Below, in pieces: positions 1 through 64,000 of a stretch of DNA of 64,000 nucleotides (position 1 is the stretch's first letter; each line of letters starts with the position of its first letter). Made by a program: the position numbers and the translations under genes. Source of the DNA: Flavobacterium xinjiangense (GTDB lineage Bacteria; Bacteroidota; Bacteroidia; Flavobacteriales; Flavobacteriaceae); NCBI RefSeq assembly GCF_900142885.1, contig NZ_FRCL01000002.1, forward strand, positions 310,001 to 374,000, written 5' to 3'. The notes beneath the pieces were generated by a model. It ran no database searches, was not told the DNA's origin, and saw only the letters and a list, made by a program, of their open reading frames with translations.

Positions 1-2222
1 TCATCAGTTGCGCCACTACTTCCCGGTCCTAAGGCATATGGCTGCCAAGCTCTGTTATCATTAGATCCACCAGAGAAATAACTTCTTGAAAAGGGAACGT
101 TGTCTGAATTCCCGAAAGGAATTGCAATTCCAAAAAAAGTTCGAACGGCAAAGACTTTTTCTTTAGTTAAATCCCAATGTTTTATATAATCGAACTCCGT
201 TTTTATATATTCTGAATATTCTAAATTAAATATTTCGTGATTTCCATTTACATTTTTAGGCATACTTGCGCCTTTTGCTACTAATGACAAAAGGGTTCCT
301 GCAGACTCAATTTTAGTTCTGAAAAGGTAAAAGTCGTTATCTAACAAATCTTTTTTAGTTGTTTTTGAAAAGGTGAAACTGGTGGCAAGAATAAAATCAT
401 TTTCTGTAAGTCGCACTCTTCGCTCTTCGATGCTTTTTACGCTTTGAAAATCTGTTTGCGCTATTGGTGTAAGAAAACTTCCGGTTCCGGTTAGTACATC
501 ATTGGTGAAACCGCTAGTTCCGTCTTCAATTATTAAATTTCCATCAGTGTCAAAATAAGAAGTGTTGTTGCTATACGTTTTTCCGATTTCGTTTAATGCT
601 TTGTACGATGATCCATAAACATTGAAGTAATTTTGGGGATTTAGATTTCTTACAAATTGTACGTTGAATAAATCAAAGCGTGCGGTATTGTTTTTTTTAG
701 GAGTCCAGTTATAGGATAATGCACCCGTAAAATTTTCCTTATCCAAACCAATGTTTTGTTGTTTTGCAAAACCCGCATTGGCAAGTGTGGAAGGAATCAT
801 ACTCTTGGGAATGATTTTTTCGGTGCTAAAAGGCATGAAAATTCTTGGGATGTTTAATTTTAAATCTAATCCGTATTCTGAAACATTGAAGAAATTATTC
901 TTTGGGTTTGCTAAATCTTTTGAGGAACCAATATTTCCTCTCGCTCCAATTTCTAAAGTTTCCGCTCCATTAAAAACATTTCTGATTGTTTCCGAAACAC
1001 TTAATCCAATACCTACGTCTTGTATGTTAGAATGTGTTAAGTCTAAGTTAGTGCCAAAACTGTATTTTTTTCGTGGGGACAAATAGATTTTGGCAATTAA
1101 CGAGTGTGCGGTCGTATCTCTTGCGTCAACTTCATATTGAATACTTGGATAATTAAAAATTTTAAGGTTATTCAGGTAACGTGTTGTTAAAACCGTTTTG
1201 TTGTCTGCAAATAAACTTCCTTTAGTAATAAAGATTGCATTAGTGATTGCGCGCGGTTTGTATTTTAATTTGTCCTGGCTGTATAGATTAAAATTGTTAT
1301 AAGTGGTGCTGTCAGTTATGTTTAGCTTTTTAGTTGGCGAATAGTCGGTGTAAATGTTTACATCACTTATTTTATACATTTTAAAAGGTTCCGTTCTGCT
1401 TGAATCTTGCTCTTGATAAGAATAATTATTGATGATAAGATTTACATTTGCCTTATTCACTTTTTTGATTGTGTCAATGTCAAAAGTTACATAGTTAGGC
1501 TGGAAGAAATAAACTCCATTGTTCCTAAAATGAGTAGTGATTCGGTTTTTTTCATTCTCAAAATCTAGTGTTTTATATTGATTGCCTGATTTTATTAAAC
1601 TATTCGATTTTATAGATTCATACAATGAGTCTAAGACAGGAGTTAGAATAGTTGTTTTTATAGTGTCCAAAGAATAAGGTGCGCCTGTAATTATAGTATA
1701 TTTTGTTTTGGCTTTTTTTATGCTCAACGTGTCTATAGTATAATTAGCTTTTACATTGAAATAACCGGTATTAAAATAATAATATCTTAAGCGTACGATG
1801 GATTTATCTATTTTCGTTTTCTCAATGATTACTGGCGGTTCTCCTGTTTTTTTTAAAAAATCATGGATGCCGTGATACCAGAAAGACTGACCCAGTCTGT
1901 CAACTTGCTTTGCTGATAGCCATTTTGATTTTCTTTCATATTTTCCGGGATTATTAGTAAATTTAGCTTGATAGGTAGAGTCTGGATTCAGGTTAGCTAA
2001 GTTGTATAAATTCAATCGCAATCGATAGCCTAGAAAGGTGCTGTTGGGTTTTTGATACAGTTGATTAAAAACAATTTCTTCTTTTGTGGTCTTATCATTT
2101 ACCTTAATTTCGTTTTTTGTAAGCAGTAATTTTCCCTCGGGAACTCGTTTTACAGCATTACATGCGCAAATAAATATTGCTATTAGAATAAATGCTGTTA
2201 TTTTTGTGGAAATCTTCTTCAA
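1..2222 (-). CDS. tamL: TamL-like outer-membrane lipoprotein, BamA/TamA superfamily (3' end outside window)
   Basis: About 740 codons are visible and the C-terminal end of the barrel runs off the left edge. Translation starts at a TTG (complement of 2220-2222), followed by a lipoprotein signal whose hydrophobic core ends in a Cys (IFICAC, residues 16-21) and then the family-typical NAVKRVPEGKLLLTKN. POTRA-like repeats follow, then beta-barrel strands typical of surface antigen (D15) proteins; the visible end RAWQPYALGPGSS is a conserved barrel segment. The family inserts or exports outer-membrane or surface proteins, and in Bacteroidota it is a lipoprotein paired with TamB. Only 36 bp separate it from the divergent RNA methyltransferase gene. 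Family membership is clear; the exact substrate is unknown. Confidence 0.85.
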   Translation of the reverse strand, partial: MKKISTKITAFILIAIFICACNAVKRVPEGKLLLTKNEIKVNDKTTKEEIVFNQLYQKPNSTFLGYRLRLNLYNLANLNPDSTYQAKFTNNPGKYERKSKWLSAKQVDRLGQSFWYHGIHDFLKKTGEPPVIIEKTKIDKSIVRLRYYYFNTGYFNVKANYTIDTLSIKKAKTKYTIITGAPYSLDTIKTTILTPVLDSLYESIKSNSLIKSGNQYKTLDFENEKNRITTHFRNNGVYFFQPNYVTFDIDTIKKVNKANVNLIINNYSYQEQDSSRTEPFKMYKISDVNIYTDYSPTKKLNITDSTTYNNFNLYSQDKLKYKPRAITNAIFITKGSLFADNKTVLTTRYLNNLKIFNYPSIQYEVDARDTTAHSLIAKIYLSPRKKYSFGTNLDLTHSNIQDVGIGLSVSETIRNVFNGAETLEIGARGNIGSSKDLANPKNNFFNVSEYGLDLKLNIPRIFMPFSTEKIIPKSMIPSTLANAGFAKQQNIGLDKENFTGALSYNWTPKKNNTARFDLFNVQFVRNLNPQNYFNVYGSSYKALNEIGKTYSNNTSYFDTDGNLIIEDGTSGFTNDVLTGTGSFLTPIAQTDFQSVKSIEERRVRLTENDFILATSFTFSKTTKKDLLDNDFYLFRTKIESAGTLLSLVAKGASMPKNVNGNHEIFNLEYSEYIKTEFDYIKHWDLTKEKVFAVRTFFGIAIPFGNSDNVPFSRSYFSGGSNDNRAWQPYALGPGSSGATD

Positions 2223-2258
2223 TTGTTATAAATATTTAATTCAAAAGTACATTATTTT

Positions 2259-2984
2259 ATGGTTAGTAAAAACCAAATAAAACTTATAACGAGTTTACAG
2301 CAAAAAAAATATCGAAACACCAATAAATTATTTTTTGCCGAAGGCGTAAAAGTAATTCAAGAATTATTGCAGTCTAATTTTGAACTGGAACATTTGTATT
2401 CGACTTTAAACGATTTTGAAGAAGTTTCGAAAGTAAAAAAGACACTTATTGACGACAATGATTTAAAGAAAATAAGCGCTTTGTCAACTCCAAACTCTTG
2501 TTTAGCAGTCTTTAAAATTCCTGTTGAGAAAGAGAGGATTGAATCGGGACTGATTCTTGCTCTTGATTCCGTTCGCGATCCTGGAAATTTAGGAACTATA
2601 TTGCGGTTGTGTGACTGGTTTGGGATCAATCAGCTGCTGTGCTCTAAGGAAACCGTTGATATTTATAATCCAAAAGTCGTGCAGGCCACAATGGGTTCCA
2701 TAGCCAGAGTAAATGTGAATTATGTTGATTTGAATGCTTTTATAGCGCAAACTACACTGCCGGTTTTTGGAACATTTATGGATGGTGAAAATATTTATAA
2801 AACGAGTTTGTCGCAGGAAGGAATTATTGTAATGGGAAATGAAGCTAACGGAATTTCGGCAGAATTAGAGAGGTTAATTCAAAATAGATTGACTATTCCT
2901 CGTTTTGGAGACATCCAAAAAACAGAAAGTTTGAATGTTGCCACCGCTACCGCTATTGTTTTGAGTGAGTTTCGCCGAGGCTAG
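2259..2984 (+). CDS. TrmH/SpoU-family RNA 2'-O-methyltransferase
   Basis: A 241-residue SPOUT methyltransferase that transfers a methyl group from SAM to a ribose 2'-OH of rRNA or tRNA. The N-terminal 1-95 is the substrate-binding (L30e-like) part with LFFAEGVKVIQELL. The three SpoU motifs are visible: LDSVRDPGNLGTILR near residues 102-116, VMGNEANGIS at 191-200, and IPRFG...ESLNVATATAI at 213-233, which together form the trefoil knot and cofactor site. The ATG lies just after the divergent tamL start. Which nucleotide it modifies cannot be told from sequence; RlmB-like activity is possible. Confidence 0.9.
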   Translation: MVSKNQIKLITSLQQKKYRNTNKLFFAEGVKVIQELLQSNFELEHLYSTLNDFEEVSKVKKTLIDDNDLKKISALSTPNSCLAVFKIPVEKERIESGLILALDSVRDPGNLGTILRLCDWFGINQLLCSKETVDIYNPKVVQATMGSIARVNVNYVDLNAFIAQTTLPVFGTFMDGENIYKTSLSQEGIIVMGNEANGISAELERLIQNRLTIPRFGDIQKTESLNVATATAIVLSEFRRG

Positions 2985-2997
2985 TATTCAGTATTCA

Positions 2998-3013
2998 TCC
3001 CGAAGCTTCGGGA
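2998..3013. repeat. 16-bp perfect palindrome TCCCGAAGCTTCGGGA
   Basis: A perfect palindrome between the convergent methyltransferase and porT genes. A degenerate relative, TTCCGAAGTTCGGGAGCAG, occurs near 34099, and both are followed by GCAG, so this is probably a small dispersed repeat. There is no T-run, so it is not a convincing terminator. Confidence 0.5.
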
Positions 3014-3064
3014 GCAGTTTGCAGTGAGAGCCGAATACTGTGACTGAAAACGGTAAACTATTTT

Positions 3065-3769
3065 TTAATGGAAAGTAAAGTTGATAAAAACGGCTCTTGA
3101 TTTTATGGATTCGATATTGCTGGTCCATGGACTGTTAGGATCGTTGTCTCGAATCAATTCGTCTCTAAGCCCAAAAACACCTCGAATAGAAGGCGAAAAT
3201 ATGAAATAAGGAGAGAAAAAATCAATTCCAAAACCCATTTCATAGTTGGTAGTCCAAGGTTTTACTCTAAATCGTTGTCCGGAATTGTCATCTGCAGATT
3301 TTGAATTACTGGATAAATTTAAAGTTGTCGATAGTCCTCCTACAATATAAGGACGAACATTTCCTGTTCTTAGAGAAGAAAATTTCAATAATAAAGGCAA
3401 GTGAATGTAGGTGCTGTTTACCTGTCTTAAAGCATCAGATTCAGTTGTGAAATTGGGATACATTAACTCTCTTGTTGTGTAATATAATCCTGGTTCAAAT
3501 CGCAAGTTGATGTATTCATGAAGTTTTAAATCACCCACAATCCCCACATTAAATCCAGTTGATTTTTTTACTTGAATATCGGGACCTACTGTTTTATAAT
3601 CTATTTTGAAATCATAGGAATTGAAGCCTAAAAAATATCCAAAATAAAGTCTTTTATTTTGAAAATTTTCTAAGTTAATAATAGGGTCCTTACTGAACAT
3701 ATTTTTAGTAAACTGTGCAGATCCACTCAATGTGAAAGCAAAGAGAATTAAGCAAACTATTTTTTTCAT
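3065..3769 (-). CDS. porT: PorT/SprT-type outer-membrane protein of the type IX secretion system
   Basis: A 234-residue protein with a signal peptide (residues 1-19, MKKIVCLILFAFTLSGSAQ) and an eight-strand beta-barrel pattern ending in the aromatic-rich AVFINFTFH. The segment NKRLYFGYFLGFNSYDFKIDYK and the phrase LRFEPGLYYTTRELMYPN match PorT (SprT in F. johnsoniae), which is needed for T9SS secretion and gliding in this phylum. It lies 24 bp downstream of the ubiE/menG gene on the same strand, the usual neighbour of porT in flavobacteria. Identification rests on recognised sequence and synteny. Confidence 0.85.
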   Translation of the reverse strand: MKKIVCLILFAFTLSGSAQFTKNMFSKDPIINLENFQNKRLYFGYFLGFNSYDFKIDYKTVGPDIQVKKSTGFNVGIVGDLKLHEYINLRFEPGLYYTTRELMYPNFTTESDALRQVNSTYIHLPLLLKFSSLRTGNVRPYIVGGLSTTLNLSSNSKSADDNSGQRFRVKPWTTNYEMGFGIDFFSPYFIFSPSIRGVFGLRDELIRDNDPNSPWTSNIESIKSRAVFINFTFH

Positions 3770-3793
3770 GTTTATTCTAAATGTTCTTCAGTA

Positions 3794-4525
3794 TTATTTT
3801 TTAGAAGCGGAATAAATGGTAGCCACGCCAAATGTTTGTGGCATTGCTATAACATCTATAAACCCAGTTTTTCTCAAAATATTGTTTAACGCTTCTCCAT
3901 AAGGAAATGCAGCTGAAGATTCTGATAAATAGCCATAAGCTACATTATCGTTTGAAAATAATTTACCTATAAGTGGAAGTATGTTTTTACTGTAAAAATT
4001 ATATCCTTGTTTGTATGGTGTTTTTTCAGGTACCGATGTTTCTAAAATTACAAATACACCATTTGGTTTTAAAACTCGTAGTATTTCAGCCAATCCTTTT
4101 TCTAAGTTTTCAAAATTTCGGACACCAAAAGCAACGGTAATAGCATCAAAATAGTTGTCTTCAAAAGTCATGTTTTCTGAATCTCCCAAAATCATTTCAA
4201 TAGTATTAGAAAGATGTTTAGTATCAATCTTTTTTTTGCCTACTTCAAGCATTCCAGCAGAAATATCTAAGCCAATAATTTTCTCCGCATTGGTCTGCGC
4301 CATCAAAATTGCCAAATCTCCAGTTCCTGTCGCAATATCTAAAATTGTTTTAGGATTAGATTCGGATACGATTTGCAATACTTTTTTACGCCACTTTATG
4401 TCAATTCCAAAAGAAATGACACGATTAAGGTTGTCGTAATTTCCGGATATTGTATCAAACATTTGCGCAACTTGTTCTTTTTTTCCTAAAGTTGAATTTT
4501 TATATGGAGTAATATCTTTTGACAT
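3794..4525 (-). CDS. ubiE: Demethylmenaquinone methyltransferase (UbiE/MenG)
   Basis: A 243-residue class I SAM methyltransferase for the last step of menaquinone synthesis, C-methylation of demethylmenaquinone. [20 protein letters not shown] (residues 23-42), the SAM-binding loop DIATGTGD (63-70) and AFGVRNF (132-138) are diagnostic. Flavobacteria use menaquinone, so the ubiquinone activity of the family is not expected. I chose the start MSKDITPY. A candidate -7 box (TATATTTG on the minus strand, 4542-4549) puts transcription start near 4535, downstream of the in-frame ATG at 4553-4555, so the 10-codon longer form would not be on the mRNA. Confidence 0.92.
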
Positions 4526-4541
4526 TTTAATTTTATTTCCA

Positions 4542-4549
4542 CAAATATA
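4542..4549 (-). promoter_or_regulatory. Candidate -7 element TATATTTG for ubiE-porT
   Basis: Minus-strand TATATTTG matches the Bacteroidota TAnnTTTG box, 16 bp from the ubiE ATG. I see no clear -33 TTTG at the right distance, so this is only a half-supported promoter. Confidence 0.4.
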
Positions 4550-4743
4550 ATACAAACCGTACGAACTAAAAATGGGTTTGTAAAATTGAATTCGATTTTG
4601 TTTGAATGGTTAGAAAAATGAATCTTTTATTTATTTTAAAAAAAATGAAATATCACTAAAAGTGGGTATTGCAAGGATAATTTTTAATGTTGAATTTTAC
4701 TTTCTAGTTTTAAATATTAGAATCAATGATTAAGAGGGATTTA

Positions 4744-5043
4744 ATGACCCAAACAAAGTGGTTTTTTCTTGCGTTAACAATCTCTTTTGTTCTTGTAAGC
4801 GGTGTTGAAAGTACTATTTTGTTAAATGGTACTTTGTTGAAAGCGCAAAATACGTTCTTAGGATTAAATTTGTTTTTGGAAATTTTAGTTTTCTTCGTCT
4901 TTAGTACCTTCGTGGTATTTGGTATTAAAGGCTTCTTTGAGATGTATTCTCAAAAAACGTCAAATGTTATTATCTTCATCTCTGGAGTATTTTTAATATT
5001 TGTAATTTTTCTTTTATGTTATCAAATACTGTTTCAAGAGTAG
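4744..5043 (+). CDS. Small integral membrane protein of unknown function
   Basis: I do not recognise this 99-residue protein. It has three hydrophobic segments in order: TKWFFLALTISFVLVSGV (about 4-21), FLEILVFFVFSTFVVFGI (about 46-63) and VIIFISGVFLIFVIFLLC (about 74-91), so it is probably an inner-membrane protein. An in-frame ATG lies at 4726, but the purine-rich AAGAGGG just upstream of the ATG at 4744 favours the shorter form. It is a lone gene convergent to folA with a shared bidirectional terminator. Confidence 0.6.
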   Translation: MTQTKWFFLALTISFVLVSGVESTILLNGTLLKAQNTFLGLNLFLEILVFFVFSTFVVFGIKGFFEMYSQKTSNVIIFISGVFLIFVIFLLCYQILFQE

Positions 5044-5064
5044 GTCATTTTCTCTTATCATTGT

Positions 5065-5100
5065 AAAAAAAAACATCCCGAATGGGATGTTTTTTATTTT
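5065..5100. terminator. Bidirectional intrinsic terminator
   Basis: Stem ACATCCC/GGGATGT with loop GAAT, flanked by A9 on the left and T6 on the right, so it can end transcription from both the membrane-protein gene and folA. It overlaps the last codons of folA. Confidence 0.85.
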
Positions 5101-5576
5101 CTTAAATAGGTATCGTAACTGTAGTCGAATAGATGTTTTTCATCCTTCTTATTGAATTCTGAAGTTGTTTTGTCCCATTCCTCAAGATTTATCTCTGGGA
5201 AAAAAGCATCTGCATCAAAAGATTCATGCACTCGTGTAATTTCAATTTTATCCGTAAACGGCAATCCCAAATAATAGATTTCTCCCCCGCCAATAATGTA
5301 TGTAGTTTCATTTTTAGGACATATTTCTATTGCTTTTTCCATGCTGTCTACTACAAAACAACCTTCTGGTTGGTAATCTTCCTGTCTGGATATAACTATA
5401 TGTGTTCTGTTGGGTAGAGGTTTTGGAAAGCTTTCAAATGTTTTTCTACCCATTATTATGTGATGCCCTGAGGTAAGTGTTTTAAACCTTTTGAAATCAT
5501 TTGGAAGATGCCAAACTAATTCGTTGTTTTTTCCAAGTGCATTGTTTTCGGCTACAGCCGCAATCATTACTATCAT
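5094..5576 (-). CDS. folA: Dihydrofolate reductase
   Basis: A 160-residue enzyme that reduces dihydrofolate to tetrahydrofolate with NADPH. IAAVAENNALGKNNELVWHL is followed by PNDFKRFK; the catalytic acid is Asp27, in the same position as in E. coli, and IIMGRKTFESF (40-50) and YIIGGGEIY are the NADPH-contact segments. It regenerates the folate consumed by thymidylate synthase, whose gene lies about 950 bp upstream on the same strand. Twelve bp separate it from the 2TM gene upstream, so the two are probably cotranscribed. Confidence 0.96.
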   Translation of the reverse strand: MIVMIAAVAENNALGKNNELVWHLPNDFKRFKTLTSGHHIIMGRKTFESFPKPLPNRTHIVISRQEDYQPEGCFVVDSMEKAIEICPKNETTYIIGGGEIYYLGLPFTDKIEITRVHESFDADAFFPEINLEEWDKTTSEFNKKDEKHLFDYSYDTYLRK

Positions 5577-5587
5577 TTTTTTAAATT

Positions 5588-5920
5588 TTATGTAGCGGAT
5601 TCTTCATTTAACTGTGATTCTAGTTGGATTATTTTCTTTTGCTGTAAAGCAACCAGTCGGTCTATTTGTTCTCTTTCCCAATCTTTATTCATAAAACGAT
5701 CGGTTATATATACTTTTATGAAATGCAGAATAAAAAGGAAAAACCATATAGTAATTACCCAAATACACCAATTTGTTTCTATGCCAATATTGAGAAATTT
5801 ATGGGCAATAAATAGAAATAAACTCCCTAACAGAAATAAAACAGAATGAAAATAAAGCCCTTTTTTTTGTTTTATTCTTCTTCGAGCGTATTCATATTGC
5901 TCATGTAGTTCTTTTTCCAT
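5588..5920 (-). CDS. 2TM-domain membrane protein
   Basis: A 110-residue protein matching the 2TM domain family that is common in Bacteroidota. A basic N-terminus (YEYARRRIKQKKGLYFH) precedes two membrane spans, SVLFLLGSLFLFIAHKFL and WCIWVITIWFFLFILHFIKVY, then the family-typical FMNKDWEREQIDRL and a short coiled-coil-like tail. Function is unknown; some family members are fused to histidine kinases. It lies 12 bp upstream of folA, probably in the same transcript. Confidence 0.75.
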   Translation of the reverse strand: MEKELHEQYEYARRRIKQKKGLYFHSVLFLLGSLFLFIAHKFLNIGIETNWCIWVITIWFFLFILHFIKVYITDRFMNKDWEREQIDRLVALQQKKIIQLESQLNEESAT

Positions 5921-6155
5921 AGTTTATTTTTATTTTATAAAGATAAAATTTATTTCGGAATGGTAATATTTGCTTGTGTATTATTTAGGGAGAAAACGTT
6001 TTCTTATTTTGGAAATCTAAATTTAAACTTTAAAAAAAGCAAAACATTTAAAAAATTAACAGTGTTTAACTCATTTCATTAAAACTTAGGGTGGTTTTTT
6101 GAAAGTCCAACTGAATTCATTTTCTTTGTCTCATAAATCTAAAAATGAAATAGTT

Positions 6156-6452
6156 ATGTCGATAAAGAAACAATTTGTAAAAACAAAACCAGTTTGTAAA
6201 GTTACATTTTCGGTAGAAGCAAAGCAAGCAGCATCAGCATCAGTAGTTGGTGATTTTAATGGTTGGGATTTAGCTGAAGGAGTATTAAGTAAATTAAAAA
6301 ACGGAACCTTCAAAGCTACTTTTGACTTGAACAAAGATGCATCTTATGAGTTTAAATATGTAATAGATGGTCAATTCGTAAATGAGCCTGGTGCAGATTC
6401 ATTCAAATGGAATGATTTTGCTGGAGCAGAAAATAGCGTTTTGTCTATATAA
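6156..6452 (+). CDS. Isoamylase N-terminal (CBM48/AMPK-GBD-like) E-set domain protein
   Basis: A 98-residue single-domain protein. KVTFSVEAKQAASASVVGDF, then NGWD, then YEFKYVIDGQFVNEPGAD form the early-set glycogen-binding fold seen at the start of isoamylases and in AMPK beta. There is no catalytic domain, so it probably binds an alpha-glucan or a partner enzyme. An in-frame ATG at 6099 exists, but the first 19 codons do not resemble the family, so the start MSIKKQFVKTKP is preferred. It is a single-gene unit with its own terminator. Confidence 0.8.
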   Translation: MSIKKQFVKTKPVCKVTFSVEAKQAASASVVGDFNGWDLAEGVLSKLKNGTFKATFDLNKDASYEFKYVIDGQFVNEPGADSFKWNDFAGAENSVLSI

Positions 6453-6460
6453 TTAAATAA

Positions 6461-6492
6461 AAAATAATCCGCTTTATAGCGGATTATTTTTT
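6461..6492. terminator. Intrinsic terminator after the E-set gene
   Basis: Stem AATAATCCGC/GCGGATTATT with loop TTTATA and a T-run on the right; the A-run on the left lets it also serve thyA from the other strand. Confidence 0.85.
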
Positions 6493-6528
6493 ATATCGGT
6501 GTTTCTTTAGGTAAGGATTCAGTTTGAT

Positions 6529-7353
6529 TTAAACTGCAACAGACCCCTTTATAAGGGCATGTGGCTCGTATCCTTCTAAAGTGAAATCTTCGAAATCAAA
6601 TTCGAATATGTTTTTTATGGCTGGATTCAAAATCATTTTTGGTAAGGATTTCGGCTCTCGGGACAATTGTAATTCAAGTTGTTCAAAATGATTGTTATAA
6701 ATGTGAGCATCACCAAAAGTGTGGATAAATTCTCCAACTTCAAGATCACAAACTTGCGCAATCATCATTGTCAGCAATGCGTATGAAGCGATATTAAAGG
6801 GAACTCCCAAGAATATATCGGCACTTCTTTGGTATAACTGACAGGATAATTTTCCGTCAGAAACATAAAACTGAAAGAAAGCATGACAAGGAGGTAATGC
6901 GGCTTTATTGTTGGCTACATTTTCGTCAAATGATTTTGTAGTATCAGGAAGCACAGAAGGATTCCAAGCCGAAACTAGCATTCTACGACTGTTTGGGTTG
7001 GTTTTAAGTTCTGTAATTAGTTCCGTGATTTGATCTATCTCCTCGCTGTTCCAGTTGCGCCATTGATGACCGTAAACAGGTCCTAAGTCGCCATTGGCAT
7101 CAGCCCAAGAGTCCCATATTTTTACTCCATTTTCTTGAAGGTACTTAATATTTGTATCTCCTTTTAAGAACCAAAGCAATTCGTATATTATAGATTTTAG
7201 ATGCAGTTTCTTAGTGGTAACCATTGGGAAACCTTCATTTAAATCAAAACGCATTTGGTAACCAAATACACTTTTTGTTCCTGTTCCTGTTCGATCTCCT
7301 TTTTGACAACCGTTTTCCATAACGTGTTGCACTAAATCTAAATATTGCTTCAT
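6529..7353 (-). CDS. thyA: Thymidylate synthase
   Basis: A 274-residue ThyA that makes dTMP from dUMP using methylene-tetrahydrofolate. [13 protein letters not shown] (19-31), the nucleophile Cys156 in [32 protein letters not shown] and the dUMP contacts [17 protein letters not shown] are present. It is ten residues longer than the E. coli enzyme through an insertion just before the active-site Cys ([10 protein letters not shown]). It pairs functionally with folA nearby on the same strand. Confidence 0.97.
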
Positions 7354-7400
7354 GTGTTTTATGCTTTAGGCTATAAGTTGTAAATCAAAGTTTGTTTTTT

Positions 7401-7430
7401 GCTTTAAGCATATAACCTAAAGCTTAAAGC
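7401..7430. repeat. Hairpin GCTTTAAG/CTTAAAGC between thyA and the nuclease gene
   Basis: An 8-bp perfect stem with a 14-nt loop. A second imperfect pairing, GCTTTAGGCTATA/TATAACCTAAAGC, spans about 7363-7423. The T-run lies on the plus strand while both flanking genes are on the minus strand, so a terminator role for them is unlikely. Confidence 0.4.
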
Positions 7431-7434
7431 TTTT

Positions 7435-8064
7435 TTACGATTCTCTTTTTGAGATTTCATCTCTAATTTTTGCTGCTTTTTCATAATCTTCATGAGTTAC
7501 GGCTTGGTCGAGTAACTCATTCAATTCCTGTAAACTATGCTTTGAATACGTGTTCCCGGATTGATTGCTTTCTTCTTCTCTCCCGAAAGTGTCTGGATTA
7601 GAAAGAACATCATCTAATTCTTGAGAGTCTTTATTTGCATCTGAAGGGTTTGCTTTTAAATATATTCCGGCTTTGTCCAGGATGTTCTTGTAAGTAAAAA
7701 TAGGAGCATTGAATCGTAGCGCCAATGCTATGGCATCAGAAGTGCGTGCGTCTATTATTTCCTCAATTTTGTCTCTTTCGCAAATGATACTGGAGTAAAA
7801 AACACCATCTACCAGTTTGTGGATTATGACTTGTTTTATAGTGATATCAAAACGTTCTGCAAAATTTTTGAATAAATCATGCGTCAAAGGACGTGGTGGT
7901 TTTATTTCTTTTTCTAGAGCAATAGCGATAGATTGCGCTTCAAAAGCACCTATGACAATAGGCAACTTTCTTTCGCCATCAACCTCATTCAAAATCAAAG
8001 CGTACGCTCCGTTTTGAGTTTGACTATATGAAATTCCTTTTATGGATAATTTAACTAAGCTCAT
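7435..8064 (-). CDS. Bifunctional nuclease (DUF151) with C-terminal UVR motif
   Basis: A 209-residue protein. Residues 1-135 are the DUF151/bifunctional nuclease domain (LPIVIGAFEAQSIAIALE, RPLTHDLFKNFAERFDI, DARTSDAIALALRFNAPIF). Residues about 175-209 are a UvrB/UvrC-type helical hairpin (LNELLDQAVTHEDYEKAAKI). Family members were described as nucleases acting on DNA and RNA, but the in vivo role is uncertain. It lies 81 bp upstream of thyA on the same strand. Confidence 0.85.
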   Translation of the reverse strand: MSLVKLSIKGISYSQTQNGAYALILNEVDGERKLPIVIGAFEAQSIAIALEKEIKPPRPLTHDLFKNFAERFDITIKQVIIHKLVDGVFYSSIICERDKIEEIIDARTSDAIALALRFNAPIFTYKNILDKAGIYLKANPSDANKDSQELDDVLSNPDTFGREEESNQSGNTYSKHSLQELNELLDQAVTHEDYEKAAKIRDEISKRES

Positions 8065-8192
8065 AATTGTTGTAATGGGAAAGTACCGTGTACTTTTTTA
8101 ATAATAAAAGGTGCAAAAAAAATTGCTATCTAAAAGCAAAGATACAAATATCTTATTTTTTTGATAGCAATTTCGATGATTTATTAAAGAGA

Positions 8193-9158
8193 CTAGTTTT
8201 GTGCTTTGAAGGCTTTGAATTTCTCAATTAATTTTGGAACAATTTCAAATGCATCTCCAACAATTCCGTAATCAGCCACTTTAAAGAAGGGAGCTTCCGG
8301 GTCACTGTTGATTACTACTTTTACTTTAGAAGAGTTGATTCCTGCAATGTGTTGTATTGCTCCTGATATTCCAATTGCAATGTATAAATTTGTGGCAACC
8401 GGTTTTCCAGTTTGTCCTACGTGTTCTCCATGAGGTCTCCAACCTAAATCTGAAACTGGTTTTGAACAAGCAGTTGCAGCACCAAGTACTGAAGCTAATT
8501 CTTCAATCATTCCCCAGTTTTCAGGTCCTTTTAATCCGCGACCAGCAGAAACAACTATGTCAGCATCAGCGATAGAAACTTTTCCGGAAACTTTTTCTAC
8601 TGATTCAACTTTGACACCAAAATCATTGTCTCCAATAGTTGGGTTGAAATCTTCTTCAGTTAATGTAGAGGCAGTTTCAACAATTCCGTACGAGTTTTTG
8701 GCAAGTCCAAGCACTTTTACATCAGTGTCAATTTCAGTGATGTTGAATGCTTTGTTTGAAAAAGCATTTCTTTTTACTTGAAAAGGCGATGTTGAAACCG
8801 GTAAACCAACAACATTTGAAGCATAACCAGCTTCTAAAGCTACTGCAACAAGTGATGAAAGATAAATACTGTCCGTCGTTGAAGAAAGTAAAATTAATTT
8901 AATATTTTCTTTTTGAGCAGCTTGTTTGATTACATCAGCATACGCTTTTGCTGTAAAACCTGATAATTTATCGTTGTTTACTTTTAATACTTTGTCTACG
9001 CCGTATTTTGATAATTCTGAAACATCTCCTGCATTTACAGTCACTGCCGTTACAGTTGTTCCTAACGATTCCGCTACTTTTTTTGCATAAGAAGCTAATT
9101 CGAAAGCTACTTTCTTGAATTTTCCTTCTGCGTATTCTGCATATATTAATATTGACAT
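8193..9158 (-). CDS. etfA: Electron transfer flavoprotein subunit alpha
   Basis: A 321-residue FixB/EtfA. The N-terminal domain starts SILIYAEYAEGKFKKVAFE. The C-terminal FAD-binding domain (about 200-321) has VSAGRGLKGPENWGMIEELA, ATACSKPVSDLGW, VGQTGKPVATNLYIAIGISGAIQH and the closing IINSDPEAPFF-like element (VVINSDPEAPFFKVADYGIVGD). With EtfB it passes electrons from acyl-CoA dehydrogenases to the quinone pool. It lies 89 bp downstream of etfB on the same strand. Confidence 0.96.
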   Translation of the reverse strand: MSILIYAEYAEGKFKKVAFELASYAKKVAESLGTTVTAVTVNAGDVSELSKYGVDKVLKVNNDKLSGFTAKAYADVIKQAAQKENIKLILLSSTTDSIYLSSLVAVALEAGYASNVVGLPVSTSPFQVKRNAFSNKAFNITEIDTDVKVLGLAKNSYGIVETASTLTEEDFNPTIGDNDFGVKVESVEKVSGKVSIADADIVVSAGRGLKGPENWGMIEELASVLGAATACSKPVSDLGWRPHGEHVGQTGKPVATNLYIAIGISGAIQHIAGINSSKVKVVINSDPEAPFFKVADYGIVGDAFEIVPKLIEKFKAFKAQN

Positions 9159-9247
9159 AATTTTTTATTTAAAGTTTAAAGTTTGCTTCGCCTGTTCGAG
9201 TAAAGCTCTCGGGTTAGGTTTAAAGTTTTGTAACTGAAAACGGATTA

Positions 9248-9994
9248 CTAGATTACTTTCGCTTCGTTGTGTAATAAATTGATTAATTCGTCTAAATTAT
9301 CTGCAGAAATTAATTTTACGGCAGATCTTGGAGCTGGTTTTTCAAATTTCACCGCTTTTGTCTCTATTGGTGCAGCAACAGGCTCAAGAATTGTCAATGC
9401 TTTAGTTCGAGCAGTCATAATTCCTCTCATGTTTGGAATACGCAAATCTTTCTCTTCAACCAATCCTTTTTGCCCACCAATAATTAAAGGTAGAGTAGTA
9501 GCAACGGTTTCTTTTCCGCCATCAATTTCACGAACTGCTTTTACATTTGAACCGTCAACCGTTATGGAAGTACAAGAATTTAGGAAGTTGTATCCTAAGA
9601 TTCCGGCTATCATTCCAGGAACCATTCCTCCATTATAATCCAAAGATTCTTTTCCAGCGATAATAACATCGTAACCGCCGTTTTTGATTACTTCAGCAAG
9701 TTGTTTGGCAACGAAAAATCCGTCAGTAGGATTTGCGTTTACACGAATGGCTTCGTTTGCACCTATTGCTAATGCTTTTCTTAAAGTTGGTTCTGTTTCT
9801 GGTCCTCCAACATTGACAACCGTAACGGTTGCGCCTTGTTGTTCTTGGAACCAAATAGCTCGTGTTAAACCAAATTCGTCATTTGGATTAATCACAAATT
9901 GTACACCATTAGTATCAAATTCAGAGTCACCATTGATAAAGTTAATTTTTGAAGTAGTATCAGGAACGTGACTGATGCAAACTAATATTTTCAT
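9248..9994 (-). CDS. etfB: Electron transfer flavoprotein subunit beta
   Basis: A 248-residue FixA/EtfB. MKILVCISHVPDTTSKI, FVINPNDEFGLTRAIW, the AMP-site segment VIAGKESLDYNGGMVPGMIAGILG and PLIIGGQKGLVEEKDLRIPNMRGIM are typical. It binds AMP and forms the ETF heterodimer with EtfA, encoded next. It is the first gene of the pair and divergent from pdhB across a 480-bp gap. Confidence 0.96.
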   Translation of the reverse strand: MKILVCISHVPDTTSKINFINGDSEFDTNGVQFVINPNDEFGLTRAIWFQEQQGATVTVVNVGGPETEPTLRKALAIGANEAIRVNANPTDGFFVAKQLAEVIKNGGYDVIIAGKESLDYNGGMVPGMIAGILGYNFLNSCTSITVDGSNVKAVREIDGGKETVATTLPLIIGGQKGLVEEKDLRIPNMRGIMTARTKALTILEPVAAPIETKAVKFEKPAPRSAVKLISADNLDELINLLHNEAKVI

Positions 9995-10027
9995 AAGTAT
10001 ATATTTAATTATTCTTAATTTCTTTTA

Positions 10028-10035
10028 CAAATTTA
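10028..10035 (-). promoter_or_regulatory. Candidate -7 element TAAATTTG for etfBA
   Basis: Minus-strand TAAATTTG fits TAnnTTTG, 33 bp upstream of the etfB ATG. No good -33 box is visible, so the call is tentative. Confidence 0.4.
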
Positions 10036-10300
10036 AAATTTTAATTCGAATAAATACTATGCATGCATAATATTTTTTTCATAACTATTACGATTTCGGA
10101 GATTTAACAGGAAGATTTAACGCTTTGGATAGTAAAGATCGCTTTTGATAAAAAATGCTTCCGTTATTTTTTTGTGATTTTATAGTGATAAATACTTGTT
10201 ATGCAAATAAATAAAACAGAAATTCAATCACTCCTTTTTAGTATTGGAATGTGGTAAATTTTATAGGGTAAGAGAATTGCTCTGTATTACATCGATTTCG

Positions 10301-10388
10301 TAGCCCGGCTAACCGCTATATCTTCTTGCAGTCTAGTTTTTTAGAACTAGACTGCAAGAAGATATAGCGGTTAGCCGGAAATAGCTCC
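10301..10388 (-). repeat. Structured dispersed repeat, copy A (34-bp perfect inverted repeat)
   Basis: Arms 10305-10338 and 10345-10378 are perfectly complementary, with a 6-nt loop. Read on the minus strand it starts GGAGCTATTTCCGGCT and ends in CCGGGCTA, like the other copies of the family. In this copy the right arm has become fully complementary to the left, instead of the usual AAGGATACCG side. The 9995-10474 gap holds this element, the etfB promoter and a -7-like TATTTTTG at 10434-10441 before pdhB; I see nothing else in it. Confidence 0.85.
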
Positions 10389-10433
10389 TAATTATTTTAA
10401 AGTAATTTATGCATTAAAGTGGTTTTAAATAAT

Positions 10434-10441
10434 TATTTTTG
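10434..10441 (+). promoter_or_regulatory. Candidate -7 element TATTTTTG for pdhB
   Basis: It matches TAnnTTTG, 33 bp before the pdhB ATG. The region 18-20 bp upstream lacks a TTG, so the -33 box is weak. Confidence 0.4.
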
Positions 10442-10474
10442 CTTTTCTAAAAATTACACACATACACTATAACT

Positions 10475-11452
10475 ATGAGAACGATACAATTTAGAGAGGC
10501 CATTTGCGAAGCAATGAGTGAAGAAATGCGTCGCGATGAGTCCATATACTTAATGGGTGAAGAAGTTGCAGAATATAATGGTGCTTACAAAGCGTCTAAA
10601 GGAATGCTTGCTGAATTTGGCGAAAAAAGAGTTATTGATACTCCAATCGCGGAACTTGGTTTTACAGGTATTGCAGTAGGATCAGCAATGAATGGGTGTC
10701 GACCAATCGTGGAGTACATGACATTCAATTTCTGTTTAGTAGGAATTGATCAAATTATAAATAATGCCGCTAAAATGCGTCAGATGACCGGTGGGCAATT
10801 TAATGTGCCAATCGTTTTTCGTGGTCCAACTGCTTCAGCAGGGCAATTAGGAGCAACACACTCGCAAGCTTTAGAAAACTGGTTTGCAAATACTCCAGGA
10901 CTTAAAGTTGTAGTTCCTTCTAACGTTTATGATGCAAAAGGACTTTTGAAATCAGCTATTCGTGATAATGATCCTGTAATTTTCATGGAATCAGAGCAAA
11001 TGTATGGTGATAAAGGAGAAGTGCCAGATGGTGAATATACAATCCCAATTGGTGTTGCTGATATAAAACGTGTTGGTACCGATGTTACGATTGTCTCTTT
11101 TGGAAAAATCATTAAAGAAGCTTACATCGCTGCTGATCAATTAGCAAAAGAAGGAATCTCCTGTGAAATTATCGATTTAAGAACGGTTCGTCCTTTGGAT
11201 TTCGAAACAATTTTGACTTCAGTAAGAAAAACAAACCGATTAGTAATTCTTGAAGAAGCTTGGCCTTTTGCAAGTGTTTCATCTGAGATTACATATTTAG
11301 TTCAAGAACGCGCTTTCGATTTTCTAGATGCACCTATTCAGCGAATCACAACAGCTGATACGCCAGCGCCTTATTCTCCAGTTTTACTGAAAGAATGGTT
11401 GCCTAATGCCGGTGATGTTGTAAAAGCAGTAAAAAAAGTACTGTACAAATAA
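10475..11452 (+). CDS. pdhB: Pyruvate dehydrogenase E1 component, beta subunit
   Basis: A 325-residue transketolase-like beta subunit. REAICEAMSEEMRRDESIYLMGEEV, AELGFTGIAVGSAMNGCRPI, the potassium/TPP-interface segment QLGATHSQALENWFANTPGLKVVVP and the C-terminal ITTADTPAPYSPVLLKEWLP are diagnostic. With the alpha subunit, encoded elsewhere, it decarboxylates pyruvate to feed acetyl groups to E2. It is transcribed alone and ended by a strong hairpin terminator. Confidence 0.93.
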   Translation: MRTIQFREAICEAMSEEMRRDESIYLMGEEVAEYNGAYKASKGMLAEFGEKRVIDTPIAELGFTGIAVGSAMNGCRPIVEYMTFNFCLVGIDQIINNAAKMRQMTGGQFNVPIVFRGPTASAGQLGATHSQALENWFANTPGLKVVVPSNVYDAKGLLKSAIRDNDPVIFMESEQMYGDKGEVPDGEYTIPIGVADIKRVGTDVTIVSFGKIIKEAYIAADQLAKEGISCEIIDLRTVRPLDFETILTSVRKTNRLVILEEAWPFASVSSEITYLVQERAFDFLDAPIQRITTADTPAPYSPVLLKEWLPNAGDVVKAVKKVLYK

Positions 11453-11471
11453 TCAAATAACAATTCAAAAG

Positions 11472-11509
11472 AAACTTCATCATACAAATATTTGATGAAG
11501 TTTTTTTTT
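11472..11509 (+). terminator. Intrinsic terminator of pdhB
   Basis: Stem AAACTTCATCA/TGATGAAGTTT followed by nine T. The upstream in-frame starts of the next gene (TTG/ATG at 11492-11497) lie inside this hairpin, which argues for the later ATG at 11516. Confidence 0.9.
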
Positions 11510-11515
11510 ACAATT

Positions 11516-14002
11516 ATGAAAAAAATCCTAATAATCAGTCTGCTTTTTTTATTCGCGTTTGCGAATAACGCTTTTGCGCAAACAAAAGTGAGTGGCATTG
11601 TTGTCGATAAATCAGGGCAGCCTATTCCTTTTGCAAATGTCGTTTTCAAAGATTCCAATGAAGGAATTGTTACTAATGAAGATGGTCGTTTTTATATTGA
11701 ATCTCAAAAAACATATAGTACAATTGTAGTGTCATCTGTAGGATTTTCAGAAAAAGAGATTGCTTTAGAAAAACCGGTAAATTATAATTTCAAAATTCAG
11801 TTGAATGAAGCCGAGAGCCTAAAAGAAGTGGTAATTTTTTCGGGGAAAACCTCAAAGAAAAACAATCCTGCACTTGATATTCTTAGAAAAATTTGGGAAC
11901 ACAAGCGCAAAAACGGATTGAATTTATTTGCTCAGTACCAAATGGAAAAGTACGAGAAGGTAGAGTTTGATATGAATACGATTGACAGTGCTTTTATGAA
12001 AAGTAAGCTTTTCAAAGGCATGGAATTCATTTTTGATCAAGTAGATACTTCCAGAATTACCGGAAAAACGTATTTGCCTATTTTTATCAATGAGGCTTTG
12101 TATGATGTATATGGAGATACTAAATTGAAGAAGGTAAAAGAGATAATGAAAGCCAACAAAACTTCGGGTTTTGAAGGGAATCAGCAAATTTTATCTTTTG
12201 TAAAAGATTTGTATTCAGATTATAATATCTATGACAACCACCTTACTTTTTTTGACAAAAGCTTTACCAGTCCATTGTCTAGCACTGGTATTGATGTTTA
12301 TAATTATGTATTGCGCGACAGCTCGTTTGTGGATAAAAAATGGTGTTACAACATAGTGTTTTATCCCCGACGCAAGAACGAACTGACTTTCAAAGGTGAT
12401 TTTTGGGTAAATGATTCCACATTTGCGATCAAAAAAATCAACATGGCGGTTACAAAAAGCGCTAACATCAACTGGGTAAAAGATATTTATTTAGAGCAGG
12501 AATTTGATGTGGTCAATGATTCGGTTTTTTTATTGACCCGTGATTATTTGATGTCGGATTTTGCTTTAAACAAAAAAGAGAAATCAAAAGGATTGTATGG
12601 AAAGAGAACTTCTTTCTACAGGAACCATGAATTCAATAAAGAGAAACCAGTTGCCTTTTATAAGGAAGAGGTTAATTATATGGATAAAGCGGTTTACGCT
12701 AAATCAGATGAATTCTGGAATGAAAACCGTTTTGAGAATTTGAGCAAAGACGAGTTAGGGGTTTATAAAATGCTAGACACGTTAAAGACCGTTAAAAAAT
12801 TCAAACAAATATCAAGTTCAGTAATGGTGCTTGCAAGTGGTTATGTGCAGTTTGGCCATATCGATTATGGTCCTATTTTTTCCACATTTGGATACAATGA
12901 AGTGGAAGGACTTCGACTACGTACCGGCGCAAGAACTTATTTTGGTACTGCCGATACATGGAGACTGCAAGGTTATGCTGCCTATGGTTTTAAAGATGAT
13001 AAATTGAAATACGGGTTTTCAGGAAAATGGATGGTAGATAAGAAAAACCGACTTATTTTGTCTGGAGGTAATAGGCGTGATGTGGAGCAAATAGGCTCGA
13101 GTTTAACCGCTTCAACGGATGTCTTGGGTCGAAGTAATGCGTCGTCAACGATTTTTGCTTCGGGGAATAATGGTAAGCTGACGACTATCAATTTAAGTAC
13201 CGTTGCTTTAGAAATAGAGCCAGTAAAAAACGTAACCTTTCAAACTGGGTTTTCCTATCGAACGTTAGAATCAGCCTCACCTACATTTAGTTTAGATTAT
13301 TACACTGATGCAGCACAGACCATTACTAAAAGCGATGTAAAACAATCGGAATTTAATTTTCGGGTAGGTTATACACCTAAAAGGAAAGCCATAGGGTTTG
13401 CCGTAGAAAGAGATATTGCAGACAGTCCGTATAGTGAAGTTTCTGTGAACTACAGCCATGGTTTTAAAGGATTGTTGGATAGTGATTTTAAATATGAAAA
13501 GATTCAATTGTATTTCAAACAACCTATTATAATAGGGCCTTTAGGACGATCCAATATTATTCTTGAAATGGGCAAAACCTTTGGGACAATTCCTTTGGGA
13601 TTGATGAGCGTTATACCGGGGAATCAAACCTTCTTTTCGAACGAAAGTACCTTTAGTAACCTCAATTATTATGAGTTTATATCGGATCAGTATACCACAT
13701 TGCAGTGGAATCATAATTTTCAAGGGAGATTCTTTTCGAGAATCCCATTTATGAGAAAACTCAATTGGAGAGAAATCATTGGAGTAAAAGGAGTTTATGG
13801 AACCATATCAGATGCTAACAGAGCGATAAATGCTTCCGGATTAGCTTATAATGCACCGGAGAATGTTTACTGGGAATACAATGCGGGTATTGGGAATATT
13901 TTCAAATTTTTGCGTATTGATTTCGCTTGGAGAGGAAGTTATTTAAACACTCCTGATACCAATCGTTTTTCGGTAAAAGGATCGTTTGGTTTCTATTTTT
14001 AA
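11516..14002 (+). CDS. DUF5686 outer-membrane protein with carboxypeptidase-like regulatory domain
   Basis: An 828-residue protein with a signal peptide MKKILIISLLFLFAFANNAFAQ. Residues about 25-105 are a CarboxypepD-reg-like Ig fold (KVSGIVVDKSGQPIPFANVVF). The DUF5686 region follows (NPALDILRKIWEHKRKNG, FWVNDSTFAIKKINM), ending in a TonB-receptor-like beta-barrel that finishes with FSVKGSFGFYF. There is no plug domain, so it is not a classical TonB receptor. The role is unknown; such proteins are common outer-membrane proteins in flavobacteria. The true start lies after the pdhB terminator. Confidence 0.88.
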   Translation: MKKILIISLLFLFAFANNAFAQTKVSGIVVDKSGQPIPFANVVFKDSNEGIVTNEDGRFYIESQKTYSTIVVSSVGFSEKEIALEKPVNYNFKIQLNEAESLKEVVIFSGKTSKKNNPALDILRKIWEHKRKNGLNLFAQYQMEKYEKVEFDMNTIDSAFMKSKLFKGMEFIFDQVDTSRITGKTYLPIFINEALYDVYGDTKLKKVKEIMKANKTSGFEGNQQILSFVKDLYSDYNIYDNHLTFFDKSFTSPLSSTGIDVYNYVLRDSSFVDKKWCYNIVFYPRRKNELTFKGDFWVNDSTFAIKKINMAVTKSANINWVKDIYLEQEFDVVNDSVFLLTRDYLMSDFALNKKEKSKGLYGKRTSFYRNHEFNKEKPVAFYKEEVNYMDKAVYAKSDEFWNENRFENLSKDELGVYKMLDTLKTVKKFKQISSSVMVLASGYVQFGHIDYGPIFSTFGYNEVEGLRLRTGARTYFGTADTWRLQGYAAYGFKDDKLKYGFSGKWMVDKKNRLILSGGNRRDVEQIGSSLTASTDVLGRSNASSTIFASGNNGKLTTINLSTVALEIEPVKNVTFQTGFSYRTLESASPTFSLDYYTDAAQTITKSDVKQSEFNFRVGYTPKRKAIGFAVERDIADSPYSEVSVNYSHGFKGLLDSDFKYEKIQLYFKQPIIIGPLGRSNIILEMGKTFGTIPLGLMSVIPGNQTFFSNESTFSNLNYYEFISDQYTTLQWNHNFQGRFFSRIPFMRKLNWREIIGVKGVYGTISDANRAINASGLAYNAPENVYWEYNAGIGNIFKFLRIDFAWRGSYLNTPDTNRFSVKGSFGFYF

Positions 14003-14043
14003 GAGGAATTTGTTTCAGAATCTATTCCTGTTATTTTTTATTT

Positions 14044-14126
14044 GAAGCTATTTCCAGCTGTACACTATATCTTTTTATCTCGTTTTTGAAAACGAGATAA
14101 AAAGGATGCCGTTTCCATCTGGGCTA
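14044..14126 (+). repeat. Structured dispersed repeat, copy B
   Basis: It begins GAAGCTATTTCCAGCTG and ends GTTTCCATCTGGGCTA, with a central 16-bp stem (14071-14086 with 14089-14104, CTTTTTATCTCGTTTT on the left). Basal pairing CCAG/CTGG. It ends 13 bp before the ATG of the glycosylase gene, so it would form most of that gene's 5' leader if transcription reads through. Confidence 0.85.
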
Positions 14127-14139
14127 AAAAAATCAGATT

Positions 14140-14748
14140 ATGCAACAAGCCATCGAATATCTTTCAGAAAAAGATACGATTTTCAAACTCATAATAGAAA
14201 AATACGGACTTCCAACGATTCCAAAAAGACCGCAAGGTTTTGAGACTTTACTGTTGTTAATATTAGAGCAACAAGTTTCGATAGATTCAGCCAAAGCCAC
14301 TTTTTTAAAATTAAGAGAAAAGATAAAAATCTTTGAACCATCTATTCTGGTGGATTTACAGGATGAGGAATTTAGGACCCTTGGCGTAAGCCGTCAAAAG
14401 ACGTCCTATATCAAAGCGTTGTCCGTTGCTATACTAAACAAGGATATTGATTTAGAAAGCCTGCCAACCAAAACAGCGGATCAAGTACGACAAGAACTCA
14501 TTAAAATAAAAGGAATAGGAAACTGGACCATAGATATTTATTTGATGTTTTGTCTGCAAGCCCCGGATTTATTGCCGCTAGGAGATATTGCGGTTGTAAA
14601 TACGATCAAAGAATTACTCGATATTCACGAAAAAGAAGCTATGGAAGTTCATGCTGTGCAATGGAGCCCGTATCGTTCTTACGCCACATTTCTTTTATGG
14701 CATTATTATTTGAACAAAAGAAACAGAACAATAGTATATCAATATTAA
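14140..14748 (+). CDS. DNA-3-methyladenine glycosylase family (AlkA-like HhH-GPD)
   Basis: A 202-residue base-excision repair glycosylase. The helix-hairpin-helix LIKIKGIGNWTIDIYLMFCL (about 120-139) is followed by the catalytic Asp149 in LPLGDIAVV. Its expected role is removal of alkylated purines from DNA. It lacks the AlkA N-terminal domain, as is usual for this short subfamily. It stands alone between repeat copy B and ppa. Confidence 0.85.
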   Translation: MQQAIEYLSEKDTIFKLIIEKYGLPTIPKRPQGFETLLLLILEQQVSIDSAKATFLKLREKIKIFEPSILVDLQDEEFRTLGVSRQKTSYIKALSVAILNKDIDLESLPTKTADQVRQELIKIKGIGNWTIDIYLMFCLQAPDLLPLGDIAVVNTIKELLDIHEKEAMEVHAVQWSPYRSYATFLLWHYYLNKRNRTIVYQY

Positions 14749-14788
14749 TTTCATGAAAATTTAATGTAGAGATAACGTGGATTTTTCA

Positions 14789-14818
14789 TTGTAAAAACGT
14801 ATCGTTTGCTTATTTTTG
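14789..14818 (+). promoter_or_regulatory. Promoter of ppa (TTG-N19-TATTTTTG)
   Basis: TTG at 14789-14791, a 19-bp spacer and TATTTTTG at 14811-14818 match the Bacteroidota consensus. The expected start site is about 25 nt before the ppa ATG. Confidence 0.75.
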
Positions 14819-14849
14819 CACCCATAATTATAGAAAAGAAAAAACTAAA

Positions 14850-15380
14850 ATGACTGCAGACAAATTAACAACTTTCGATGTTCTTATCGAAATACCAAGA
14901 GGAAGTAGAAATAAATACGAATATGATTTCGAAATAAAAAGAATGCGTTTTGACAGAATGCTTTTTTCATCCATGATGTATCCTGCTGATTACGGATTTA
15001 TTCCTGAAACATTAGCATTAGACGGAGATCCATTAGATGTTCTAGTATTAGTAAATGAACCAACTTTTCCTGGATGCGTAATGGAAGTAAAACCAATTGG
15101 TGTTTTTCATATGGCAGATGATAAGGGACCAGACGAGAAAGTTATCTGTGTACCGGTTTCTGATCCAATTTGGAATTCATTGAACGATTTGTCTGATATG
15201 AATCCGCATTTATTAAAGGAAATCGAACATTTCTTCCAAGTTTATAAAGACTTAGAAAACAAAACAGTAGATGTTGGTGGTTGGGGTGATGTAAATGAAG
15301 CGTATGCCATTATCAAAGAATGTACAAAACGTTTTGACGATATTGAAAACAAACCAGAAGGATTATTTAGCATTAAATAA
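14850..15380 (+). CDS. ppa: Inorganic pyrophosphatase (soluble, family I)
   Basis: A 176-residue enzyme that hydrolyses cytosolic pyrophosphate. VLIEIPRGSRNKYEYD, MMYPADYGFIPETLALDGDPLDVLVL (metal ligands in the DGDPLDVLV signature) and PVSDPIW are family marks. It has its own promoter and terminator and is followed by the membrane pyrophosphatase, so two pyrophosphate-consuming systems are neighbours. Confidence 0.96.
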   Translation: MTADKLTTFDVLIEIPRGSRNKYEYDFEIKRMRFDRMLFSSMMYPADYGFIPETLALDGDPLDVLVLVNEPTFPGCVMEVKPIGVFHMADDKGPDEKVICVPVSDPIWNSLNDLSDMNPHLLKEIEHFFQVYKDLENKTVDVGGWGDVNEAYAIIKECTKRFDDIENKPEGLFSIK

Positions 15381-15402
15381 TTCCCACACATATAATTTTT
15401 GC

Positions 15403-15439
15403 AAAAAAAGCAATACTCCGTTAAGAGTATTGCTTTTTT
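15403..15439 (+). terminator. Intrinsic terminator of ppa
   Basis: Stem GCAATACTC/GAGTATTGC with loop CGTTAA, A-run before and T-run after. Confidence 0.88.
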
Positions 15440-15493
15440 GTTTAAATTCGTTTCGTTACATTATTAATAATAACCAAAAACCAAACCAAAATT

Positions 15494-17950
15494 ATGAATA
15501 CAATAATGATTTACTTGCCAATAGTCATGGCATTTATTGGACTGGCATTTATGCTTGTAAAAAGAACATGGGTTTTAAAACAAGATGCCGGAGACGGTAA
15601 AATGAAAGAGATTTCAGATTATATCTATGAAGGGGCGCTGGCTTTCCTTAATGCTGAATATCGTTTATTGGCTTTCTTCGTAGTTGGAGCAAGTATTGTT
15701 CTTGCAGGAATGTCTTATTTATTTCACACCACCAATATATTAATAGTTGTTGCTTTTATTTTTGGCGCATTTTTCTCTGCTTTCGCCGGGAATATGGGGA
15801 TGAAAATCGCAACAAAAACTAACGTTAGGACTACACAAGCAGCCCGTACGAGTTTATCTCAAGCATTGAAAGTTTCTTTTGGCGGCGGAACAGTAATGGG
15901 TTTGGGAGTTGCTGGTTTAGCCGTGTTGGGTTTGACAAGTTTCTTTATTTTCTTTTATAATTATTTTATGGGTGGCGTTTGGACTTCATCAGAAGATATG
16001 ACCAAAGTGCTGGAAACATTAGCTGGTTTTTCTCTTGGAGCGGAATCAATTGCATTATTTGCTCGTGTTGGAGGTGGTATTTATACAAAAGCTGCCGATG
16101 TAGGTGCTGATTTAGTGGGTAAAGTAGAAGCAGGAATTCCAGAAGACGATCCTCGTAATCCAGCTACTATTGCGGATAATGTAGGAGATAATGTGGGCGA
16201 TGTTGCCGGAATGGGTGCTGATTTATTTGGTTCTTATGTAGCGACAGTTTTGGCCGCCATGGTTCTTGGAAATTATGTGATTAAAGATATGGGAGGGAAT
16301 ATTAAAGATGTTTTCGGCGGAATTGGACCTATCTTATTACCAATGGCAATTGCTGGTTTTGGAATTTTGTTTTCTATTATCGGAACGATGTTAGTAAAAA
16401 TTACAGATGAAAATGCAAAAGAGGCGCAAGTTCAAAAAGCATTGAATATTGGAAACTGGGTTTCTATCTTATTAACTGCTGTAGCGTGTTACTTTTTAGT
16501 ACAATATATGTTACCGGAAACGATGAAAATGAATTTCTTCGGAGAAGGGATTCAAGATATTTCGTCGATGAGAGTTTTTTATGCAACCCTTGTTGGATTA
16601 ACCGTTGGGGCAGTTATTTCATCAGTTACAGAATATTATACAGGATTAGGGACAAAACCGGTTATGGCAATTGTTCAAAAATCAAGTACTGGAGCAGGAA
16701 CTAACGTAATTGCTGGTTTAGCAACGGGAATGATTTCTACCTTTCCAACGGTGTTGTTATTTGCTGCGGCAATTTGGACTTCTTATGCCCTAGCAGGATT
16801 TTATGGTGTGGCATTAGCTGCTTCAGCGATGATGGCAACTACTGCAATGCAATTAGCCATTGATGCCTTCGGACCAATATCTGATAACGCAGGTGGAATT
16901 GCGGAGATGAGTGAATTACCAAAAGAAGTGCGTACAAGAACAGATATTTTAGATTCAGTAGGAAATACAACTGCAGCAACAGGAAAAGGATTTGCTATCG
17001 CTTCGGCGGCATTAACTTCATTAGCTTTATTTGCGGCTTATGTAACTTTTACAGGAATTGACGGAATCAATATTTTTAAAGCGCCCGTTTTAGCAATGCT
17101 ATTCGTTGGTGGAATGATACCTGTAGTTTTCTCGGCTTTAGCGATGAATTCTGTTGGGAAAGCAGCAATGGATATGGTCTATGAAGTGCGTCGTCAGTTC
17201 AAAGAAATTCCAGGAATTATGGAAGGAACCGGAAAACCAGAATATGCAAAATGTGTTGATATTTCTACCAAAGCAGCTTTGCGTGAAATGATGTTGCCGG
17301 GAATCTTGACTATTGGTTTTCCAATTGCGATTGTTTTACTTGGTAAATTAGTATACGGAGACAACAACCAATTAATTGCCGAAATGTTAGGTGGTTATAT
17401 GGCCGGTGTTACTGTTTCTGGTGTGCTTTGGGCAGTTTTCCAAAACAATGCAGGTGGTGCTTGGGATAATGCCAAGAAATCTTTTGAAGCAGGAGTTCTA
17501 ATTAATGGAGAAATGACATACAAAGGTTCTGATGCGCATAAAGCTGCGGTAACTGGAGATACTGTTGGAGATCCATTCAAAGATACTTCTGGACCGTCGA
17601 TGAACATTTTGATTAAATTAACTTGTTTGATTGGATTGGTAATTGCACCAATATTGGGCGAAGGCAGTCATACATTGGCTAATAAAGCCTCTTGCTGTGC
17701 TGTTTCTGAAATGTGCACTTCAATGTCTCAAGAAGAATGTGTAGCTAAAGGATGCACTAGTAAAACGTGCAAATATATGAATGCGGCAATGCCTGCTCAT
17801 ATGATGTCTAAGGAAGTTTCAATTCAAAAAACAAGTGTTGACGGGAAAGTAAAGGCTACTATCAAAACTAGTATAAATGGTAAAGTTACTACCCAAAATT
17901 TTGAAGGAACTGATGCAGAAGTTCAAGCCAAAATTGATGCGTTGAAATAA
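15494..17950 (+). CDS. hppA: Ion-translocating membrane pyrophosphatase with Cys-rich C-terminal tail
   Basis: An 818-residue, about 16-span M-PPase that couples PPi hydrolysis to Na+ and/or H+ export. Catalytic motifs include GGGIYTKAADVGADLVGKVE with EAGIPEDDPRNPATIADNVG and NVGDVAGMGADLF, then AIDAFGPISDNAGGIAEMS and DAHKAAVTGDTVGDPFKDT. After the last membrane span (ending near ILGEGSH) there is an extra tail of about 94 residues. It has six Cys (734, 735, 741, 749, 754, 759), then MPAHMM, then a beta-rich segment VDGKVKATIKTSINGKVTTQ. M-PPase C-termini face outward, so this tail is probably periplasmic. Its function is unknown. Confidence 0.95.
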   Translation: MNTIMIYLPIVMAFIGLAFMLVKRTWVLKQDAGDGKMKEISDYIYEGALAFLNAEYRLLAFFVVGASIVLAGMSYLFHTTNILIVVAFIFGAFFSAFAGNMGMKIATKTNVRTTQAARTSLSQALKVSFGGGTVMGLGVAGLAVLGLTSFFIFFYNYFMGGVWTSSEDMTKVLETLAGFSLGAESIALFARVGGGIYTKAADVGADLVGKVEAGIPEDDPRNPATIADNVGDNVGDVAGMGADLFGSYVATVLAAMVLGNYVIKDMGGNIKDVFGGIGPILLPMAIAGFGILFSIIGTMLVKITDENAKEAQVQKALNIGNWVSILLTAVACYFLVQYMLPETMKMNFFGEGIQDISSMRVFYATLVGLTVGAVISSVTEYYTGLGTKPVMAIVQKSSTGAGTNVIAGLATGMISTFPTVLLFAAAIWTSYALAGFYGVALAASAMMATTAMQLAIDAFGPISDNAGGIAEMSELPKEVRTRTDILDSVGNTTAATGKGFAIASAALTSLALFAAYVTFTGIDGINIFKAPVLAMLFVGGMIPVVFSALAMNSVGKAAMDMVYEVRRQFKEIPGIMEGTGKPEYAKCVDISTKAALREMMLPGILTIGFPIAIVLLGKLVYGDNNQLIAEMLGGYMAGVTVSGVLWAVFQNNAGGAWDNAKKSFEAGVLINGEMTYKGSDAHKAAVTGDTVGDPFKDTSGPSMNILIKLTCLIGLVIAPILGEGSHTLANKASCCAVSEMCTSMSQEECVAKGCTSKTCKYMNAAMPAHMMSKEVSIQKTSVDGKVKATIKTSINGKVTTQNFEGTDAEVQAKIDALK

Positions 17951-17965
17951 TAGATTTAGTTATAA

Positions 17966-18003
17966 AACAAAAAATGCCTCGCAGTTGCGGGGCATTTTTG
18001 TTT
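17966..18003. terminator. Bidirectional terminator between hppA and the lipoprotein gene
   Basis: Stem AAAATGCCTCGCA/TGCGGGGCATTTT (one G-T pair) with loop GT, A-rich on the left and T-rich on the right. Confidence 0.85.
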
Positions 18004-18034
18004 TTAAATCCTTTGTGCTGTATTTCCTAAATAT

Positions 18035-18436
18035 TCAATAAGACCAATCTCCCCAATCGTCACCCAAATTTGATAGTTCAATAGCTGCCACAACTAAGAA
18101 AACAACTCCTAAAGAACCTACAACAATTGCAACATTTCCTATTGTTGTTGCCGTTTTGTCTAGAACACGTATAGTTTTTAAATCGCTTTCGGTTAATGGA
18201 ATTTTTTCAATTTGGCCTTTCGTTTTTATGAGACCGTAATATACACCATCAATTTTTTCAATTTTTTTAAATTTAAGTTTTGTATTGTCTGTTTTTACCA
18301 CTAAAATTTTTCTATCTACATTTGCCGCTTCATTTAAAGTAACAGGCGTTTTTTTATAAACAGCGCAGCTTTGCAGAATAAGCGCTATAATCAGTAAAAA
18401 ACAAATAGTTCTATTTTTTAAGTTTGGCAGTGTCAT
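18035..18436 (-). CDS. Small lipoprotein of unknown function
   Basis: I do not recognise this 133-residue protein. It has a lipoprotein signal with lipobox LQSC (TICFLLIIALILQSCAVYKK), a central beta-rich segment (KILVVKTDNTKLKFKKIEKI...YYGLIKTKGQIEKIPL) and one C-terminal membrane-type segment (IGNVAIVVGSLGVVFLVVAAI) before an acidic DDWGDW tail. The start MTLPNLK is chosen because the lipobox then lies at the normal distance; an in-frame ATG 12 codons earlier is less likely. Confidence 0.65.
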   Translation of the reverse strand: MTLPNLKNRTICFLLIIALILQSCAVYKKTPVTLNEAANVDRKILVVKTDNTKLKFKKIEKIDGVYYGLIKTKGQIEKIPLTESDLKTIRVLDKTATTIGNVAIVVGSLGVVFLVVAAIELSNLGDDWGDWSY

Positions 18437-18550
18437 GATTTTTAGATTTAAATTAATAATCAGAAAAACCAATTCATTAGCATTTGAGATTTGACAAATT
18501 AAGGGTAGTTAAAGTTAATTAATTTAAATTGTAATATTTTGATATATAAA

Positions 18551-18582
18551 AAAAAATGCCTCATGAAAGTGAGGCATTTTTA
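18551..18582. terminator. Terminator of the kinase operon
   Basis: Stem AAAAATGCCTCA/TGAGGCATTTTT, loop TGAAAG. A-run and T-run on either side make it usable from both strands; it follows the kinase gene on the minus strand. Confidence 0.85.
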
Positions 18583-18604
18583 AAATATAGGGTGTTAATT
18601 TATC

Positions 18605-19219
18605 TTAGAATAATCCATGTAACTCGGCGTCAATTCTATTAAAAATAGTTCCCAAATCTTCAGGATTATCGACAAAATTTATATTGTCTACATCAATAAT
18701 CAACAATTTACCTCTGTCATACGTATGAATCCAAGCTTCATAACGCTCATTCAATCGGCTTAAGTAATCAATAGAAATTGTGGATTCATACTCACGGCCA
18801 CGCTTATGAATTTGTCCTACTAAATTCGGGATAGAACTTCTTAAATAAATTAATAAATCTGGTGCTTTAACCGTTGATTCCATTAATTCGAATAAAGAAG
18901 AATAATTCTGAAAATCGCGATTTGTCATCAAACCCATAGAATATAGGTTGGGAGCAAAAATATGGGCGTCTTCATAAATCGTCCTGTCTTGTATGATTTT
19001 TTTACCGCTTTCACGAATTTGCATTATTTGACGAAAACGACTATTCAAGAAATAAATCTGTAAATTAAATGACCAACGTTCCATTTGATGATAAAAATCA
19101 TCCAAGTAAGGGTTGTCTACTACATCTTCATAATGGGGTTCCCACTTGAAGTGTTTCGCTAATAAACGTGTCAAAGTTGTTTTTCCTGAGCCAATGTTTC
19201 CTGCTACTGCTATGTGCAT
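18605..19219 (-). CDS. Deoxynucleoside kinase (dNK family)
   Basis: A 204-residue P-loop kinase that phosphorylates deoxynucleosides for salvage. The Walker A loop is GNIGSGKTT (7-15), the DRS-type motif is QDRTIYEDAHIFA, and the lid region is QIHKRGREYESTISIDYL with the arginines that hold phosphates. Base preference cannot be told. Its ATG overlaps the stop of the upstream gene by one base (TAATG), so the two are translationally coupled. Confidence 0.9.
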   Translation of the reverse strand: MHIAVAGNIGSGKTTLTRLLAKHFKWEPHYEDVVDNPYLDDFYHQMERWSFNLQIYFLNSRFRQIMQIRESGKKIIQDRTIYEDAHIFAPNLYSMGLMTNRDFQNYSSLFELMESTVKAPDLLIYLRSSIPNLVGQIHKRGREYESTISIDYLSRLNERYEAWIHTYDRGKLLIIDVDNINFVDNPEDLGTIFNRIDAELHGLF

Positions 19220-20010
19220 TACGGTATTGTGATTTTATAATTTGTAATTCCCTCGAATGTAAAAATAGATAAAATTTGGTCTTTGTAATGGAATTTTTTA
19301 AACGTTTTTTCCGAAATTTTAATTTCAAATTTTAGTTGTTTCTCAATGTCCACATAAATAAGAATATTGTTCCTACTAAAGAGGTATTTATTTTCGTTTG
19401 TTATTTCAACAGAATCAAAAGTAGGTATTTTTCCTTTGAAGATTATTTTTCCAAATAAGTCACACATGTACCAATTATTCTCTTCGTCAATCCAATTAAA
19501 GGTATTGAAATCAGTTTGGTATTTTATTAGGTTCTTCACAAATGGGATGGAGACCGTTTTATATTCTTTTTGTAAAAAATCAAAAAGGCCTATTTGCGGG
19601 GTTAAATTATTATATATCCATAGCTTATTTTGGGAGGAAAGCCCAATTGCACCAACGAGTATTGGTATTTTATTCTCAGAAAAGTTGATCTTTTGGATTT
19701 CATTCAATTGATTGTCTAGTAAAACAGCGGTATTGAAATTCTCGTAGAATAAAACAATAGTAAGCGGATTTATCAAATCAACTTTTGTGATTTTACCTAA
19801 AGAAATATTCTTATACTCAAAGGACTCGCCTTCTTTAGATTTAAATAAAACATTGTCTTTAATATAGTAATAATAGCCAAATGGATCTTGCTCTAAAAAT
19901 TGGTCGCAATCTAAAGGAACGAAGCCAATTTTCGTTGCAGTCAGTTTTTGGTTTTGTCCAAATGCAACAGTAAAGAATGTAATAAAAAACAGAATTATAG
20001 CTTTTTTCAT
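19219..20010 (-). CDS. Exported beta-propeller-like protein of unknown function
   Basis: A 263-residue protein with a clear signal peptide, MKKAIILFFITFFTVAFGQ. The rest is beta-strand-rich with repeating short blocks (NKLWIYNNLTPQIGLFDFLQ, NNWYMCDLFGKIIFKGKI, NKYLFSRNNILIYVDIEKQL), resembling propeller blades. I do not recognise a named family. It overlaps the kinase start by one base, so it belongs to the same operon, but a shared function is not evident. Confidence 0.75.
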   Translation of the reverse strand: MKKAIILFFITFFTVAFGQNQKLTATKIGFVPLDCDQFLEQDPFGYYYYIKDNVLFKSKEGESFEYKNISLGKITKVDLINPLTIVLFYENFNTAVLLDNQLNEIQKINFSENKIPILVGAIGLSSQNKLWIYNNLTPQIGLFDFLQKEYKTVSIPFVKNLIKYQTDFNTFNWIDEENNWYMCDLFGKIIFKGKIPTFDSVEITNENKYLFSRNNILIYVDIEKQLKFEIKISEKTFKKFHYKDQILSIFTFEGITNYKITIP

Positions 20011-20124
20011 AGAACGCTAAATTACAATTAAACCTTGTATCATTACAGATGTCTAACTATTAATTTAATAGGGTATTGTAACATTAACGAGCACACCTAG
20101 TCTTATCATTAAAAATAAATAATC

Positions 20125-21015
20125 ATGTATAAAATAATCTTCGTTTTAGTATTTGCAATAGCTTCTTGTCTGGGGCTTCATGCACAAGAATTTCAAGGTA
20201 TGGCGATTTATGAATCAAAGACAAGTACAGCTGATTTTAAGACGCGAATGCAAGGGAACAAAGACATGACGCCAGATATGCAGAAAATGATTGAAGAAAG
20301 GATGAAGAAAATGTTCGAAAAAACATTCATTCTTAACTTTAATAAATCAGCTTCCATATATAAAGAAGAAGAGAAATTAGATGCTCCAGGTCAAGGTGGT
20401 GGTGGCATGCGAATGATGTCTTCGATGATGGGAGGAGGCGGTACTTTTTACAAAAATGTAAAAGAAAAATCCTATACGGTTGATAAGGATTTCATGGGAA
20501 AAGAATTTTTAGTAAAAGATTCTTTGCCTAATTTAAAATGGAAAATGGAAGCCGAAACCAGAGTTATTGGTGGGTATAATTGTTTCAAAGCGACTGCAGT
20601 TCGTCCGGCAAGTAAAACAGATTTTAGAAATTTCAGAGGCAAAAAAGAAGAAAATGCAACCGCAAAACCTACTGATGCCACTAAGAAAACGAGCTTTATG
20701 GATGAAATGAATATACCCAAGGATATAGTAATAACCGCTTGGTATACTCCAGAAATTCCTGTAAATCAAGGTCCGGAAAATTATTGGGGTTTACCTGGTT
20801 TGATATTAGAAGTGAATGATGGTAAAACAGTTATTCTATGCTCAAAAGTGGTGCTTAATTCTAAAGTAAAAGCAGAAATAAAAGCGCCTTCAAACGGGAA
20901 AGTGATTTCTCAGAAAGACTTTGACGAAACGGTTATAAAAAAAATGGAAGAATTCAGAGAAATGAATCAAGGCCAAGGAGGTAATGGCGGAATGCGCATG
21001 AGAATAGGCGGGTAG
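20125..21015 (+). CDS. GLPGLI family protein
   Basis: A 296-residue exported protein with signal peptide MYKIIFVLVFAIASCLGLHAQ. The name-giving motif is present as YWGLPGLILEVNDG, preceded by AWYTPEIPVNQGPE. A Met/Gly-rich low-complexity stretch (GGGGMRMMSSMMGGGG, about residues 95-110) and a Gly-rich Met/Arg C-terminus are unusual features that could bind metal. It is 58 bp upstream of a TonB-receptor-like barrel gene, the common arrangement for this family. Function unknown. Confidence 0.88.
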   Translation: MYKIIFVLVFAIASCLGLHAQEFQGMAIYESKTSTADFKTRMQGNKDMTPDMQKMIEERMKKMFEKTFILNFNKSASIYKEEEKLDAPGQGGGGMRMMSSMMGGGGTFYKNVKEKSYTVDKDFMGKEFLVKDSLPNLKWKMEAETRVIGGYNCFKATAVRPASKTDFRNFRGKKEENATAKPTDATKKTSFMDEMNIPKDIVITAWYTPEIPVNQGPENYWGLPGLILEVNDGKTVILCSKVVLNSKVKAEIKAPSNGKVISQKDFDETVIKKMEEFREMNQGQGGNGGMRMRIGG

Positions 21016-21073
21016 TTGTAATTCATTATTTAAGTTTAAAATTAATTATTAAGATTTCATCTCTTTTTCCTAA

Positions 21074-23776
21074 ATGAAAAAATCAATACTGCTGGCTTTA
21101 TTTTTTATTACCTCAATCTCATTTTCTCAATCTATAAAACTGGAAGGAGTCATAACTGATTTAAAAACTGTTGGTCTGGAAATGGCCAATGTAATGGCAG
21201 TTAATAAAACAACAAAAGCCATGGATTCCTACGCCATTACTAATGACAAAGGAAAGTTCATTCTTACTTTAAAACCAAATACAGCTTACAGTTTAAAAAT
21301 TAGTTATTTGGGAATGCAGAATAAAGAGCTAGAAATCACAACTTCTGCTGAAAATAGCATTAAAAACGTCATCCTTGAAGAAGGCGGAATTGAGCTGGAC
21401 GGTGTGGAAATCGTTCGTGAAATGCCAGTATCCATAAAAGGCGATACCATAGTTTACAATGGAGATTCTTTCAAAACTGGAACTGAACGCAAACTGGAAG
21501 ATTTGTTGAAAAAACTTCCTGGTGTTGAGGTAAATGCTGATGGTGAAGTTGAAGTCGAAGGTAAAAAAGTCACCAAACTAATGGTGGAAGGAAAAGATTT
21601 CTTTGATGGAGATACTAAACTAGGAGTGAAGAACATTCCTGCGGATGCCATCGATAAAATTCAAGTTTTGCGCAATTATAATGAGAATTCCATACTAAAA
21701 GGAGTCGAGAACAATCAGGACAATGTGGCCATGAACATCAAACTAAAATCAGGAAAGAAAAATTTCTGGTTTGGGGACATGACCGCAGGAATAGGAGTAG
21801 CACATGAAGAAAGCCGCTATTTAATCAATCCGAAATTGTTTTATTACAGCCCAAAATACAGCATAAATCTAATCTCAAACTTCAATAATATTGGGGAACT
21901 TCCATTGACAGTTCAGGATTATTTTAAATTCACGGGAGGTTTTAGAGGCATGATGCAAAAAGGAGGATCGAGTTTTAATGTTTCTTCTAATGATTTAGGA
22001 ATTTCACTCTTGAGGAATAATCGCGCTAAAGATATTGAAACCCAATTTGGAGCTACAAATTTCTCTTATAATGTGAATAAGGCTTGGAGTTTAAGTGGTT
22101 TTGGGATTATTTCTTCTTCCCTAACAGATTTAGAAACAAAATCGCAAACCAATATTTTACAGCCTAATTCTTCCGAAATTCAATCAACGGAAAACCGTCA
22201 AGAAGTAGCACATCAAAAAAGTAACTTGGGATTATTCAAATTAAGTTCTAGTTATAAACCTAACACAAAGTTTCAATTTGATTATGATATATTGACGAAA
22301 TTGTCCAAGCAAGATGAAAATAACTCTTTGCTTAGAGAATCTATTGTGAGCAATAATTCTCAAACGGAGAACATCAATACCTTGAAAAAACAAGATCCAA
22401 CCTCTGTGAATCAAAATCTGAGTTTGTATTACACCCAAAGCGATAAAAATATTTTTGCTTTCGAAATGCAACATTTGTACCAAGAAGAGAATCCTTTTTA
22501 CAATGCTAATTTAAGATCGCAGCCTTTTAGTTTATCGGGTTACACTTCGGGTCAAAACAGAAACGATATTAATCAAAACCGTTTTGTGAAAACTAATAAG
22601 CTCGATGCTAAGTGGGATTATTATTATATGCTTACCCCAAAAAGTAATATCAATGTTACCTTAGGAAATACGTATTCCCATCAAAACTTCAACTCCAGTA
22701 TTTTTCAAATTTTAGATAATGAAACGGTCAATAATTTGGATGATGTGGCGAATACTAATGATGTGAATTATAATTTTAACGATACGTTCTTGGGCTTGCA
22801 TTATAAGATATTGACCGGTAAATTCACTTTCACTCCAGGAGTGAGTTTGCATGCCTACAATATGACAAATGAGCAATTAGGAACCAGTAAAAGTCAAAAT
22901 TTCTACAGAGCATTACCGGATTTTTTAGCAATTTATCAAATAAAAAAAGCAGAAAGTTTAACTTATAATTTTTCCTATACCAATAATTTTACTGATATCA
23001 ATCAATTGGCCGAAGGTTATGTTTTCTCCAATTTCAACAGCTTGACAAAAGGAAATAGGTTTTTAGAAAATGCAACAGCACAAGTACATTCCCTGCGTTA
23101 TTTCAAGTACAACATGTTTAATTTCGAGAATATTACCGCCTTTGCGACTTATTCAAGAAAAGTCGATGCGATAAAAACCAGTGCATTTTTTAATGGCGTT
23201 AATCAAACATCATCACCCTATAATTCTGATTTTGCTGATGAAACCTTATCTGGAAACGGATCGTATGGGCGTTCTTTCTTGAAGAATTACAAAGCGTCTT
23301 TGGGAGCCAATTTGAATTGGTCTAAATTCAACAATATTCAAAACAATGTTTTGTCTACAAATGAAAGTTTTACACAAAGCTACACGGTGAAAGCGTCTAC
23401 CAATTATAAAAATATGCCCAATCTGGAACTTGGTTATAATGTGGTCAAAAATGATTACAACAACTCCACTTTTTACACGGAGAAACCCTTTGCCAGATTG
23501 GATTATTTCTTCCTAAAAAGTTTTTCATTCGTAACTGAATATGAGTTTTACCATTACTACAACAATGCTAAAACAGTCAATAATGAGTATGATTTCTTGA
23601 GCGCAAGCTTGATTTATCAAAAGAAAGGCAGTAAGCTGGAGTACAAAGTCAGTGGGACCAATTTATTGAATACAACATCATTAAATGATGATAGTTTCTC
23701 TCAATTCTCCACCAGAACGTCTCAATATACCGTACAACCGCGCTATATAATTTTTTCTTTAAAGTATAATTTATAA
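21074..23776 (+). CDS. TonB-dependent receptor-like outer-membrane beta-barrel
   Basis: A 900-residue protein with signal peptide MKKSILLALFFITSISFSQ. A carboxypeptidase-like regulatory domain (IKLEGVITDLKTVGLEMANV) precedes a plug-like region (TERKLEDLLKKLPGVEVNAD, NIPADAIDKIQVLRNYNENS) and a long barrel ending FSLKYNL. It is of the outer-membrane beta-barrel type that accompanies GLPGLI proteins; the substrate is unknown and may be a metal or peptide. The stop codon is immediately followed by repeat copy C. Confidence 0.88.
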   Translation: MKKSILLALFFITSISFSQSIKLEGVITDLKTVGLEMANVMAVNKTTKAMDSYAITNDKGKFILTLKPNTAYSLKISYLGMQNKELEITTSAENSIKNVILEEGGIELDGVEIVREMPVSIKGDTIVYNGDSFKTGTERKLEDLLKKLPGVEVNADGEVEVEGKKVTKLMVEGKDFFDGDTKLGVKNIPADAIDKIQVLRNYNENSILKGVENNQDNVAMNIKLKSGKKNFWFGDMTAGIGVAHEESRYLINPKLFYYSPKYSINLISNFNNIGELPLTVQDYFKFTGGFRGMMQKGGSSFNVSSNDLGISLLRNNRAKDIETQFGATNFSYNVNKAWSLSGFGIISSSLTDLETKSQTNILQPNSSEIQSTENRQEVAHQKSNLGLFKLSSSYKPNTKFQFDYDILTKLSKQDENNSLLRESIVSNNSQTENINTLKKQDPTSVNQNLSLYYTQSDKNIFAFEMQHLYQEENPFYNANLRSQPFSLSGYTSGQNRNDINQNRFVKTNKLDAKWDYYYMLTPKSNINVTLGNTYSHQNFNSSIFQILDNETVNNLDDVANTNDVNYNFNDTFLGLHYKILTGKFTFTPGVSLHAYNMTNEQLGTSKSQNFYRALPDFLAIYQIKKAESLTYNFSYTNNFTDINQLAEGYVFSNFNSLTKGNRFLENATAQVHSLRYFKYNMFNFENITAFATYSRKVDAIKTSAFFNGVNQTSSPYNSDFADETLSGNGSYGRSFLKNYKASLGANLNWSKFNNIQNNVLSTNESFTQSYTVKASTNYKNMPNLELGYNVVKNDYNNSTFYTEKPFARLDYFFLKSFSFVTEYEFYHYYNNAKTVNNEYDFLSASLIYQKKGSKLEYKVSGTNLLNTTSLNDDSFSQFSTRTSQYTVQPRYIIFSLKYNL

Positions 23777-23839
23777 GGAGCTAATCCCGCTGTACATTTC
23801 AATCTTTTTCGCGAAGGATTTCCATTGCCATCAGGGCTA
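23777..23839 (+). repeat. Structured dispersed repeat, copy C (short stem)
   Basis: It begins GGAGCTAATCCCGCTG at the base after the TAA stop and ends CATCAGGGCTA. The variable stem is minimal (TTCGCGAA), which makes this the shortest copy and shows that only the ends are conserved. The basal CCCG/CAGG pairing has one mismatch. Confidence 0.8.
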
Positions 23840-23842
23840 AAA

Positions 23843-23875
23843 AAAACCGCAATCCAATTGAATTGCGGTTTTCTA
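23843..23875. terminator. Bidirectional terminator between the barrel gene and metK
   Basis: Stem AAAACCGCAAT/ATTGCGGTTTT, loop CCAATTGA, T-rich on both outgoing sides. Confidence 0.85.
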
Positions 23876-23895
23876 TATATAAATGCTTTGAATTA

Positions 23896-25146
23896 TTACA
23901 ATCCGAAAGCTGTTTTCACTTGGTCAACAAAATCTAATTTTTCCCAAGTAAACAATTCAACAGTGACTGTTTTTTCGTTTCCACCTGGAGCAGAGAAAGT
24001 TTTAGTAACTGTTTCTGGAGTACGTCCCATGTGACCGTAAGCTGCAGTTTCGCTGTAAATAGGATTTCTTAGTTTCAAACGTTGCTCAATAAAGTAAGGA
24101 CGCATATCAAAGATAGCTTCAACTTTTTTAGCAATTTCACCATTAGTCAAGTTTACTTTTGATGTTCCGTAAGTATCAATAAAAATACCCATTGGTTTTG
24201 CAACACCAATTGCATAAGAAACTTGAACTAAAATTTCTTCAGCAACACCTGCCGCAACTAAATTTTTAGCGATATGACGTGTAGCATAAGCAGCACTTCT
24301 GTCCACTTTACTTGGATCTTTTCCAGAAAATGCACCACCACCGTGAGCTCCTTTTCCTCCGTAAGTATCTACAATGATTTTTCTTCCCGTAAGTCCAGTA
24401 TCACCGTGAGGTCCACCAATTACGAATTTCCCTGTTGGATTGATATGGTACTGAATTGCATCATTGAATAAATGCGCTTGTTTTGGGTTTTTTGCAATAA
24501 TTCTTGGGATCAAAATTTCAACGATGTCTTTTTTGATTTTCGCAAGCATAACTGCTTCTTCATCAAAATCATCATGTTGAGTTGAGATTACAATAGCGTC
24601 AATACGAGTTGGCTTGTTGTCATCGCTATATTCTAATGTAACTTGAGATTTAGCATCAGGACGTAAATACGTAATTTCGTTATTTTCACGTCTTAAAATA
24701 GCTAATTCCTGCAATAATTTATGAGATAAATCAAGTGCCAATGGCATGTAATTTTCTGTTTCGTTAGTTGCATAACCAAACATCATTCCTTGATCTCCGG
24801 CACCCTGTTCTTCAGGGTTTTTTCTGTCAACACCTTGATTGATATCAGCAGATTGTTCGTGAATAGCGGATAGAATACCACAAGAATTGGCTTCAAACAT
24901 ATATTCGCTTTTCGTGTAACCAATTTTCTTGATTACATCACGAGCGATTTGTTGTACATCTAAATAGGTGTTAGATTTTACTTCACCAGCCAAAATAACT
25001 TGTCCGGTTGTAACTAAAGTTTCACAAGCTACTTTTGATTCTGAATCAAATGCTAAAAAATTATCAATTAATGCGTCTGAAATTTGATCTGCAATTTTGT
25101 CTGGATGTCCTTCACTCACAGATTCTGACGTAAATAAATATGCCAT
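23896..25146 (-). CDS. metK: S-adenosylmethionine synthetase
   Basis: A 416-residue enzyme that makes SAM from methionine and [59 protein letters not shown] and [20 protein letters not shown] are invariant motifs. The start MAYLFTSE matches the family. An in-frame ATG 36 codons upstream is open, but those residues ([19 protein letters not shown]) are unlike MetK and lie in the structured leader. The product is the ligand of both SAM-I riboswitches in this window. Confidence 0.97.
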
Positions 25147-25231
25147 AATAAATATAAATTTAAAATTAAAGGGAGGAAAATAATTGCTGGAAATAATACT
25201 AAAGGAGAGTTTCTGCTTTAGCATTTTTTCT

Positions 25232-25306
25232 ACTGAAAATTTTTCAGTATCCATAATGAATTCGTTTCATTATGAAGAGGTTGCAATCAGTTCAAATTTT
25301 TCCTCT
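25232..25306 (-). promoter_or_regulatory. Structured 5' leader of metK
   Basis: The metK transcript should start near 25312, giving a leader of about 165 nt. It contains three hairpins: AGAGG/CCTCT (25276-25280 with 25302-25306), CATAATGAA/TTCATTATG (25252-25260 with 25266-25274, 5-nt loop) and an ACTGAAAA/TTTTCAGT palindrome (25232-25248). It does not show the SAM-I core. Whether it is a regulator is inference. Confidence 0.4.
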
Positions 25307-25318
25307 TGTATTCGAGTG

Positions 25319-25348
25319 CAAATGTATGAAACCATTTTGAATTGCAAA
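25319..25348 (-). promoter_or_regulatory. Promoter of metK (TTTG-N18-TACATTTG)
   Basis: On the minus strand, TTTG (25345-25348), an 18-bp spacer and TACATTTG (25319-25326) match the Bacteroidota consensus. Confidence 0.75.
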
Positions 25349-25486
25349 TTAATCTTTTGTTTTTTTTAATTTAAATAAAGTTAATTTAACATATCCTAGT
25401 TGTCCTATAGAGATTGTGAAATAAATTGATTTTTCTTTGGTGGATTCAAAAATAATTTGCAATTTTGTCTCATCAAATAAGAAAAA

Positions 25487-25555
25487 ATGAAATTAGTTAC
25501 TATTAATATGTGTTGCATGATGCCGGAAAATTTCGCAGAGTGCACTATTGTATAG
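25487..25555 (+). CDS. Met/Cys leader peptide 1 of the metY attenuator
   Basis: A 22-codon ORF with the run NMCCMMPENF; Met-Cys-Cys-Met-Met are codons 8-12 (25508-25522). It ends 27 nt before an intrinsic terminator. The segment GCAGAG (25535-25540), inside the ORF downstream of the MCCMM codons, can pair with CTCTGC (25585-25590), the left arm of that terminator. A ribosome stalled for lack of Met-tRNA or Cys-tRNA would leave GCAGAG available and block the terminator. The ORF and pairings are seen; the function is inferred. Confidence 0.7.
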   Translation: MKLVTINMCCMMPENFAECTIV

Positions 25556-25582
25556 TTTTAAATTTTAAAATATATAATCAAG

Positions 25583-25609
25583 ACCTCTGCTAACAGCAGA
25601 GGTTTTTTA
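25583..25609 (+). terminator. Attenuator terminator 1 upstream of metY
   Basis: Perfect 9-bp stem ACCTCTGCT/AGCAGAGGT with loop AAC and six T. It lies 332 bp before the metY ATG and between two Met/Cys-rich mini-ORFs, so it can only be a premature terminator for the downstream gene or the end of a very short transcript. Confidence 0.85.
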
Positions 25610-25691
25610 TTTTATGTCGAATCCATTTCCACATCTGAAGAAATAAAAAAAGATATAATTCAATTTTGTAAAACCTATTAAACACAATATT

Positions 25692-25772
25692 ATGATTAAA
25701 ACAGTAGCAAATAAAATGATGAGGTGCTTTATGATGCGTATGTGCATCCCAATTTGCTATTGCCGAAAGTGA
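25692..25772 (+). CDS. Met/Cys leader peptide 2 of the metY attenuator
   Basis: A 26-codon ORF with six Met and four Cys, mostly within MMRCFMMRMCIPICYC (codons 9-24). The last codons CGA-AAG, as CCGAAAG (25763-25769), can pair with CTTTTGG (25809-25815) in the left arm of the second terminator (one G-U pair). That is where an antiterminator strand is expected, at the leader stop codon. Such a composition is very unlikely by chance. It has no promoter of its own that I can see, so it is probably cotranscribed with leader 1. Confidence 0.75.
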   Translation: MIKTVANKMMRCFMMRMCIPICYCRK

Positions 25773-25803
25773 AAGATAGAATCTTTGTTATAGTTCAAAC
25801 TAT

Positions 25804-25841
25804 AAGTCCTTTTGGTAAGTCATCCAAAAGGACTTTTTTTT
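25804..25841 (+). terminator. Attenuator terminator 2 upstream of metY
   Basis: Perfect 12-bp stem AAGTCCTTTTGG/CCAAAAGGACTT with loop TAAGTCAT and eight T, ending about 75 bp before the metY ATG. An alternative hairpin TTATAGTT/AACTATAA (25789-25796 with 25799-25806) overlaps its first bases. Confidence 0.88.
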
Positions 25842-25914
25842 ACTGAAGAAATGAAAAATACTAAATAAATTAAAATGCAAAATAAATAATTTATAATATT
25901 AAAATCTAAACATC

Positions 25915-27207
25915 ATGAGCACACAAAAATTTGCAACAAACGCACTACACGCGGGACACGACGTAACAAAAAATGCAGGAACCAGAGCTGTTCCTATTTA
26001 TCAAACCAGTTCTTATGTTTTCAATAACTCGGAACATGCCGCCAATCTTTTTGGTCTTGCTGAACCCGGATTTATCTATACGAGATTGAATAATCCAACA
26101 AATGACATTCTGGAGCAGCGATTATCTACTTTAGAAGGCGGTATTGGAGCGGTAGTTACGGCATCCGGAACCGCAGCAATTGCCACAACGTTATTGGTAT
26201 TGCTAAAAGCGGGTGATCATATTGTGGCTTCCAACAGTTTGTACGGAGGAACGTATAATTTATTAAAAGTTACTTTGCCAAGGTTAGGGATCACCACCAC
26301 ATTTGTAGATCCATCCAATCCGGCTAATTTTAAAAATGCTGTCCAAGAAAATACCAGAGCAGTTTTTGTAGAATCTTTGGGGAACCCAAAATTAGATGTG
26401 CTGGATTTGAAAGCTATTTCGGCTGAAGCCAAAGCATCTAAATTACCTTTTATTGTGGATAATACGGTTGCATCTCCTTATTTACTGAACCCAATTCAAT
26501 ATGGAGCCGATATCGTCATTCACTCGTTGACGAAATACATAACGGGTAACGGAACTTCCTTGGGAGGTATTATTATTGATGCAGGAAATTTTGATTGGAC
26601 GAATGGGAAATTCCCCGAATTCACTGAACCTTCCGCGGGTTATCACGGATTAGTGTATCACGAAGCACTTGGAAATGCAGCATTCATCGCTAAAGTTCGT
26701 ATCGAAGGTTTGCGAGATTATGGTGCTGCTTTGAGTCCGTTCAATGCGTTCCAGATTATTCAAGGATTAGAAACATTACCTATTCGAATTCAAAGACACA
26801 GCGATAATGCTTTGGCTTTAGCCCAATGGTTAGAAAGTCAGGAAGAGGTTGCATGGGTAAATTATCCGGGATTGAAATCGAGTAAATATTATCTATTAGG
26901 GCAGGAATATTTGCCAAAAGGACAAAGTGGAGTAGTTACCTTTGGTCTAAAAGGAGGATTTGAAGCTGCCAAAAAAGTGGCAGATGAAACTAAATTATTC
27001 TCGCTTTTAGCCAATATTGGTGACACCAAATCACTAATTATTCATCCGGCAAGTACTACGCATCAGCAATTGTCTGATGAGGAGCAAATTGCGACAGGTG
27101 TTTCCAAAGATTTAATCCGACTTTCTGTTGGTTTAGAAGATATAGAAGATTTGAAAGGAGATTTGAAAACCGTTTTTGAAAATATAAAAAAATCACAATT
27201 GGTCTAA
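25915..27207 (+). CDS. metY: O-acetylhomoserine sulfhydrylase (MetY-type)
   Basis: A 430-residue PLP enzyme of the Cys/Met metabolism family that joins sulfide to O-acetylhomoserine to make homocysteine. FATNALHAGHD, PIYQTSSYVF, the long-form sequence IYTRLNNPTNDILEQRLSTL, the PLP lysine in IVIHSLTKYITGNGT and LIIHPASTTHQQLSDEE are typical of the long (about 430-residue) MetY subtype. It is preceded by the tandem Met/Cys attenuator and followed by a terminator, so it is a single-gene unit controlled separately from the SAM-riboswitch operons. Confidence 0.93.
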   Translation: MSTQKFATNALHAGHDVTKNAGTRAVPIYQTSSYVFNNSEHAANLFGLAEPGFIYTRLNNPTNDILEQRLSTLEGGIGAVVTASGTAAIATTLLVLLKAGDHIVASNSLYGGTYNLLKVTLPRLGITTTFVDPSNPANFKNAVQENTRAVFVESLGNPKLDVLDLKAISAEAKASKLPFIVDNTVASPYLLNPIQYGADIVIHSLTKYITGNGTSLGGIIIDAGNFDWTNGKFPEFTEPSAGYHGLVYHEALGNAAFIAKVRIEGLRDYGAALSPFNAFQIIQGLETLPIRIQRHSDNALALAQWLESQEEVAWVNYPGLKSSKYYLLGQEYLPKGQSGVVTFGLKGGFEAAKKVADETKLFSLLANIGDTKSLIIHPASTTHQQLSDEEQIATGVSKDLIRLSVGLEDIEDLKGDLKTVFENIKKSQLV

Positions 27208-27229
27208 AAATTTATCTTTTGGAAGTAAT

Positions 27230-27266
27230 ACTGTCTTTGGTTTATTGGTAGGCCAAAGGCAGTTTT
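27230..27266 (+). terminator. Terminator of metY
   Basis: Stem ACTGTCTTTGG/CCAAAGGCAGT with one T-G pair, then a short T-run. The rest of the 27208-27708 gap is AT-rich and holds only the promoter at 27496-27523. Confidence 0.7.
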
Positions 27267-27495
27267 CCTATAATAGGAATAAAAATATTTAGGAACTATT
27301 TGTTATCGCTGAAAATCAAATTTCAATCTTTTTGGCATTAACAATTGAATTGGATTATTAGGATTTTGTTGACTAATTGCTTTGCGTTTTGTTTAGAAAT
27401 AGCCGTTATTTTTCTTTTTATGACTTTTTTCTGAAATTTAATCTATAAAAAATGCTTTATGTCTGATATAGTGTTAGTTGGTCGGATATGTTTTA

Positions 27496-27523
27496 TTGTA
27501 ACGTTATTATTTAAGTAAATTTG
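27496..27523 (+). promoter_or_regulatory. Promoter TTG-N17-TAAATTTG upstream of the 96-residue ORF
   Basis: TTG (27496-27498), a 17-bp spacer and TAAATTTG (27516-27523) fit the consensus. It implies a 5' leader of about 180 nt before the ATG at 27709. Confidence 0.6.
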
Positions 27524-27708
27524 TTAAACCTAGAAAGAACAATCAAAAAGAGTTATTATTTTTAAGGGTATTTTTTTGATAGCTTACCGGTAAAGAATTA
27601 CGACCTACACAAAATACGCCACATTTTTGAATTACCAACGCATCTTGGAGAAGTGGTCCAGCGAACTATTTATTATAAGAATGATTTTTTAACTAAAATA
27701 ATTTAATC

Positions 27709-27999
27709 ATGAAAGCAAGCGAAAACGTTTTTGTATTGGAAAATACATTGAAAAAAAGAGGCAAGATCCATACTAACAAATGGGACAAATATCTGGATGA
27801 TTATAACAATTATATCAAGGAATATAAAAAGCATTACAAGAATTCACAAAATGGAGATGAAATCTCATTGTCTCTATATCCTTATATGCTTGTTAAATGG
27901 GAAGATTTACGAAATCGAATCACTAGAGCGTATGCCAAGAAATGCTTAACCAAAAAGCAAATCAAGCGAGTAATTAAAATTAATATGAAAAATAATTAA
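27709..27999 (+). CDS. Small basic protein of unknown function
   Basis: A 96-residue protein I do not recognise. It is very rich in Lys, Tyr and Asn (KWDKYLDDYNNYIKEYKKHY), predicted helical, with a Lys-rich C-terminus (KKCLTKKQIKRVIKINMKNN). There is no signal peptide or membrane span. A plausible promoter lies upstream. The tail could bind nucleic acid, but that is only a guess from charge. Confidence 0.6.
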   Translation: MKASENVFVLENTLKKRGKIHTNKWDKYLDDYNNYIKEYKKHYKNSQNGDEISLSLYPYMLVKWEDLRNRITRAYAKKCLTKKQIKRVIKINMKNN

Positions 28000-28006
28000 A
28001 CACTGT

Positions 28007-28030
28007 TTTTCACTGAACTTGTAGTGAAAA
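28007..28030. repeat. Hairpin TTTTCACT/AGTGAAAA
   Basis: An 8-bp stem with loop GAACTTGT just after the small basic protein gene. A third TTTTTCACT occurs at 28072-28080. It has no T-run on the 3' side, so the terminator role is doubtful. Confidence 0.4.
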
Positions 28031-28228
28031 CTAAAGCATCAAATTAATGGTGAGCTATTTTGAAAATATAGTTTTTCACTAAATCACCAACGAATACCTT
28101 ATTTGGCATTTATTTTTTAGATTTAATTTATTATTGGCAATGAAATTGATTGTGTGCAATAGCAGTTCTTTTTAACTGGGATTTTGCGAATTTAATTAAT
28201 ACTAAAACAACAACTAAAAATAATTATC

Positions 28229-28423
28229 ATGAGAACATCAAAAACAATTTCGTCATTGCCAAATTTTAAATTCAAGGCAAGAAAAGTAAAAGAGATTCAA
28301 GCGGAGAATGAATTAATGCATACTAGGTTTGAAATGAAAACTAAAGGTGTGTTTGGGGAAAAAGATTCTAGTTCTTTATTGGCTTTAATGTATTCTCAAG
28401 ATAACGAGGTACTTTTTATCTAA
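28229..28423 (+). CDS. Small protein of unknown function
   Basis: A 64-residue protein I do not recognise. A basic N-terminal half (LPNFKFKARKVKEIQAENEL) precedes MHTRFEMKTKGVFGEKDSSS and a hydrophobic end. There is no signal peptide. It is followed by an intrinsic terminator at 28523-28556, which supports a real transcript. It stands between two methionine units without visible connection to them. Confidence 0.5.
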   Translation: MRTSKTISSLPNFKFKARKVKEIQAENELMHTRFEMKTKGVFGEKDSSSLLALMYSQDNEVLFI

Positions 28424-28522
28424 TTCAAAGCAATCTATTTCATTAATTATACATATTTAAAATCAGTGTTTTACATGGTAAAAAACGACTTTCTTAAATT
28501 TTAGAATTCCCTTGAAAAACCG

Positions 28523-28556
28523 AAAAGCACCATTCAATAAAATGGATGCTTTTTTG
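28523..28556 (+). terminator. Terminator after the 64-residue ORF
   Basis: Stem AAAAGCA-CCATT/AATGGATGCTTTT with one bulged base, loop CAATAA and six T. Confidence 0.75.
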
Positions 28557-28609
28557 TGCTTATATAAAACGAGAGGTTGCTAAATAATAACAATCAATTC
28601 TTTAAAAAA

Positions 28610-28641
28610 TTTGTTTCTTTAAAAAATTTGTAGTTAATTTG
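28610..28641 (+). promoter_or_regulatory. Promoter of the metX operon (TTTG-N20-TTAATTTG)
   Basis: TTTG (28610-28613), a 20-bp spacer and TTAATTTG (28634-28641), one mismatch from TAnnTTTG. It puts the transcript start just before the SAM riboswitch. Confidence 0.6.
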
Positions 28642-28670
28642 CTCCTTTAAGTTCACAAACGTATTGAAAT

Positions 28671-28774
28671 GTTATAAAGAAAGGACGAGGGATTAGACCC
28701 AATGAAGCCTTAGCAACCCTTCGATTTATCGAAGAAGGTGCTGCATTCTACCACGCCAAACGTGGAAAGATAAC
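28671..28774 (+). ncRNA. SAM-I riboswitch (S-box) upstream of metX
   Basis: P1 GTTAT/ATAAC (28671-28675 with 28770-28774) closes the aptamer. The core shows GAGGGATTAGACCCAATGAA, then GCCTTAGCAACC, a P3 stem TTCGAT/ATCGAA, AAGGTGCTGCATTCTACC and a P4 stem CCACG/CGTGG: the classical SAM-I sequence. It binds SAM and should turn off the metX-thrA-osmC-metZ operon when SAM is plentiful. Confidence 0.95.
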
Positions 28775-28785
28775 AACAAGAATTT

Positions 28786-28811
28786 AACTGGTTTACTCTA
28801 GTTTTTTCTTT
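28786..28811 (+). terminator. Expression-platform terminator of the metX SAM riboswitch
   Basis: Stem AACTGG/CTAGTT (one G-U) with loop TTTACT, followed by TTTTCTTTCT, 12 nt after the P1 strand. It is short but in the right position for a transcription-off switch. Confidence 0.6.
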
Positions 28812-28849
28812 CTAATATTTCCAAACACAAATCAAAAATCATAAAAGAT

Positions 28850-29818
28850 TTGAAATTGGAAAATAAACCAAACCATATTACCTTACAAAATTTCACCACC
28901 GAAAGTGGCGTGTTTTATGCTGTTCTAAACTTGAGTTTTCAAGTTTTTGGGCCAGAATTAAATACTGCACCAACCGTTCTAGTAAATCACGCTTTAACCG
29001 GAAATTCCCAAGTTATTGGAAAAAACGGTTGGTGGAATGACTTAATCGGTGAAAATAAAACAATTGACACCACAAAATATACCGTATTAGCTTTTAATGT
29101 TCCCGGAAATGGCTATGACGAAACTATAATAGAAAACTATTTGGATTTTAATGCCAGAGATATTGCAAAACTGTTTGTTGAAGGAATTAAATTTCTTGAA
29201 ATCAAAAAGCTGTATGCTATTATTGGAGGTTCAGTCGGTGGCGGAATTGCTTGGGAAATAGCAGCTTTAGAACCAAAAATTACAAAACATTTAATTCCTA
29301 TTGCTACAGATTGGAAATCGACGGATTGGTTGATAGCCAATTGCTTTTTGCAGGAACAAATTCTAAACAATTCTTCAAAGCCTATTGAAGATGCCCGGAT
29401 TCATGCCATGTTGTGCTACCGCACTCCAGAATCATTCAAGTCAAAATTTCAGAGAACTGTTAATGAGGAATTGGCCATTTTTAATATAGAAAGTTGGTTG
29501 TGTCATCACGGTGAGAAACTCCAAAAACGATTCCAACTTTCCTCTTATAAAATGATGAACCAATTGCTCAAAACAATAGATATCACCAGAAATAGAGGAT
29601 CATTCGAAGAAATTACATCCAAAATTGATGCTGATATTCATATCATCGGAATCAATTCTGATTTATTTTTTACTGCAGATGAAAATAAAGCGACTTATCA
29701 AGAAATAAAAAAATATAAAAATAATGTTTCCTATCACGAAATAGTTTCCATTCATGGTCACGATGCTTTTTTGATAGAATACAAACAATTAGACAATTTG
29801 CTTCAGAATATATTCTAA
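28850..29818 (+). CDS. metX: Homoserine O-acetyltransferase (MetX)
   Basis: A 322-residue alpha/beta hydrolase-fold enzyme that acetylates homoserine with acetyl-CoA. VLVNHALTGNSQV, the nucleophile elbow AIIGGSVGGGIAWEIA (Ser in G-G-S-V-G) and the C-terminal IHGHDAFLIEY with the catalytic His are present. Translation seems to begin at TTG (28850-28852); no in-frame ATG fits and the upstream codons are ATA-AAA-GAT. It is the first gene of the SAM-riboswitch operon and supplies O-acetylhomoserine to MetY and MetZ. Confidence 0.9.
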   Translation: MKLENKPNHITLQNFTTESGVFYAVLNLSFQVFGPELNTAPTVLVNHALTGNSQVIGKNGWWNDLIGENKTIDTTKYTVLAFNVPGNGYDETIIENYLDFNARDIAKLFVEGIKFLEIKKLYAIIGGSVGGGIAWEIAALEPKITKHLIPIATDWKSTDWLIANCFLQEQILNNSSKPIEDARIHAMLCYRTPESFKSKFQRTVNEELAIFNIESWLCHHGEKLQKRFQLSSYKMMNQLLKTIDITRNRGSFEEITSKIDADIHIIGINSDLFFTADENKATYQEIKKYKNNVSYHEIVSIHGHDAFLIEYKQLDNLLQNIF

Positions 29819-29836
29819 GCCAAAAAACACAACACA

Positions 29837-32251
29837 ATGAAAATATTAAAATTTGGAGGTAAATCTTTATCGAATGGCGAGGGATTAAACAAGGTGGTTG
29901 CTATTATTACTGATAAAGTTAATCAAGGAGAAAAAATTGCTATCGTTGTATCTGCTCGTGGGAACGCAACTGACGAGTTGGAAGATATTTTGAAAATTGC
30001 ATCGCAAAATGGAAATTATAAACCGGTTTTCGAAGATTTTAAAAAATACCAACAAGCCGAATATTGCGATGTCGATTTAACAGAAGAATTCGAAGTGTTG
30101 GAAAAACTTTTTGAAGGTGTAAGTTTAATTGGGGATTATAGCAATAAAATTAAAGATTTAGTGCTGTCTAAAGGAGAATTGCTTTCGGCTAAATTACTTA
30201 CTGCTATTTTAGTTAAAAATGGCATAAATGCTCGTTTTACCGATTCCAGAGAATTGATAAAAACCGATTCTAAATTTGGAGACGCGCAACCTTTGGAACA
30301 AATTTCGAAGAAAAATGTAATCAATTATTTCAAGCAAAATAATGGGAACACAGTGAATATTGTTACTGGTTTTATTGGATCAAACAGTAAAAATGATACC
30401 ACTACTTTAGGCAGAAATGGCAGTAATTATACGGCTTCTTTGATTGCTAATTATCTAAATGCCGAGGAGCTTCAGAATTATACTCATGTTGATGGGATAT
30501 ACACAGCAAACCCCGATTTAGTTTTGGATGCTAAAAAAATTGACCATTTGACTTTCAATGAAGCGAATGAGTTGGCTAATTTTGGAGCAACCATTCTTCA
30601 TGCGAAAACGATAATTCCTTTATTGGAAAAAAATATTCCTCTTCGAATTTTAAACACATTCAATCACGAAAATAAAGGAACTTTAATCACTTCAAATTCG
30701 AATAAGGAAGGAATTAAAACGCTTTCCGTTTTGGAAAATGTGTCTTTAGTAAACCTGGAAGGAAGAGGTTTACTGGGAAAAACTGGTGTTGATGCTCGTA
30801 TTTTTAGAGTAATGGGAGATAATGACATTAGTGTTAGTATCATTTCACAAGGCTCTTCAGAAAGAGGAATTGGTCTTGTGGTTGCTGCTGATCAGGCTAC
30901 AAAAGCAATGATTGAACTAGAAAAAGAATTCGAAAATGATTTCTATTCTAAAGACGTCAACAAAATTTCAGTTACTGATAATGTTTCGGTGATTTCTATC
31001 ATTGGACAGGATTTAAGCACTTTTCACAAGCCATATACCGCTCTTATCAAGAACAAGATTGTGCCTATTCTTTTCAATAATACGGTAACGGGGAAAAACG
31101 TAAGTTTAGTTGTCAAAAAGTCACAACTTAATAAAGCGTTGAACGTTATTCACGGGGAGATTTTTGGAGTTTCAAAGAAAATTAATATTGCCATTTTTGG
31201 TCATGGATTAGTTGGTGGAACTTTGATTAATCAAATTCTGGAATCGGCTGCTGCTATCGAAAAAAGAAAGGACATTAAATTGAATGTTTTTGCTATCGCC
31301 AATTCAAAAAATGTACTGTTGAATAAAAATGGAGTCACTCCAAACTGGAAAAACGAGATACAAAATAATGGTTTTTCTTATACGATTGATGATTTTATTG
31401 CCTTTGCTAATGAGCATCACTTAGAAAATTTAATTGCAATCGATAACACAGCAAGCGCTGCATTTGTTGAAAATTATGTGAAATTGGCTGAAAATAGTTT
31501 TGATTTGATTTCCTCTAATAAAGTAGCGAACACTTTGAGTTATAAATTTTATAAAGACTTGCGAAAAGTATTGGCAGACAATCAAAAGAGTTATCTTTAT
31601 GAAACGAATGTCGGAGCTGGTTTGCCATTGATTGATACGATTAAATTATTGCATCTTTCTGGTGAAAATATCACCAAAATAAAAGGTGTTTTTTCTGGAA
31701 CATTGAGTTATTTGTTTAACAATTTCTCTGCTAAGGATGTTCCTTTTAGTCAGGTCTTGCAAGAGGGAATTGATAATGGTTATACAGAGCCAGATCCTCG
31801 CGAGGATTTATGTGGTAACGATGTAGGTAGAAAATTATTAATTTTAGCAAGAGAATTGGATTTGCAAAATGAATTTGAAGAAATCGAAATTGAGAATTTA
31901 ATTCCAGAACATTTGCGTGAAGGAAGGGCTTCTGAATTTTTGACTAAACTAAAAGAATTTGATCCTATTTATGATAAAATAAAAAAGGAACAAAAACCAA
32001 ATCACGTTTTGAGATACATTGGTGAATTATCAGGAGATTTGCAAAATGACAAAGGAAATCTTGAAGTAAAATTAGTTTCGGTTCCATCTGATACGGCACT
32101 GGGAGGATTGAAAGGTTCTGATTCGTTCTTCGAAATTTACACAGAATCATATGGAGATCGACCAATTGTAATTCAAGGAGCCGGAGCCGGATCAGCAGTT
32201 ACTGCCAGAGGCGTTTTTGGGGATATCTTGAGATTGTCGGATAAAGGGTAA
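29837..32251 (+). CDS. thrA: Bifunctional aspartate kinase / homoserine dehydrogenase I
   Basis: An 804-residue fusion. The N-terminal aspartokinase (about 1-290) begins MKILKFGGKSLSNGEGLNKV and has TTLGRNGSNYTASLIANYL. Two ACT domains (about 300-450) include VDARIFRVMGDNDISVSIIS. The C-terminal homoserine dehydrogenase (about 460-804) begins INIAIFGHGLVGGTLINQIL and has YETNVGAGLPLIDTIKLL and YTEPDPREDLCGNDVGRKLL. It makes aspartyl phosphate and, later in the pathway, homoserine, the substrate of MetX encoded 18 bp upstream. Placement under a SAM riboswitch points to a methionine-dedicated isozyme. Confidence 0.96.
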   Translation: MKILKFGGKSLSNGEGLNKVVAIITDKVNQGEKIAIVVSARGNATDELEDILKIASQNGNYKPVFEDFKKYQQAEYCDVDLTEEFEVLEKLFEGVSLIGDYSNKIKDLVLSKGELLSAKLLTAILVKNGINARFTDSRELIKTDSKFGDAQPLEQISKKNVINYFKQNNGNTVNIVTGFIGSNSKNDTTTLGRNGSNYTASLIANYLNAEELQNYTHVDGIYTANPDLVLDAKKIDHLTFNEANELANFGATILHAKTIIPLLEKNIPLRILNTFNHENKGTLITSNSNKEGIKTLSVLENVSLVNLEGRGLLGKTGVDARIFRVMGDNDISVSIISQGSSERGIGLVVAADQATKAMIELEKEFENDFYSKDVNKISVTDNVSVISIIGQDLSTFHKPYTALIKNKIVPILFNNTVTGKNVSLVVKKSQLNKALNVIHGEIFGVSKKINIAIFGHGLVGGTLINQILESAAAIEKRKDIKLNVFAIANSKNVLLNKNGVTPNWKNEIQNNGFSYTIDDFIAFANEHHLENLIAIDNTASAAFVENYVKLAENSFDLISSNKVANTLSYKFYKDLRKVLADNQKSYLYETNVGAGLPLIDTIKLLHLSGENITKIKGVFSGTLSYLFNNFSAKDVPFSQVLQEGIDNGYTEPDPREDLCGNDVGRKLLILARELDLQNEFEEIEIENLIPEHLREGRASEFLTKLKEFDPIYDKIKKEQKPNHVLRYIGELSGDLQNDKGNLEVKLVSVPSDTALGGLKGSDSFFEIYTESYGDRPIVIQGAGAGSAVTARGVFGDILRLSDKG

Positions 32252-32362
32252 TGATTTAAGATTTTGGAATTTAGATTTTTGATTTAAGATATATAAAAGT
32301 AAAATCTGCGTTTGAAAATCCGTTTCATCTGCGTCGGAACAAATATAATTAAAAAAAAAAGG

Positions 32363-32410
32363 GACTGCCTCCAGTCTTGGCTCCCTTCCCTTCGGGGAGG
32401 GTTGGGGAGG
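32363..32410 (+). repeat. GC-rich hairpin with TTCG loop before osmC
   Basis: Contains CCCTTCCC-TTCG-GGGAGGG, a cUUCGg-type hairpin, then TTGGGGAGGGG ending 8 bp before the osmC ATG. Its base composition differs sharply from the AT-rich surroundings, so it looks like an inserted dispersed element. GGGGAGGGG could act as an unusually strong Shine-Dalgarno in a phylum that mostly lacks them. Confidence 0.55.
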
Positions 32411-32417
32411 GGATAAT

Positions 32418-32843
32418 ATGAAAATAACATTAAACAGAGTAAACGAAAACTTTCACTTCGAATTAAAAAATGACCGTGGTCACACAGTAAATGTTGATAG
32501 CCGTCCTGATTTTGGTGGGAATGATATGGGGCCAAGCCCAATGGAGTTAGTACTGATGGGTGTTGCGGGTTGCAGTGCGATTGATATGATTTCTATTCTG
32601 AAAAAACAAAGACAAGATATCACTTCTTTCAAAGCTGAGGTCGAAGGCGAGCGTGTGCAAGTAGGCGAGGCAAAACCATTCAAAGATATTCACGTGGTGT
32701 TTTATCTAGAAGGAGCTATTAATGAAGATAAAGCAGCCAGAGCAGCACAACTTTCTTTTGAAAAATACTGCTCGGTTTCTAAAACATTAGAACCAACAGC
32801 AACCATACATTACAAAGTAGTCTTGAATAATAAATCATTATAG
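32418..32843 (+). CDS. OsmC family protein
   Basis: A 141-residue OsmC/Ohr-fold protein. The two redox Cys are in GVAGCSAIDMISIL and FEKYCSVSKTL, the usual pair for thiol-dependent peroxide reduction. Its place in a methionine operon between thrA and metZ suggests a role with organic or sulfur-derived peroxides, but this is inference. A GC-rich TTCG-loop repeat lies directly before its start. Confidence 0.88.
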   Translation: MKITLNRVNENFHFELKNDRGHTVNVDSRPDFGGNDMGPSPMELVLMGVAGCSAIDMISILKKQRQDITSFKAEVEGERVQVGEAKPFKDIHVVFYLEGAINEDKAARAAQLSFEKYCSVSKTLEPTATIHYKVVLNNKSL

Positions 32844-32914
32844 TTTAAATACAAGTTGTGAGAGTTCCACGATTCCAACAAATTCAAACCTTAAACTTTA
32901 AACTAAAAAATAAA

Positions 32915-34087
32915 ATGAACGAACAAGAATTTGGTTTTGAAACCCAAGCCATACGCACCCAATTAGAAAGAACGCAGTATTTAGAGCACTCGGTTCCTTT
33001 GTACTTAACTTCAAGTTTTGTCTTTGAAGATGCCGAAGATATGCGTGCTTCTTTTGCTGAGGAGAAGGATCGAAATATTTATAGCAGATACAGCAACCCA
33101 AATACGAACGAATTTGTTGATAAAGTTTGCAAAATGGAAGGGGCAGAGGCTGGTTTTGCCTTTGCTTCAGGAATGGCAGCAGTGTATTCAACCTTGGCAG
33201 CTTTACTGAAATCCGGAGATCATATTGTTTCATCCAGTAGTGTTTTTGGAGCGACACATTCTTTATTCATTAATTATTTTCCAAAATGGAACATTGAAAC
33301 CTCCTATTTTGATATAAATAAGCCGGAAACGATTGAAAGTTTTATTACGCCAAATACAAAGATTCTTTTTGCTGAATCGCCGACCAACCCTGCTGTTGAT
33401 ATTATCGATTTGGAGCTTTTAGGAACTATTGCAAAAAAACACAATTTGATTTTGGTAATAGATAACTGTTTTGCAACACCTTATCTGCAACAACCTATAA
33501 AATGGGGCGCGCACTTAGTGGTGCATTCCGCTACGAAGTTAATGGACGGTCAAGGTAGAGTGTTGGGAGGAATAACAGTTGGTGATGCAGAATTGATACA
33601 AAAAATCTATTTATTTTCACGACTTACTGGGCCTTCCTTATCACCTTTTAACGCTTGGGTTTTATCAAAAAGTTTAGAAACTTTAGCAATTCGTTTAGAC
33701 AGACATTGTGAAAATGCATTGAAAGTAGCGGAGTTTTTAGAGCAACATCCAAATGTGAAGCGTGTTAAATACCCCTTCTTGAAATCTCATCCGCAATACG
33801 AAATTGCTCAAAAGCAAATGAAGTTGGGTGGGAACATCGTTGCTTTTGAAATAAAAGGGGGTCTTGAAGCCGGAAGAAACTTTTTGGATAAAATAAAGCT
33901 ATGCTCTTTATCACCTAATTTGGGAGACACCAGAACAATTGTAACACATCCAGCATCTACTACGCACAGTAAATTATCTGTAGAGGAACGTTTGGCTGTA
34001 AGCATTACTGATGGGTTGGTTCGCGTTTCCGTAGGATTGGAAACAGTGAAAGATGTTATAGCAGATTTAGAGCAAGCTCTTTCTTAA
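32915..34087 (+). CDS. metZ: Trans-sulfuration family PLP enzyme (MetZ/MetB type)
   Basis: A 390-residue Cys/Met metabolism PLP enzyme. YSRYSNPNTNEFVDKVCKME, AGFAFASGMAAVYSTLAALL, VIDNCFATPYLQQPIKWGA, the PLP lysine in VVHSATKLMDGQGRVLGG and TRTIVTHPASTTHSKLSVEE are present. It most resembles short O-acyl-homoserine sulfhydrylases (MetZ), but cystathionine gamma-synthase activity cannot be excluded. I chose MNEQEFGFET over an upstream ATG because the extra 19 residues are not family-like. It is the last gene of the metX operon. Confidence 0.85.
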   Translation: MNEQEFGFETQAIRTQLERTQYLEHSVPLYLTSSFVFEDAEDMRASFAEEKDRNIYSRYSNPNTNEFVDKVCKMEGAEAGFAFASGMAAVYSTLAALLKSGDHIVSSSSVFGATHSLFINYFPKWNIETSYFDINKPETIESFITPNTKILFAESPTNPAVDIIDLELLGTIAKKHNLILVIDNCFATPYLQQPIKWGAHLVVHSATKLMDGQGRVLGGITVGDAELIQKIYLFSRLTGPSLSPFNAWVLSKSLETLAIRLDRHCENALKVAEFLEQHPNVKRVKYPFLKSHPQYEIAQKQMKLGGNIVAFEIKGGLEAGRNFLDKIKLCSLSPNLGDTRTIVTHPASTTHSKLSVEERLAVSITDGLVRVSVGLETVKDVIADLEQALS

Positions 34088-34266
34088 AGATTTTTATTCC
34101 GAAGTTCGGGAGCAGATTTAGGGCAAATCGAAAATCGTTAATCTGCATTCACTATTCTTAAATCAAAAAGTATATTTTTGTTGCTACAATAAAAGACATA
34201 TAGATTTCGGATTACTTTAAAATCTGAAATCAAAAATCCTTAATCTTCAATCTTATATTTTTAAAT

Positions 34267-34677
34267 ATGCTTTCTAAAAAAACAAAATACGGAATAAAAG
34301 CATTGACTTTTTTGGCTCGCCAAGAAGATCAGACTCCTGTTGCTATTGCTGATATTGCAAAGGCAGAGCAAATTTCAGTTAAGTTTTTAGAAAGTATTTT
34401 ACTGCTGTTGCGGCATTCCGGATTTCTGGGTGCTAAAAAAGGAAAAGGTGGGGGGTATTACTTAATAAAAGACCCCAAAGATATTAATATGGCCCATGTC
34501 TATCGTATTCTGGAAGGGCCAATAGCTTTGTTACCTTGTGCGAGTCATAATTTCTATGAAAGATGTGAGGACTGTACTGATGAAGCTACATGTGCGGTTA
34601 GAAAATTAATGATGGAGGTTCGGGATAATACTTTGATGATATTGGAAAACAATACCCTGGCGGATATTGCTTTTTAA
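34267..34677 (+). CDS. Rrf2-family transcriptional regulator with Cys cluster
   Basis: A 136-residue winged-helix regulator. KKTKYGIKALTFLAR and the recognition region ISVKFLESILLLLRHSGFLG are typical, as is KKGKGGGYYL. Four Cys (91, 100, 103, 109 in LPCASHNFYERCEDC and TCAV) sit where IscR-type proteins bind an Fe-S cluster. Its position between methionine and sulfate-reduction genes suggests a CymR-like regulator of sulfur assimilation, but no operator is proven. A -7-like TATTTTTG is at 34173-34180. Confidence 0.88.
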   Translation: MLSKKTKYGIKALTFLARQEDQTPVAIADIAKAEQISVKFLESILLLLRHSGFLGAKKGKGGGYYLIKDPKDINMAHVYRILEGPIALLPCASHNFYERCEDCTDEATCAVRKLMMEVRDNTLMILENNTLADIAF

Positions 34678-34752
34678 TTTATTTGCTATAAGAATATTAA
34701 GCTGTTTTTTTTGTTTCGCTCCCTCTCCTTCACAGAATGTTGGGAACAGGAT

Positions 34753-35535
34753 TTAAAAAACCAAATTATATCCCACAAAAAACAACATTACCGCAATGGC
34801 ATTTCTAAGAAGCAAATCAGGGACTTTGCCACTCAACATACTTCCTAAATAAATTCCAGGAAGTGATCCTATTAATAATTGTCCTAATAGGCCTAAATCT
34901 AAATTCCCCATTGAGGCATGTCCTATTCCTGCTACAAGAGTCAAAGGAACAGCATGAGCAATCTCCGTCCCAACTAATCTTGGAGTTGCTAAAAGTGGAT
35001 ACAGGAAAAATAAAGTAACCGTGCCTAGAGCACCTGCTCCAATGGAAGTCAGAGTCACAGTTGCTCCCAACATGACACCAATGGCCACGGTTAATGCATT
35101 CTGAGTTTTACTCTCACTATGAAACTTATCTCCGGCATGTTTTTGAGAAAACAATAAAAGTTTTTGTTTGAATATTATAGCAATCGATGTGAAAAGGAGT
35201 GCCCAACCTAAACTCAGTTTTATTATGTGATTTAAAGCTGTGATATCTGTTTTTATGCTATGCAATATCCATAAAGTGAGTAAAGCAGCTGGCACACTGC
35301 CTAAAGAGAGCCAACCTGTGATAGCCCAATTAATATTCTTTTTTTTATGGTGTACATAAACGCCCCCCATTTTGGTAAAAGCCGCATACAATAGATCGGT
35401 TCCCACGGCCGATGTCGGGGGGATACCAAACCATAATAAAATGGGAGTCATTAAAGATCCACCACCTACGCCCGTCAATCCTACTATAAAACCCACTAAT
35501 AAACCTGCAACTATAAATCCAATTTGAAAATCCAT
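34753..35535 (-). CDS. TauE/SafE family permease
   Basis: A 260-residue inner-membrane protein with about eight hydrophobic spans. The two family repeats begin GFIVGLTGVGGGSLMTPILL and LGATVTLTSIGAGALGTVTL. The family exports sulfite or related sulfur anions or moves organosulfonates. In this place, next to the cys operon and an Rrf2 regulator, sulfate uptake or sulfite export is plausible. The start MDFQIGFIV is preferred over an ATG nine codons earlier. Confidence 0.88.
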   Translation of the reverse strand: MDFQIGFIVAGLLVGFIVGLTGVGGGSLMTPILLWFGIPPTSAVGTDLLYAAFTKMGGVYVHHKKKNINWAITGWLSLGSVPAALLTLWILHSIKTDITALNHIIKLSLGWALLFTSIAIIFKQKLLLFSQKHAGDKFHSESKTQNALTVAIGVMLGATVTLTSIGAGALGTVTLFFLYPLLATPRLVGTEIAHAVPLTLVAGIGHASMGNLDLGLLGQLLIGSLPGIYLGSMLSGKVPDLLLRNAIAVMLFFVGYNLVF

Positions 35536-35675
35536 AAAACAAAAATTTTGACAAAAATACAACTATTTTATAATTATCCTATAGACATGATAGAGTATTA
35601 AAAAAAAATAAAAAAATACCAATCTTTATAGCAATGGTTTTGTATGCTATTTGGAGCGAAACCTGAGGCATTTTA

Positions 35676-35755
35676 GGAGTCATGGTTCCCGCCATCATTC
35701 CCAATCTTATGAGCAGAACCCCAGCTCATAAGGATTTTCCCTTCTGTCGGGGCTA
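35676..35755 (+). repeat. Structured dispersed repeat, copy D
   Basis: It begins GGAGTCATGGTTCCCGCC and ends CTGTCGGGGCTA. Central stem CTTATGAGC/GCTCATAAG with loop AGAACCCCA; basal pairing CCCG/CGGG. It lies between divergent genes, the permease and the cys operon, so it is not behind a stop codon like copies C and F. The 35536-36015 gap holds only this and the cys promoter. Confidence 0.8.
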
Positions 35756-35927
35756 AAGCTCAGAGTTTAGGGCCCTATTTGAATAATTTTAATAAGAATA
35801 TAGGGGAAGCAGGGGAAATATTAGAAAAATCATACAAATTTTATATCTATCAGAGAATCAGTCTTGCGTCTTTTCTGTATAAAAGCAGTAGTTGATAGCG
35901 ATTGCCAATAAAAAAGTCAAATTTTAT

Positions 35928-35957
35928 TTTGTAATTTAGAATTAAGTAGTATTTTTG
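35928..35957 (+). promoter_or_regulatory. Promoter of the cys operon (TTTG-N18-TATTTTTG)
   Basis: TTTG (35928-35931), an 18-bp spacer and TATTTTTG (35950-35957). The transcript should start near 35964, giving a leader of about 50 nt, too short for a leader-peptide attenuator or a riboswitch. Confidence 0.75.
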
Positions 35958-36015
35958 CGAAGTAATCTAGTAAACCGATAGGGTAATGGATTTTATTAAA
36001 AAAACATAAAAATAA

Positions 36016-36717
36016 ATGAGTGCAGCGGTAGTAAATACTTTATTAGAAAAAACAGCAAATTTCTCGATCGAGGAAACTTTGGCTTTTTTAGCTAACGAAT
36101 ACAAGTACAAAGTGGTTTTTTCGACTTCTTTTGGACAGGAAGACCAAGTGATTACTGCGTTAATTGCCAAAAGTAATTTGCCGATTACCATTTTTACTTT
36201 AGACACAGGAAGATTATTTCAAGAGACATATGATGTTTTTCACAAAACATTAAAGAAATATAAAAAAGAGATTAAAGTATGTTTCCCAGAAGCTACAGCG
36301 GTTGAAAACTTATTGCAAACAAAAGGTCCAAACAGCTTTTACGAATCAGTTGAAAATAGGAAAGAATGTTGTTTCATTCGCAAAGTGGCTCCATTGACTA
36401 AAGCATTAAAAGGCAATGAGATTTGGATTACCGGTTTACGAGCAGAACAATCGGAAAACAGAAATAACCTGGATTTATTTGAATACGATGCGCATTTTGA
36501 TATTGTCAAATTCAATCCATTGTTGAAATGGACTTTAGAAGAAGTTCAAAAATATATTGATGATAACAATGTGCCTCAAAACGCACTTCATAAACAAGGT
36601 TTTGTGAGTATAGGTTGTGCGCCATGTACCAGAGCCATTACACCTGGCGAGGATATCAGAGCGGGACGATGGTGGTGGGAGTCTAGTCATAAAGAATGCG
36701 GTTTGCACCAAAAGTAG
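36016..36717 (+). CDS. cysH: Phosphoadenylyl-/adenylyl-sulfate reductase (4Fe-4S type)
   Basis: A 233-residue PP-loop reductase that forms sulfite from APS or PAPS. The iron-sulfur ligands Cys118-Cys119 (RKECC) and Cys201/Cys204 (GCAPC) are present, and the catalytic Cys228 is in KECGLH near the C-terminus. The Cys-Cys/Cys-X2-Cys cluster is the mark of APS-using enzymes; no cysC kinase is seen in the operon, which agrees. It is the first gene of the sulfate-reduction operon. Confidence 0.93.
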   Translation: MSAAVVNTLLEKTANFSIEETLAFLANEYKYKVVFSTSFGQEDQVITALIAKSNLPITIFTLDTGRLFQETYDVFHKTLKKYKKEIKVCFPEATAVENLLQTKGPNSFYESVENRKECCFIRKVAPLTKALKGNEIWITGLRAEQSENRNNLDLFEYDAHFDIVKFNPLLKWTLEEVQKYIDDNNVPQNALHKQGFVSIGCAPCTRAITPGEDIRAGRWWWESSHKECGLHQK

Positions 36718-36792
36718 TTGTGAATTATAAATTATAAATGATTGTTGGAATCTTTAAATTTTTCAATCATTTAAATCTTTAAAATTAAAAAA

Positions 36793-37692
36793 ATGAGTTC
36801 AATATTAAAAACAAACGCATTAGAAAGCGAAGCGATATATATATTTAGAGAAGTAATTTCTCAATTTGACAAGCCTGTCTTACTTTTTTCAGGTGGAAAA
36901 GATTCAATTACATTGGTACGTTTAGCTCAAAAAGCATTCTTTCCCGCAAAGATTCCTTTTCCATTATTGCACGTTGATACCGGTCATAACTTTCCTGAAA
37001 CAATCGAATTTAGAGATAGATTGGTCGCTGAATTAGGATTAGAATTAATCGTTCGTAACGTACAAGACGCTATTGATGAAGGGAAAGTAGTAGAGGAGTC
37101 CGGAAAATACTCTAGTAGAAACAGTTTGCAAACCGTAACTCTCTTAGACGCTATTGAGGAATTCAAATTTGATGCTTGTATTGGTGGTGCCCGCAGGGAT
37201 GAAGAAAAAGCAAGAGCTAAAGAGCGTATTTTCTCTGTTCGTGATGATTTTGGTCAGTGGGACGAGAAAAACCAACGCCCGGAATTGTTTGATATTTTGA
37301 ATGGAAAAATTGAGAATGGTCAAAATGTTCGTGTTTTTCCAATTTCAAACTGGACAGAATTGGATGTTTGGAGTTATATCGAAGAAGAGCAAATTGAAAT
37401 TCCATCAATTTATTTTTCACATAAACGTAAAGTGTTCATAAGAGACGGTATGATTTGGTCACATTCTCCATTTGTATTTCAAGAAGAAGACGAAGAAATC
37501 GAAGAAAGAATTGTTCGTTTTAGAACCGTTGGAGATATGAGTTGTACCGCTGCCGTTGATTCTTATGCAGCAACTATTCAAGAAGTAGTTGGTGAAATTA
37601 GATCTTCAACCATTTCTGAAAGAGGTGCCAGAATTGATGACAAACGTTCTGAAGCCGCAATGGAAAAAAGAAAACAACAAGGGTACTTTTAG
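36793..37692 (+). CDS. cysD: Sulfate adenylyltransferase subunit 2
   Basis: A 299-residue PP-loop ATP-pyrophosphatase that forms APS from ATP and sulfate with CysN. LLFSGGKDSITLVRLAQKAF is the PP-loop; IGGARRDEEKARAKERIFSV and WTELDVWSYIEEEQIEIPSI are conserved. The C-terminal RTVGDMSCTAAV...SERGARIDDK is typical. It lies 75 bp after cysH. Confidence 0.96.
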   Translation: MSSILKTNALESEAIYIFREVISQFDKPVLLFSGGKDSITLVRLAQKAFFPAKIPFPLLHVDTGHNFPETIEFRDRLVAELGLELIVRNVQDAIDEGKVVEESGKYSSRNSLQTVTLLDAIEEFKFDACIGGARRDEEKARAKERIFSVRDDFGQWDEKNQRPELFDILNGKIENGQNVRVFPISNWTELDVWSYIEEEQIEIPSIYFSHKRKVFIRDGMIWSHSPFVFQEEDEEIEERIVRFRTVGDMSCTAAVDSYAATIQEVVGEIRSSTISERGARIDDKRSEAAMEKRKQQGYF

Positions 37693-37788
37693 AATACCAA
37701 TTGAAAGATTTAAGGATTTAAAAATTAAAAGATTTAAGTTAAGGAGTTTTTAAAACTTGAAACTTTAAACCTGAAACAAAGATATATA

Positions 37789-39033
37789 ATGGAAGTTTTA
37801 AAAATAGCAACAGCAGGAAGTGTAGATGACGGAAAAAGTACATTAATCGGAAGATTATTATACGATACAAAATCGTTGACTACTGATAAGATTGAAGCAA
37901 TAGAAAAAAGTAGCAAGCAAAAAGGATATGATTATTTAGATTTTTCTTTGGCTACTGACGGTTTGGTTGCCGAAAGAGAACAAGGAATCACGATAGATGT
38001 GGCTCACATTTATTTTTCAACAGCGAAAAAAAGTTACATCATTGCCGATACTCCAGGTCACGTAGAATATACACGTAACATGGTTACAGGAGCTTCAACT
38101 TCACAAGTATCAATTATATTGATTGATGCCAGAAAAGGAGTTATTGAGCAAACCTATAGACACTTTTTTATCAATAATTTATTGCGTGTCAAAGAAGTGA
38201 TTGTTGCGGTAAACAAAATGGATTTAGTTGATTATTCAGAAGAAGTATACAATAAAATCAAAGCTGATTTTCAGGCACTAAATGCAAAAAGTACGTTCAA
38301 AGAACAGACGGTTAGTTACATTCCGCTAAGTGCTATCAATGGTGGAAATGTAGTGGACAAATCAGAAAATATGCCGTGGTACAACGGGCAGACGGTTTTG
38401 GAACATTTAGAAGCTTTAGAGCCAAAAGATGTATATGAAAAAGGAAAAGCGCGTTTCCCTGTTCAAACCGTTATCCGACCAAAAACGGAGGAATACCATG
38501 ACTTTAGAGGGTACGCTGGGAAATTATACGGCGATAATATTAAAGTAGGTGATGCAGTAACCGTTCTTCCATCTTTGACAGAATCTAAAGTGACCAACAT
38601 TCACTTTTTCGATAAAAAATACGATGAAGCTACTGCGGGTTCTTCGATTACAATCGAATTAGAAAATGATATTAATGTGACCAGAGGTGATATGATTGTA
38701 AAATCGGATGAGCTTCCTAGAATCGAAAAAGATATTAATACCACTATTTGTTGGATGGACAGCAAAAAGTTAGTTCCGGGAACAAAATATTTGATTCAAC
38801 ACAATACCAATAGGGTTTTGGCAAAAATTGAAAGTGTGAAAAACGTAATCGCAACCGATTATTCTGGAGTTACTCCAGCGACTCAATTGGCTATTAACGA
38901 AATAGGAGAAGTAAATATTAAATTAAGTAAAGCTATTTATTTTGATGCCTATAATGACAATAAATCAAACGGCGCTTTTATTTTAATAGATACAGCAACC
39001 AATACAACTGCAGGAGTTGGTTTTATAAACTAA
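37789..39033 (+). CDS. cysN: Sulfate adenylyltransferase subunit 1 (GTPase)
   Basis: A 414-residue EF-Tu-like GTPase that powers APS synthesis by CysD. G1 is AGSVDDGKSTLIGRLLYD (9-26), G2 is EREQGITIDVAH, G3 is DTPGHVEYTRNM and G4 is NKMDLVDY. Shorter than the E. coli protein, and it lacks a fused APS kinase domain, in line with the APS-type reductase of this operon. Confidence 0.95.
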   Translation: MEVLKIATAGSVDDGKSTLIGRLLYDTKSLTTDKIEAIEKSSKQKGYDYLDFSLATDGLVAEREQGITIDVAHIYFSTAKKSYIIADTPGHVEYTRNMVTGASTSQVSIILIDARKGVIEQTYRHFFINNLLRVKEVIVAVNKMDLVDYSEEVYNKIKADFQALNAKSTFKEQTVSYIPLSAINGGNVVDKSENMPWYNGQTVLEHLEALEPKDVYEKGKARFPVQTVIRPKTEEYHDFRGYAGKLYGDNIKVGDAVTVLPSLTESKVTNIHFFDKKYDEATAGSSITIELENDINVTRGDMIVKSDELPRIEKDINTTICWMDSKKLVPGTKYLIQHNTNRVLAKIESVKNVIATDYSGVTPATQLAINEIGEVNIKLSKAIYFDAYNDNKSNGAFILIDTATNTTAGVGFIN

Positions 39034-39063
39034 ACCTAGCTTTTGCTAAAAAAATAACTACAG

Positions 39064-41154
39064 ATGCAAAGTTTTAGAACCGAAATAGAAGACCCGATTG
39101 TCCAAAAAGACATCATCGATTTAGAAAGAAAAATTGCTTTATTCCGTGATGGAAAAATTGATGATGAACGTTTCCGTAGCCTTCGTTTGGCGAGAGGAGT
39201 TTACGGTCAGCGTCAGGAAGGCGTACAAATGATTCGTATTAAATTGCCTTTTGGTAAAGTGACCAGCGAACAATTGTTGCGTATTACTAAAGTTTCTGAT
39301 GAATATTCAACTGGACGTTTGCACATTACAACGCGCCAGGATATCCAGATTCACTACGTAAGTTTGGACAAAACGCCACAACTTTGGGCTGAACTGGAAA
39401 AAGATGATGTTACACTTCGTGAAGCTTGCGGGAACACCGTAAGAAATATTACGGCGAGCGAAACAGCAGGAATCGATTTAGAGGAACCTTTTGATGTATC
39501 GCCTTATGCACATGCTATGTTTCAGTTTTTCTTAAGAAATCCAGTTTGTCAGGAAATGGGGCGTAAATTCAAAATTTCATTTTCGTCTTCTGATAAAGAT
39601 ACGGCATTGAGTTATTTGCATGATTTAGGATTTATTCCAAGAATTGTAAATGGCGAAAGAGGATTTAAAGTAATGTTAGGCGGAGGATTGGGTTCTCAGC
39701 CGCATCACGCCGAATTATTGTCGGAATTTATTCCGGTAAACCAAATTATTCCTACAACCGAAGGCGTTTTGAGAATTTTTGATCGCTATGGCGAAAGAGC
39801 GAAACGTTTGAAAGCTCGTATGAAATTCTTAATCAAAGATATTGGTAGAGATGAATTTTTAAAATTGGTTGATGAAGAAAAAAAAGCATTGTCTCACCAA
39901 ACAGTTGAAATAGATACAACAGCTTTTGATGCTGAAATTCCAGCACCTTTACAGGAAGCTCCAAAAGTAGTAATCGAAGACACAGCTGCTTTCGAAGCTT
40001 GGAAAAAATCAAATGTAATCGCGCAAAAACAAGCCGGTTATGTAGCGATTGGAATCAAAGTTTTATTGGGGGATTTTTATACTGATAAAGCGAGATTATT
40101 GGCTGATTTGATTAAAAATTATGCAGCCAATGAATTGCGTTTTTCTTTGAGACAGGATATTTTAATTCGTCACGTAAAAGAAGAAAATTTGCCTTTTTTC
40201 TACCAAGAATTAGCCAAATTAGATTTTGTGGCTCTTGGTTACAATACCATTTCAGATATTACGGCTTGTCCGGGAACAGATACCTGTAATTTAGGAATCG
40301 CGAGCAGCACCGGAATCGCAGTAGAACTAGAAAGAGTTTTAGAAACAGAATATCCACAATACAGCAATAATCAGGAAATCACGATTAAAATCAGTGGTTG
40401 TATGAATGCTTGTGGACAACACAATATGGCCGAAATTGGTTTCCAGGGAATGTCTATCAATTCAGGAAAATTAGTCGCGCCAGCGTTACAAGTATTATTA
40501 GGTGGAGGAAATTTAGGAAACGGATCAGGAAGATTTTCTGATAAAGTTATCAAAATTCCAAGTAGAAGAGGACCTGATGCATTGCGTTTCATCTTAAATG
40601 ATTTTGAAGCGAACGGAAACGGAGAATCATTCTTGAATTATTATGATGCTAAAGGGGAGAAATATTTCTACGAATTTTTGAAACCATTAGCGGATTTAAC
40701 TAATCTTACCGAAGCTGATTTTATTGATTGGGGAAATGCTGATAACTATGTAAAAGCTGTTGGAGTAGGAGAATGCGCCGGTGTAGTAATTGATTTAGTC
40801 GCTACTTTGATATTTGAGGCTAAGGATAAAATGACTTTTGCTCAAGAAGCTTTGGAAGAAGGAAAATGGGCAGATGCAATTTATTTAGCGTATGCTGGAT
40901 TTGTAAATGGTGCTAAAGCATTGTTACTTGCTGAAAACCAAAAAACAAATCACCATGCAGGAATTATCGATTTATTTGATACCGTTTTTGTCGAAAGTAA
41001 TAAAATCGAGTTGGATTCGACTTTCAAAGAGTTAGTTTATCAAATTAAAGAAAACGAACCTTCCCAAGCGTTTGCGCAAAAATACATTCAAGAAGGGATT
41101 GCCTTTTTTGATAAAATAGAAAAATATAGAGCAAAAGATTTAGCTGATGCATAA
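39064..41154 (+). CDS. Sulfite reductase hemoprotein with C-terminal HEPN-like domain
   Basis: A 696-residue protein. Residues 1-545 are a nitrite/sulfite reductase with two ferredoxin-like half-domains (QIHYVSLDKTPQLWAELEKD) and the siroheme/4Fe-4S ligands Cys402/Cys408 (CPGTDTC) and Cys446/Cys450 (GCMNAC). It reduces sulfite to sulfide with six electrons. The last about 145 residues (from AVGVGECAGVVIDL, with GKWADAIYLAYAGFVNGAKALL and NHHAGIIDLF) are helical and HEPN-like, an unusual partner for this enzyme. No R-X4-6-H nuclease motif is evident. Its stop overlaps cobA by 8 bp. Confidence 0.9.
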   Translation: MQSFRTEIEDPIVQKDIIDLERKIALFRDGKIDDERFRSLRLARGVYGQRQEGVQMIRIKLPFGKVTSEQLLRITKVSDEYSTGRLHITTRQDIQIHYVSLDKTPQLWAELEKDDVTLREACGNTVRNITASETAGIDLEEPFDVSPYAHAMFQFFLRNPVCQEMGRKFKISFSSSDKDTALSYLHDLGFIPRIVNGERGFKVMLGGGLGSQPHHAELLSEFIPVNQIIPTTEGVLRIFDRYGERAKRLKARMKFLIKDIGRDEFLKLVDEEKKALSHQTVEIDTTAFDAEIPAPLQEAPKVVIEDTAAFEAWKKSNVIAQKQAGYVAIGIKVLLGDFYTDKARLLADLIKNYAANELRFSLRQDILIRHVKEENLPFFYQELAKLDFVALGYNTISDITACPGTDTCNLGIASSTGIAVELERVLETEYPQYSNNQEITIKISGCMNACGQHNMAEIGFQGMSINSGKLVAPALQVLLGGGNLGNGSGRFSDKVIKIPSRRGPDALRFILNDFEANGNGESFLNYYDAKGEKYFYEFLKPLADLTNLTEADFIDWGNADNYVKAVGVGECAGVVIDLVATLIFEAKDKMTFAQEALEEGKWADAIYLAYAGFVNGAKALLLAENQKTNHHAGIIDLFDTVFVESNKIELDSTFKELVYQIKENEPSQAFAQKYIQEGIAFFDKIEKYRAKDLADA

Positions 41155-41941
41155 TACAATACAACCAAAAGTAACTTTAGTAGGAGCTGGTCCAGGCGAC
41201 CCGGATTTGCTTACGCTAAAAGGAGCAAAAGCACTGGCTGAAGCGAACGTGGTTTTGTACGATGCCTTGGCTAATGAAGAACTTTTGTCCTATGCTCCTA
41301 AAAATGCATTGAAAATATTTGTTGGAAAGAGAAAAGGAAGTCATGCCTATACTCAAGAAGAAATCAATCAATTAATTGTAGATAACGCACTTACTTACGG
41401 TCATGTGGTGCGATTAAAAGGTGGAGATCCATTTATCTTTGGAAGAGGGAGTGAAGAAATAGAATTCGTAGAAAGCTTTGGAATTCCTACATTTGTGGTT
41501 CCTGGGATTTCCTCATCTATTGCAGTTCCCGCTTACCAAGGCATTTCATTGACAAAAAGAGGTGTTTCTGAAAGTTTTTGGGTAATTACCGGTACGACTT
41601 CAGCACGGGAATTATCTGCCGATGTGGCTCTGGCAGCGCAATCTACAGCGACAGTTGTTATTTTGATGGGGATGAGTAAATTGGAAGAAATTGTGGCTTT
41701 GTTTCAAAAGGAATCCAAAGGAGAAACGCCCGTAGCGATTATTCAAAACGGAACAACTCCAGAGGAAAAAGTAGGGATTGGGACAATAAACACAATCCAA
41801 AGAGTGGTAGCAGAGCACAATTTAAGTTCTCCGGCGATAATCGTTATTGGAGAAGTAGTAGGAGATAGTAAGAAAAGGGTAGGTTTTTATAGAGAATTAA
41901 AATCAAACCATAATAAAGTACTGGTGTATGGAAAGGAATGA
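41147..41941 (+). CDS. cobA: Uroporphyrinogen-III C-methyltransferase
   Basis: A 264-residue SAM-dependent enzyme that makes precorrin-2 on the way to siroheme. VTLVGAGPGDPDLLTLKGAK, VRLKGGDPFIFGRGSEE, VPGISSSIAVPAYQGISLT and TVVILMGMSKLEEI are diagnostic. Overlaps both neighbours (8 and 14 bp), so translation is probably coupled with the siroheme enzyme upstream that needs it. It uses SAM, linking it to methionine supply. Confidence 0.95.
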   Translation: MHNTIQPKVTLVGAGPGDPDLLTLKGAKALAEANVVLYDALANEELLSYAPKNALKIFVGKRKGSHAYTQEEINQLIVDNALTYGHVVRLKGGDPFIFGRGSEEIEFVESFGIPTFVVPGISSSIAVPAYQGISLTKRGVSESFWVITGTTSARELSADVALAAQSTATVVILMGMSKLEEIVALFQKESKGETPVAIIQNGTTPEEKVGIGTINTIQRVVAEHNLSSPAIIVIGEVVGDSKKRVGFYRELKSNHNKVLVYGKE

Positions 41942-42509
41942 GTTATATCCGATATTTTTAAAATTACAGCAACTCAATGTGCTTATCGTAGGAGGAGGAA
42001 ATGTGGGTTTAGAAAAATTATCGTTTATGCTAAAATCCAGTCCAAATGCCAATGTTGAGGTCGTGGCACCAAAATTTTTACCGGAACTGGGAGTGTTGGT
42101 GGAAAAGCATCCTTCAGTAAAACTGACGAAAGCCAAGTTCAAGAAAAAAATGTTGAAGAAACGGCACATGGTGATAGCCTGTACCGATAATTTGAAAGTT
42201 AATAAAAAGGTATTTGATCTGTCACGAAAAAGATACTTGATTTGCAACATAGCCGATACGCCAGATTTATGCGATTATTATTTAGGTGGAATTGTAACTA
42301 AGGGAAATGTAAAAATTGCGATTTCTACAAACGGGAAATCACCAACAACTGCCAAAAGATTACGCGAGTTTTTCGAAGAAATAATTCCGGACGATATTAA
42401 TAAAATGGTTGAAAATCTAAATGAATATCGCAAAACACTGAAAGGAAATTTCGAAGAAAAAGTTCAAAAAATGAATGAAATTACTGAAGCATTAAAAAAT
42501 AAAGAATAA
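41928..42509 (+). CDS. Precorrin-2 dehydrogenase / sirohydrochlorin ferrochelatase (Met8-like)
   Basis: A 193-residue protein matching the N-terminal half of CysG or yeast Met8. LNVLIVGGGNVGLEKLSFML is the NAD-binding loop, and NIADTPDLCDYYLGGIVTKG with STNGKSPTTAKRLREFFEE is the catalytic region. It oxidises precorrin-2 and inserts iron to finish siroheme. Together with CobA it covers the whole branch, so the operon makes both sulfite reductase and its cofactor. Confidence 0.92.
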   Translation: MERNELYPIFLKLQQLNVLIVGGGNVGLEKLSFMLKSSPNANVEVVAPKFLPELGVLVEKHPSVKLTKAKFKKKMLKKRHMVIACTDNLKVNKKVFDLSRKRYLICNIADTPDLCDYYLGGIVTKGNVKIAISTNGKSPTTAKRLREFFEEIIPDDINKMVENLNEYRKTLKGNFEEKVQKMNEITEALKNKE

Positions 42510-42621
42510 AAGAGCCAATAAGTAACGAATGATATTTATCATTTTAAGTAGTAAAAACCAATCGTTAATTTGCAGTAAAATAGTTTAGCATAATTACATT
42601 ACACATATAAAGAATAAAAAA

Positions 42622-43674
42622 ATGGTTAAAACAGACATATTAATTATAGGAGCCGGACCAACAGGTTTATTTGCAGTTTTTGAAGCAGGATTGTTAAAGC
42701 TAAAATGTCATATTTTAGACGCATTACCTCAGGCGGGCGGGCAATTATCTGAATTGTATCCAAAAAAACCTATTTATGATATTCCAGGTTTTCCGGAAGT
42801 ATTAGCAGGTGATTTGGTAGATAACTTAATGGAGCAAATAAAGCAGTTTGAGCCCGGTTTTACACTTGGAGAACGTGCAGAAACTATAGCTAAACAAGAG
42901 GACGGAAGTTTTATTGTGACCTCAAATAAAGGAAAGAAATTTCACGCTTCGGTTGTAGCAATTGCTGGTGGTTTAGGAAGTTTTGAGCCTAGAAAACCAC
43001 TAATCGAAGATATCGAATTTTACGAAGATAAAGGTGTAAAATATTTCATCAAGAACCCGGAGAAATTCAGAGACAAAAGAGTAGTTATTGCAGGAGGAGG
43101 AGACTCTGCTTTAGACTGGAGTATATTCCTTTCTAATATTGCTTCCGAAGTGACTTTGATTCACCGAAGAAACGAATTTAGAGGCGCTTTAGATTCTGTA
43201 GAAAAAGTCCAAGAATTAAAAGATTCAGGAAAAATAAGAATGATCACACCCGCAGAAGTTGTTGGTTTAAACGGTGCCGAACATCTAGAATCAATCGATA
43301 TTGAAGAAAATGGCGCGCACAGAACCATTCCAACTGATTATTTCATTCCTCTTTTTGGATTAACGCCAAAATTAGGTCCAATAGGAGACTGGGGATTAGA
43401 CATTGAAAAAAATGCGATCAAAGTAAATAATGCGTTGGATTATCAAACAAACATTCCGGGAATTTTCGCTATTGGGGATGTAAATACCTATCCAGGAAAA
43501 TTAAAATTGATACTATGTGGATTCCACGAGGCGACATTAATGTGCCAGGCAGCCTACCAAATCATCAATCCGGGAAAAAAATATGTGTTGAAATATACTA
43601 CAGTTTCTGGTGTTGACGGATTTGACGGAACCCGTAAGGAAGCTCCAAAAGCGGTGGTAAAAGCCATAGTATAA
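42622..43674 (+). CDS. Ferredoxin-NADP+ reductase, thioredoxin-reductase-like type
   Basis: A 350-residue FAD/NAD(P) oxidoreductase. FAD site IIGAGPTGLFAVFEAGLLKL, NADP site VVIAGGGDSALDWSIFLSN, and GIFAIGDVNTYPGKLKLILC. It lacks the CxxC of thioredoxin reductase, fitting type-2 FNR. In this operon it probably feeds electrons through ferredoxin to the sulfite reductase. It lies 112 bp after the Met8-like gene. Confidence 0.88.
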   Translation: MVKTDILIIGAGPTGLFAVFEAGLLKLKCHILDALPQAGGQLSELYPKKPIYDIPGFPEVLAGDLVDNLMEQIKQFEPGFTLGERAETIAKQEDGSFIVTSNKGKKFHASVVAIAGGLGSFEPRKPLIEDIEFYEDKGVKYFIKNPEKFRDKRVVIAGGGDSALDWSIFLSNIASEVTLIHRRNEFRGALDSVEKVQELKDSGKIRMITPAEVVGLNGAEHLESIDIEENGAHRTIPTDYFIPLFGLTPKLGPIGDWGLDIEKNAIKVNNALDYQTNIPGIFAIGDVNTYPGKLKLILCGFHEATLMCQAAYQIINPGKKYVLKYTTVSGVDGFDGTRKEAPKAVVKAIV

Positions 43675-43689
43675 AACTAGTAAAAAAAT

Positions 43690-43721
43690 ATAGCGTTAAT
43701 GCTTGCAAGTATTAACGCTAT
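43690..43721. promoter_or_regulatory. 32-bp near-perfect palindrome over the metH promoter
   Basis: ATAGCGTTAAT and its complement ATTAACGCTAT flank GCTTGCAAGT, itself almost palindromic, so the entire 32 bp pairs with one G-T mismatch and no loop. It contains the TTG of the metH promoter -33 box (43703-43705) near its centre and could be a repressor site. It may also end the FNR transcript, but no T-run follows. Confidence 0.55.
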
Positions 43722-43733
43722 GTCTTTACTTTG
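43703..43733 (+). promoter_or_regulatory. Promoter of the metH operon (TTG-N20-TTACTTTG)
   Basis: TTG (43703-43705), a 20-bp spacer and TTACTTTG (43726-43733). Same spacing and same one-base departure from TAnnTTTG as the metX promoter. Confidence 0.55.
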
Positions 43734-43756
43734 CAGTGTTCATATATTTATTGAAA

Positions 43757-43872
43757 GTTATCACGAAAGGCGGAGGGAAAGACCCAATGAAACCTTAGCA
43801 ACCCTTTATCTTTAAAGAAGGTGCTACATTCTACTTTATGCTGAATTTATTTCAGTATCTAAGATAGATAAC
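43757..43872 (+). ncRNA. SAM-I riboswitch upstream of metH
   Basis: P1 GTTATC/GATAAC (43757-43762 with 43867-43872). Core GAGGGAAAGACCCAATGAAA, CCTTAGCAACC, AAGGTGCTACATTCTACTT and a P4 hairpin ATGCTGAA/TTTCAGTAT. All SAM-I conserved blocks are present. No obvious terminator follows within 60 nt, so the expression platform is unclear. Confidence 0.95.
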
Positions 43873-43954
43873 ACAAGAATACTTCCTCAGTATTTCTCAA
43901 ACCTTTTCTTGACAACATATCGATATTTTGACTACTGAATTAATTTCAGTATCA

Positions 43955-44086
43955 GGAGCGAATGATTGGCGTTTTTTCGCCATCAATCTTCCCGCTTTCC
44001 GCTATATCTTTTTTTATTTTACCCTGTCAGGGTTCAAAACCCTGACAGGGTAAAATAAAAAAAGTATACCGCTGCAATCGGGGCTA
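43955..44086 (+). repeat. Structured dispersed repeat, copy E (27-bp perfect stem) in the metH leader
   Basis: The left end GGAGCGAATGATTGGCG folds with CGCCATCAATC, then CTTCCCGCTTTCCGCTATATC leads into a perfect 27-bp stem (44008-44034 with 44038-44064, loop CAA) and the right end ACCGCTGCAATCGGGGCTA. Basal pairing CCCG/CGGG. The stem contains the inner inverted repeat ACCCTGTCAGGGTT/AACCCTGACAGGGT. It occupies the space between the SAM aptamer and the metH start codon. Confidence 0.82.
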
Positions 44087-44154
44087 AAGAGTAAAAATTT
44101 GTGTTTTTTTTGGTTTTATTTCAAGCATCAAAACAACAACAATAAAAAAATAAA

Positions 44155-45156
44155 ATGTCAAGTATTCAAGAAGCCATTAAAAAAAACATACTCATACTCG
44201 ATGGAGCTATGGGAACGATGTTACAACGTTACAATTTTTCGGAAGAAGATTTTCGTGGAGAGCGTTTCAAAGATTTTCCGCATTCCTTAAAAGGAAATAA
44301 CGATTTATTGTCACTTACACAACCGCAAGCTATCAAAGCAGTTCATGCAGCTTATTTTGAGGCGGGTGCAGATATCGTTGAAACCAATACGTTCTCAGGA
44401 ACCACGATTGGTATGGCGGATTATTATTTGGAAGAATACGTTTATGAACTCAACTACGAATCGGCAAAAATCGCCCGTGAAGTAGCCGATGAATTTACTG
44501 CCAAAAATCCGGATAAACCTCGTTTTGTAGCAGGTTCAATAGGACCAACAAATAGAACGGCGAGTATGTCACCAGATGTAAACGACCCAGGTTACAGAGC
44601 CGTAACTTTTGATGATTTGCGTATTGCTTACAAACAACAAGTAGAAGCCTTAATGGACGGCGGTTGTGATTTACTTTTGGTGGAAACTATTTTCGACACT
44701 TTAAATGCCAAAGCAGCACTTTTTGCCATTGAAGAAGTCAAAGACGAGCGTAATATCGATATTCCAATTATGGTTTCAGGAACAATTACCGATGCTTCAG
44801 GAAGAACACTTTCAGGACAAACAGTAGAAGCTTTTTTGGTTTCGGTTTCGCACATTCCATTGTTAAGTGTAGGATTCAATTGTGCTCTGGGTGCTGATTT
44901 ATTAAAACCATATTTGCAAACCTTATCACAAAACACTTCTTTCAACGTGTCCGCACATCCTAATGCAGGATTGCCAAACGCATTTGGAGAGTACGATGAA
45001 ACGCCCGAACAGATGCAAGCATTCATCAAAGAATATTTAGACGATAATTTAGTAAATATCATAGGTGGTTGTTGCGGAACAACACCAGAACATATTAAGT
45101 TGATTGCTGATATCGCTAAGGAATATAAACCTAGAGTATCAACAGCAACAATGTAA
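44155..45156 (+). CDS. metH: Methionine synthase, homocysteine-binding module (split MetH N-part)
   Basis: A 333-residue homocysteine S-methyltransferase domain. [20 protein letters not shown] starts it; the zinc ligands Cys243 (VGFNCALG) and Cys306-Cys307 ([11 protein letters not shown]) are all present. It lacks the folate, cobalamin and activation domains, which are in the next gene 81 bp downstream. The two together equal E. coli MetH in length (333 + 892 residues), so the enzyme is split at the first inter-domain linker. Confidence 0.93.
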
Positions 45157-45161
45157 CGAAG

Positions 45162-45181
45162 AGACGCGAAGTATTGCGTCT
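45162..45181. repeat. Short hairpin AGACGC/GCGTCT between the metH halves
   Basis: A 6-bp GC-rich stem with loop GAAGTATT. A second weak pairing GCCTC/GAGGC follows. It resembles an intergenic spacer repeat and not a terminator, since it lacks a T-run. Confidence 0.4.
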
Positions 45182-45237
45182 GAATTATAGCCTCGATGTA
45201 TTGGAATTAGTGAATTTGAGGCAAAAAAAAATAAAAA

Positions 45238-47916
45238 ATGGCACAAGAAACTAGAAGAAACCTTGTATTATCGGGATTAGAGCCTTTAATCATTACGCCG
45301 GAAAGCGTTTTTGTGAATATTGGTGAACGAACCAATGTTACAGGTTCTAGAAAATTCCTTCGATTAATTAAGGAAGAAAAATACGAAGAAGCACTCAGTA
45401 TCGCTAAAGAACAAGTAGAAGGTGGCGCACAAATCATCGATATTAATATGGATGAAGGAATGCTCGATGGCGAATATGCCATGACAAAATTCCTGAATTT
45501 GATTGCTGCCGAACCTGATATTTCTAGAGTTCCAATTATGATTGATAGCTCAAAATGGGATATCATCGAAGCGGGTCTGAAAGTAGTACAAGGAAAGAGT
45601 GTTGTAAACTCAATTTCTTTGAAAGAAGGGGAAGAGCAATTCATTCATCATGCTAAATTGATTAAGCGCTATGGTGCTGCGGCAATTATTATGGCTTTTG
45701 ATGAGGTGGGACAAGCGGATAATTACGAACGTCGAGTAGAAATTTGTCAACGTTCGTATGATATATTAGTGAATAAAGTTGGTTTTCCTCCACAGGATAT
45801 TATTTTCGATTTGAATATATTTCCCGTAGCGACAGGAATGGAAGAACACCGCTTGAATGCTTTGGATTTCTTTAGAGGAACGAAATGGGTTCGAGAAAAT
45901 TTGCCTCATGCACACATTAGTGGTGGAGTAAGTAATGTTTCGTTTTCGTTTAGAGGAAATGATACGGTTCGGGAAGCGATGCACTCGGTATTTTTATATC
46001 ATGCGATTCAGCATGGTATGACGATGGGAATTGTAAACCCAGAGATGCTTTCCATTTATGATGAAATTCCAAAGGATTTATTAGAACATGTTGAAGATGT
46101 TATTCTAAACAGACGTGATGATGCAACCGAAAGATTATTGGATTTTGCAGAGAATGTAAAAGGAGATGTAAAGAGTAATGAAAAAGCAGTTCAAGAATGG
46201 CGTTCGGGTACCGTTCAAGAACGAATTACACACTCCCTTGTAAAAGGAGTCGATGCCTTTATAGAAATTGATGTTGAAGAAGCCAGACAGGCAGCAACAA
46301 AACCTATTGAAGTTATCGAAATTAACTTGATGACAGGAATGAATGTTGTGGGTGATTTGTTTGGTTCCGGTAAAATGTTTTTACCTCAGGTTGTAAAATC
46401 GGCACGTGTAATGAAAAAAGCGGTGGCCTATTTATTGCCTTACATTGAAGCAAGCAAACAAGCGGGTGACAAACAAGGAAATGGAAAAATCCTTATGGCA
46501 ACCGTAAAAGGCGATGTACACGATATTGGTAAAAATATTGTTAGCGTGGTGCTGGCCTGTAATAATTATGAGATAGTAGATTTGGGTGTAATGGTACCAC
46601 CTGAAAAAATTATAGCAGCTGCCATTGAGCACAATGTAGATATTATTGGATTAAGCGGATTAATCACGCCATCACTGGATGAAATGGTTTATCTCGCCAA
46701 AGAATTAGATAAACGAGGGCTGAAAATCCCAGTAATGATTGGTGGAGCAACGACTTCTAGAGCACATACTGCGGTGAAAATTGCGCCTCAATATAGAGAA
46801 ACAGTAATACACGTAAACGATGCTTCGAGAGCCGTGACGGTGGCTGGAAGTTTATTAAATAAGGACAGAAAGATATACGCAAGCGATATTAGAGCAGAAT
46901 ATGATGCTTTTAGAGAAACATTTTTGAATCGTTCGCGAGATAAAAATTTCCTAACCATTGAGCAAGCGCGTAAAAATAAATTGCAATTGGATTGGGCCAA
47001 TTTTACTCCTGTAAAACCAAATGTAATTGGAGAACAAACCATCGAAGTCGATTTGGATGTTTTGGTTCCGTATATTGACTGGACTCCATTTTTTAGAACA
47101 TGGGAATTGTTCGGGAAATACCCTGCGATTTTAACGGATGAGGTAGTAGGAGAACAAGCAACGGCTGTTTTTGCAGATGCACAAGAAATGTTGGAAGTTA
47201 TTTTGAGAGAAAAGAAACTAACCGCTAAAGGAATTTACGGAATTTTTCCTGCGAATCAAATCAACGATGATGATATTGAATTGAGTGATGAAAACGGAAA
47301 ACCATTGCAGACATTCTTGACTTTACGTCAGCAATCGCAAAAAACTAAAGGAGCTCCAAACATCGCATTGGCTGATTTTATTGCTCCAAAAGACAGTGGA
47401 AAAGTCGATTATATGGGTGCATTTTGTGTAACTACCGGTTTTGGTGTTGACGAATGGGCAGCTGAATTCGAAAGAGATTTAGACGATTATAATTCGATTA
47501 TGGTAAAAGCATTGGCGGACCGTTTTGCTGAAGCTTTCGCCGAATATTTGCACGAAAAAATCCGTAAAGAAATTTGGGGTTATTCGTCCGATGAAGCTTT
47601 GAGTACAGAGGCAATGATTGCTGAAGATTACAAAGGAATTCGTCCGGCGCCAGGGTATCCCGCTTGTCCAGACCATTTAGAAAAACCTACTATTTGGAAA
47701 TTACTAAATGTAGAAAAAGAAATTGGTGTGACTTTAACGGAAAGTATGGCAATGTGGCCGGCTTCATCGGTTTCTGGATATTATTTTGGGAATCCGGAAA
47801 GCAAGTATTTTGGACTCGGAAAAATAAAAGAAGACCAAGTTATTGATTACGCCAAGCGAAGAAGTGTTTCCACTGAAGTCGCAACGAAATGGTTGAACCC
47901 AAATATAGCAGATTAA
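45238..47916 (+). CDS. metH: Methionine synthase, folate-cobalamin-activation modules (split MetH C-part)
   Basis: An 892-residue protein. The pterin-binding domain (about 15-300) has [18 protein letters not shown]. The cobalamin module has [18 protein letters not shown] with the axial ligand His428 and [20 protein letters not shown]. The C-terminal SAM activation domain has [20 protein letters not shown] and [16 protein letters not shown]. It methylates homocysteine bound to the separate N-module with methyl-THF from MetF, encoded 81 bp downstream. Confidence 0.95.
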
Positions 47917-47931
47917 AAATTTAGTCACAAA

Positions 47932-47976
47932 GTCAAAAGTCATAAAGTCCAAAGGACGTGACTTTAGACTTTTGAC
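47932..47976. repeat. Imperfect 17-bp hairpin between metH and metF
   Basis: GTCAAAAGTCATAAAGTC pairs with GACTTTAGACTTTTGAC apart from one bulged base, with loop CAAAGGACGT. There is no T-run. It may be a spacer repeat or an mRNA stabiliser; no function is shown. Confidence 0.45.
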
Positions 47977-47997
47977 ATTCAAACTTTAAGACTTAAG

Positions 47998-48954
47998 ATG
48001 AAAGTAACACAACATATAGAAGCAGCAAAAGGGGATACATTATTCTCGTTTGAAATTATTCCGCCTCAAAAAGGCAAAAGCATTCAGGAATTATACGATA
48101 ATATTGATCCATTGATGGAGTTTAAACCACCATTTATAGACGTTACCACTTCTCGCGAGGAATATATTTACGTGGATAAAGGCAACGGTTTACTAGACAA
48201 AAGACTAACCAGAATGCGTCCTGGGACCTTGGGAATTTGCGCTTCCATAAAACATAAATACAATGTAGATACCATTCCTCATGTGCTTTGCGGAGGTTTT
48301 ACCAAAGAAGAAACCGAGTATTTATTGGTTGATTGTCATTATTTGGGTTTAGATAACGTAATGGCGCTGCGTGGTGATGCGATGAAAGACGAACAATATT
48401 TTATGCCAAAAAAGGGAGGGAATGATTTTGCTGTCGATTTGGTGAAACAAATCTATCAATTGAATCAAGGAAAATACCTGCATGATGTGATGGAAGTTGA
48501 TAATAAAGCCAATTTTTGTATTGGAGTTGCGGGTTATCCGGAGAAACATTTGGAATCTCCTTCTTTGCAATCCGATTTAAAAAGACTGAAGGAAAAAGTG
48601 GATGCAGGAGCTGATTATGTGGTTACGCAAATGTTTTTTGACAATGCTAAATACTTTGAATTTGTTGCCAAAGCGAGAGAAATGGGAATTACCGTTCCTA
48701 TTATTCCAGGAATCAAACCAATCGCGGTACAAAGACACTTACAAGTATTGCCACAAATTTTCCGAATCGATTTACCGGAAGATTTGATTCAGGCTGTTGA
48801 TCAATGCAAAAATAATGCGGATATCAGACAAGTAGGAATAGAATGGGCGATTCAACAATCATTAGAGTTGAAAGCGGCCGGCGTTCCCGTGTTGCACTAT
48901 TATTCTATGGGAAAATCAGAAAATATTCGTCAAATAGCGAGTAAGGTTTTTTAG
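47998..48954 (+). CDS. metF: Methylenetetrahydrofolate reductase [NAD(P)H]
   Basis: A 318-residue TIM-barrel flavoprotein that makes 5-methyl-THF for MetH. FSFEIIPPQKGKSIQELYDN, FIDVTTSREEYIYVDKGNGL, NVMALRGDAMKDEQ, the FAD-site VAGYPEKHLESPSLQSDLKR and DYVVTQMFFDNAKYFEFV are family marks. It is the last gene of the metH operon; the TAG stop runs directly into repeat copy F. Confidence 0.95.
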   Translation: MKVTQHIEAAKGDTLFSFEIIPPQKGKSIQELYDNIDPLMEFKPPFIDVTTSREEYIYVDKGNGLLDKRLTRMRPGTLGICASIKHKYNVDTIPHVLCGGFTKEETEYLLVDCHYLGLDNVMALRGDAMKDEQYFMPKKGGNDFAVDLVKQIYQLNQGKYLHDVMEVDNKANFCIGVAGYPEKHLESPSLQSDLKRLKEKVDAGADYVVTQMFFDNAKYFEFVAKAREMGITVPIIPGIKPIAVQRHLQVLPQIFRIDLPEDLIQAVDQCKNNADIRQVGIEWAIQQSLELKAAGVPVLHYYSMGKSENIRQIASKVF

Positions 48955-49037
48955 GAGCTATTTCCAGCTATTCGTTACAATCTTTTCTTGTCTCAAAAGA
49001 CGAGACAAGAAAAGGATTTTCACTTCTATCTGGGCTA
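48954..49037 (+). repeat. Structured dispersed repeat, copy F
   Basis: It begins GGAGCTATTTCCAGCTA at the last base of the metF stop codon and ends CTATCTGGGCTA. Central stem CTTTTCTTGTCTC/GAGACAAGAAAAG; basal pairing CCAG/CTGG, as in copy B. Confidence 0.85.
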
Positions 49038-49084
49038 GGGATTTAATATTCCTCAATATCGTTAGTCCTTACAAATTCTCATTA

Positions 49085-49149
49085 TTTTGTCATTCCGACG
49101 AAGGAGGAATCCCACATGATGAGATTCCTCCTTCGTCGGAATGACAAAA
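49085..49149. repeat. 27-bp perfect inverted repeat (GTCATTCCGACGAAGGAG type)
   Basis: Arms 49085-49111 and 49123-49149 are perfectly complementary with an 11-nt loop. It is located between convergent metF and gldA and is distinct in sequence from the GGAGCTA repeat family. T-runs are short on both sides, so it could weakly terminate both genes. Confidence 0.75.
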
Positions 49150-49184
49150 CTGAGTTGTTTTATCTAAAATCAGCAATTTGAATA

Positions 49185-50084
49185 CTACTCCTTTGTTATT
49201 TCTCTAAAAACAGCCTCCAAGTTTTTATTCTTCTGATTGAGTTGTAAGGTTTTCAAACCATTATCATGAGCAAAATCAAAAACCGCCGGACGCATATCTT
49301 TATCGGATACAAAAGTCAGTTCCCAGGAAAAATCATGAGTGTTTTTGAAAGATTTCAAATGAGGAATTTTAGCAATGGCTTGTTCCTCTATTTTATAATC
49401 AAATTCTACTTCTATAATCTGTTCTTTGTCGGCAGAGATTAAGTTGTCCAGTTTTTTATCGGCAACGATTTTTCCGTTGTTGATGATGATAACACGGTCA
49501 CAAATGGCTTCCACTTCCTGCATAATGTGCGTAGAAAGAAAAACGGTTTTGTCTTTACCTGCATTTTTAATTACGTTGCGTATTTCAATCAATTGGTTCG
49601 GATCTAAACCGGTAGTTGGTTCGTCCAGAATCAAAACATCGGGATTGTGCAATAAAGCGTTGGCAAGACCTACGCGTTGACGATACCCTTTGGATAATTG
49701 CCCTATTTTTTTATGGCTTTCGGTGCTTAGACCTGTCAATTGAATTACTTCTTCGATTCGGGATTTGGCTACTTTATACACATCAGCATTAAAAGCCAAA
49801 TATTCCCTCACATACAAATCCAAATACAACGGATTGTGTTCCGGAAGGTAGCCAATAGAAAGTTGCACTGCTTTTTGTTGAGTGTTTACATCATTTCCAT
49901 TTACGATTGCAGAGCCTTCATCGGCATTGATGTACGTGGTCAATATTTTCATTAAAGTCGATTTCCCGGCTCCATTTGGACCCAAGAAACCAACGATTTC
50001 TCCTTTTTTTACAGAAAAAGAAATGTTATCCAACGCTTTTTGGGCACCGTAGCTTTTTGAGATATTATTTACTTCTATTGACAT
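49185..50084 (-). CDS. gldA: Gliding-motility ABC transporter ATP-binding protein GldA
   Basis: A 299-residue ABC ATPase. Walker A is GPNGAGKST (35-43), the signature is LSKGYRQ (130-136), Walker B is LILDEP (151-156) and the H-loop His is His186 in STHIMQE. Sequence and length match GldA, which with GldF and GldG (encoded elsewhere) supports gliding in F. johnsoniae. A -7-like TACTTTTG on the minus strand is at 50101-50108. It agrees with the PorT gene in the window in pointing to a gliding/T9SS organism. Confidence 0.88.
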   Translation of the reverse strand: MSIEVNNISKSYGAQKALDNISFSVKKGEIVGFLGPNGAGKSTLMKILTTYINADEGSAIVNGNDVNTQQKAVQLSIGYLPEHNPLYLDLYVREYLAFNADVYKVAKSRIEEVIQLTGLSTESHKKIGQLSKGYRQRVGLANALLHNPDVLILDEPTTGLDPNQLIEIRNVIKNAGKDKTVFLSTHIMQEVEAICDRVIIINNGKIVADKKLDNLISADKEQIIEVEFDYKIEEQAIAKIPHLKSFKNTHDFSWELTFVSDKDMRPAVFDFAHDNGLKTLQLNQKNKNLEAVFREITKE

Positions 50085-50238
50085 GGAATATATTTTGTTA
50101 CAAAAGTAAACAGAATAATCTTTGATTTATTAGTTTTCAGCTCACAATATCTAAAACTGTATCTTCAACGCTTTAAAGTTTAATAATGATTGGGATGTTT
50201 CTCAATTAGATTTCTATATTTATAGAAAATTAAAAAAC

Positions 50239-51489
50239 ATGAATCAACAAAGCGGTAAATCAAGTTTATTTAAAACATACAGTAGCATCATTTGGTTACT
50301 ATGCGGAATTATAGCCGGAAGTATATTAGGATTGGTTTTTGGAAAAGATGTAGAAATCATCAAGCCATTAGGTGATATATTTTTGAATTTGCTGTTTACA
50401 GCAATAATACCGTTGATTTTTTTTACCATCGCATCTTCGATTGCAAGTTTAGAAAAATCAGAGAAATTAGGGAAACTATTTGTGATTGTTATTGGTGTGT
50501 TTTTAAGTACCGTACTTATTTCGGCAATATTAATGATTATTGGAGTGTTACTTTTTCCGATTCATCAAGATATTATCATTTCAAAAATTCCATTAGAAAG
50601 TATTCAAAGCGGTAATGCAGGATCACAAATTACCCAATTGCTTACTGCCGGTGATTTTTATGAATTGCTTTCTCGAAAAAGTATGTTGGCATTAATTATA
50701 TTTTCCTTTTTAATAGGTTTTGCCAGTTTGCGTTCGGGTGAAAAAGGTGCCAGTTTCAGAGATTTTCTAAATTCTGGAAATGAAGTAATGAAACAATTGC
50801 TGCATCTGATAATGAAAACCGCTCCCATAGGATTAGGGGCTTATTTTGCCTATCAGGTTGGGATTTTCGGACCGCAATTATTTGGAGCTTATGCTAAACC
50901 TTTGGGGCTTTATTATGCAGTTTGTGCGTTCTATTTTGTCGTGTTTTTTAGTTTGTATGCATTTATCGCTGGTGGGAAAAACGGAATAAAAGTCTTTTGG
51001 GGAAATAATATTACACCGTCATTAACAGCTTTAGGAACTTGTAGCAGTATCGCGACAATACCGGCCAATTTAGAAGCAGCGGAGAAAATGAACATACCAG
51101 CACATATTCGCAATATTGCTATCCCATTAGGCGCGCCTTTGCACAAAGACGGATCGAGCATGTCATCTATTATTAAGATTGCGGTTATTTTTGCGATGTT
51201 TGGCAAGGATTTCACTGATCCGCACACTTTACTGTTAGCATTAGGAATCACAGTAATCGTTTCGGTGGTTGAAGGCGGAATTCCAAACGGTGGATATATA
51301 GGAGAAATTTTGGCTATTACCATTTATGGTTTCCCGATGGAGCAAGCTTTACCGGCTGCTATGATTGTGGGAACTTTAGTGGATCCTATGGCAACCTTAC
51401 TAAATGCCAATGGTGATGTTGTTTCATCGATGCTGATTACCCGAATTGCGGAAGGAAAAAGATGGCTTTCGGTTATGATTGCTTCCTAA
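50239..51489 (+). CDS. Dicarboxylate/amino acid:cation symporter (DAACS family)
   Basis: A 416-residue transporter of the glutamate/aspartate/dicarboxylate family. Family features are visible: IPLIFFTIASSIASLE, the hairpin region TALGTCSSIATIPANLEAAE, GAPLHKDGSSMSSIIKIAVI and ATLLNANGDVVSSMLITR. About eight spans and two re-entrant loops are expected. Substrate specificity cannot be assigned. It lies directly upstream of the pheA leader and may bring in amino acids. Confidence 0.92.
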   Translation: MNQQSGKSSLFKTYSSIIWLLCGIIAGSILGLVFGKDVEIIKPLGDIFLNLLFTAIIPLIFFTIASSIASLEKSEKLGKLFVIVIGVFLSTVLISAILMIIGVLLFPIHQDIIISKIPLESIQSGNAGSQITQLLTAGDFYELLSRKSMLALIIFSFLIGFASLRSGEKGASFRDFLNSGNEVMKQLLHLIMKTAPIGLGAYFAYQVGIFGPQLFGAYAKPLGLYYAVCAFYFVVFFSLYAFIAGGKNGIKVFWGNNITPSLTALGTCSSIATIPANLEAAEKMNIPAHIRNIAIPLGAPLHKDGSSMSSIIKIAVIFAMFGKDFTDPHTLLLALGITVIVSVVEGGIPNGGYIGEILAITIYGFPMEQALPAAMIVGTLVDPMATLLNANGDVVSSMLITRIAEGKRWLSVMIAS

Positions 51490-51634
51490 TTACTGTTTTT
51501 TAATAAAATTAGCGTAAAAGTCATTTTGGAATCGGTAATAAACCCTGAATTAAAAATCATTTATTTAAGTATTTGATAATAAAAAGGTTGTTTAACAAAG
51601 AATTCGTTTTTTGTTACGTAAAAGAATATTTTTT

Positions 51635-51666
51635 TTTGGGTTGGTTCGAAATAAGGCCTACATTTG
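51635..51666 (+). promoter_or_regulatory. Promoter of the pheA operon (TTTG-N20-TACATTTG)
   Basis: TTTG (51635-51638), a 20-bp spacer and TACATTTG (51659-51666), a full match. The transcript should start near 51673, about 25 nt before the leader ORF. Confidence 0.78.
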
Positions 51667-51698
51667 CATTATAATTATTAAGAATAACACACACAATC

Positions 51699-51755
51699 AT
51701 GTCTCATAACCGTTTTTATTTTAGCAACACTTATTATTTCTTCTTTAGGAAGTAA
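51699..51755 (+). CDS. Phe/Tyr-rich leader peptide of the pheA operon
   Basis: An 18-codon ORF, MSHNRFYFSNTYYFFFRK, with five Phe and three Tyr. Right after its TAA stop, GGATTGT (51757-51763) can pair with ACAATCC (51806-51812), which overlaps the left arm of the terminator at 51808-51836. A ribosome stalled on the Phe/Tyr codons would leave GGATTGT free and stop terminator formation; one at the stop codon would cover it. This is the layout of a classical pheL-type attenuator. Pairings are seen, function is inferred. Confidence 0.82.
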   Translation: MSHNRFYFSNTYYFFFRK

Positions 51756-51807
51756 GGGATTGTGCTATGGTTATTTGAAAAACAACAAACAAATAAAACT
51801 AATATAC

Positions 51808-51836
51808 AATCCTGATGAAAATCAGGATTTTTTTTT
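51808..51836 (+). terminator. Attenuator terminator upstream of pheA
   Basis: Perfect 9-bp stem AATCCTGAT/ATCAGGATT with GAAA loop and nine T, 17 bp before the pheA ATG. Confidence 0.92.
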
Positions 51837-51853
51837 GCTTAAAAGTTTAGAAT

Positions 51854-52681
51854 ATGAATGCAAAAATTGCAATACAAGGTATAAAAGGCTCTTTTCATCA
51901 TCAAGTGGCACAAGAATATTATTATCAAAATGTTGAGGTTGATGAATGTTTGTCTTTTGAGGAATTGATTGATAGTCTAATGTCAGGTAAATCAGATCAA
52001 GCGGTTATGGCGATAGAAAATTCTATTGCGGGACCAATAATCCCGAATTACGCTTTGATTGATAAAAATAATCTTCATATAATTGGAGAACATTATTTAG
52101 ATATTCATCAAAATTTTATGGCTTTAAAAGGTCAAAAAATAGAAGATATCCTGGAAGTACATTCTCATCCAATGGCCTTATTACAGTGTATGGGATTTTT
52201 GAAAAAGTATCCAAATATAAAATTAGTCGAAGATAAAGATACCGCTGAAACAGCCAGAAGAATTCATCAGAATCAATTAAAAGGCATTGCTGCAATTGCG
52301 AGTAAAACAGCTTCTGAAATGTATGATTTAGAGATTTTGGCTCCGGAAATTCAGACCATTAATAATAACATGACAAGATTTGTTATCATTAATAAAGCCG
52401 ATAATTTTGTTTCCAAAAATGAAATAAACAGAGCTTCCATCAAATTTGAATTGGATCACAAACGAGGCAGTTTAGCAGCAGTTCTGAATGTAATGAGTGA
52501 TTGTAAACTGAATTTAACCAAAATACAATCGTTGCCCAAAATTGAAACACCTTGGAAATATTCCTTTTTTGTGGATGTTACTTTTGATAAATACGAAGAT
52601 TATGCAAAAGCAAAAGCATTACTGACCATTATGGCTGAATACTTCAAAGTGTTAGGCGAATATAAAAATACAAAACCATGA
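51854..52681 (+). CDS. pheA: Prephenate dehydratase
   Basis: A 275-residue enzyme that converts prephenate to phenylpyruvate. The dehydratase domain begins KIAIQGIKGSFHHQVAQEYY and has VMAIENSIAGPIIPNYALID and the TRF motif in NNNMTRFVII. The C-terminal ACT domain (about 193-270) begins ASIKFELDHKRGSLAAVLNV and probably binds Phe for feedback. No chorismate mutase domain is fused; that activity is at the other end of the operon. Its stop overlaps the next start (ATGA). Confidence 0.96.
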   Translation: MNAKIAIQGIKGSFHHQVAQEYYYQNVEVDECLSFEELIDSLMSGKSDQAVMAIENSIAGPIIPNYALIDKNNLHIIGEHYLDIHQNFMALKGQKIEDILEVHSHPMALLQCMGFLKKYPNIKLVEDKDTAETARRIHQNQLKGIAAIASKTASEMYDLEILAPEIQTINNNMTRFVIINKADNFVSKNEINRASIKFELDHKRGSLAAVLNVMSDCKLNLTKIQSLPKIETPWKYSFFVDVTFDKYEDYAKAKALLTIMAEYFKVLGEYKNTKP

Positions 52682-53826
52682 TTACAACCGCTAAGCGTTT
52701 AGATATAATTGAAGAATACTATTTCTCCTCAAAATTGAGAGAAGTAAGACAATTGGCTTCTGAAGGGAAACCAATTATCAATATGGGAATTGGAAGCCCG
52801 GATTTACAACCTTCACAAGCTGTTGTTGACGCAGTGGTTGCAGCAATGCAAGATGAAAATGCGCATCAATACCAGAGCTATCAAGGATTACCGGAATTAC
52901 GACAAGGCATGGCTGATTTCTATCAGAACAACTTTAATGTTGCGTTGAATCCAGCTAATGAAATTTTGCCTTTGATGGGGTCTAAAGAAGGTATTATGCA
53001 TATTTCACTGGCTTTCTTGAATGAAGGAGATCACGTATTGATTCCAAATCCAGGATATCCAACATATACTTCGGTAACAAATTTAGTGGGAGCAATTCCC
53101 GTTTATTATGATTTAAAAGAAAATAATAACTGGGAACCAGATTTTGAAGCTTTGGAAAAATTAGATTTACCGAAAGTGAAAATCATGTGGATTGGTTATC
53201 CGCACATGCCAACAGGAGCAAGAGGAAGTTTGGAGTTATTTGAAAAATTGGTGGCTTTCGCCAAAAAACATAATATTTTGTTAGTCAATGACAATCCGTA
53301 TAGTTTTGTTTTGAATGACAATCCGATGAGTTTGTTGCAAGTAGAAGGCTCAAAAGACGTGGCTTTAGAATTGAATTCTTTGAGCAAGACTTTCAACATG
53401 GCGGGCTGGAGAGTTGGAATGGTTTTAGGAAATGCAGCTTGTATCGATGCAGTTCTAAAAGTAAAAAGCAACATGGACAGCGGAATGTTTTACGGGATTC
53501 AAAAAGGTGCGATTGCAGCTTTAAAAAGTGACAAAACGTGGTTTGAATCGATGAATGCGATTTATAGAAAACGCCGAATTCTTACCGAACAATTGGCGGA
53601 GAAATTAGGTTGTAAAGTATATAAGGAAGGTGTCGGATTATTTGTTTGGGCAAAATTGCCTGACGGAATTACATCAGCCGAGAAATTCATTGATGAAATT
53701 TTATATGACAAATCTATTTTTATTACACCGGGAACCATTTTTGGAAGCAATGGTGAAGGATACATACGATTTGCACTTTGTGTAAAAGAAGAAAAAGTAC
53801 AAGAAGCAATTGATAGATTTGCATAA
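52678..53826 (+). CDS. PLP aminotransferase, probably aromatic
   Basis: A 382-residue class I/II aminotransferase. INMGIGSPDLQPSQAVVDAV, YQSYQGLPELRQGMADFY, IPNPGYPTYTSVTNLVGA and the PLP lysine in LNSLSKTFNMAGWRVGMVLG are present. Position between pheA and tyrA, with a 4-bp overlap to pheA, points to transamination of phenylpyruvate and hydroxyphenylpyruvate, although sequence alone resembles diaminopimelate- and alanine-type enzymes as well. Confidence 0.88.
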   Translation: MITTAKRLDIIEEYYFSSKLREVRQLASEGKPIINMGIGSPDLQPSQAVVDAVVAAMQDENAHQYQSYQGLPELRQGMADFYQNNFNVALNPANEILPLMGSKEGIMHISLAFLNEGDHVLIPNPGYPTYTSVTNLVGAIPVYYDLKENNNWEPDFEALEKLDLPKVKIMWIGYPHMPTGARGSLELFEKLVAFAKKHNILLVNDNPYSFVLNDNPMSLLQVEGSKDVALELNSLSKTFNMAGWRVGMVLGNAACIDAVLKVKSNMDSGMFYGIQKGAIAALKSDKTWFESMNAIYRKRRILTEQLAEKLGCKVYKEGVGLFVWAKLPDGITSAEKFIDEILYDKSIFITPGTIFGSNGEGYIRFALCVKEEKVQEAIDRFA

Positions 53827-53872
53827 AAATATTCGTTTAAGAAAAATAAAAGTTCTAAAAAACGAGATACAC

Positions 53873-53946
53873 TAGCCCTGATAGAAGCGGTATCCTTTTT
53901 TTGGCTTTTTCGGCCAAAAAAGATATAGCGGATAGCAGGATTAGCT
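53873..53946 (-). repeat. Structured dispersed repeat, copy G (reverse orientation inside an operon)
   Basis: Read on the minus strand it goes AGCTAATCCTGCTATCC...CTATATCTTTTTTGGC...GGATACCGCTTC...ATCAGGGCTA. Central stem GGC/GCC plus a T/A tract (one bulge); basal pairing CCTG/CAGG. It lies between the aminotransferase and tyrA, so the + operon transcript contains its complement. Confidence 0.82.
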
Positions 53947-53961
53947 ACAAAAAAACAAGAA

Positions 53962-54819
53962 ATGAAAGTATTTGTAATAGGAATAGGATTGATAGGCGGT
54001 TCGATGGCATTGGACATTAAAACGTTGCATCCGGAAGCCAAAATTTATGGAATTGATAATAACGAAAGTCATTTGGCGGAAGCCCTAGCTTTAGGAGTTG
54101 TTGATGAAGGCGCGGCATTTGATGATTTAGTGGATGCAGACTTTGTAATCGTTTCGGTTCCTGTTGATGTTGCATTGCAGGTTTTGCCAAGAGTTTTGGA
54201 TGTTATTGGAGATAATAGTATTGTTTTTGAAGTTGGGTCAACCAAAATGCCCATTTGCGAAGCAGTAGCCAATCATCCTAAAAGAAGGAATTTTATAGCA
54301 ACACATCCTATTGCAGGAACGGAATTTTCAGGTCCATCGGCAGCGATAAAAGGATTGTTTCAGGGGAAGACGAATATTATTTGTGAGGTAGAAAAAACGA
54401 CTTTCAAATTACAGGAAAGAGCATTGGATTTGTTTAAAGAAATGGGAATGAGAATCCGGTATATGGACCCAAAATCACATGACAAGCACATTGCTTACGT
54501 TTCGCATTTGTCACATATCAGTGCGTTTATGCTAGGAAAAACGGTTATCAATAAAGAGAAAGATGAACAGGATATTTTTGATATGGCCGGTTCCGGTTTT
54601 GAAAGTACGGTTCGTTTAGCTAAAAGTTCCCCTGCAATGTGGACGCCGATTTTTAAACAAAACAGGAAGCAAGTGGTAAAGACATTAGAAGAGTATATTT
54701 CGAATTTATCAAAATTTAAAGAGCTATTAGAAAAGGAAGATTACGATGCGATTTATAATGAAATGCAGAGTGTTAATAAAATAAAAGAAATATTAAACGG
54801 AATAAATGTAAAAAAGTGA
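53962..54819 (+). CDS. tyrA: Prephenate dehydrogenase
   Basis: A 285-residue enzyme that oxidises prephenate to hydroxyphenylpyruvate. The NAD loop VFVIGIGLIGGSMALDIK opens it; FIATHPIAGTEFSGPSAAIK and HDKHIAYVSHLSHISAFML hold conserved catalytic His residues. It lacks a C-terminal ACT domain. Repeat copy G stands in the 135-bp gap before it. Confidence 0.95.
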   Translation: MKVFVIGIGLIGGSMALDIKTLHPEAKIYGIDNNESHLAEALALGVVDEGAAFDDLVDADFVIVSVPVDVALQVLPRVLDVIGDNSIVFEVGSTKMPICEAVANHPKRRNFIATHPIAGTEFSGPSAAIKGLFQGKTNIICEVEKTTFKLQERALDLFKEMGMRIRYMDPKSHDKHIAYVSHLSHISAFMLGKTVINKEKDEQDIFDMAGSGFESTVRLAKSSPAMWTPIFKQNRKQVVKTLEEYISNLSKFKELLEKEDYDAIYNEMQSVNKIKEILNGINVKK

Positions 54820-54888
54820 TCAGTGTTCAATCACAGTTTACGTTAAAGAAGAACAACACAAAAAACTAAAAAAATAAAATTAGAAAAG

Positions 54889-55971
54889 ATGGAAAACAAG
54901 AAAGAAATGAGAAATTGGTTGAATGAATTCAATTTGACTCACCCATTTGTTATCGCAGGACCTTGTAGTGCTGAAACAGAAGAACAAGTATTGAAAATTG
55001 CTCATGAATTGAAAGATTCAGATGTAAGTGTTTTTAGAGCTGGAATTTGGAAACCAAGAACACGTCCGGGCGGATTTGAAGGTGTTGGTGAAATAGGTTT
55101 GAAATGGTTGAAAAAAGCAAAAGAAGAAACTGGATTGTTAATGGGAACGGAAGTGGCAAATGCTGCTCACGTAAAATTAGCTTTGGAATATGATATCGAT
55201 GTATTGTGGATTGGTGCAAGAACGACAGTAAATCCATTTGCTATGCAAGAAATTGCAGATGCTTTAGCAGGAACTAAAAAAATTGTATTAGTAAAAAACC
55301 CAGTAAACCCGGATTTATCTTTGTGGTTAGGTGGAGTGGAGCGTTTGTACAATGCAGGAATCGAAAAACTAGGGGTAATCCACAGAGGTTTCTCTACTTA
55401 CGAGAAAACAAAATATAGAAACATTCCAGAATGGCAAATTGCTATCGAATTGCAAAATAAATTCCCTGACTTACCTTTAATCATCGATCCGTCTCACATT
55501 ACAGGAGATCGTAACATGATTCTTGAGGTAACGCAAGAAGCATTGGATTTGAATTATGACGGTATGATTATCGAGACACATTATGATCCAGACAATGCGT
55601 GGAGTGATGCTGCACAACAAGTGACACCAACTGCTTTGAAACAAATTTTTGTAGATTTGAAAGTTAGAAAGGTAAATGATGTATCTGAAGAGTTTACTCA
55701 AAAGATGACGAAATTGAGAACGAATATCGACATCTTGGATGAAAATTTATTAGACTTATTAGGAAAACGTATGAAAGTGGCGGATGAAATAGGTCAAGTA
55801 AAAAAAGACGCTAACGTTGCCATTCTTCAAAATACTCGTTGGAATGAAATACTAGGTAAAATGATTCTTGAAGGAGAGAAAAAAGGATTGACTGAAGAGT
55901 TTGTGCTAAAAATGTTCAAAGCGATTCACCAGGAAAGTATTGGTCACCAGGAAAAAGTGCTGAATAAGTAA
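54889..55971 (+). CDS. DAHP synthase / chorismate mutase type II fusion
   Basis: A 360-residue bifunctional enzyme. The N-terminal DAHP synthase (1-260) has FVIAGPCSAETEEQVLKIAH, VFRAGIWKPRTRPGGFEGVG, IDVLWIGARTTVNPFAMQEI and LIIDPSHITGDRN. The C-terminal AroQ domain (about 275-358) has LRTNIDILDENLLDLLGKRM and ADEIGQVKKDANVAILQ. It carries out the first shikimate step and the branch-point step to prephenate, so the operon has every dedicated step from prephenate to Phe and Tyr plus entry control. Confidence 0.95.
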   Translation: MENKKEMRNWLNEFNLTHPFVIAGPCSAETEEQVLKIAHELKDSDVSVFRAGIWKPRTRPGGFEGVGEIGLKWLKKAKEETGLLMGTEVANAAHVKLALEYDIDVLWIGARTTVNPFAMQEIADALAGTKKIVLVKNPVNPDLSLWLGGVERLYNAGIEKLGVIHRGFSTYEKTKYRNIPEWQIAIELQNKFPDLPLIIDPSHITGDRNMILEVTQEALDLNYDGMIIETHYDPDNAWSDAAQQVTPTALKQIFVDLKVRKVNDVSEEFTQKMTKLRTNIDILDENLLDLLGKRMKVADEIGQVKKDANVAILQNTRWNEILGKMILEGEKKGLTEEFVLKMFKAIHQESIGHQEKVLNK

Positions 55972-55998
55972 TTGATTCAAGTAAATAATTTATTTATT

Positions 55999-56029
55999 AA
56001 AACCTACAATTTATTTGTAGGTTTTTTTT
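55999..56029 (+). terminator. Terminator of the pheA operon
   Basis: Perfect 11-bp stem AAAACCTACAA/TTGTAGGTTTT with loop TTTAT and a run of eight T. Confidence 0.9.
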
Positions 56030-56064
56030 GTATTATTGCGGCAACCTAAAATCAATTTATTATT

Positions 56065-56715
56065 ATGAAAAGAATTACTTTACTGCTTATTTGCTTGTTG
56101 TCGACAACGCTAATGCTAGCACAATTTGAAGGAGCAAAACAAATTTTTGAATCGCCAAAATTAGTTCAGTTAACTGCAGAACACAAAACAGTGGCAATAT
56201 TGCCTTTTAAAGCATCGATCTCGTATAAAAGATTACCTAAAAATTTTGATGCGCAGACAAATAGAGATGAAGAAACAAAACTAGGCTCTAACTTACAATC
56301 CGGAATGTATACTTATCTTTTGAGAAAATCAGATGATTATACGGTTACTGTTCAGGATATTGAAAGAACAAATGTTCTTTTGAAACAAAGTGCAGTTTAT
56401 GATAAAATTGACGAAATGACTCCGGATGCACTTGCCAAAATTTTAGGTGTTGATGCAGTAATCAAATGTGGTTACGCTTATGAAAAAACCAGTAGTGAGG
56501 GATTAGCACTAGCAAAAACTCTGTTGATCGGTTTTGGAACGGGAAAAGTAGCCAGTGGAGAAATGACTATGAACGTTTACAATGGAATAGATGGAGATTT
56601 GCTTTGGAGATTTTATAAAGAGATGAACGAAGATGTGATGAGCTCAGCAAATGCTGTCATGGAAAGAATGATGAGAAAAGTGGGGCGTAATTTTCCTTAC
56701 CAAGTAAAAAAATAA
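56065..56715 (+). CDS. Exported CsgG-like protein of unknown function
   Basis: A 216-residue protein with signal peptide MKRITLLLICLLSTTLMLAQ. AEHKTVAILPFKASISYKRL, then TVTVQDIERTNVLL, LAKILGVDAVIKCGYAYEK and a final helix VMERMMRKVGRNFPYQVKK give the alpha/beta pattern of the CsgG/TolB-N-like periplasmic fold. It has no lipobox Cys. Function unknown; the CsgG relation is from pattern only. It has its own terminator. Confidence 0.65.
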   Translation: MKRITLLLICLLSTTLMLAQFEGAKQIFESPKLVQLTAEHKTVAILPFKASISYKRLPKNFDAQTNRDEETKLGSNLQSGMYTYLLRKSDDYTVTVQDIERTNVLLKQSAVYDKIDEMTPDALAKILGVDAVIKCGYAYEKTSSEGLALAKTLLIGFGTGKVASGEMTMNVYNGIDGDLLWRFYKEMNEDVMSSANAVMERMMRKVGRNFPYQVKK

Positions 56716-56749
56716 GGAATCTATATATCAGTAGTATTCTTATGAAATC

Positions 56750-56790
56750 AATCTCCACAGCTTTAAATTTAAGGTTGTGGAGATTTTTTA
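56750..56790 (+). terminator. Terminator after the CsgG-like gene
   Basis: Stem AATCTCCACA/TGTGGAGATT with a 16-nt loop and six T. Confidence 0.88.
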
Positions 56791-56857
56791 TTTATGGGTA
56801 GTCTTAAAAACTATAAACTTTATCAACAAGTGACGGGATAAACTTAAAACAAAATTT

Positions 56858-56865
56858 TACCTTTG
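56858..56865 (+). promoter_or_regulatory. -7 element TACCTTTG next to the rsgA start codon
   Basis: A perfect TAnnTTTG ends only 4 bp before the ATG of rsgA. With the normal distance of about 4-7 nt to the transcript start, the mRNA would be leaderless or nearly so. No good -33 TTG is visible. Confidence 0.6.
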
Positions 56866-56869
56866 CACC

Positions 56870-57847
56870 ATGACAGGACTAGTTTACAAATCTACAGGAA
56901 GTTGGTACACCGTAAAATCTGAACAAGGGGATTTTATCGAATGCCGTATGAAAGGGAAATTCCGTATAAAAGGAATCAAAAGCACCAATCCTATTGCTGT
57001 AGGTGATATTGTGGATTATGAACTCGAAGAATCATCCGATACCGTTACAGGAACCATTCATAAAATTCACGACAGAAAGAATTATATTGTTCGAAAGTCA
57101 GTGAATTTATCGCATCAGATGCATATAATTGCTTCGAATATCGATCGGGTTTTCTTGTTGGTTACGATAAACAATCCGCCAACGACTTTTAATTTTATTG
57201 ACCGTTTTCTGGTTACAGCCGAAGCGTATGGCATCGAAACGATTTTAGTTTTTAATAAAATTGACACTTTTGACGATGCTACTCTAGATGAGCAATTGTA
57301 TATGCAACATGTGTATCAAGAAATTGGATACAAATGCTTGCGCGTTTCTTCTACTGAAATGAAAGGGATTGAGGAGTTAAAAGAGATGATGATTGGTAAA
57401 GTGAGCATGTTCTCCGGACATTCCGGTGTTGGGAAATCGACTTTGGTAAATGCCATGGAACCTACATTACATCTAAAAACAAAAACAATTTCGGAAGCAA
57501 GTAAGCAAGGACAACACACGACAACTTTTGCCGAGATGTACGATTTGTCTTTTGACGCTAAAATTATTGATACACCCGGTATCAAAGGTTTTGGGATTGT
57601 CGATATGGAAAAAGAAGAAATCAGTGGTTATTTCCCTGAATTTTTCAAATTGAAGGAGCAGTGTAAGTTTAATAATTGCCTGCATAAAGAGGAACCGCAT
57701 TGCGCCATTAAAGCAGCTTTAGAAAAAGATGAAATCGCTTGGTCCCGCTATAGAAGTTACCTCAAGATACTGGAAGGGGATGATGAAAATTACCGTACTG
57801 ATATCCATAACGAAGACCGTATAATAAGCGATAAAACAAGGGAATAA
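56870..57847 (+). CDS. rsgA: Ribosome small-subunit-dependent GTPase A
   Basis: A 325-residue circularly permuted GTPase that acts in late 30S assembly. The N-terminal OB fold (1-90) is followed by FNKID (G4), SGHSGVGKSTLVNAM (G1) and DTPGIKGFG (G3), in the permuted order. The zinc site is EQCKFNNCLHKEEPHC near the C-terminus. Probably transcribed from a leaderless promoter. The dtd gene follows after 49 bp with no terminator. Confidence 0.95.
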   Translation: MTGLVYKSTGSWYTVKSEQGDFIECRMKGKFRIKGIKSTNPIAVGDIVDYELEESSDTVTGTIHKIHDRKNYIVRKSVNLSHQMHIIASNIDRVFLLVTINNPPTTFNFIDRFLVTAEAYGIETILVFNKIDTFDDATLDEQLYMQHVYQEIGYKCLRVSSTEMKGIEELKEMMIGKVSMFSGHSGVGKSTLVNAMEPTLHLKTKTISEASKQGQHTTTFAEMYDLSFDAKIIDTPGIKGFGIVDMEKEEISGYFPEFFKLKEQCKFNNCLHKEEPHCAIKAALEKDEIAWSRYRSYLKILEGDDENYRTDIHNEDRIISDKTRE

Positions 57848-57896
57848 TTATGAATATGCACCATTCATAATTTATCATTCATAATTCACCATTATT

Positions 57897-58349
57897 TTGA
57901 AAATCGTCCTCCAAAGAGTTTCCTCCGCCTCAGTAACCATAGACAATAAAATCGTAGCCGATATCCAAAAAGGATTATTGGTTTTAGTTGGTATTGAAGA
58001 TGTCGATGCCCAAGAAGATATTAATTGGCTTGTAGGTAAAATTGTCAATCTTCGCATATTTGATGATTCAAATCATGTTATGAATTTATCCGTAAGAGAT
58101 ATTGACGGCGATATAATTGTGGTAAGTCAGTTTACACTTCATGCTTCTACCAAAAAAGGAAATCGTCCGTCGTATTTAAAAGCGTCAAAACCAGAAGTTG
58201 CCATTCCACTGTATGAGAATTTTGTAGAACGATTAGAAATTGAGTTGGCTAAGAAAGTTCAAACGGGAATTTTTGGTGCGGATATGAAGGTACTTTTGTT
58301 AAATGATGGCCCTGTAACGATACAAATAGATAGTAAAAATAGAGAATAA
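57897..58349 (+). CDS. dtd: D-aminoacyl-tRNA deacylase
   Basis: A 150-residue enzyme that removes D-amino acids from tRNA. VVSQFTLHASTKKGNRPSYL and LLNDGPVTIQID are the two family motifs that form the active site (with the Gly-Pro variation NDGPV). The start is a TTG (57897-57899) giving (M)KIVLQRVSSASVTID. The spacer before it has repeated ATTCATAAT/ATTATGAAT units. Confidence 0.94.
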   Translation: MKIVLQRVSSASVTIDNKIVADIQKGLLVLVGIEDVDAQEDINWLVGKIVNLRIFDDSNHVMNLSVRDIDGDIIVVSQFTLHASTKKGNRPSYLKASKPEVAIPLYENFVERLEIELAKKVQTGIFGADMKVLLLNDGPVTIQIDSKNRE

Positions 58350-58396
58350 ATTTTTTTTGCCGAATTTTTCTTATAAATTTGAGAAAAATGTAATCT

Positions 58397-60307
58397 ATGC
58401 AATTTAAATTTACTTGTTTTCTATTGTTGTTTTCTTCTACATTACTTTTTGCACAAAAAAGCGAATATAATACGATATCTATCGCTGATAGCCTCAAGGA
58501 AAACGCAAATGCAATAGTTCGTTTAAATCAAATTGATATAACTATTTCGTCACAAAGGAATATGAATATCATGACCAAAAGAGTGGTCACCGTTCTAAAT
58601 GAAAAGGGAATTGGCGAAATTGAAGCAACAGAATATTACAGCAAAACTTCTTCTGTGAAAAATATTGAAGCATCAGTCTTTGATGGTCTTGGTATTGAAA
58701 TTAAAAAAATAAAAAGGAAAGATTTCAAAGATCAAAGTGCAGTGAGTGGAAGTACACTTTTTTCGGATGATCGTATTATTTATTTGGATTATACACCCAC
58801 TCAATACCCTTTTACCATAATTTATGAAAGTGAAGTAGAAAGTTCAAACACTGCTTTTATTCCACAATGGTATCCCTTAAGTGATTATTTTGTAAGTATT
58901 GAAAAAAGCATCTTGAATGTGAATTATCCTGACAATCTTGGCTTTAAAAAAATGGAATCGAATTTTTCCAATTTTAAAATTAACAAAACGATAGATTCCT
59001 CCACACAACTTTCCTATACAGCCACCAATATTACCGCTCAAAAAGAAGAGGATTATAGTCCTGTGTTTAATACTATTTTTCCAAAAGTAATGATGGGCTT
59101 AGAAAATTTTCACCTTGAAAATGTAGATGGAACCGCTAAAACCTGGTCAGGATTCGGGCAATGGTATTCTGAAAAAATTTTGTCAGGAACAACTGAATTA
59201 TCTGAAGAAACCAAATTAAAAATGAAAGCGCTTGTTGGGGACGAAAAAGATCCAATAAAGAAAGCAAAATTGATTTATAATTATGTGCAGCAAAAATCGC
59301 GATATGTAAATATCAGTATTGGAATTGGAGGGTGGAAACCAATGTTAGCTGCTGATGTTGATCGATTAGGATATGGTGATTGTAAAGCATTGACTAATTA
59401 TACAAAGGCACTTCTTAATGCAGTTGATGTGCCGTCATACAATACTATTCTATACGGAAGTTCTCGCAAACGAAATATTGAGCCTGATTTTGTATCCATG
59501 CAAGGCAATCATATGATTTTATCGATTCCTAATGGAGATAATTATATTTGGTTGGAATGTACTAGTCAGGACACTCCTTTTGGTTATCAAGGAACCTTTA
59601 CTGACGATAGAGATGTTTTAATTATGAAGCCAGACGGAGGAGAAATTGTGCGAACTAAAATTTATCAAGACAAAGACAATACTCAAATCAGTAAAGGAAA
59701 ATTTTCTTTGTCGCAAACGGGAGATTTTTTAGGGAAAATAATTATTGTCTCAGAAGGGTCACAATACAATCAAAAAGCAGCTATAGAGAATTTTCAGCCT
59801 ACAGATAAAGAAGCGCATTATAAAAAATATTGGGATAATATCAATAATTTAAAAATTGATAAAATAACATTTACTAACGATAAGGAAAATATCAGTTTTA
59901 CTGAAAATGCTGAAATTAGTGCTGTTAATTATGGAAGTATTTCAGGAAATAAGATAATGTTTGTGGTTAATGGGTATAACCAAATTACAGGAAATGTAAA
60001 ACGAATCCGAAATCGGAAAAACCCGTTTGAAATTCAAAGAGGATATGCTGATGGAGATGAAATTGAGATTAGTTTGCCATCAGGATTTTCTATTGAATTT
60101 CTACCGAGTAATTTTGAATTGAAAACGAAGTTTGGAGAATATAAAACCGAAATCATCAAGAAAGATGCTACTAATCTTGTTTACAAGCGCACCATGTTCT
60201 TGAAAAAAGGATTGTATTCTAGCAAAGAATATGATGAGTACCGACTTTTTATAGAACAAATTTCCAGAAACGACAATGCCAAAATTATTTTAACCAAGAA
60301 TATATAA
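58397..60307 (+). CDS. DUF3857 / transglutaminase-like exported protein (catalytic triad kept)
   Basis: A 636-residue protein with signal peptide MQFKFTCFLLLFSSTLLFAQ. The DUF3857 beta-rich region (about 30-250) precedes a transglutaminase-like domain. It keeps the nucleophile Cys329 in RLGYGDCKALTNYTKALL and His372 in GNHMILSI, with an acidic residue after WLE. It probably acts in the periplasm; family function is unknown. It is the first of three tandem paralogs, 3 bp from the second. Confidence 0.85.
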   Translation: MQFKFTCFLLLFSSTLLFAQKSEYNTISIADSLKENANAIVRLNQIDITISSQRNMNIMTKRVVTVLNEKGIGEIEATEYYSKTSSVKNIEASVFDGLGIEIKKIKRKDFKDQSAVSGSTLFSDDRIIYLDYTPTQYPFTIIYESEVESSNTAFIPQWYPLSDYFVSIEKSILNVNYPDNLGFKKMESNFSNFKINKTIDSSTQLSYTATNITAQKEEDYSPVFNTIFPKVMMGLENFHLENVDGTAKTWSGFGQWYSEKILSGTTELSEETKLKMKALVGDEKDPIKKAKLIYNYVQQKSRYVNISIGIGGWKPMLAADVDRLGYGDCKALTNYTKALLNAVDVPSYNTILYGSSRKRNIEPDFVSMQGNHMILSIPNGDNYIWLECTSQDTPFGYQGTFTDDRDVLIMKPDGGEIVRTKIYQDKDNTQISKGKFSLSQTGDFLGKIIIVSEGSQYNQKAAIENFQPTDKEAHYKKYWDNINNLKIDKITFTNDKENISFTENAEISAVNYGSISGNKIMFVVNGYNQITGNVKRIRNRKNPFEIQRGYADGDEIEISLPSGFSIEFLPSNFELKTKFGEYKTEIIKKDATNLVYKRTMFLKKGLYSSKEYDEYRLFIEQISRNDNAKIILTKNI

Positions 60308-60310
60308 ACC

Positions 60311-62317
60311 ATGAAATGTAACCAACTAGCCATTATTTTATTTTTCACTCTATTTTTTTTAAAAGCAAATGCGCAAGAATTTAAACTTGGAAAAGTTTCA
60401 ATAGAAGAGCTTCAAGAAAAAGTAAACCCGAAAGACACATCCGCCGTTGCTGCAATATTGTTCAAGAAAGGAGAAACTAGATGCGAATATTCAAATGGTG
60501 TTGGCTTCACGGTAATAACCAAAGTAGCTCTCCGTATAAAAATTTATAAAAAAGAAGGATATGATTGGGCTAATCAACAGGTGAATTTTGTAAAAGTATC
60601 TTTTTTTAAAGAAACTGTTGATTTCACGGATGCAATTACTTATAATTTGGTTGGAGGTAAAATAGAAAAAACAAAACTAAAGGGTGAAGGCGAGTTCGAA
60701 GAAAATATAGATAAGTTTTTGAGCAAAAAGAAAATTACCATGCCTAACGTTAAAGTAGGATCGGTAATTGAATACGAATATACTATTAAATCTCCCAATG
60801 TAGGTTCATTTAAAGATTTTGATTTTCAAACAAATATTCCTGTAAATTATGTTGAATATACGACCTACATACCAGACTATTTTTCTTTTACGAACCGTTT
60901 TAAAGGATTTATTACACCAAGGGTGATTTCAGATAAAAAAAATCGGGAAATAGTTATGGTCGATAAAGAAATTATTGTGGGCCAAGGAACTAAATTTTCC
61001 GAAAGAAAGATTTTCTATCAAGAAACAAAAACGTCCTATATAGTCGAAAATTTACCTGCTTTGAAAGATGAGGTTTATGTAAATAATGTTAATAATTATG
61101 CTGTTAGTTTGTCACAAGAATTATCAACGACCAAATTTCCGGATGAGCCTTTAAAAATGATATCTGCCGATTGGAATTCGGTAGTAAAGTCAATCTATGA
61201 ATTTGATAATTTTGGACCAGAATTAAATAAAACGGGATACTTTGAAGAGGATATGAAAAATGTAATTGCAGGTTTAAGCACGCCGGAAGAAAAAATTACG
61301 GCACTATTAAATTATGTAAAAACTACCGTAAAATGGAATGATTACTACGGTTATTCTTGTAATGATGGGGTAAAAAAAGCGTATAAAGAAAAGACTGGAA
61401 ATATTGCTGAAATTAATCTGATGCTAACCGCTATGTTGCGTTATTCAGGATTGACTGCGAATCCAGTTTTAGTTAGCACTCGTTCTAATGGAATTGCAAT
61501 TTTTCCTAATAGAACCGCTTTTAATTATGTTATCGCAGCAGTAGAAACTCCTAATGGATTAATATTGTTGGATGCCTCAGATAAGTTTTCGATGCCAAAT
61601 ATATTGCCTTTTAGGGCATTAAACTGGATGGGGAGATTGATACGAAAAGATGGTACATCCGAAGAGGTTGATTTAATGCCGAAAGTAGTGTCAAATAATA
61701 CCGTAATGATGAATTACTCGGTCGATGTAAATGGGCAGATTGCAGGGAAATTAAGAAGGCAAAGAACAAATCACAATGCGATGATTTACAGAATAAATAC
61801 TGATAATATAAAAGAAGAAACTTATCTGGAAAAGCTCGAAAATGAAAATGAAAAGATAGAAATAAAAGACTATTCAAGAGCGAATGAAAAAGAACTGAAC
61901 TTACCTGTAAGTGAAACCTTTTCTTTTTCAGGTGCTAATCTTTGTGAAGGTATTGGAGGTAAAATTTATATAAATCCATTGTTGTTTTTTTCTCAACAAC
62001 AAAATCCTTTCAAACAGGAAAATAGAGAATATCCTATTGATTATGGATTTCCATTCTTGGATAAATACAGTATTAATATTCAAATTCCAGAAGGATATAA
62101 AGTAGAAACATTGCCGTCTCCTGCAGTTCTTAACATGCAGGACAATTTAGGTAGTTTTAAATTTATGACTAATTTATCTGAGAATACAATTCAGTTAGTA
62201 ATAACAAATCAAATAAATACAGCGATTATTTCATCTGAATATTATTCAATGTTAAAAGAATATTATCAGGGTATGGTTGCAAAAGAAAATGAGAAAATAG
62301 TTCTAACAAAAATATAG
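60311..62317 (+). CDS. DUF3857 protein with degenerate transglutaminase domain
   Basis: A 668-residue protein with signal peptide MKCNQLAIILFFTLFFLKANAQ. It has the same architecture as the gene upstream, but the position of the nucleophile is Ile365 (KTGNIAEINLMLTAML) and the His position is Tyr in AFNYVIAAVE, so the domain should be inactive as a hydrolase or transferase. It may bind a partner or substrate instead. It starts 3 bp after the previous stop. Confidence 0.85.
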   Translation: MKCNQLAIILFFTLFFLKANAQEFKLGKVSIEELQEKVNPKDTSAVAAILFKKGETRCEYSNGVGFTVITKVALRIKIYKKEGYDWANQQVNFVKVSFFKETVDFTDAITYNLVGGKIEKTKLKGEGEFEENIDKFLSKKKITMPNVKVGSVIEYEYTIKSPNVGSFKDFDFQTNIPVNYVEYTTYIPDYFSFTNRFKGFITPRVISDKKNREIVMVDKEIIVGQGTKFSERKIFYQETKTSYIVENLPALKDEVYVNNVNNYAVSLSQELSTTKFPDEPLKMISADWNSVVKSIYEFDNFGPELNKTGYFEEDMKNVIAGLSTPEEKITALLNYVKTTVKWNDYYGYSCNDGVKKAYKEKTGNIAEINLMLTAMLRYSGLTANPVLVSTRSNGIAIFPNRTAFNYVIAAVETPNGLILLDASDKFSMPNILPFRALNWMGRLIRKDGTSEEVDLMPKVVSNNTVMMNYSVDVNGQIAGKLRRQRTNHNAMIYRINTDNIKEETYLEKLENENEKIEIKDYSRANEKELNLPVSETFSFSGANLCEGIGGKIYINPLLFFSQQQNPFKQENREYPIDYGFPFLDKYSINIQIPEGYKVETLPSPAVLNMQDNLGSFKFMTNLSENTIQLVITNQINTAIISSEYYSMLKEYYQGMVAKENEKIVLTKI

Positions 62318-62323
62318 TACCAT

Positions 62324-64000
62324 ATGTCATTCAAAAAAACACTGTTTATTGTATTGTTTTTGGTTTATTTTTCAAATACCAAAGCACAAACTTTTGAATT
62401 GGGTAAAGTTTCAATTGCGGAATTAGAAGAAAAAGAACATCCGAAAGATCCGTCTGCGCCTGCGGTTATGTTATTTAAAACATGTAGAGTTTATTTTGAA
62501 GATTTAACAACTATAACTAAGGTAACAACTAAAATCAAAATTTATAAAAAAGAAGGTTATAAATGGGCAAATGAAGAAATTTTGCATTATTTAAATGGAG
62601 AAACTGTATCCTTTTCTGGCGCAATAACTTATAATCTAGTTGACGGTAAAATTGAAAAAACAAAATTGAAAAGTGAAGGTGAATTTGAACAAAAAATAAA
62701 CAAATATTATAGCAAGAAAAAAATTGCAATGCCTAATGTTAGAGAAGGATCTATTATAGAATACGAATATACAGTCAGATCTGGAAATTTTGGGTCATTG
62801 CGAGATTGGTATTTTCAATATAGTATTCCTGTAAATTTTTCGGAATATAATGTCAAAATCCCTTATTTCCTAACCTTTAACAAGCGTACAAAAGGTTTTA
62901 TTTATCCTAAACTTTCATCGGTGCCAACCTATAATCGCGAAACATCGGAAGTTTATAAATTAGAAAATATTCCTGCGATAAATGAGGAATCATTTGTAAA
63001 TAATATTAATAATTATAGAGCTAGTATTTCCTATGAATTAGCATTGGTAAACATTCCAGGGAGTATTTTTAAATCGTTTTCAACAGATTGGGAAGCGGTT
63101 ACAAAAACAATTTATGATTATGATGATTTTGGAGGAGAGTTGAATAAAACGGGTTATTTTGAGGAGGATGTTAATAAATTAATCAGCGGATTGAATTCAA
63201 GGGAAGAAAAAATAGATGCGATTTTCAACTTTGTAAAAACAAGTGTAAAATGGAATAGTTTTGAGAATTATTACTGTAATGATGGAGTTAGAAAAGCGTA
63301 CAAAGATAAAACTGGAAATGTAGCAGAAATAAATTTGATGCTGACGGCCATGTTGCGTTTTGCGGGCTTTGATGCTAATCCTGTTTTGGTCAGTACTCGG
63401 GATAACGGAATTGCTTTGTTTCCGAGTAGAACGGCTTTTAATTATGTAATTGCAGCAGTGGAAACCCCAGAAGGTCAAATCTTATTGGATGCAACAGAAA
63501 AATACTCGTTGCTAAATATTTTGCCATTACGAGATTTAAACTGGTTTGGAAGGCTAATTAGAAAAGATGGAACATCTATAGATGTGGATTTGAGGCCAAA
63601 AACACTTTCGAAAGAAATCATAAATACTAGTTTTGTTATCAATAGCAATGGTGTGATTACCGGGAAAATAAGAAAACAGCTTACTAATCAGGAAGCACTT
63701 TCTTTTAGACAAAAAAACATAATAACAAGCAAAGACACTTATCTTGAAGATTTAGAAAACAAAAACAATGGTATTGAAATAAGTGGTTATGTAAGAGAAA
63801 ATGATTTGGACTTGTCAAACCCAATTCTTGAAACATATACTTTTAAAGATTCCAAAGATTTTGAAAGTATAAATGGAAAAATCTATATAGCTCCATTATT
63901 GTTTTTGTCAACTAAAGTAAATCCCTTTAAGCAGGAAACAAGAGCATATCCAGTTGATTTTGGATTTCCTATAGAGAATAAGTATAATATTATGATAGAA
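62324..64000 (+). CDS. DUF3857 protein with degenerate transglutaminase domain (C-terminus outside window)
   Basis: The first 559 codons are visible. Signal peptide MSFKKTLFIVLFLVYFSNTKAQ. It closely resembles the second paralog (FELGKVSIAELEEKEHPKD; DGVRKAYKDKTGNVAEINLM), with Val333 where Cys should be and Tyr in AFNYVIAAVE for the His, and a shorter linker after the first beta region. Probably a recent tandem duplication. It starts 6 bp after the second paralog's stop. Confidence 0.85.
   Translation, partial: MSFKKTLFIVLFLVYFSNTKAQTFELGKVSIAELEEKEHPKDPSAPAVMLFKTCRVYFEDLTTITKVTTKIKIYKKEGYKWANEEILHYLNGETVSFSGAITYNLVDGKIEKTKLKSEGEFEQKINKYYSKKKIAMPNVREGSIIEYEYTVRSGNFGSLRDWYFQYSIPVNFSEYNVKIPYFLTFNKRTKGFIYPKLSSVPTYNRETSEVYKLENIPAINEESFVNNINNYRASISYELALVNIPGSIFKSFSTDWEAVTKTIYDYDDFGGELNKTGYFEEDVNKLISGLNSREEKIDAIFNFVKTSVKWNSFENYYCNDGVRKAYKDKTGNVAEINLMLTAMLRFAGFDANPVLVSTRDNGIALFPSRTAFNYVIAAVETPEGQILLDATEKYSLLNILPLRDLNWFGRLIRKDGTSIDVDLRPKTLSKEIINTSFVINSNGVITGKIRKQLTNQEALSFRQKNIITSKDTYLEDLENKNNGIEISGYVRENDLDLSNPILETYTFKDSKDFESINGKIYIAPLLFLSTKVNPFKQETRAYPVDFGFPIENKYNIMIE

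Follow-up and report, generated by a model that had tools for sequence, protein, structure and literature searches.

Tandem methionine/cysteine leader elements upstream of metY in Flavobacterium, predicted to act as two transcription attenuators in series

In Flavobacterium xinjiangense, metY, which encodes an O-acetylhomoserine sulfhydrylase of 430 residues, is preceded by two short open reading frames with clustered methionine and cysteine codons, each followed by a terminator-like hairpin. This arrangement, pointed out in an earlier note on the same DNA, is present as described there. The two pairings it proposed also exist: GCAGAG with CTCTGC (25535–25540 and 25585–25590), and CCGAAAG with CTTTTGG (25763–25769 and 25809–25815), the latter lying within the unit 2 antiterminator. 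Together the two units span 25487–25841. Positions are those of the window, that is, the whole 64-kb stretch of DNA that was analysed. The segments of each unit are numbered 1 to 4 in order, and the features are as follows.

25453–25459, + strand: promoter-like −7 element TAATTTG, of the Bacteroidota type (TAnnTTTG minus one base); putative
25487–25555, + strand: leader ORF 1, MKLVTINMCCMMPENFAECTIV and stop; codons 8–12 are the Met/Cys control codons
25514–25544, + strand: unit 1 protector hairpin (1:2), from the fold, an ungapped hairpin in relatives and covariation
25535–25540, + strand: unit 1 antiterminator strand GCAGAG (segment 2), with its partner CTCTGC at 25585–25590
25580–25606, + strand: stem of the predicted unit 1 intrinsic terminator (3:4), followed by a T-tract; terminator scan, fold and covariation
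25692–25772, + strand: leader ORF 2, MIKTVANKMMRCFMMRMCIPICYCRK and stop, rich in Met and Cys as read from the sequence
25702–25712, + strand: unit 2 protector hairpin, 5′ arm CAGTAGCAAAT (segment 1), from the fold, arm-swap energies and weaker covariation
25752–25762, + strand: unit 2 protector hairpin, 3′ arm ATTTGCTATTG, from the fold, arm-swap energies and covariation
25760–25769, + strand: unit 2 antiterminator strand TTGCCGAAAG (segment 2), with its partner at 25809–25818
25804–25835, + strand: stem of the predicted unit 2 intrinsic terminator (3:4), followed by a T-tract; terminator scan, fold and covariation
25915–27207, + strand: metY, starting with ATG at 25915, the presumed regulated gene (TIGR01326, 635.6 bits against a cut-off of 495.1)

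There are five terminator-like sites in 1 kb, counting both strands, against 0.5 expected, and the two longest stems are those of units 1 and 2. A scan of both strands of the 64-kb window, which took in 16 strong terminator-like sites and ORFs of 8–40 residues, found no other ORF of this size with at least four Met and Cys residues ahead of a terminator.

The conservation on which the earlier note had made its proposal depend is seen in the relatives: Met and Cys codons are kept, neighbouring codons vary and the stems covary. A MetY search at E ≤ 1e-80 across 199 genomes of the genus gave 118 places in 114 genomes; 110 of the upstream regions were analysed and the remaining eight left out. At least one leader-plus-terminator unit is found in 103 of the 110. 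Both unit types are present in 55, type 2 only in 31, type 1 only in 17 and neither in 7, which places unit 1 in 72 and unit 2 in 86 (within 780 nt). A unit with at least five Met and Cys residues occurs in 97 of the 110 upstreams as against 1 of 330 Markov-shuffled ones, and two such units occur in 43 as against none of the 330. Among the seven upstreams that lack a unit, one (L099) ends at a contig edge and two (L011 and L081) have an ORF to which the scan assigned no terminator. In a set of 80 named MetY loci, the nearest of those listed being Flavobacterium sp. AED (97% identical), 40 have two units, 21 have one and 19 none, counting units with at least four Met and Cys residues within 780 nt. 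Both are seen in Flavobacterium aquatile (L268), Gillisia mitskevichiae, Mesonia phycicola, Salegentibacter sp. R32 and a Lutibacter MAG; by the same count no unit is found at the listed Aquimarina, Tenacibaculum, Ulvibacter, Allomuricauda and Winogradskyella loci, nor at some Flavobacterium loci, such as those of F. petrolei and F. segetis.

Two small ORFs were noticed at these upstreams. In a clade with unit 1 only (L083, L084, L086, L088, L089, L112 and L113) a conserved mini-ORF, MKIAIYNPRRCCRMCS, occupies the position expected of unit 2 (about −120 to −60 relative to metY), and no terminator was found with it. At L012 a small ORF of ~55 residues (MKSIYKIEESVFPENIETDENY...) lies between unit 2 and metY, in the ~300-nt spacer of the big-genome clade.

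Each unit appears to consist of three mutually exclusive helices with compensatory changes: a protector (1:2), an antiterminator (2:3) and a terminator (3:4). The protector was absent from the earlier note's list, and that of unit 2 is the least well supported of the helices. In the unit 1 alignment (A3; 40 sequences from the genus and other genera) 81.9%, 81.6% and 96.5% of cells are paired in helices 1:2, 2:3 and 3:4, with two-sided changes in 5 of 7, 6 of 7 and 8 of 10 pairs, respectively. The covariation scores of all three are above those of 500 of 500 shuffles and of every slid version; the plain count of doubly changed pairs is matched by 110 of 500 shuffles for 1:2 and by 14 of 500 for 2:3. 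Matched changes in the unit 1 antiterminator include GCAGAG/CTCTGC, GCAGCG/CGCTGC, TGTGGG/CCCACA and GCAAGGGC/GCCCTTGC, and matched protector arms include TGTGGA/TCCGCA, CAGGA/TCCTG, CCAAG/CTTGG and TGTGTAAA/TTTACGCG. The unit 2 alignment (A2; 25 sequences) has 62.4%, 91.0% and 99.0% of cells paired, with two-sided changes in 9 of 11, 4 of 10 and 8 of 12 pairs, and the scores for 2:3 and 3:4 are again above those of 500 of 500 shuffles. Helix 1:2 of unit 2 is weaker: 2 of 500 shuffles match its score and 169 match its number of pair types, and sliding the helix gave one version with 19 double changes, compared with 18 in the real one.

Exchanging partners between genomes gave a corresponding picture. 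The 2:3 duplex has an energy of −11.9 kcal/mol with its own partner and −9.5 kcal/mol with those of other genomes in unit 1 (68 distinct sequences), and −11.4 against −10.2 kcal/mol in unit 2 (81 distinct). For the unit 2 protector the values are −9.9 kcal/mol for own arms and −7.6 kcal/mol for swapped arms, based on 71 of 99 distinct sequences, since the other 28 lack the motif needed for scoring. None of 5000 permutations was as good as the own partners for 2:3 or 1:2 of either unit, a figure that ignores relatedness and so overstates significance. In unit 1 an ungapped protector hairpin of at least four pairs, exclusive with the antiterminator, can be drawn in 93 of 96 distinct relatives, with 34 different arm pairs; its inner hairpin is weak in the window's own genome (−2.1 kcal/mol), and in unit 2 the exclusive protector is less clear. 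The remaining parts of an attenuator can be read in both units: an ORF with control codons, a terminator ahead of the gene and, inside the leader ORF, an antiterminator strand that excludes the terminator.

The codons of unit 1 were counted in 96 distinct sequences (97, less L092, whose duplex is weak). All 96 leaders have at least one internal Met and 78 have at least three, and ATG triplets within the ORFs are in frame 342 times against 11 and 6 in the other two frames. Cys is encoded by TGT (105) and TGC (54) and is absent ahead of the antiterminator strand from 17 of the 96. From these counts Met would be the constant signal and Cys a frequent addition, which refines the earlier note's suggestion that starvation for Met or Cys is sensed. 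In many leaders a Trp codon following MM sits in the 5′ arm of the protector. The DNA of the antiterminator strand is kept while its reading frame shifts (SAE, PQR, PQG and SAAR in different genomes), which favours a role in RNA structure over one in the peptide at this place.

The spacing in unit 1 fits what a leader-peptide attenuator would need, namely that a stalled and a terminating ribosome be held apart. A ribosome covers ~26–30 nt. The antiterminator strand begins 11–12 nt past the last Met codon in 61 of 96 sequences and the stop codon lies 18–19 nt past the start of the strand in 58 of 96, so the strand would just escape a ribosome stalled at the last Met codon but would be hidden beneath one at the stop codon. 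A footprint of ~26 nt is given in an excerpt of PMC13236596 (all papers here are cited from excerpts).

We suggest the following mechanism. With Met plentiful, the ribosome on the leader would reach the stop codon and cover the antiterminator strand, and the terminator would form. When elongator Met-tRNA is short, the ribosome would stall on the Met (or Cys) codons and open the protector hairpin, and the freed antiterminator strand would capture the left arm of the terminator, allowing the polymerase to read on. Where the leader is untranslated, the protector would keep the system off. As the polymerase would have to pass both gates, readthrough would multiply, giving a steeper response and a lower leak. 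The tandem Met/Cys leader pair is real and conserved, and from its anatomy the mechanism is very likely; we give a probability of roughly 0.87 to the reading that these are two ribosome-mediated transcription attenuators of metY in series, which likely sense mainly charged Met-tRNA and perhaps Cys-tRNA. What the sequences show is the anatomy, its conservation, geometry and covariation, and the gene; translation of the leaders, stalling, termination and multiplication are predictions from these, as are the response to starvation and the AND-type logic suggested in the earlier note. It is puzzling in one respect: a shortage of Met ought to slow initiation as well, a complication for any leader that reads Met. 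A further difficulty is that the late Cys codons of ORF2 overlap the antiterminator strand, where a stalled ribosome would block the strand and not free it. The mechanism needs a ribosome that follows RNA polymerase closely, a requirement that could be tested directly here, in a phylum whose promoters and initiation follow rules of their own.

The two units might instead sense different amino acids, unit 1 mainly Met and unit 2 Met together with Cys, and so integrate two signals rather than multiply one. Unit 2 is often Cys-rich (MMxCCMMxMCIPICYC, with CYCQK and CCC common), the second of two leaders before a cysH operon in another family (L220) contains TCCCTMTMCCCNCCC, and the tandem attenuators of mgtCBR can integrate two signals (PMC3641672, excerpt). 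Yet a divergent clade (L097–L107) has 4–10 internal Met and 0–2 Cys in the leaders of both units (TMMMTMMMWRNPQG; TMMMAMMMMNMMMF), and the last Cys codon of unit 2 lies in the antiterminator strand, in TATTGCC, so the structure dictates some of the Cys content. As regards different signals for the two units, as in mgtCBR, their codon content overlaps, with Met in both. We give this division of signals a lower but appreciable probability.

Whether the units act in series depends on where transcription starts. The Bacteroidota −7 element is TAnnTTTG, with a TTTG core (PMC7366714, excerpt). TTTG occurs 10–55 nt before the ORF in 69 of 70 unit 1 upstreams and in 20 of 86 unit 2 upstreams, and the fuller TAn(1–2)TTTG in 30 of 70 (7% when shuffled) and 1 of 86 (5% when shuffled). 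A putative promoter motif before unit 1, and hardly ever before unit 2, suggests that one transcript would meet both gates, so that by sequence the two attenuator-like units would lie in a single leader RNA. Should unit 2 have a promoter of its own, the units would be parallel and not serial. Besides the 20 unit 2 upstreams with TTTG, one clade speaks for this: in two genomes of the big-genome clade (L217 and L218, in G063 and G687) unit 1 is found upstream of a gene for a TonB-dependent receptor, with Plug and barrel domains, and unit 2 with metY follows ~3.2 kb further on. The near absence of the fuller motif at unit 2 and the short gap between terminator 1 and ORF2 (30–70 nt in 42 of 55) argue against it, and we consider a separate promoter improbable. 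At L217 and L218 the pair may have been split by the gene, or the gene inserted between the gates. In the big-genome clade, some of the unit-2-only cases (31 in the genus as a whole) are explained by a longer upstream stretch that holds unit 1.

Riboswitches are a local habit in the window, where three precede other genes of the pathway.

25208–25311, − strand: SAM-II riboswitch (RF01726), from Rfam, before metK
28669–28776, + strand: SAM-I riboswitch (RF00162), from Rfam, before neighbouring met genes
43755–43874, + strand: SAM-I riboswitch (RF00162), from Rfam, before neighbouring met genes

Downstream of one SAM-I element are metX-like, aspartokinase/homoserine dehydrogenase, OsmC and sulfhydrylase genes; downstream of the other are ORFs that we take, from their sequences, to be metH- and metF-like, and the window also has a sulfate-assimilation cluster whose cys names are likewise assigned by us. 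These riboswitches, which sense SAM directly, precede the metX-like, metH-like and metK genes and were not found at metY. A ligand-binding riboswitch for SAM, Met or homocysteine that controls both terminators, with the ORFs incidental, would suit these surroundings; it is very improbable given that no Rfam family, SAM riboswitch or T-box included, reaches the gathering score in 25440–25920 and that what is conserved is in-frame Met/Cys codons and short hairpins amid varying codons, with no aptamer-like core seen. Nor does a SAM riboswitch stand in for an absent leader: among 20 loci scanned, the unit-less L075, L078 and L080 have none, and SAM-II alone was found, in five (L011, L071, L090, L092 and L110). 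The proposed attenuators and SAM sensing would thus share one pathway, and the two modes of control can be compared in one cell. The window holds in addition six copies of Flavo-1 RNA (RF01705), on both strands, at 14047, 23779, 35681, 43984, 48957 and 53870; an excerpt of PMC9723704 gives no clue to its function.

That the ORFs encode functional Met/Cys-rich peptides, metal-binding ones for example, with the terminators merely separating small genes, would accommodate the Cys-rich motifs CYCQK and CCC of unit 2 but is very improbable, as the C-terminal part shifts frame between genomes with its DNA kept, a share of unit 1 leaders has no Cys ahead of the strand, and the conserved strands pair with the terminators.

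The trp, his and phe operons carry the classical leader-peptide attenuators, and Bacteroid-trp (RF01692) is presumably a Trp leader. The latter is listed in the excerpt of PMC2864571. Like the metY units, the classical amino-acid attenuators have an ORF with control codons, an antiterminator, a terminator and a biosynthetic gene downstream, and in ilvB1 of Mycobacterium tuberculosis, of the classical type, a ribosome at the stop codon masks the antiterminator as proposed here (PMC13236596, excerpt). The metY units differ in their use of Met (with Cys) control codons and in the presence of two complete units in series on one gene. Attenuation at a pair of ORFs within a single leader RNA is also known from Salmonella mgtCBR; these ORFs respond to ATP and to proline and precede a transport/virulence operon, whereas both metY ORFs are of Met/Cys type and the gene makes homocysteine (PMC3641672, excerpt). 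In the same genus, a study of F. psychrophilum reports strong indications that leader peptides act as attenuators ahead of amino-acid operons, and names elements upstream of pheA and hisG; in the main text of that paper, as excerpted, metY and methionine do not occur and the section on structured 5′ regions has no tandem Met/Cys unit (PMC9723704). The words flavobacteri, Bacteroidetes and metY are likewise absent from the excerpt of PMC2965389.

The only single-unit Met/Cys leader that we found in the literature is metL of Streptomyces lividans, before metNIQ, whose codons for Met and Cys (RCMCRRMC) likewise precede a Met gene; it is single, leaderless, has no typical terminator and serves a transporter, not biosynthesis (PMC8079986, excerpt). 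Cys-codon leaders of actinobacterial cys operons are short ORFs before sulfur and Cys genes, single, with Cys in place of Met and no obvious terminators (PMC1262725, excerpt), and the uORFC-8-2/cysS motif, with a U run consistent with a terminator, is again single and reads Cys, not Met (PMC8632094, excerpt). The uORF of the fthC motif is proposed to read the methionine level, as the metY leaders would, but by way of initiator tRNA and translation attenuation, not stalling at Met codons and termination (PMC11109978, excerpt). Our literature search yielded no description of a tandem Met/Cys element at metY, nor of a pair of attenuators for the same signal in series. On balance, we favour the view that this is a Bacteroidota design undescribed elsewhere, with two serial tRNA-charging attenuators on one transcript, both Met/Cys, forming a multiplicative gate on sulfur-amino-acid genes; that it has evolved or been co-opted on more than one occasion (at metY in Flavobacteriaceae, at a sulfite-reductase-like gene in another family and at a cysH operon in yet another); and that, beside the SAM riboswitches, it lets the pathway be read by both SAM and Met-tRNA charging. 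It would offer a natural test of what serial gating gains: lower leak, steeper response or integration of Met with Cys.

The unit 1 model R1 matches 27 of 299 genomes of the family at E ≤ 1e-6. Of these, 25 belong to 19 genera other than Flavobacterium, and at 19 of these 25 loci a MetY-type ORF follows, as judged by its N-terminal sequence. At 1e-3 R1 matches 114 of 299, mostly unreliable; matches above 1e-6 were distrusted because weak background matches occur at the terminators of ordinary genes in the window's own genome. The unit 2 model R2 matches 17 of 299 family genomes at 1e-5, and R1 and R2 match side by side in 14 genomes of 10 further genera. Beyond the family, model R3 was run on 296 genomes of the order, with 3 matches in other families, and on 395 of the class, with 2, one of which (L215) looks low-complexity. 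In the window's own genome each unit gives one strong match (R1, 1.6e-16; R2, 1.1e-21). Thirteen of the weaker matches there were read as possible second copies and rejected, most lying at terminators behind or inside ordinary genes. One of the weaker matches (L129:1507–1566, in C12, E 0.0086) has a leader-like ORF, MNYCCTIMSCKTLFITEMV, and a terminator before an amino-acid permease, and the ORF can pair with the left arm of that terminator (−8.5 kcal/mol); we do not take it for a genuine unit, as it is not conserved and only this one of 30 permease loci scanned shows a leader.

Three-helix units that would act as attenuators occur at other sulfur genes of relatives too. One genome has, beside the tandem pair at metY, a third Met/Cys leader (L219:273–341) before a serine acetyltransferase-like gene, cysK and sulfite reductase; the cysE model is below its cut-off there, and the EpsC-type and cysK models are above theirs. 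The two leaders of L220 (540–797) precede a cysH–cysN sulfate-assimilation operon, the second being very Cys-rich, and among the relatives of that genome, G518 (2 genomes in the family), the sole match to the cysH-type tandem is G518 itself. By eye, related leaders were also seen before OsmC- or metX-type genes.

In family f36 a nitrite/sulfite-reductase-like gene is found in 14 of 36 genomes (E ≤ 1e-80, the models being below their own cut-offs), and from its neighbours we take it to be a sulfite reductase. Five of the 14 upstreams show both MMCCMM-type and MCMCCMM-type leaders, two have the first leader by the scan and the second in the printed DNA, one, truncated at a contig end, retains the second leader, and six have none. 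At the tandem-pair loci (L227–L233 and L237) the leaders have terminators. At L227 duplexes with the two terminators are formed by GGAAAGC (−12.5 kcal/mol) and GCGGAAGG (−17.6 kcal/mol); not all of the corresponding duplexes at L229 and L237 are perfect. This pair appears to be a lineage of its own with the same design. Leaders for other amino acids were also met: at L167 and L169 they are rich in Ile and Val (IVSISVVVIIS; IINIISSIPAII), with terminators of the same build, and the ORF downstream is presumably ilvD.
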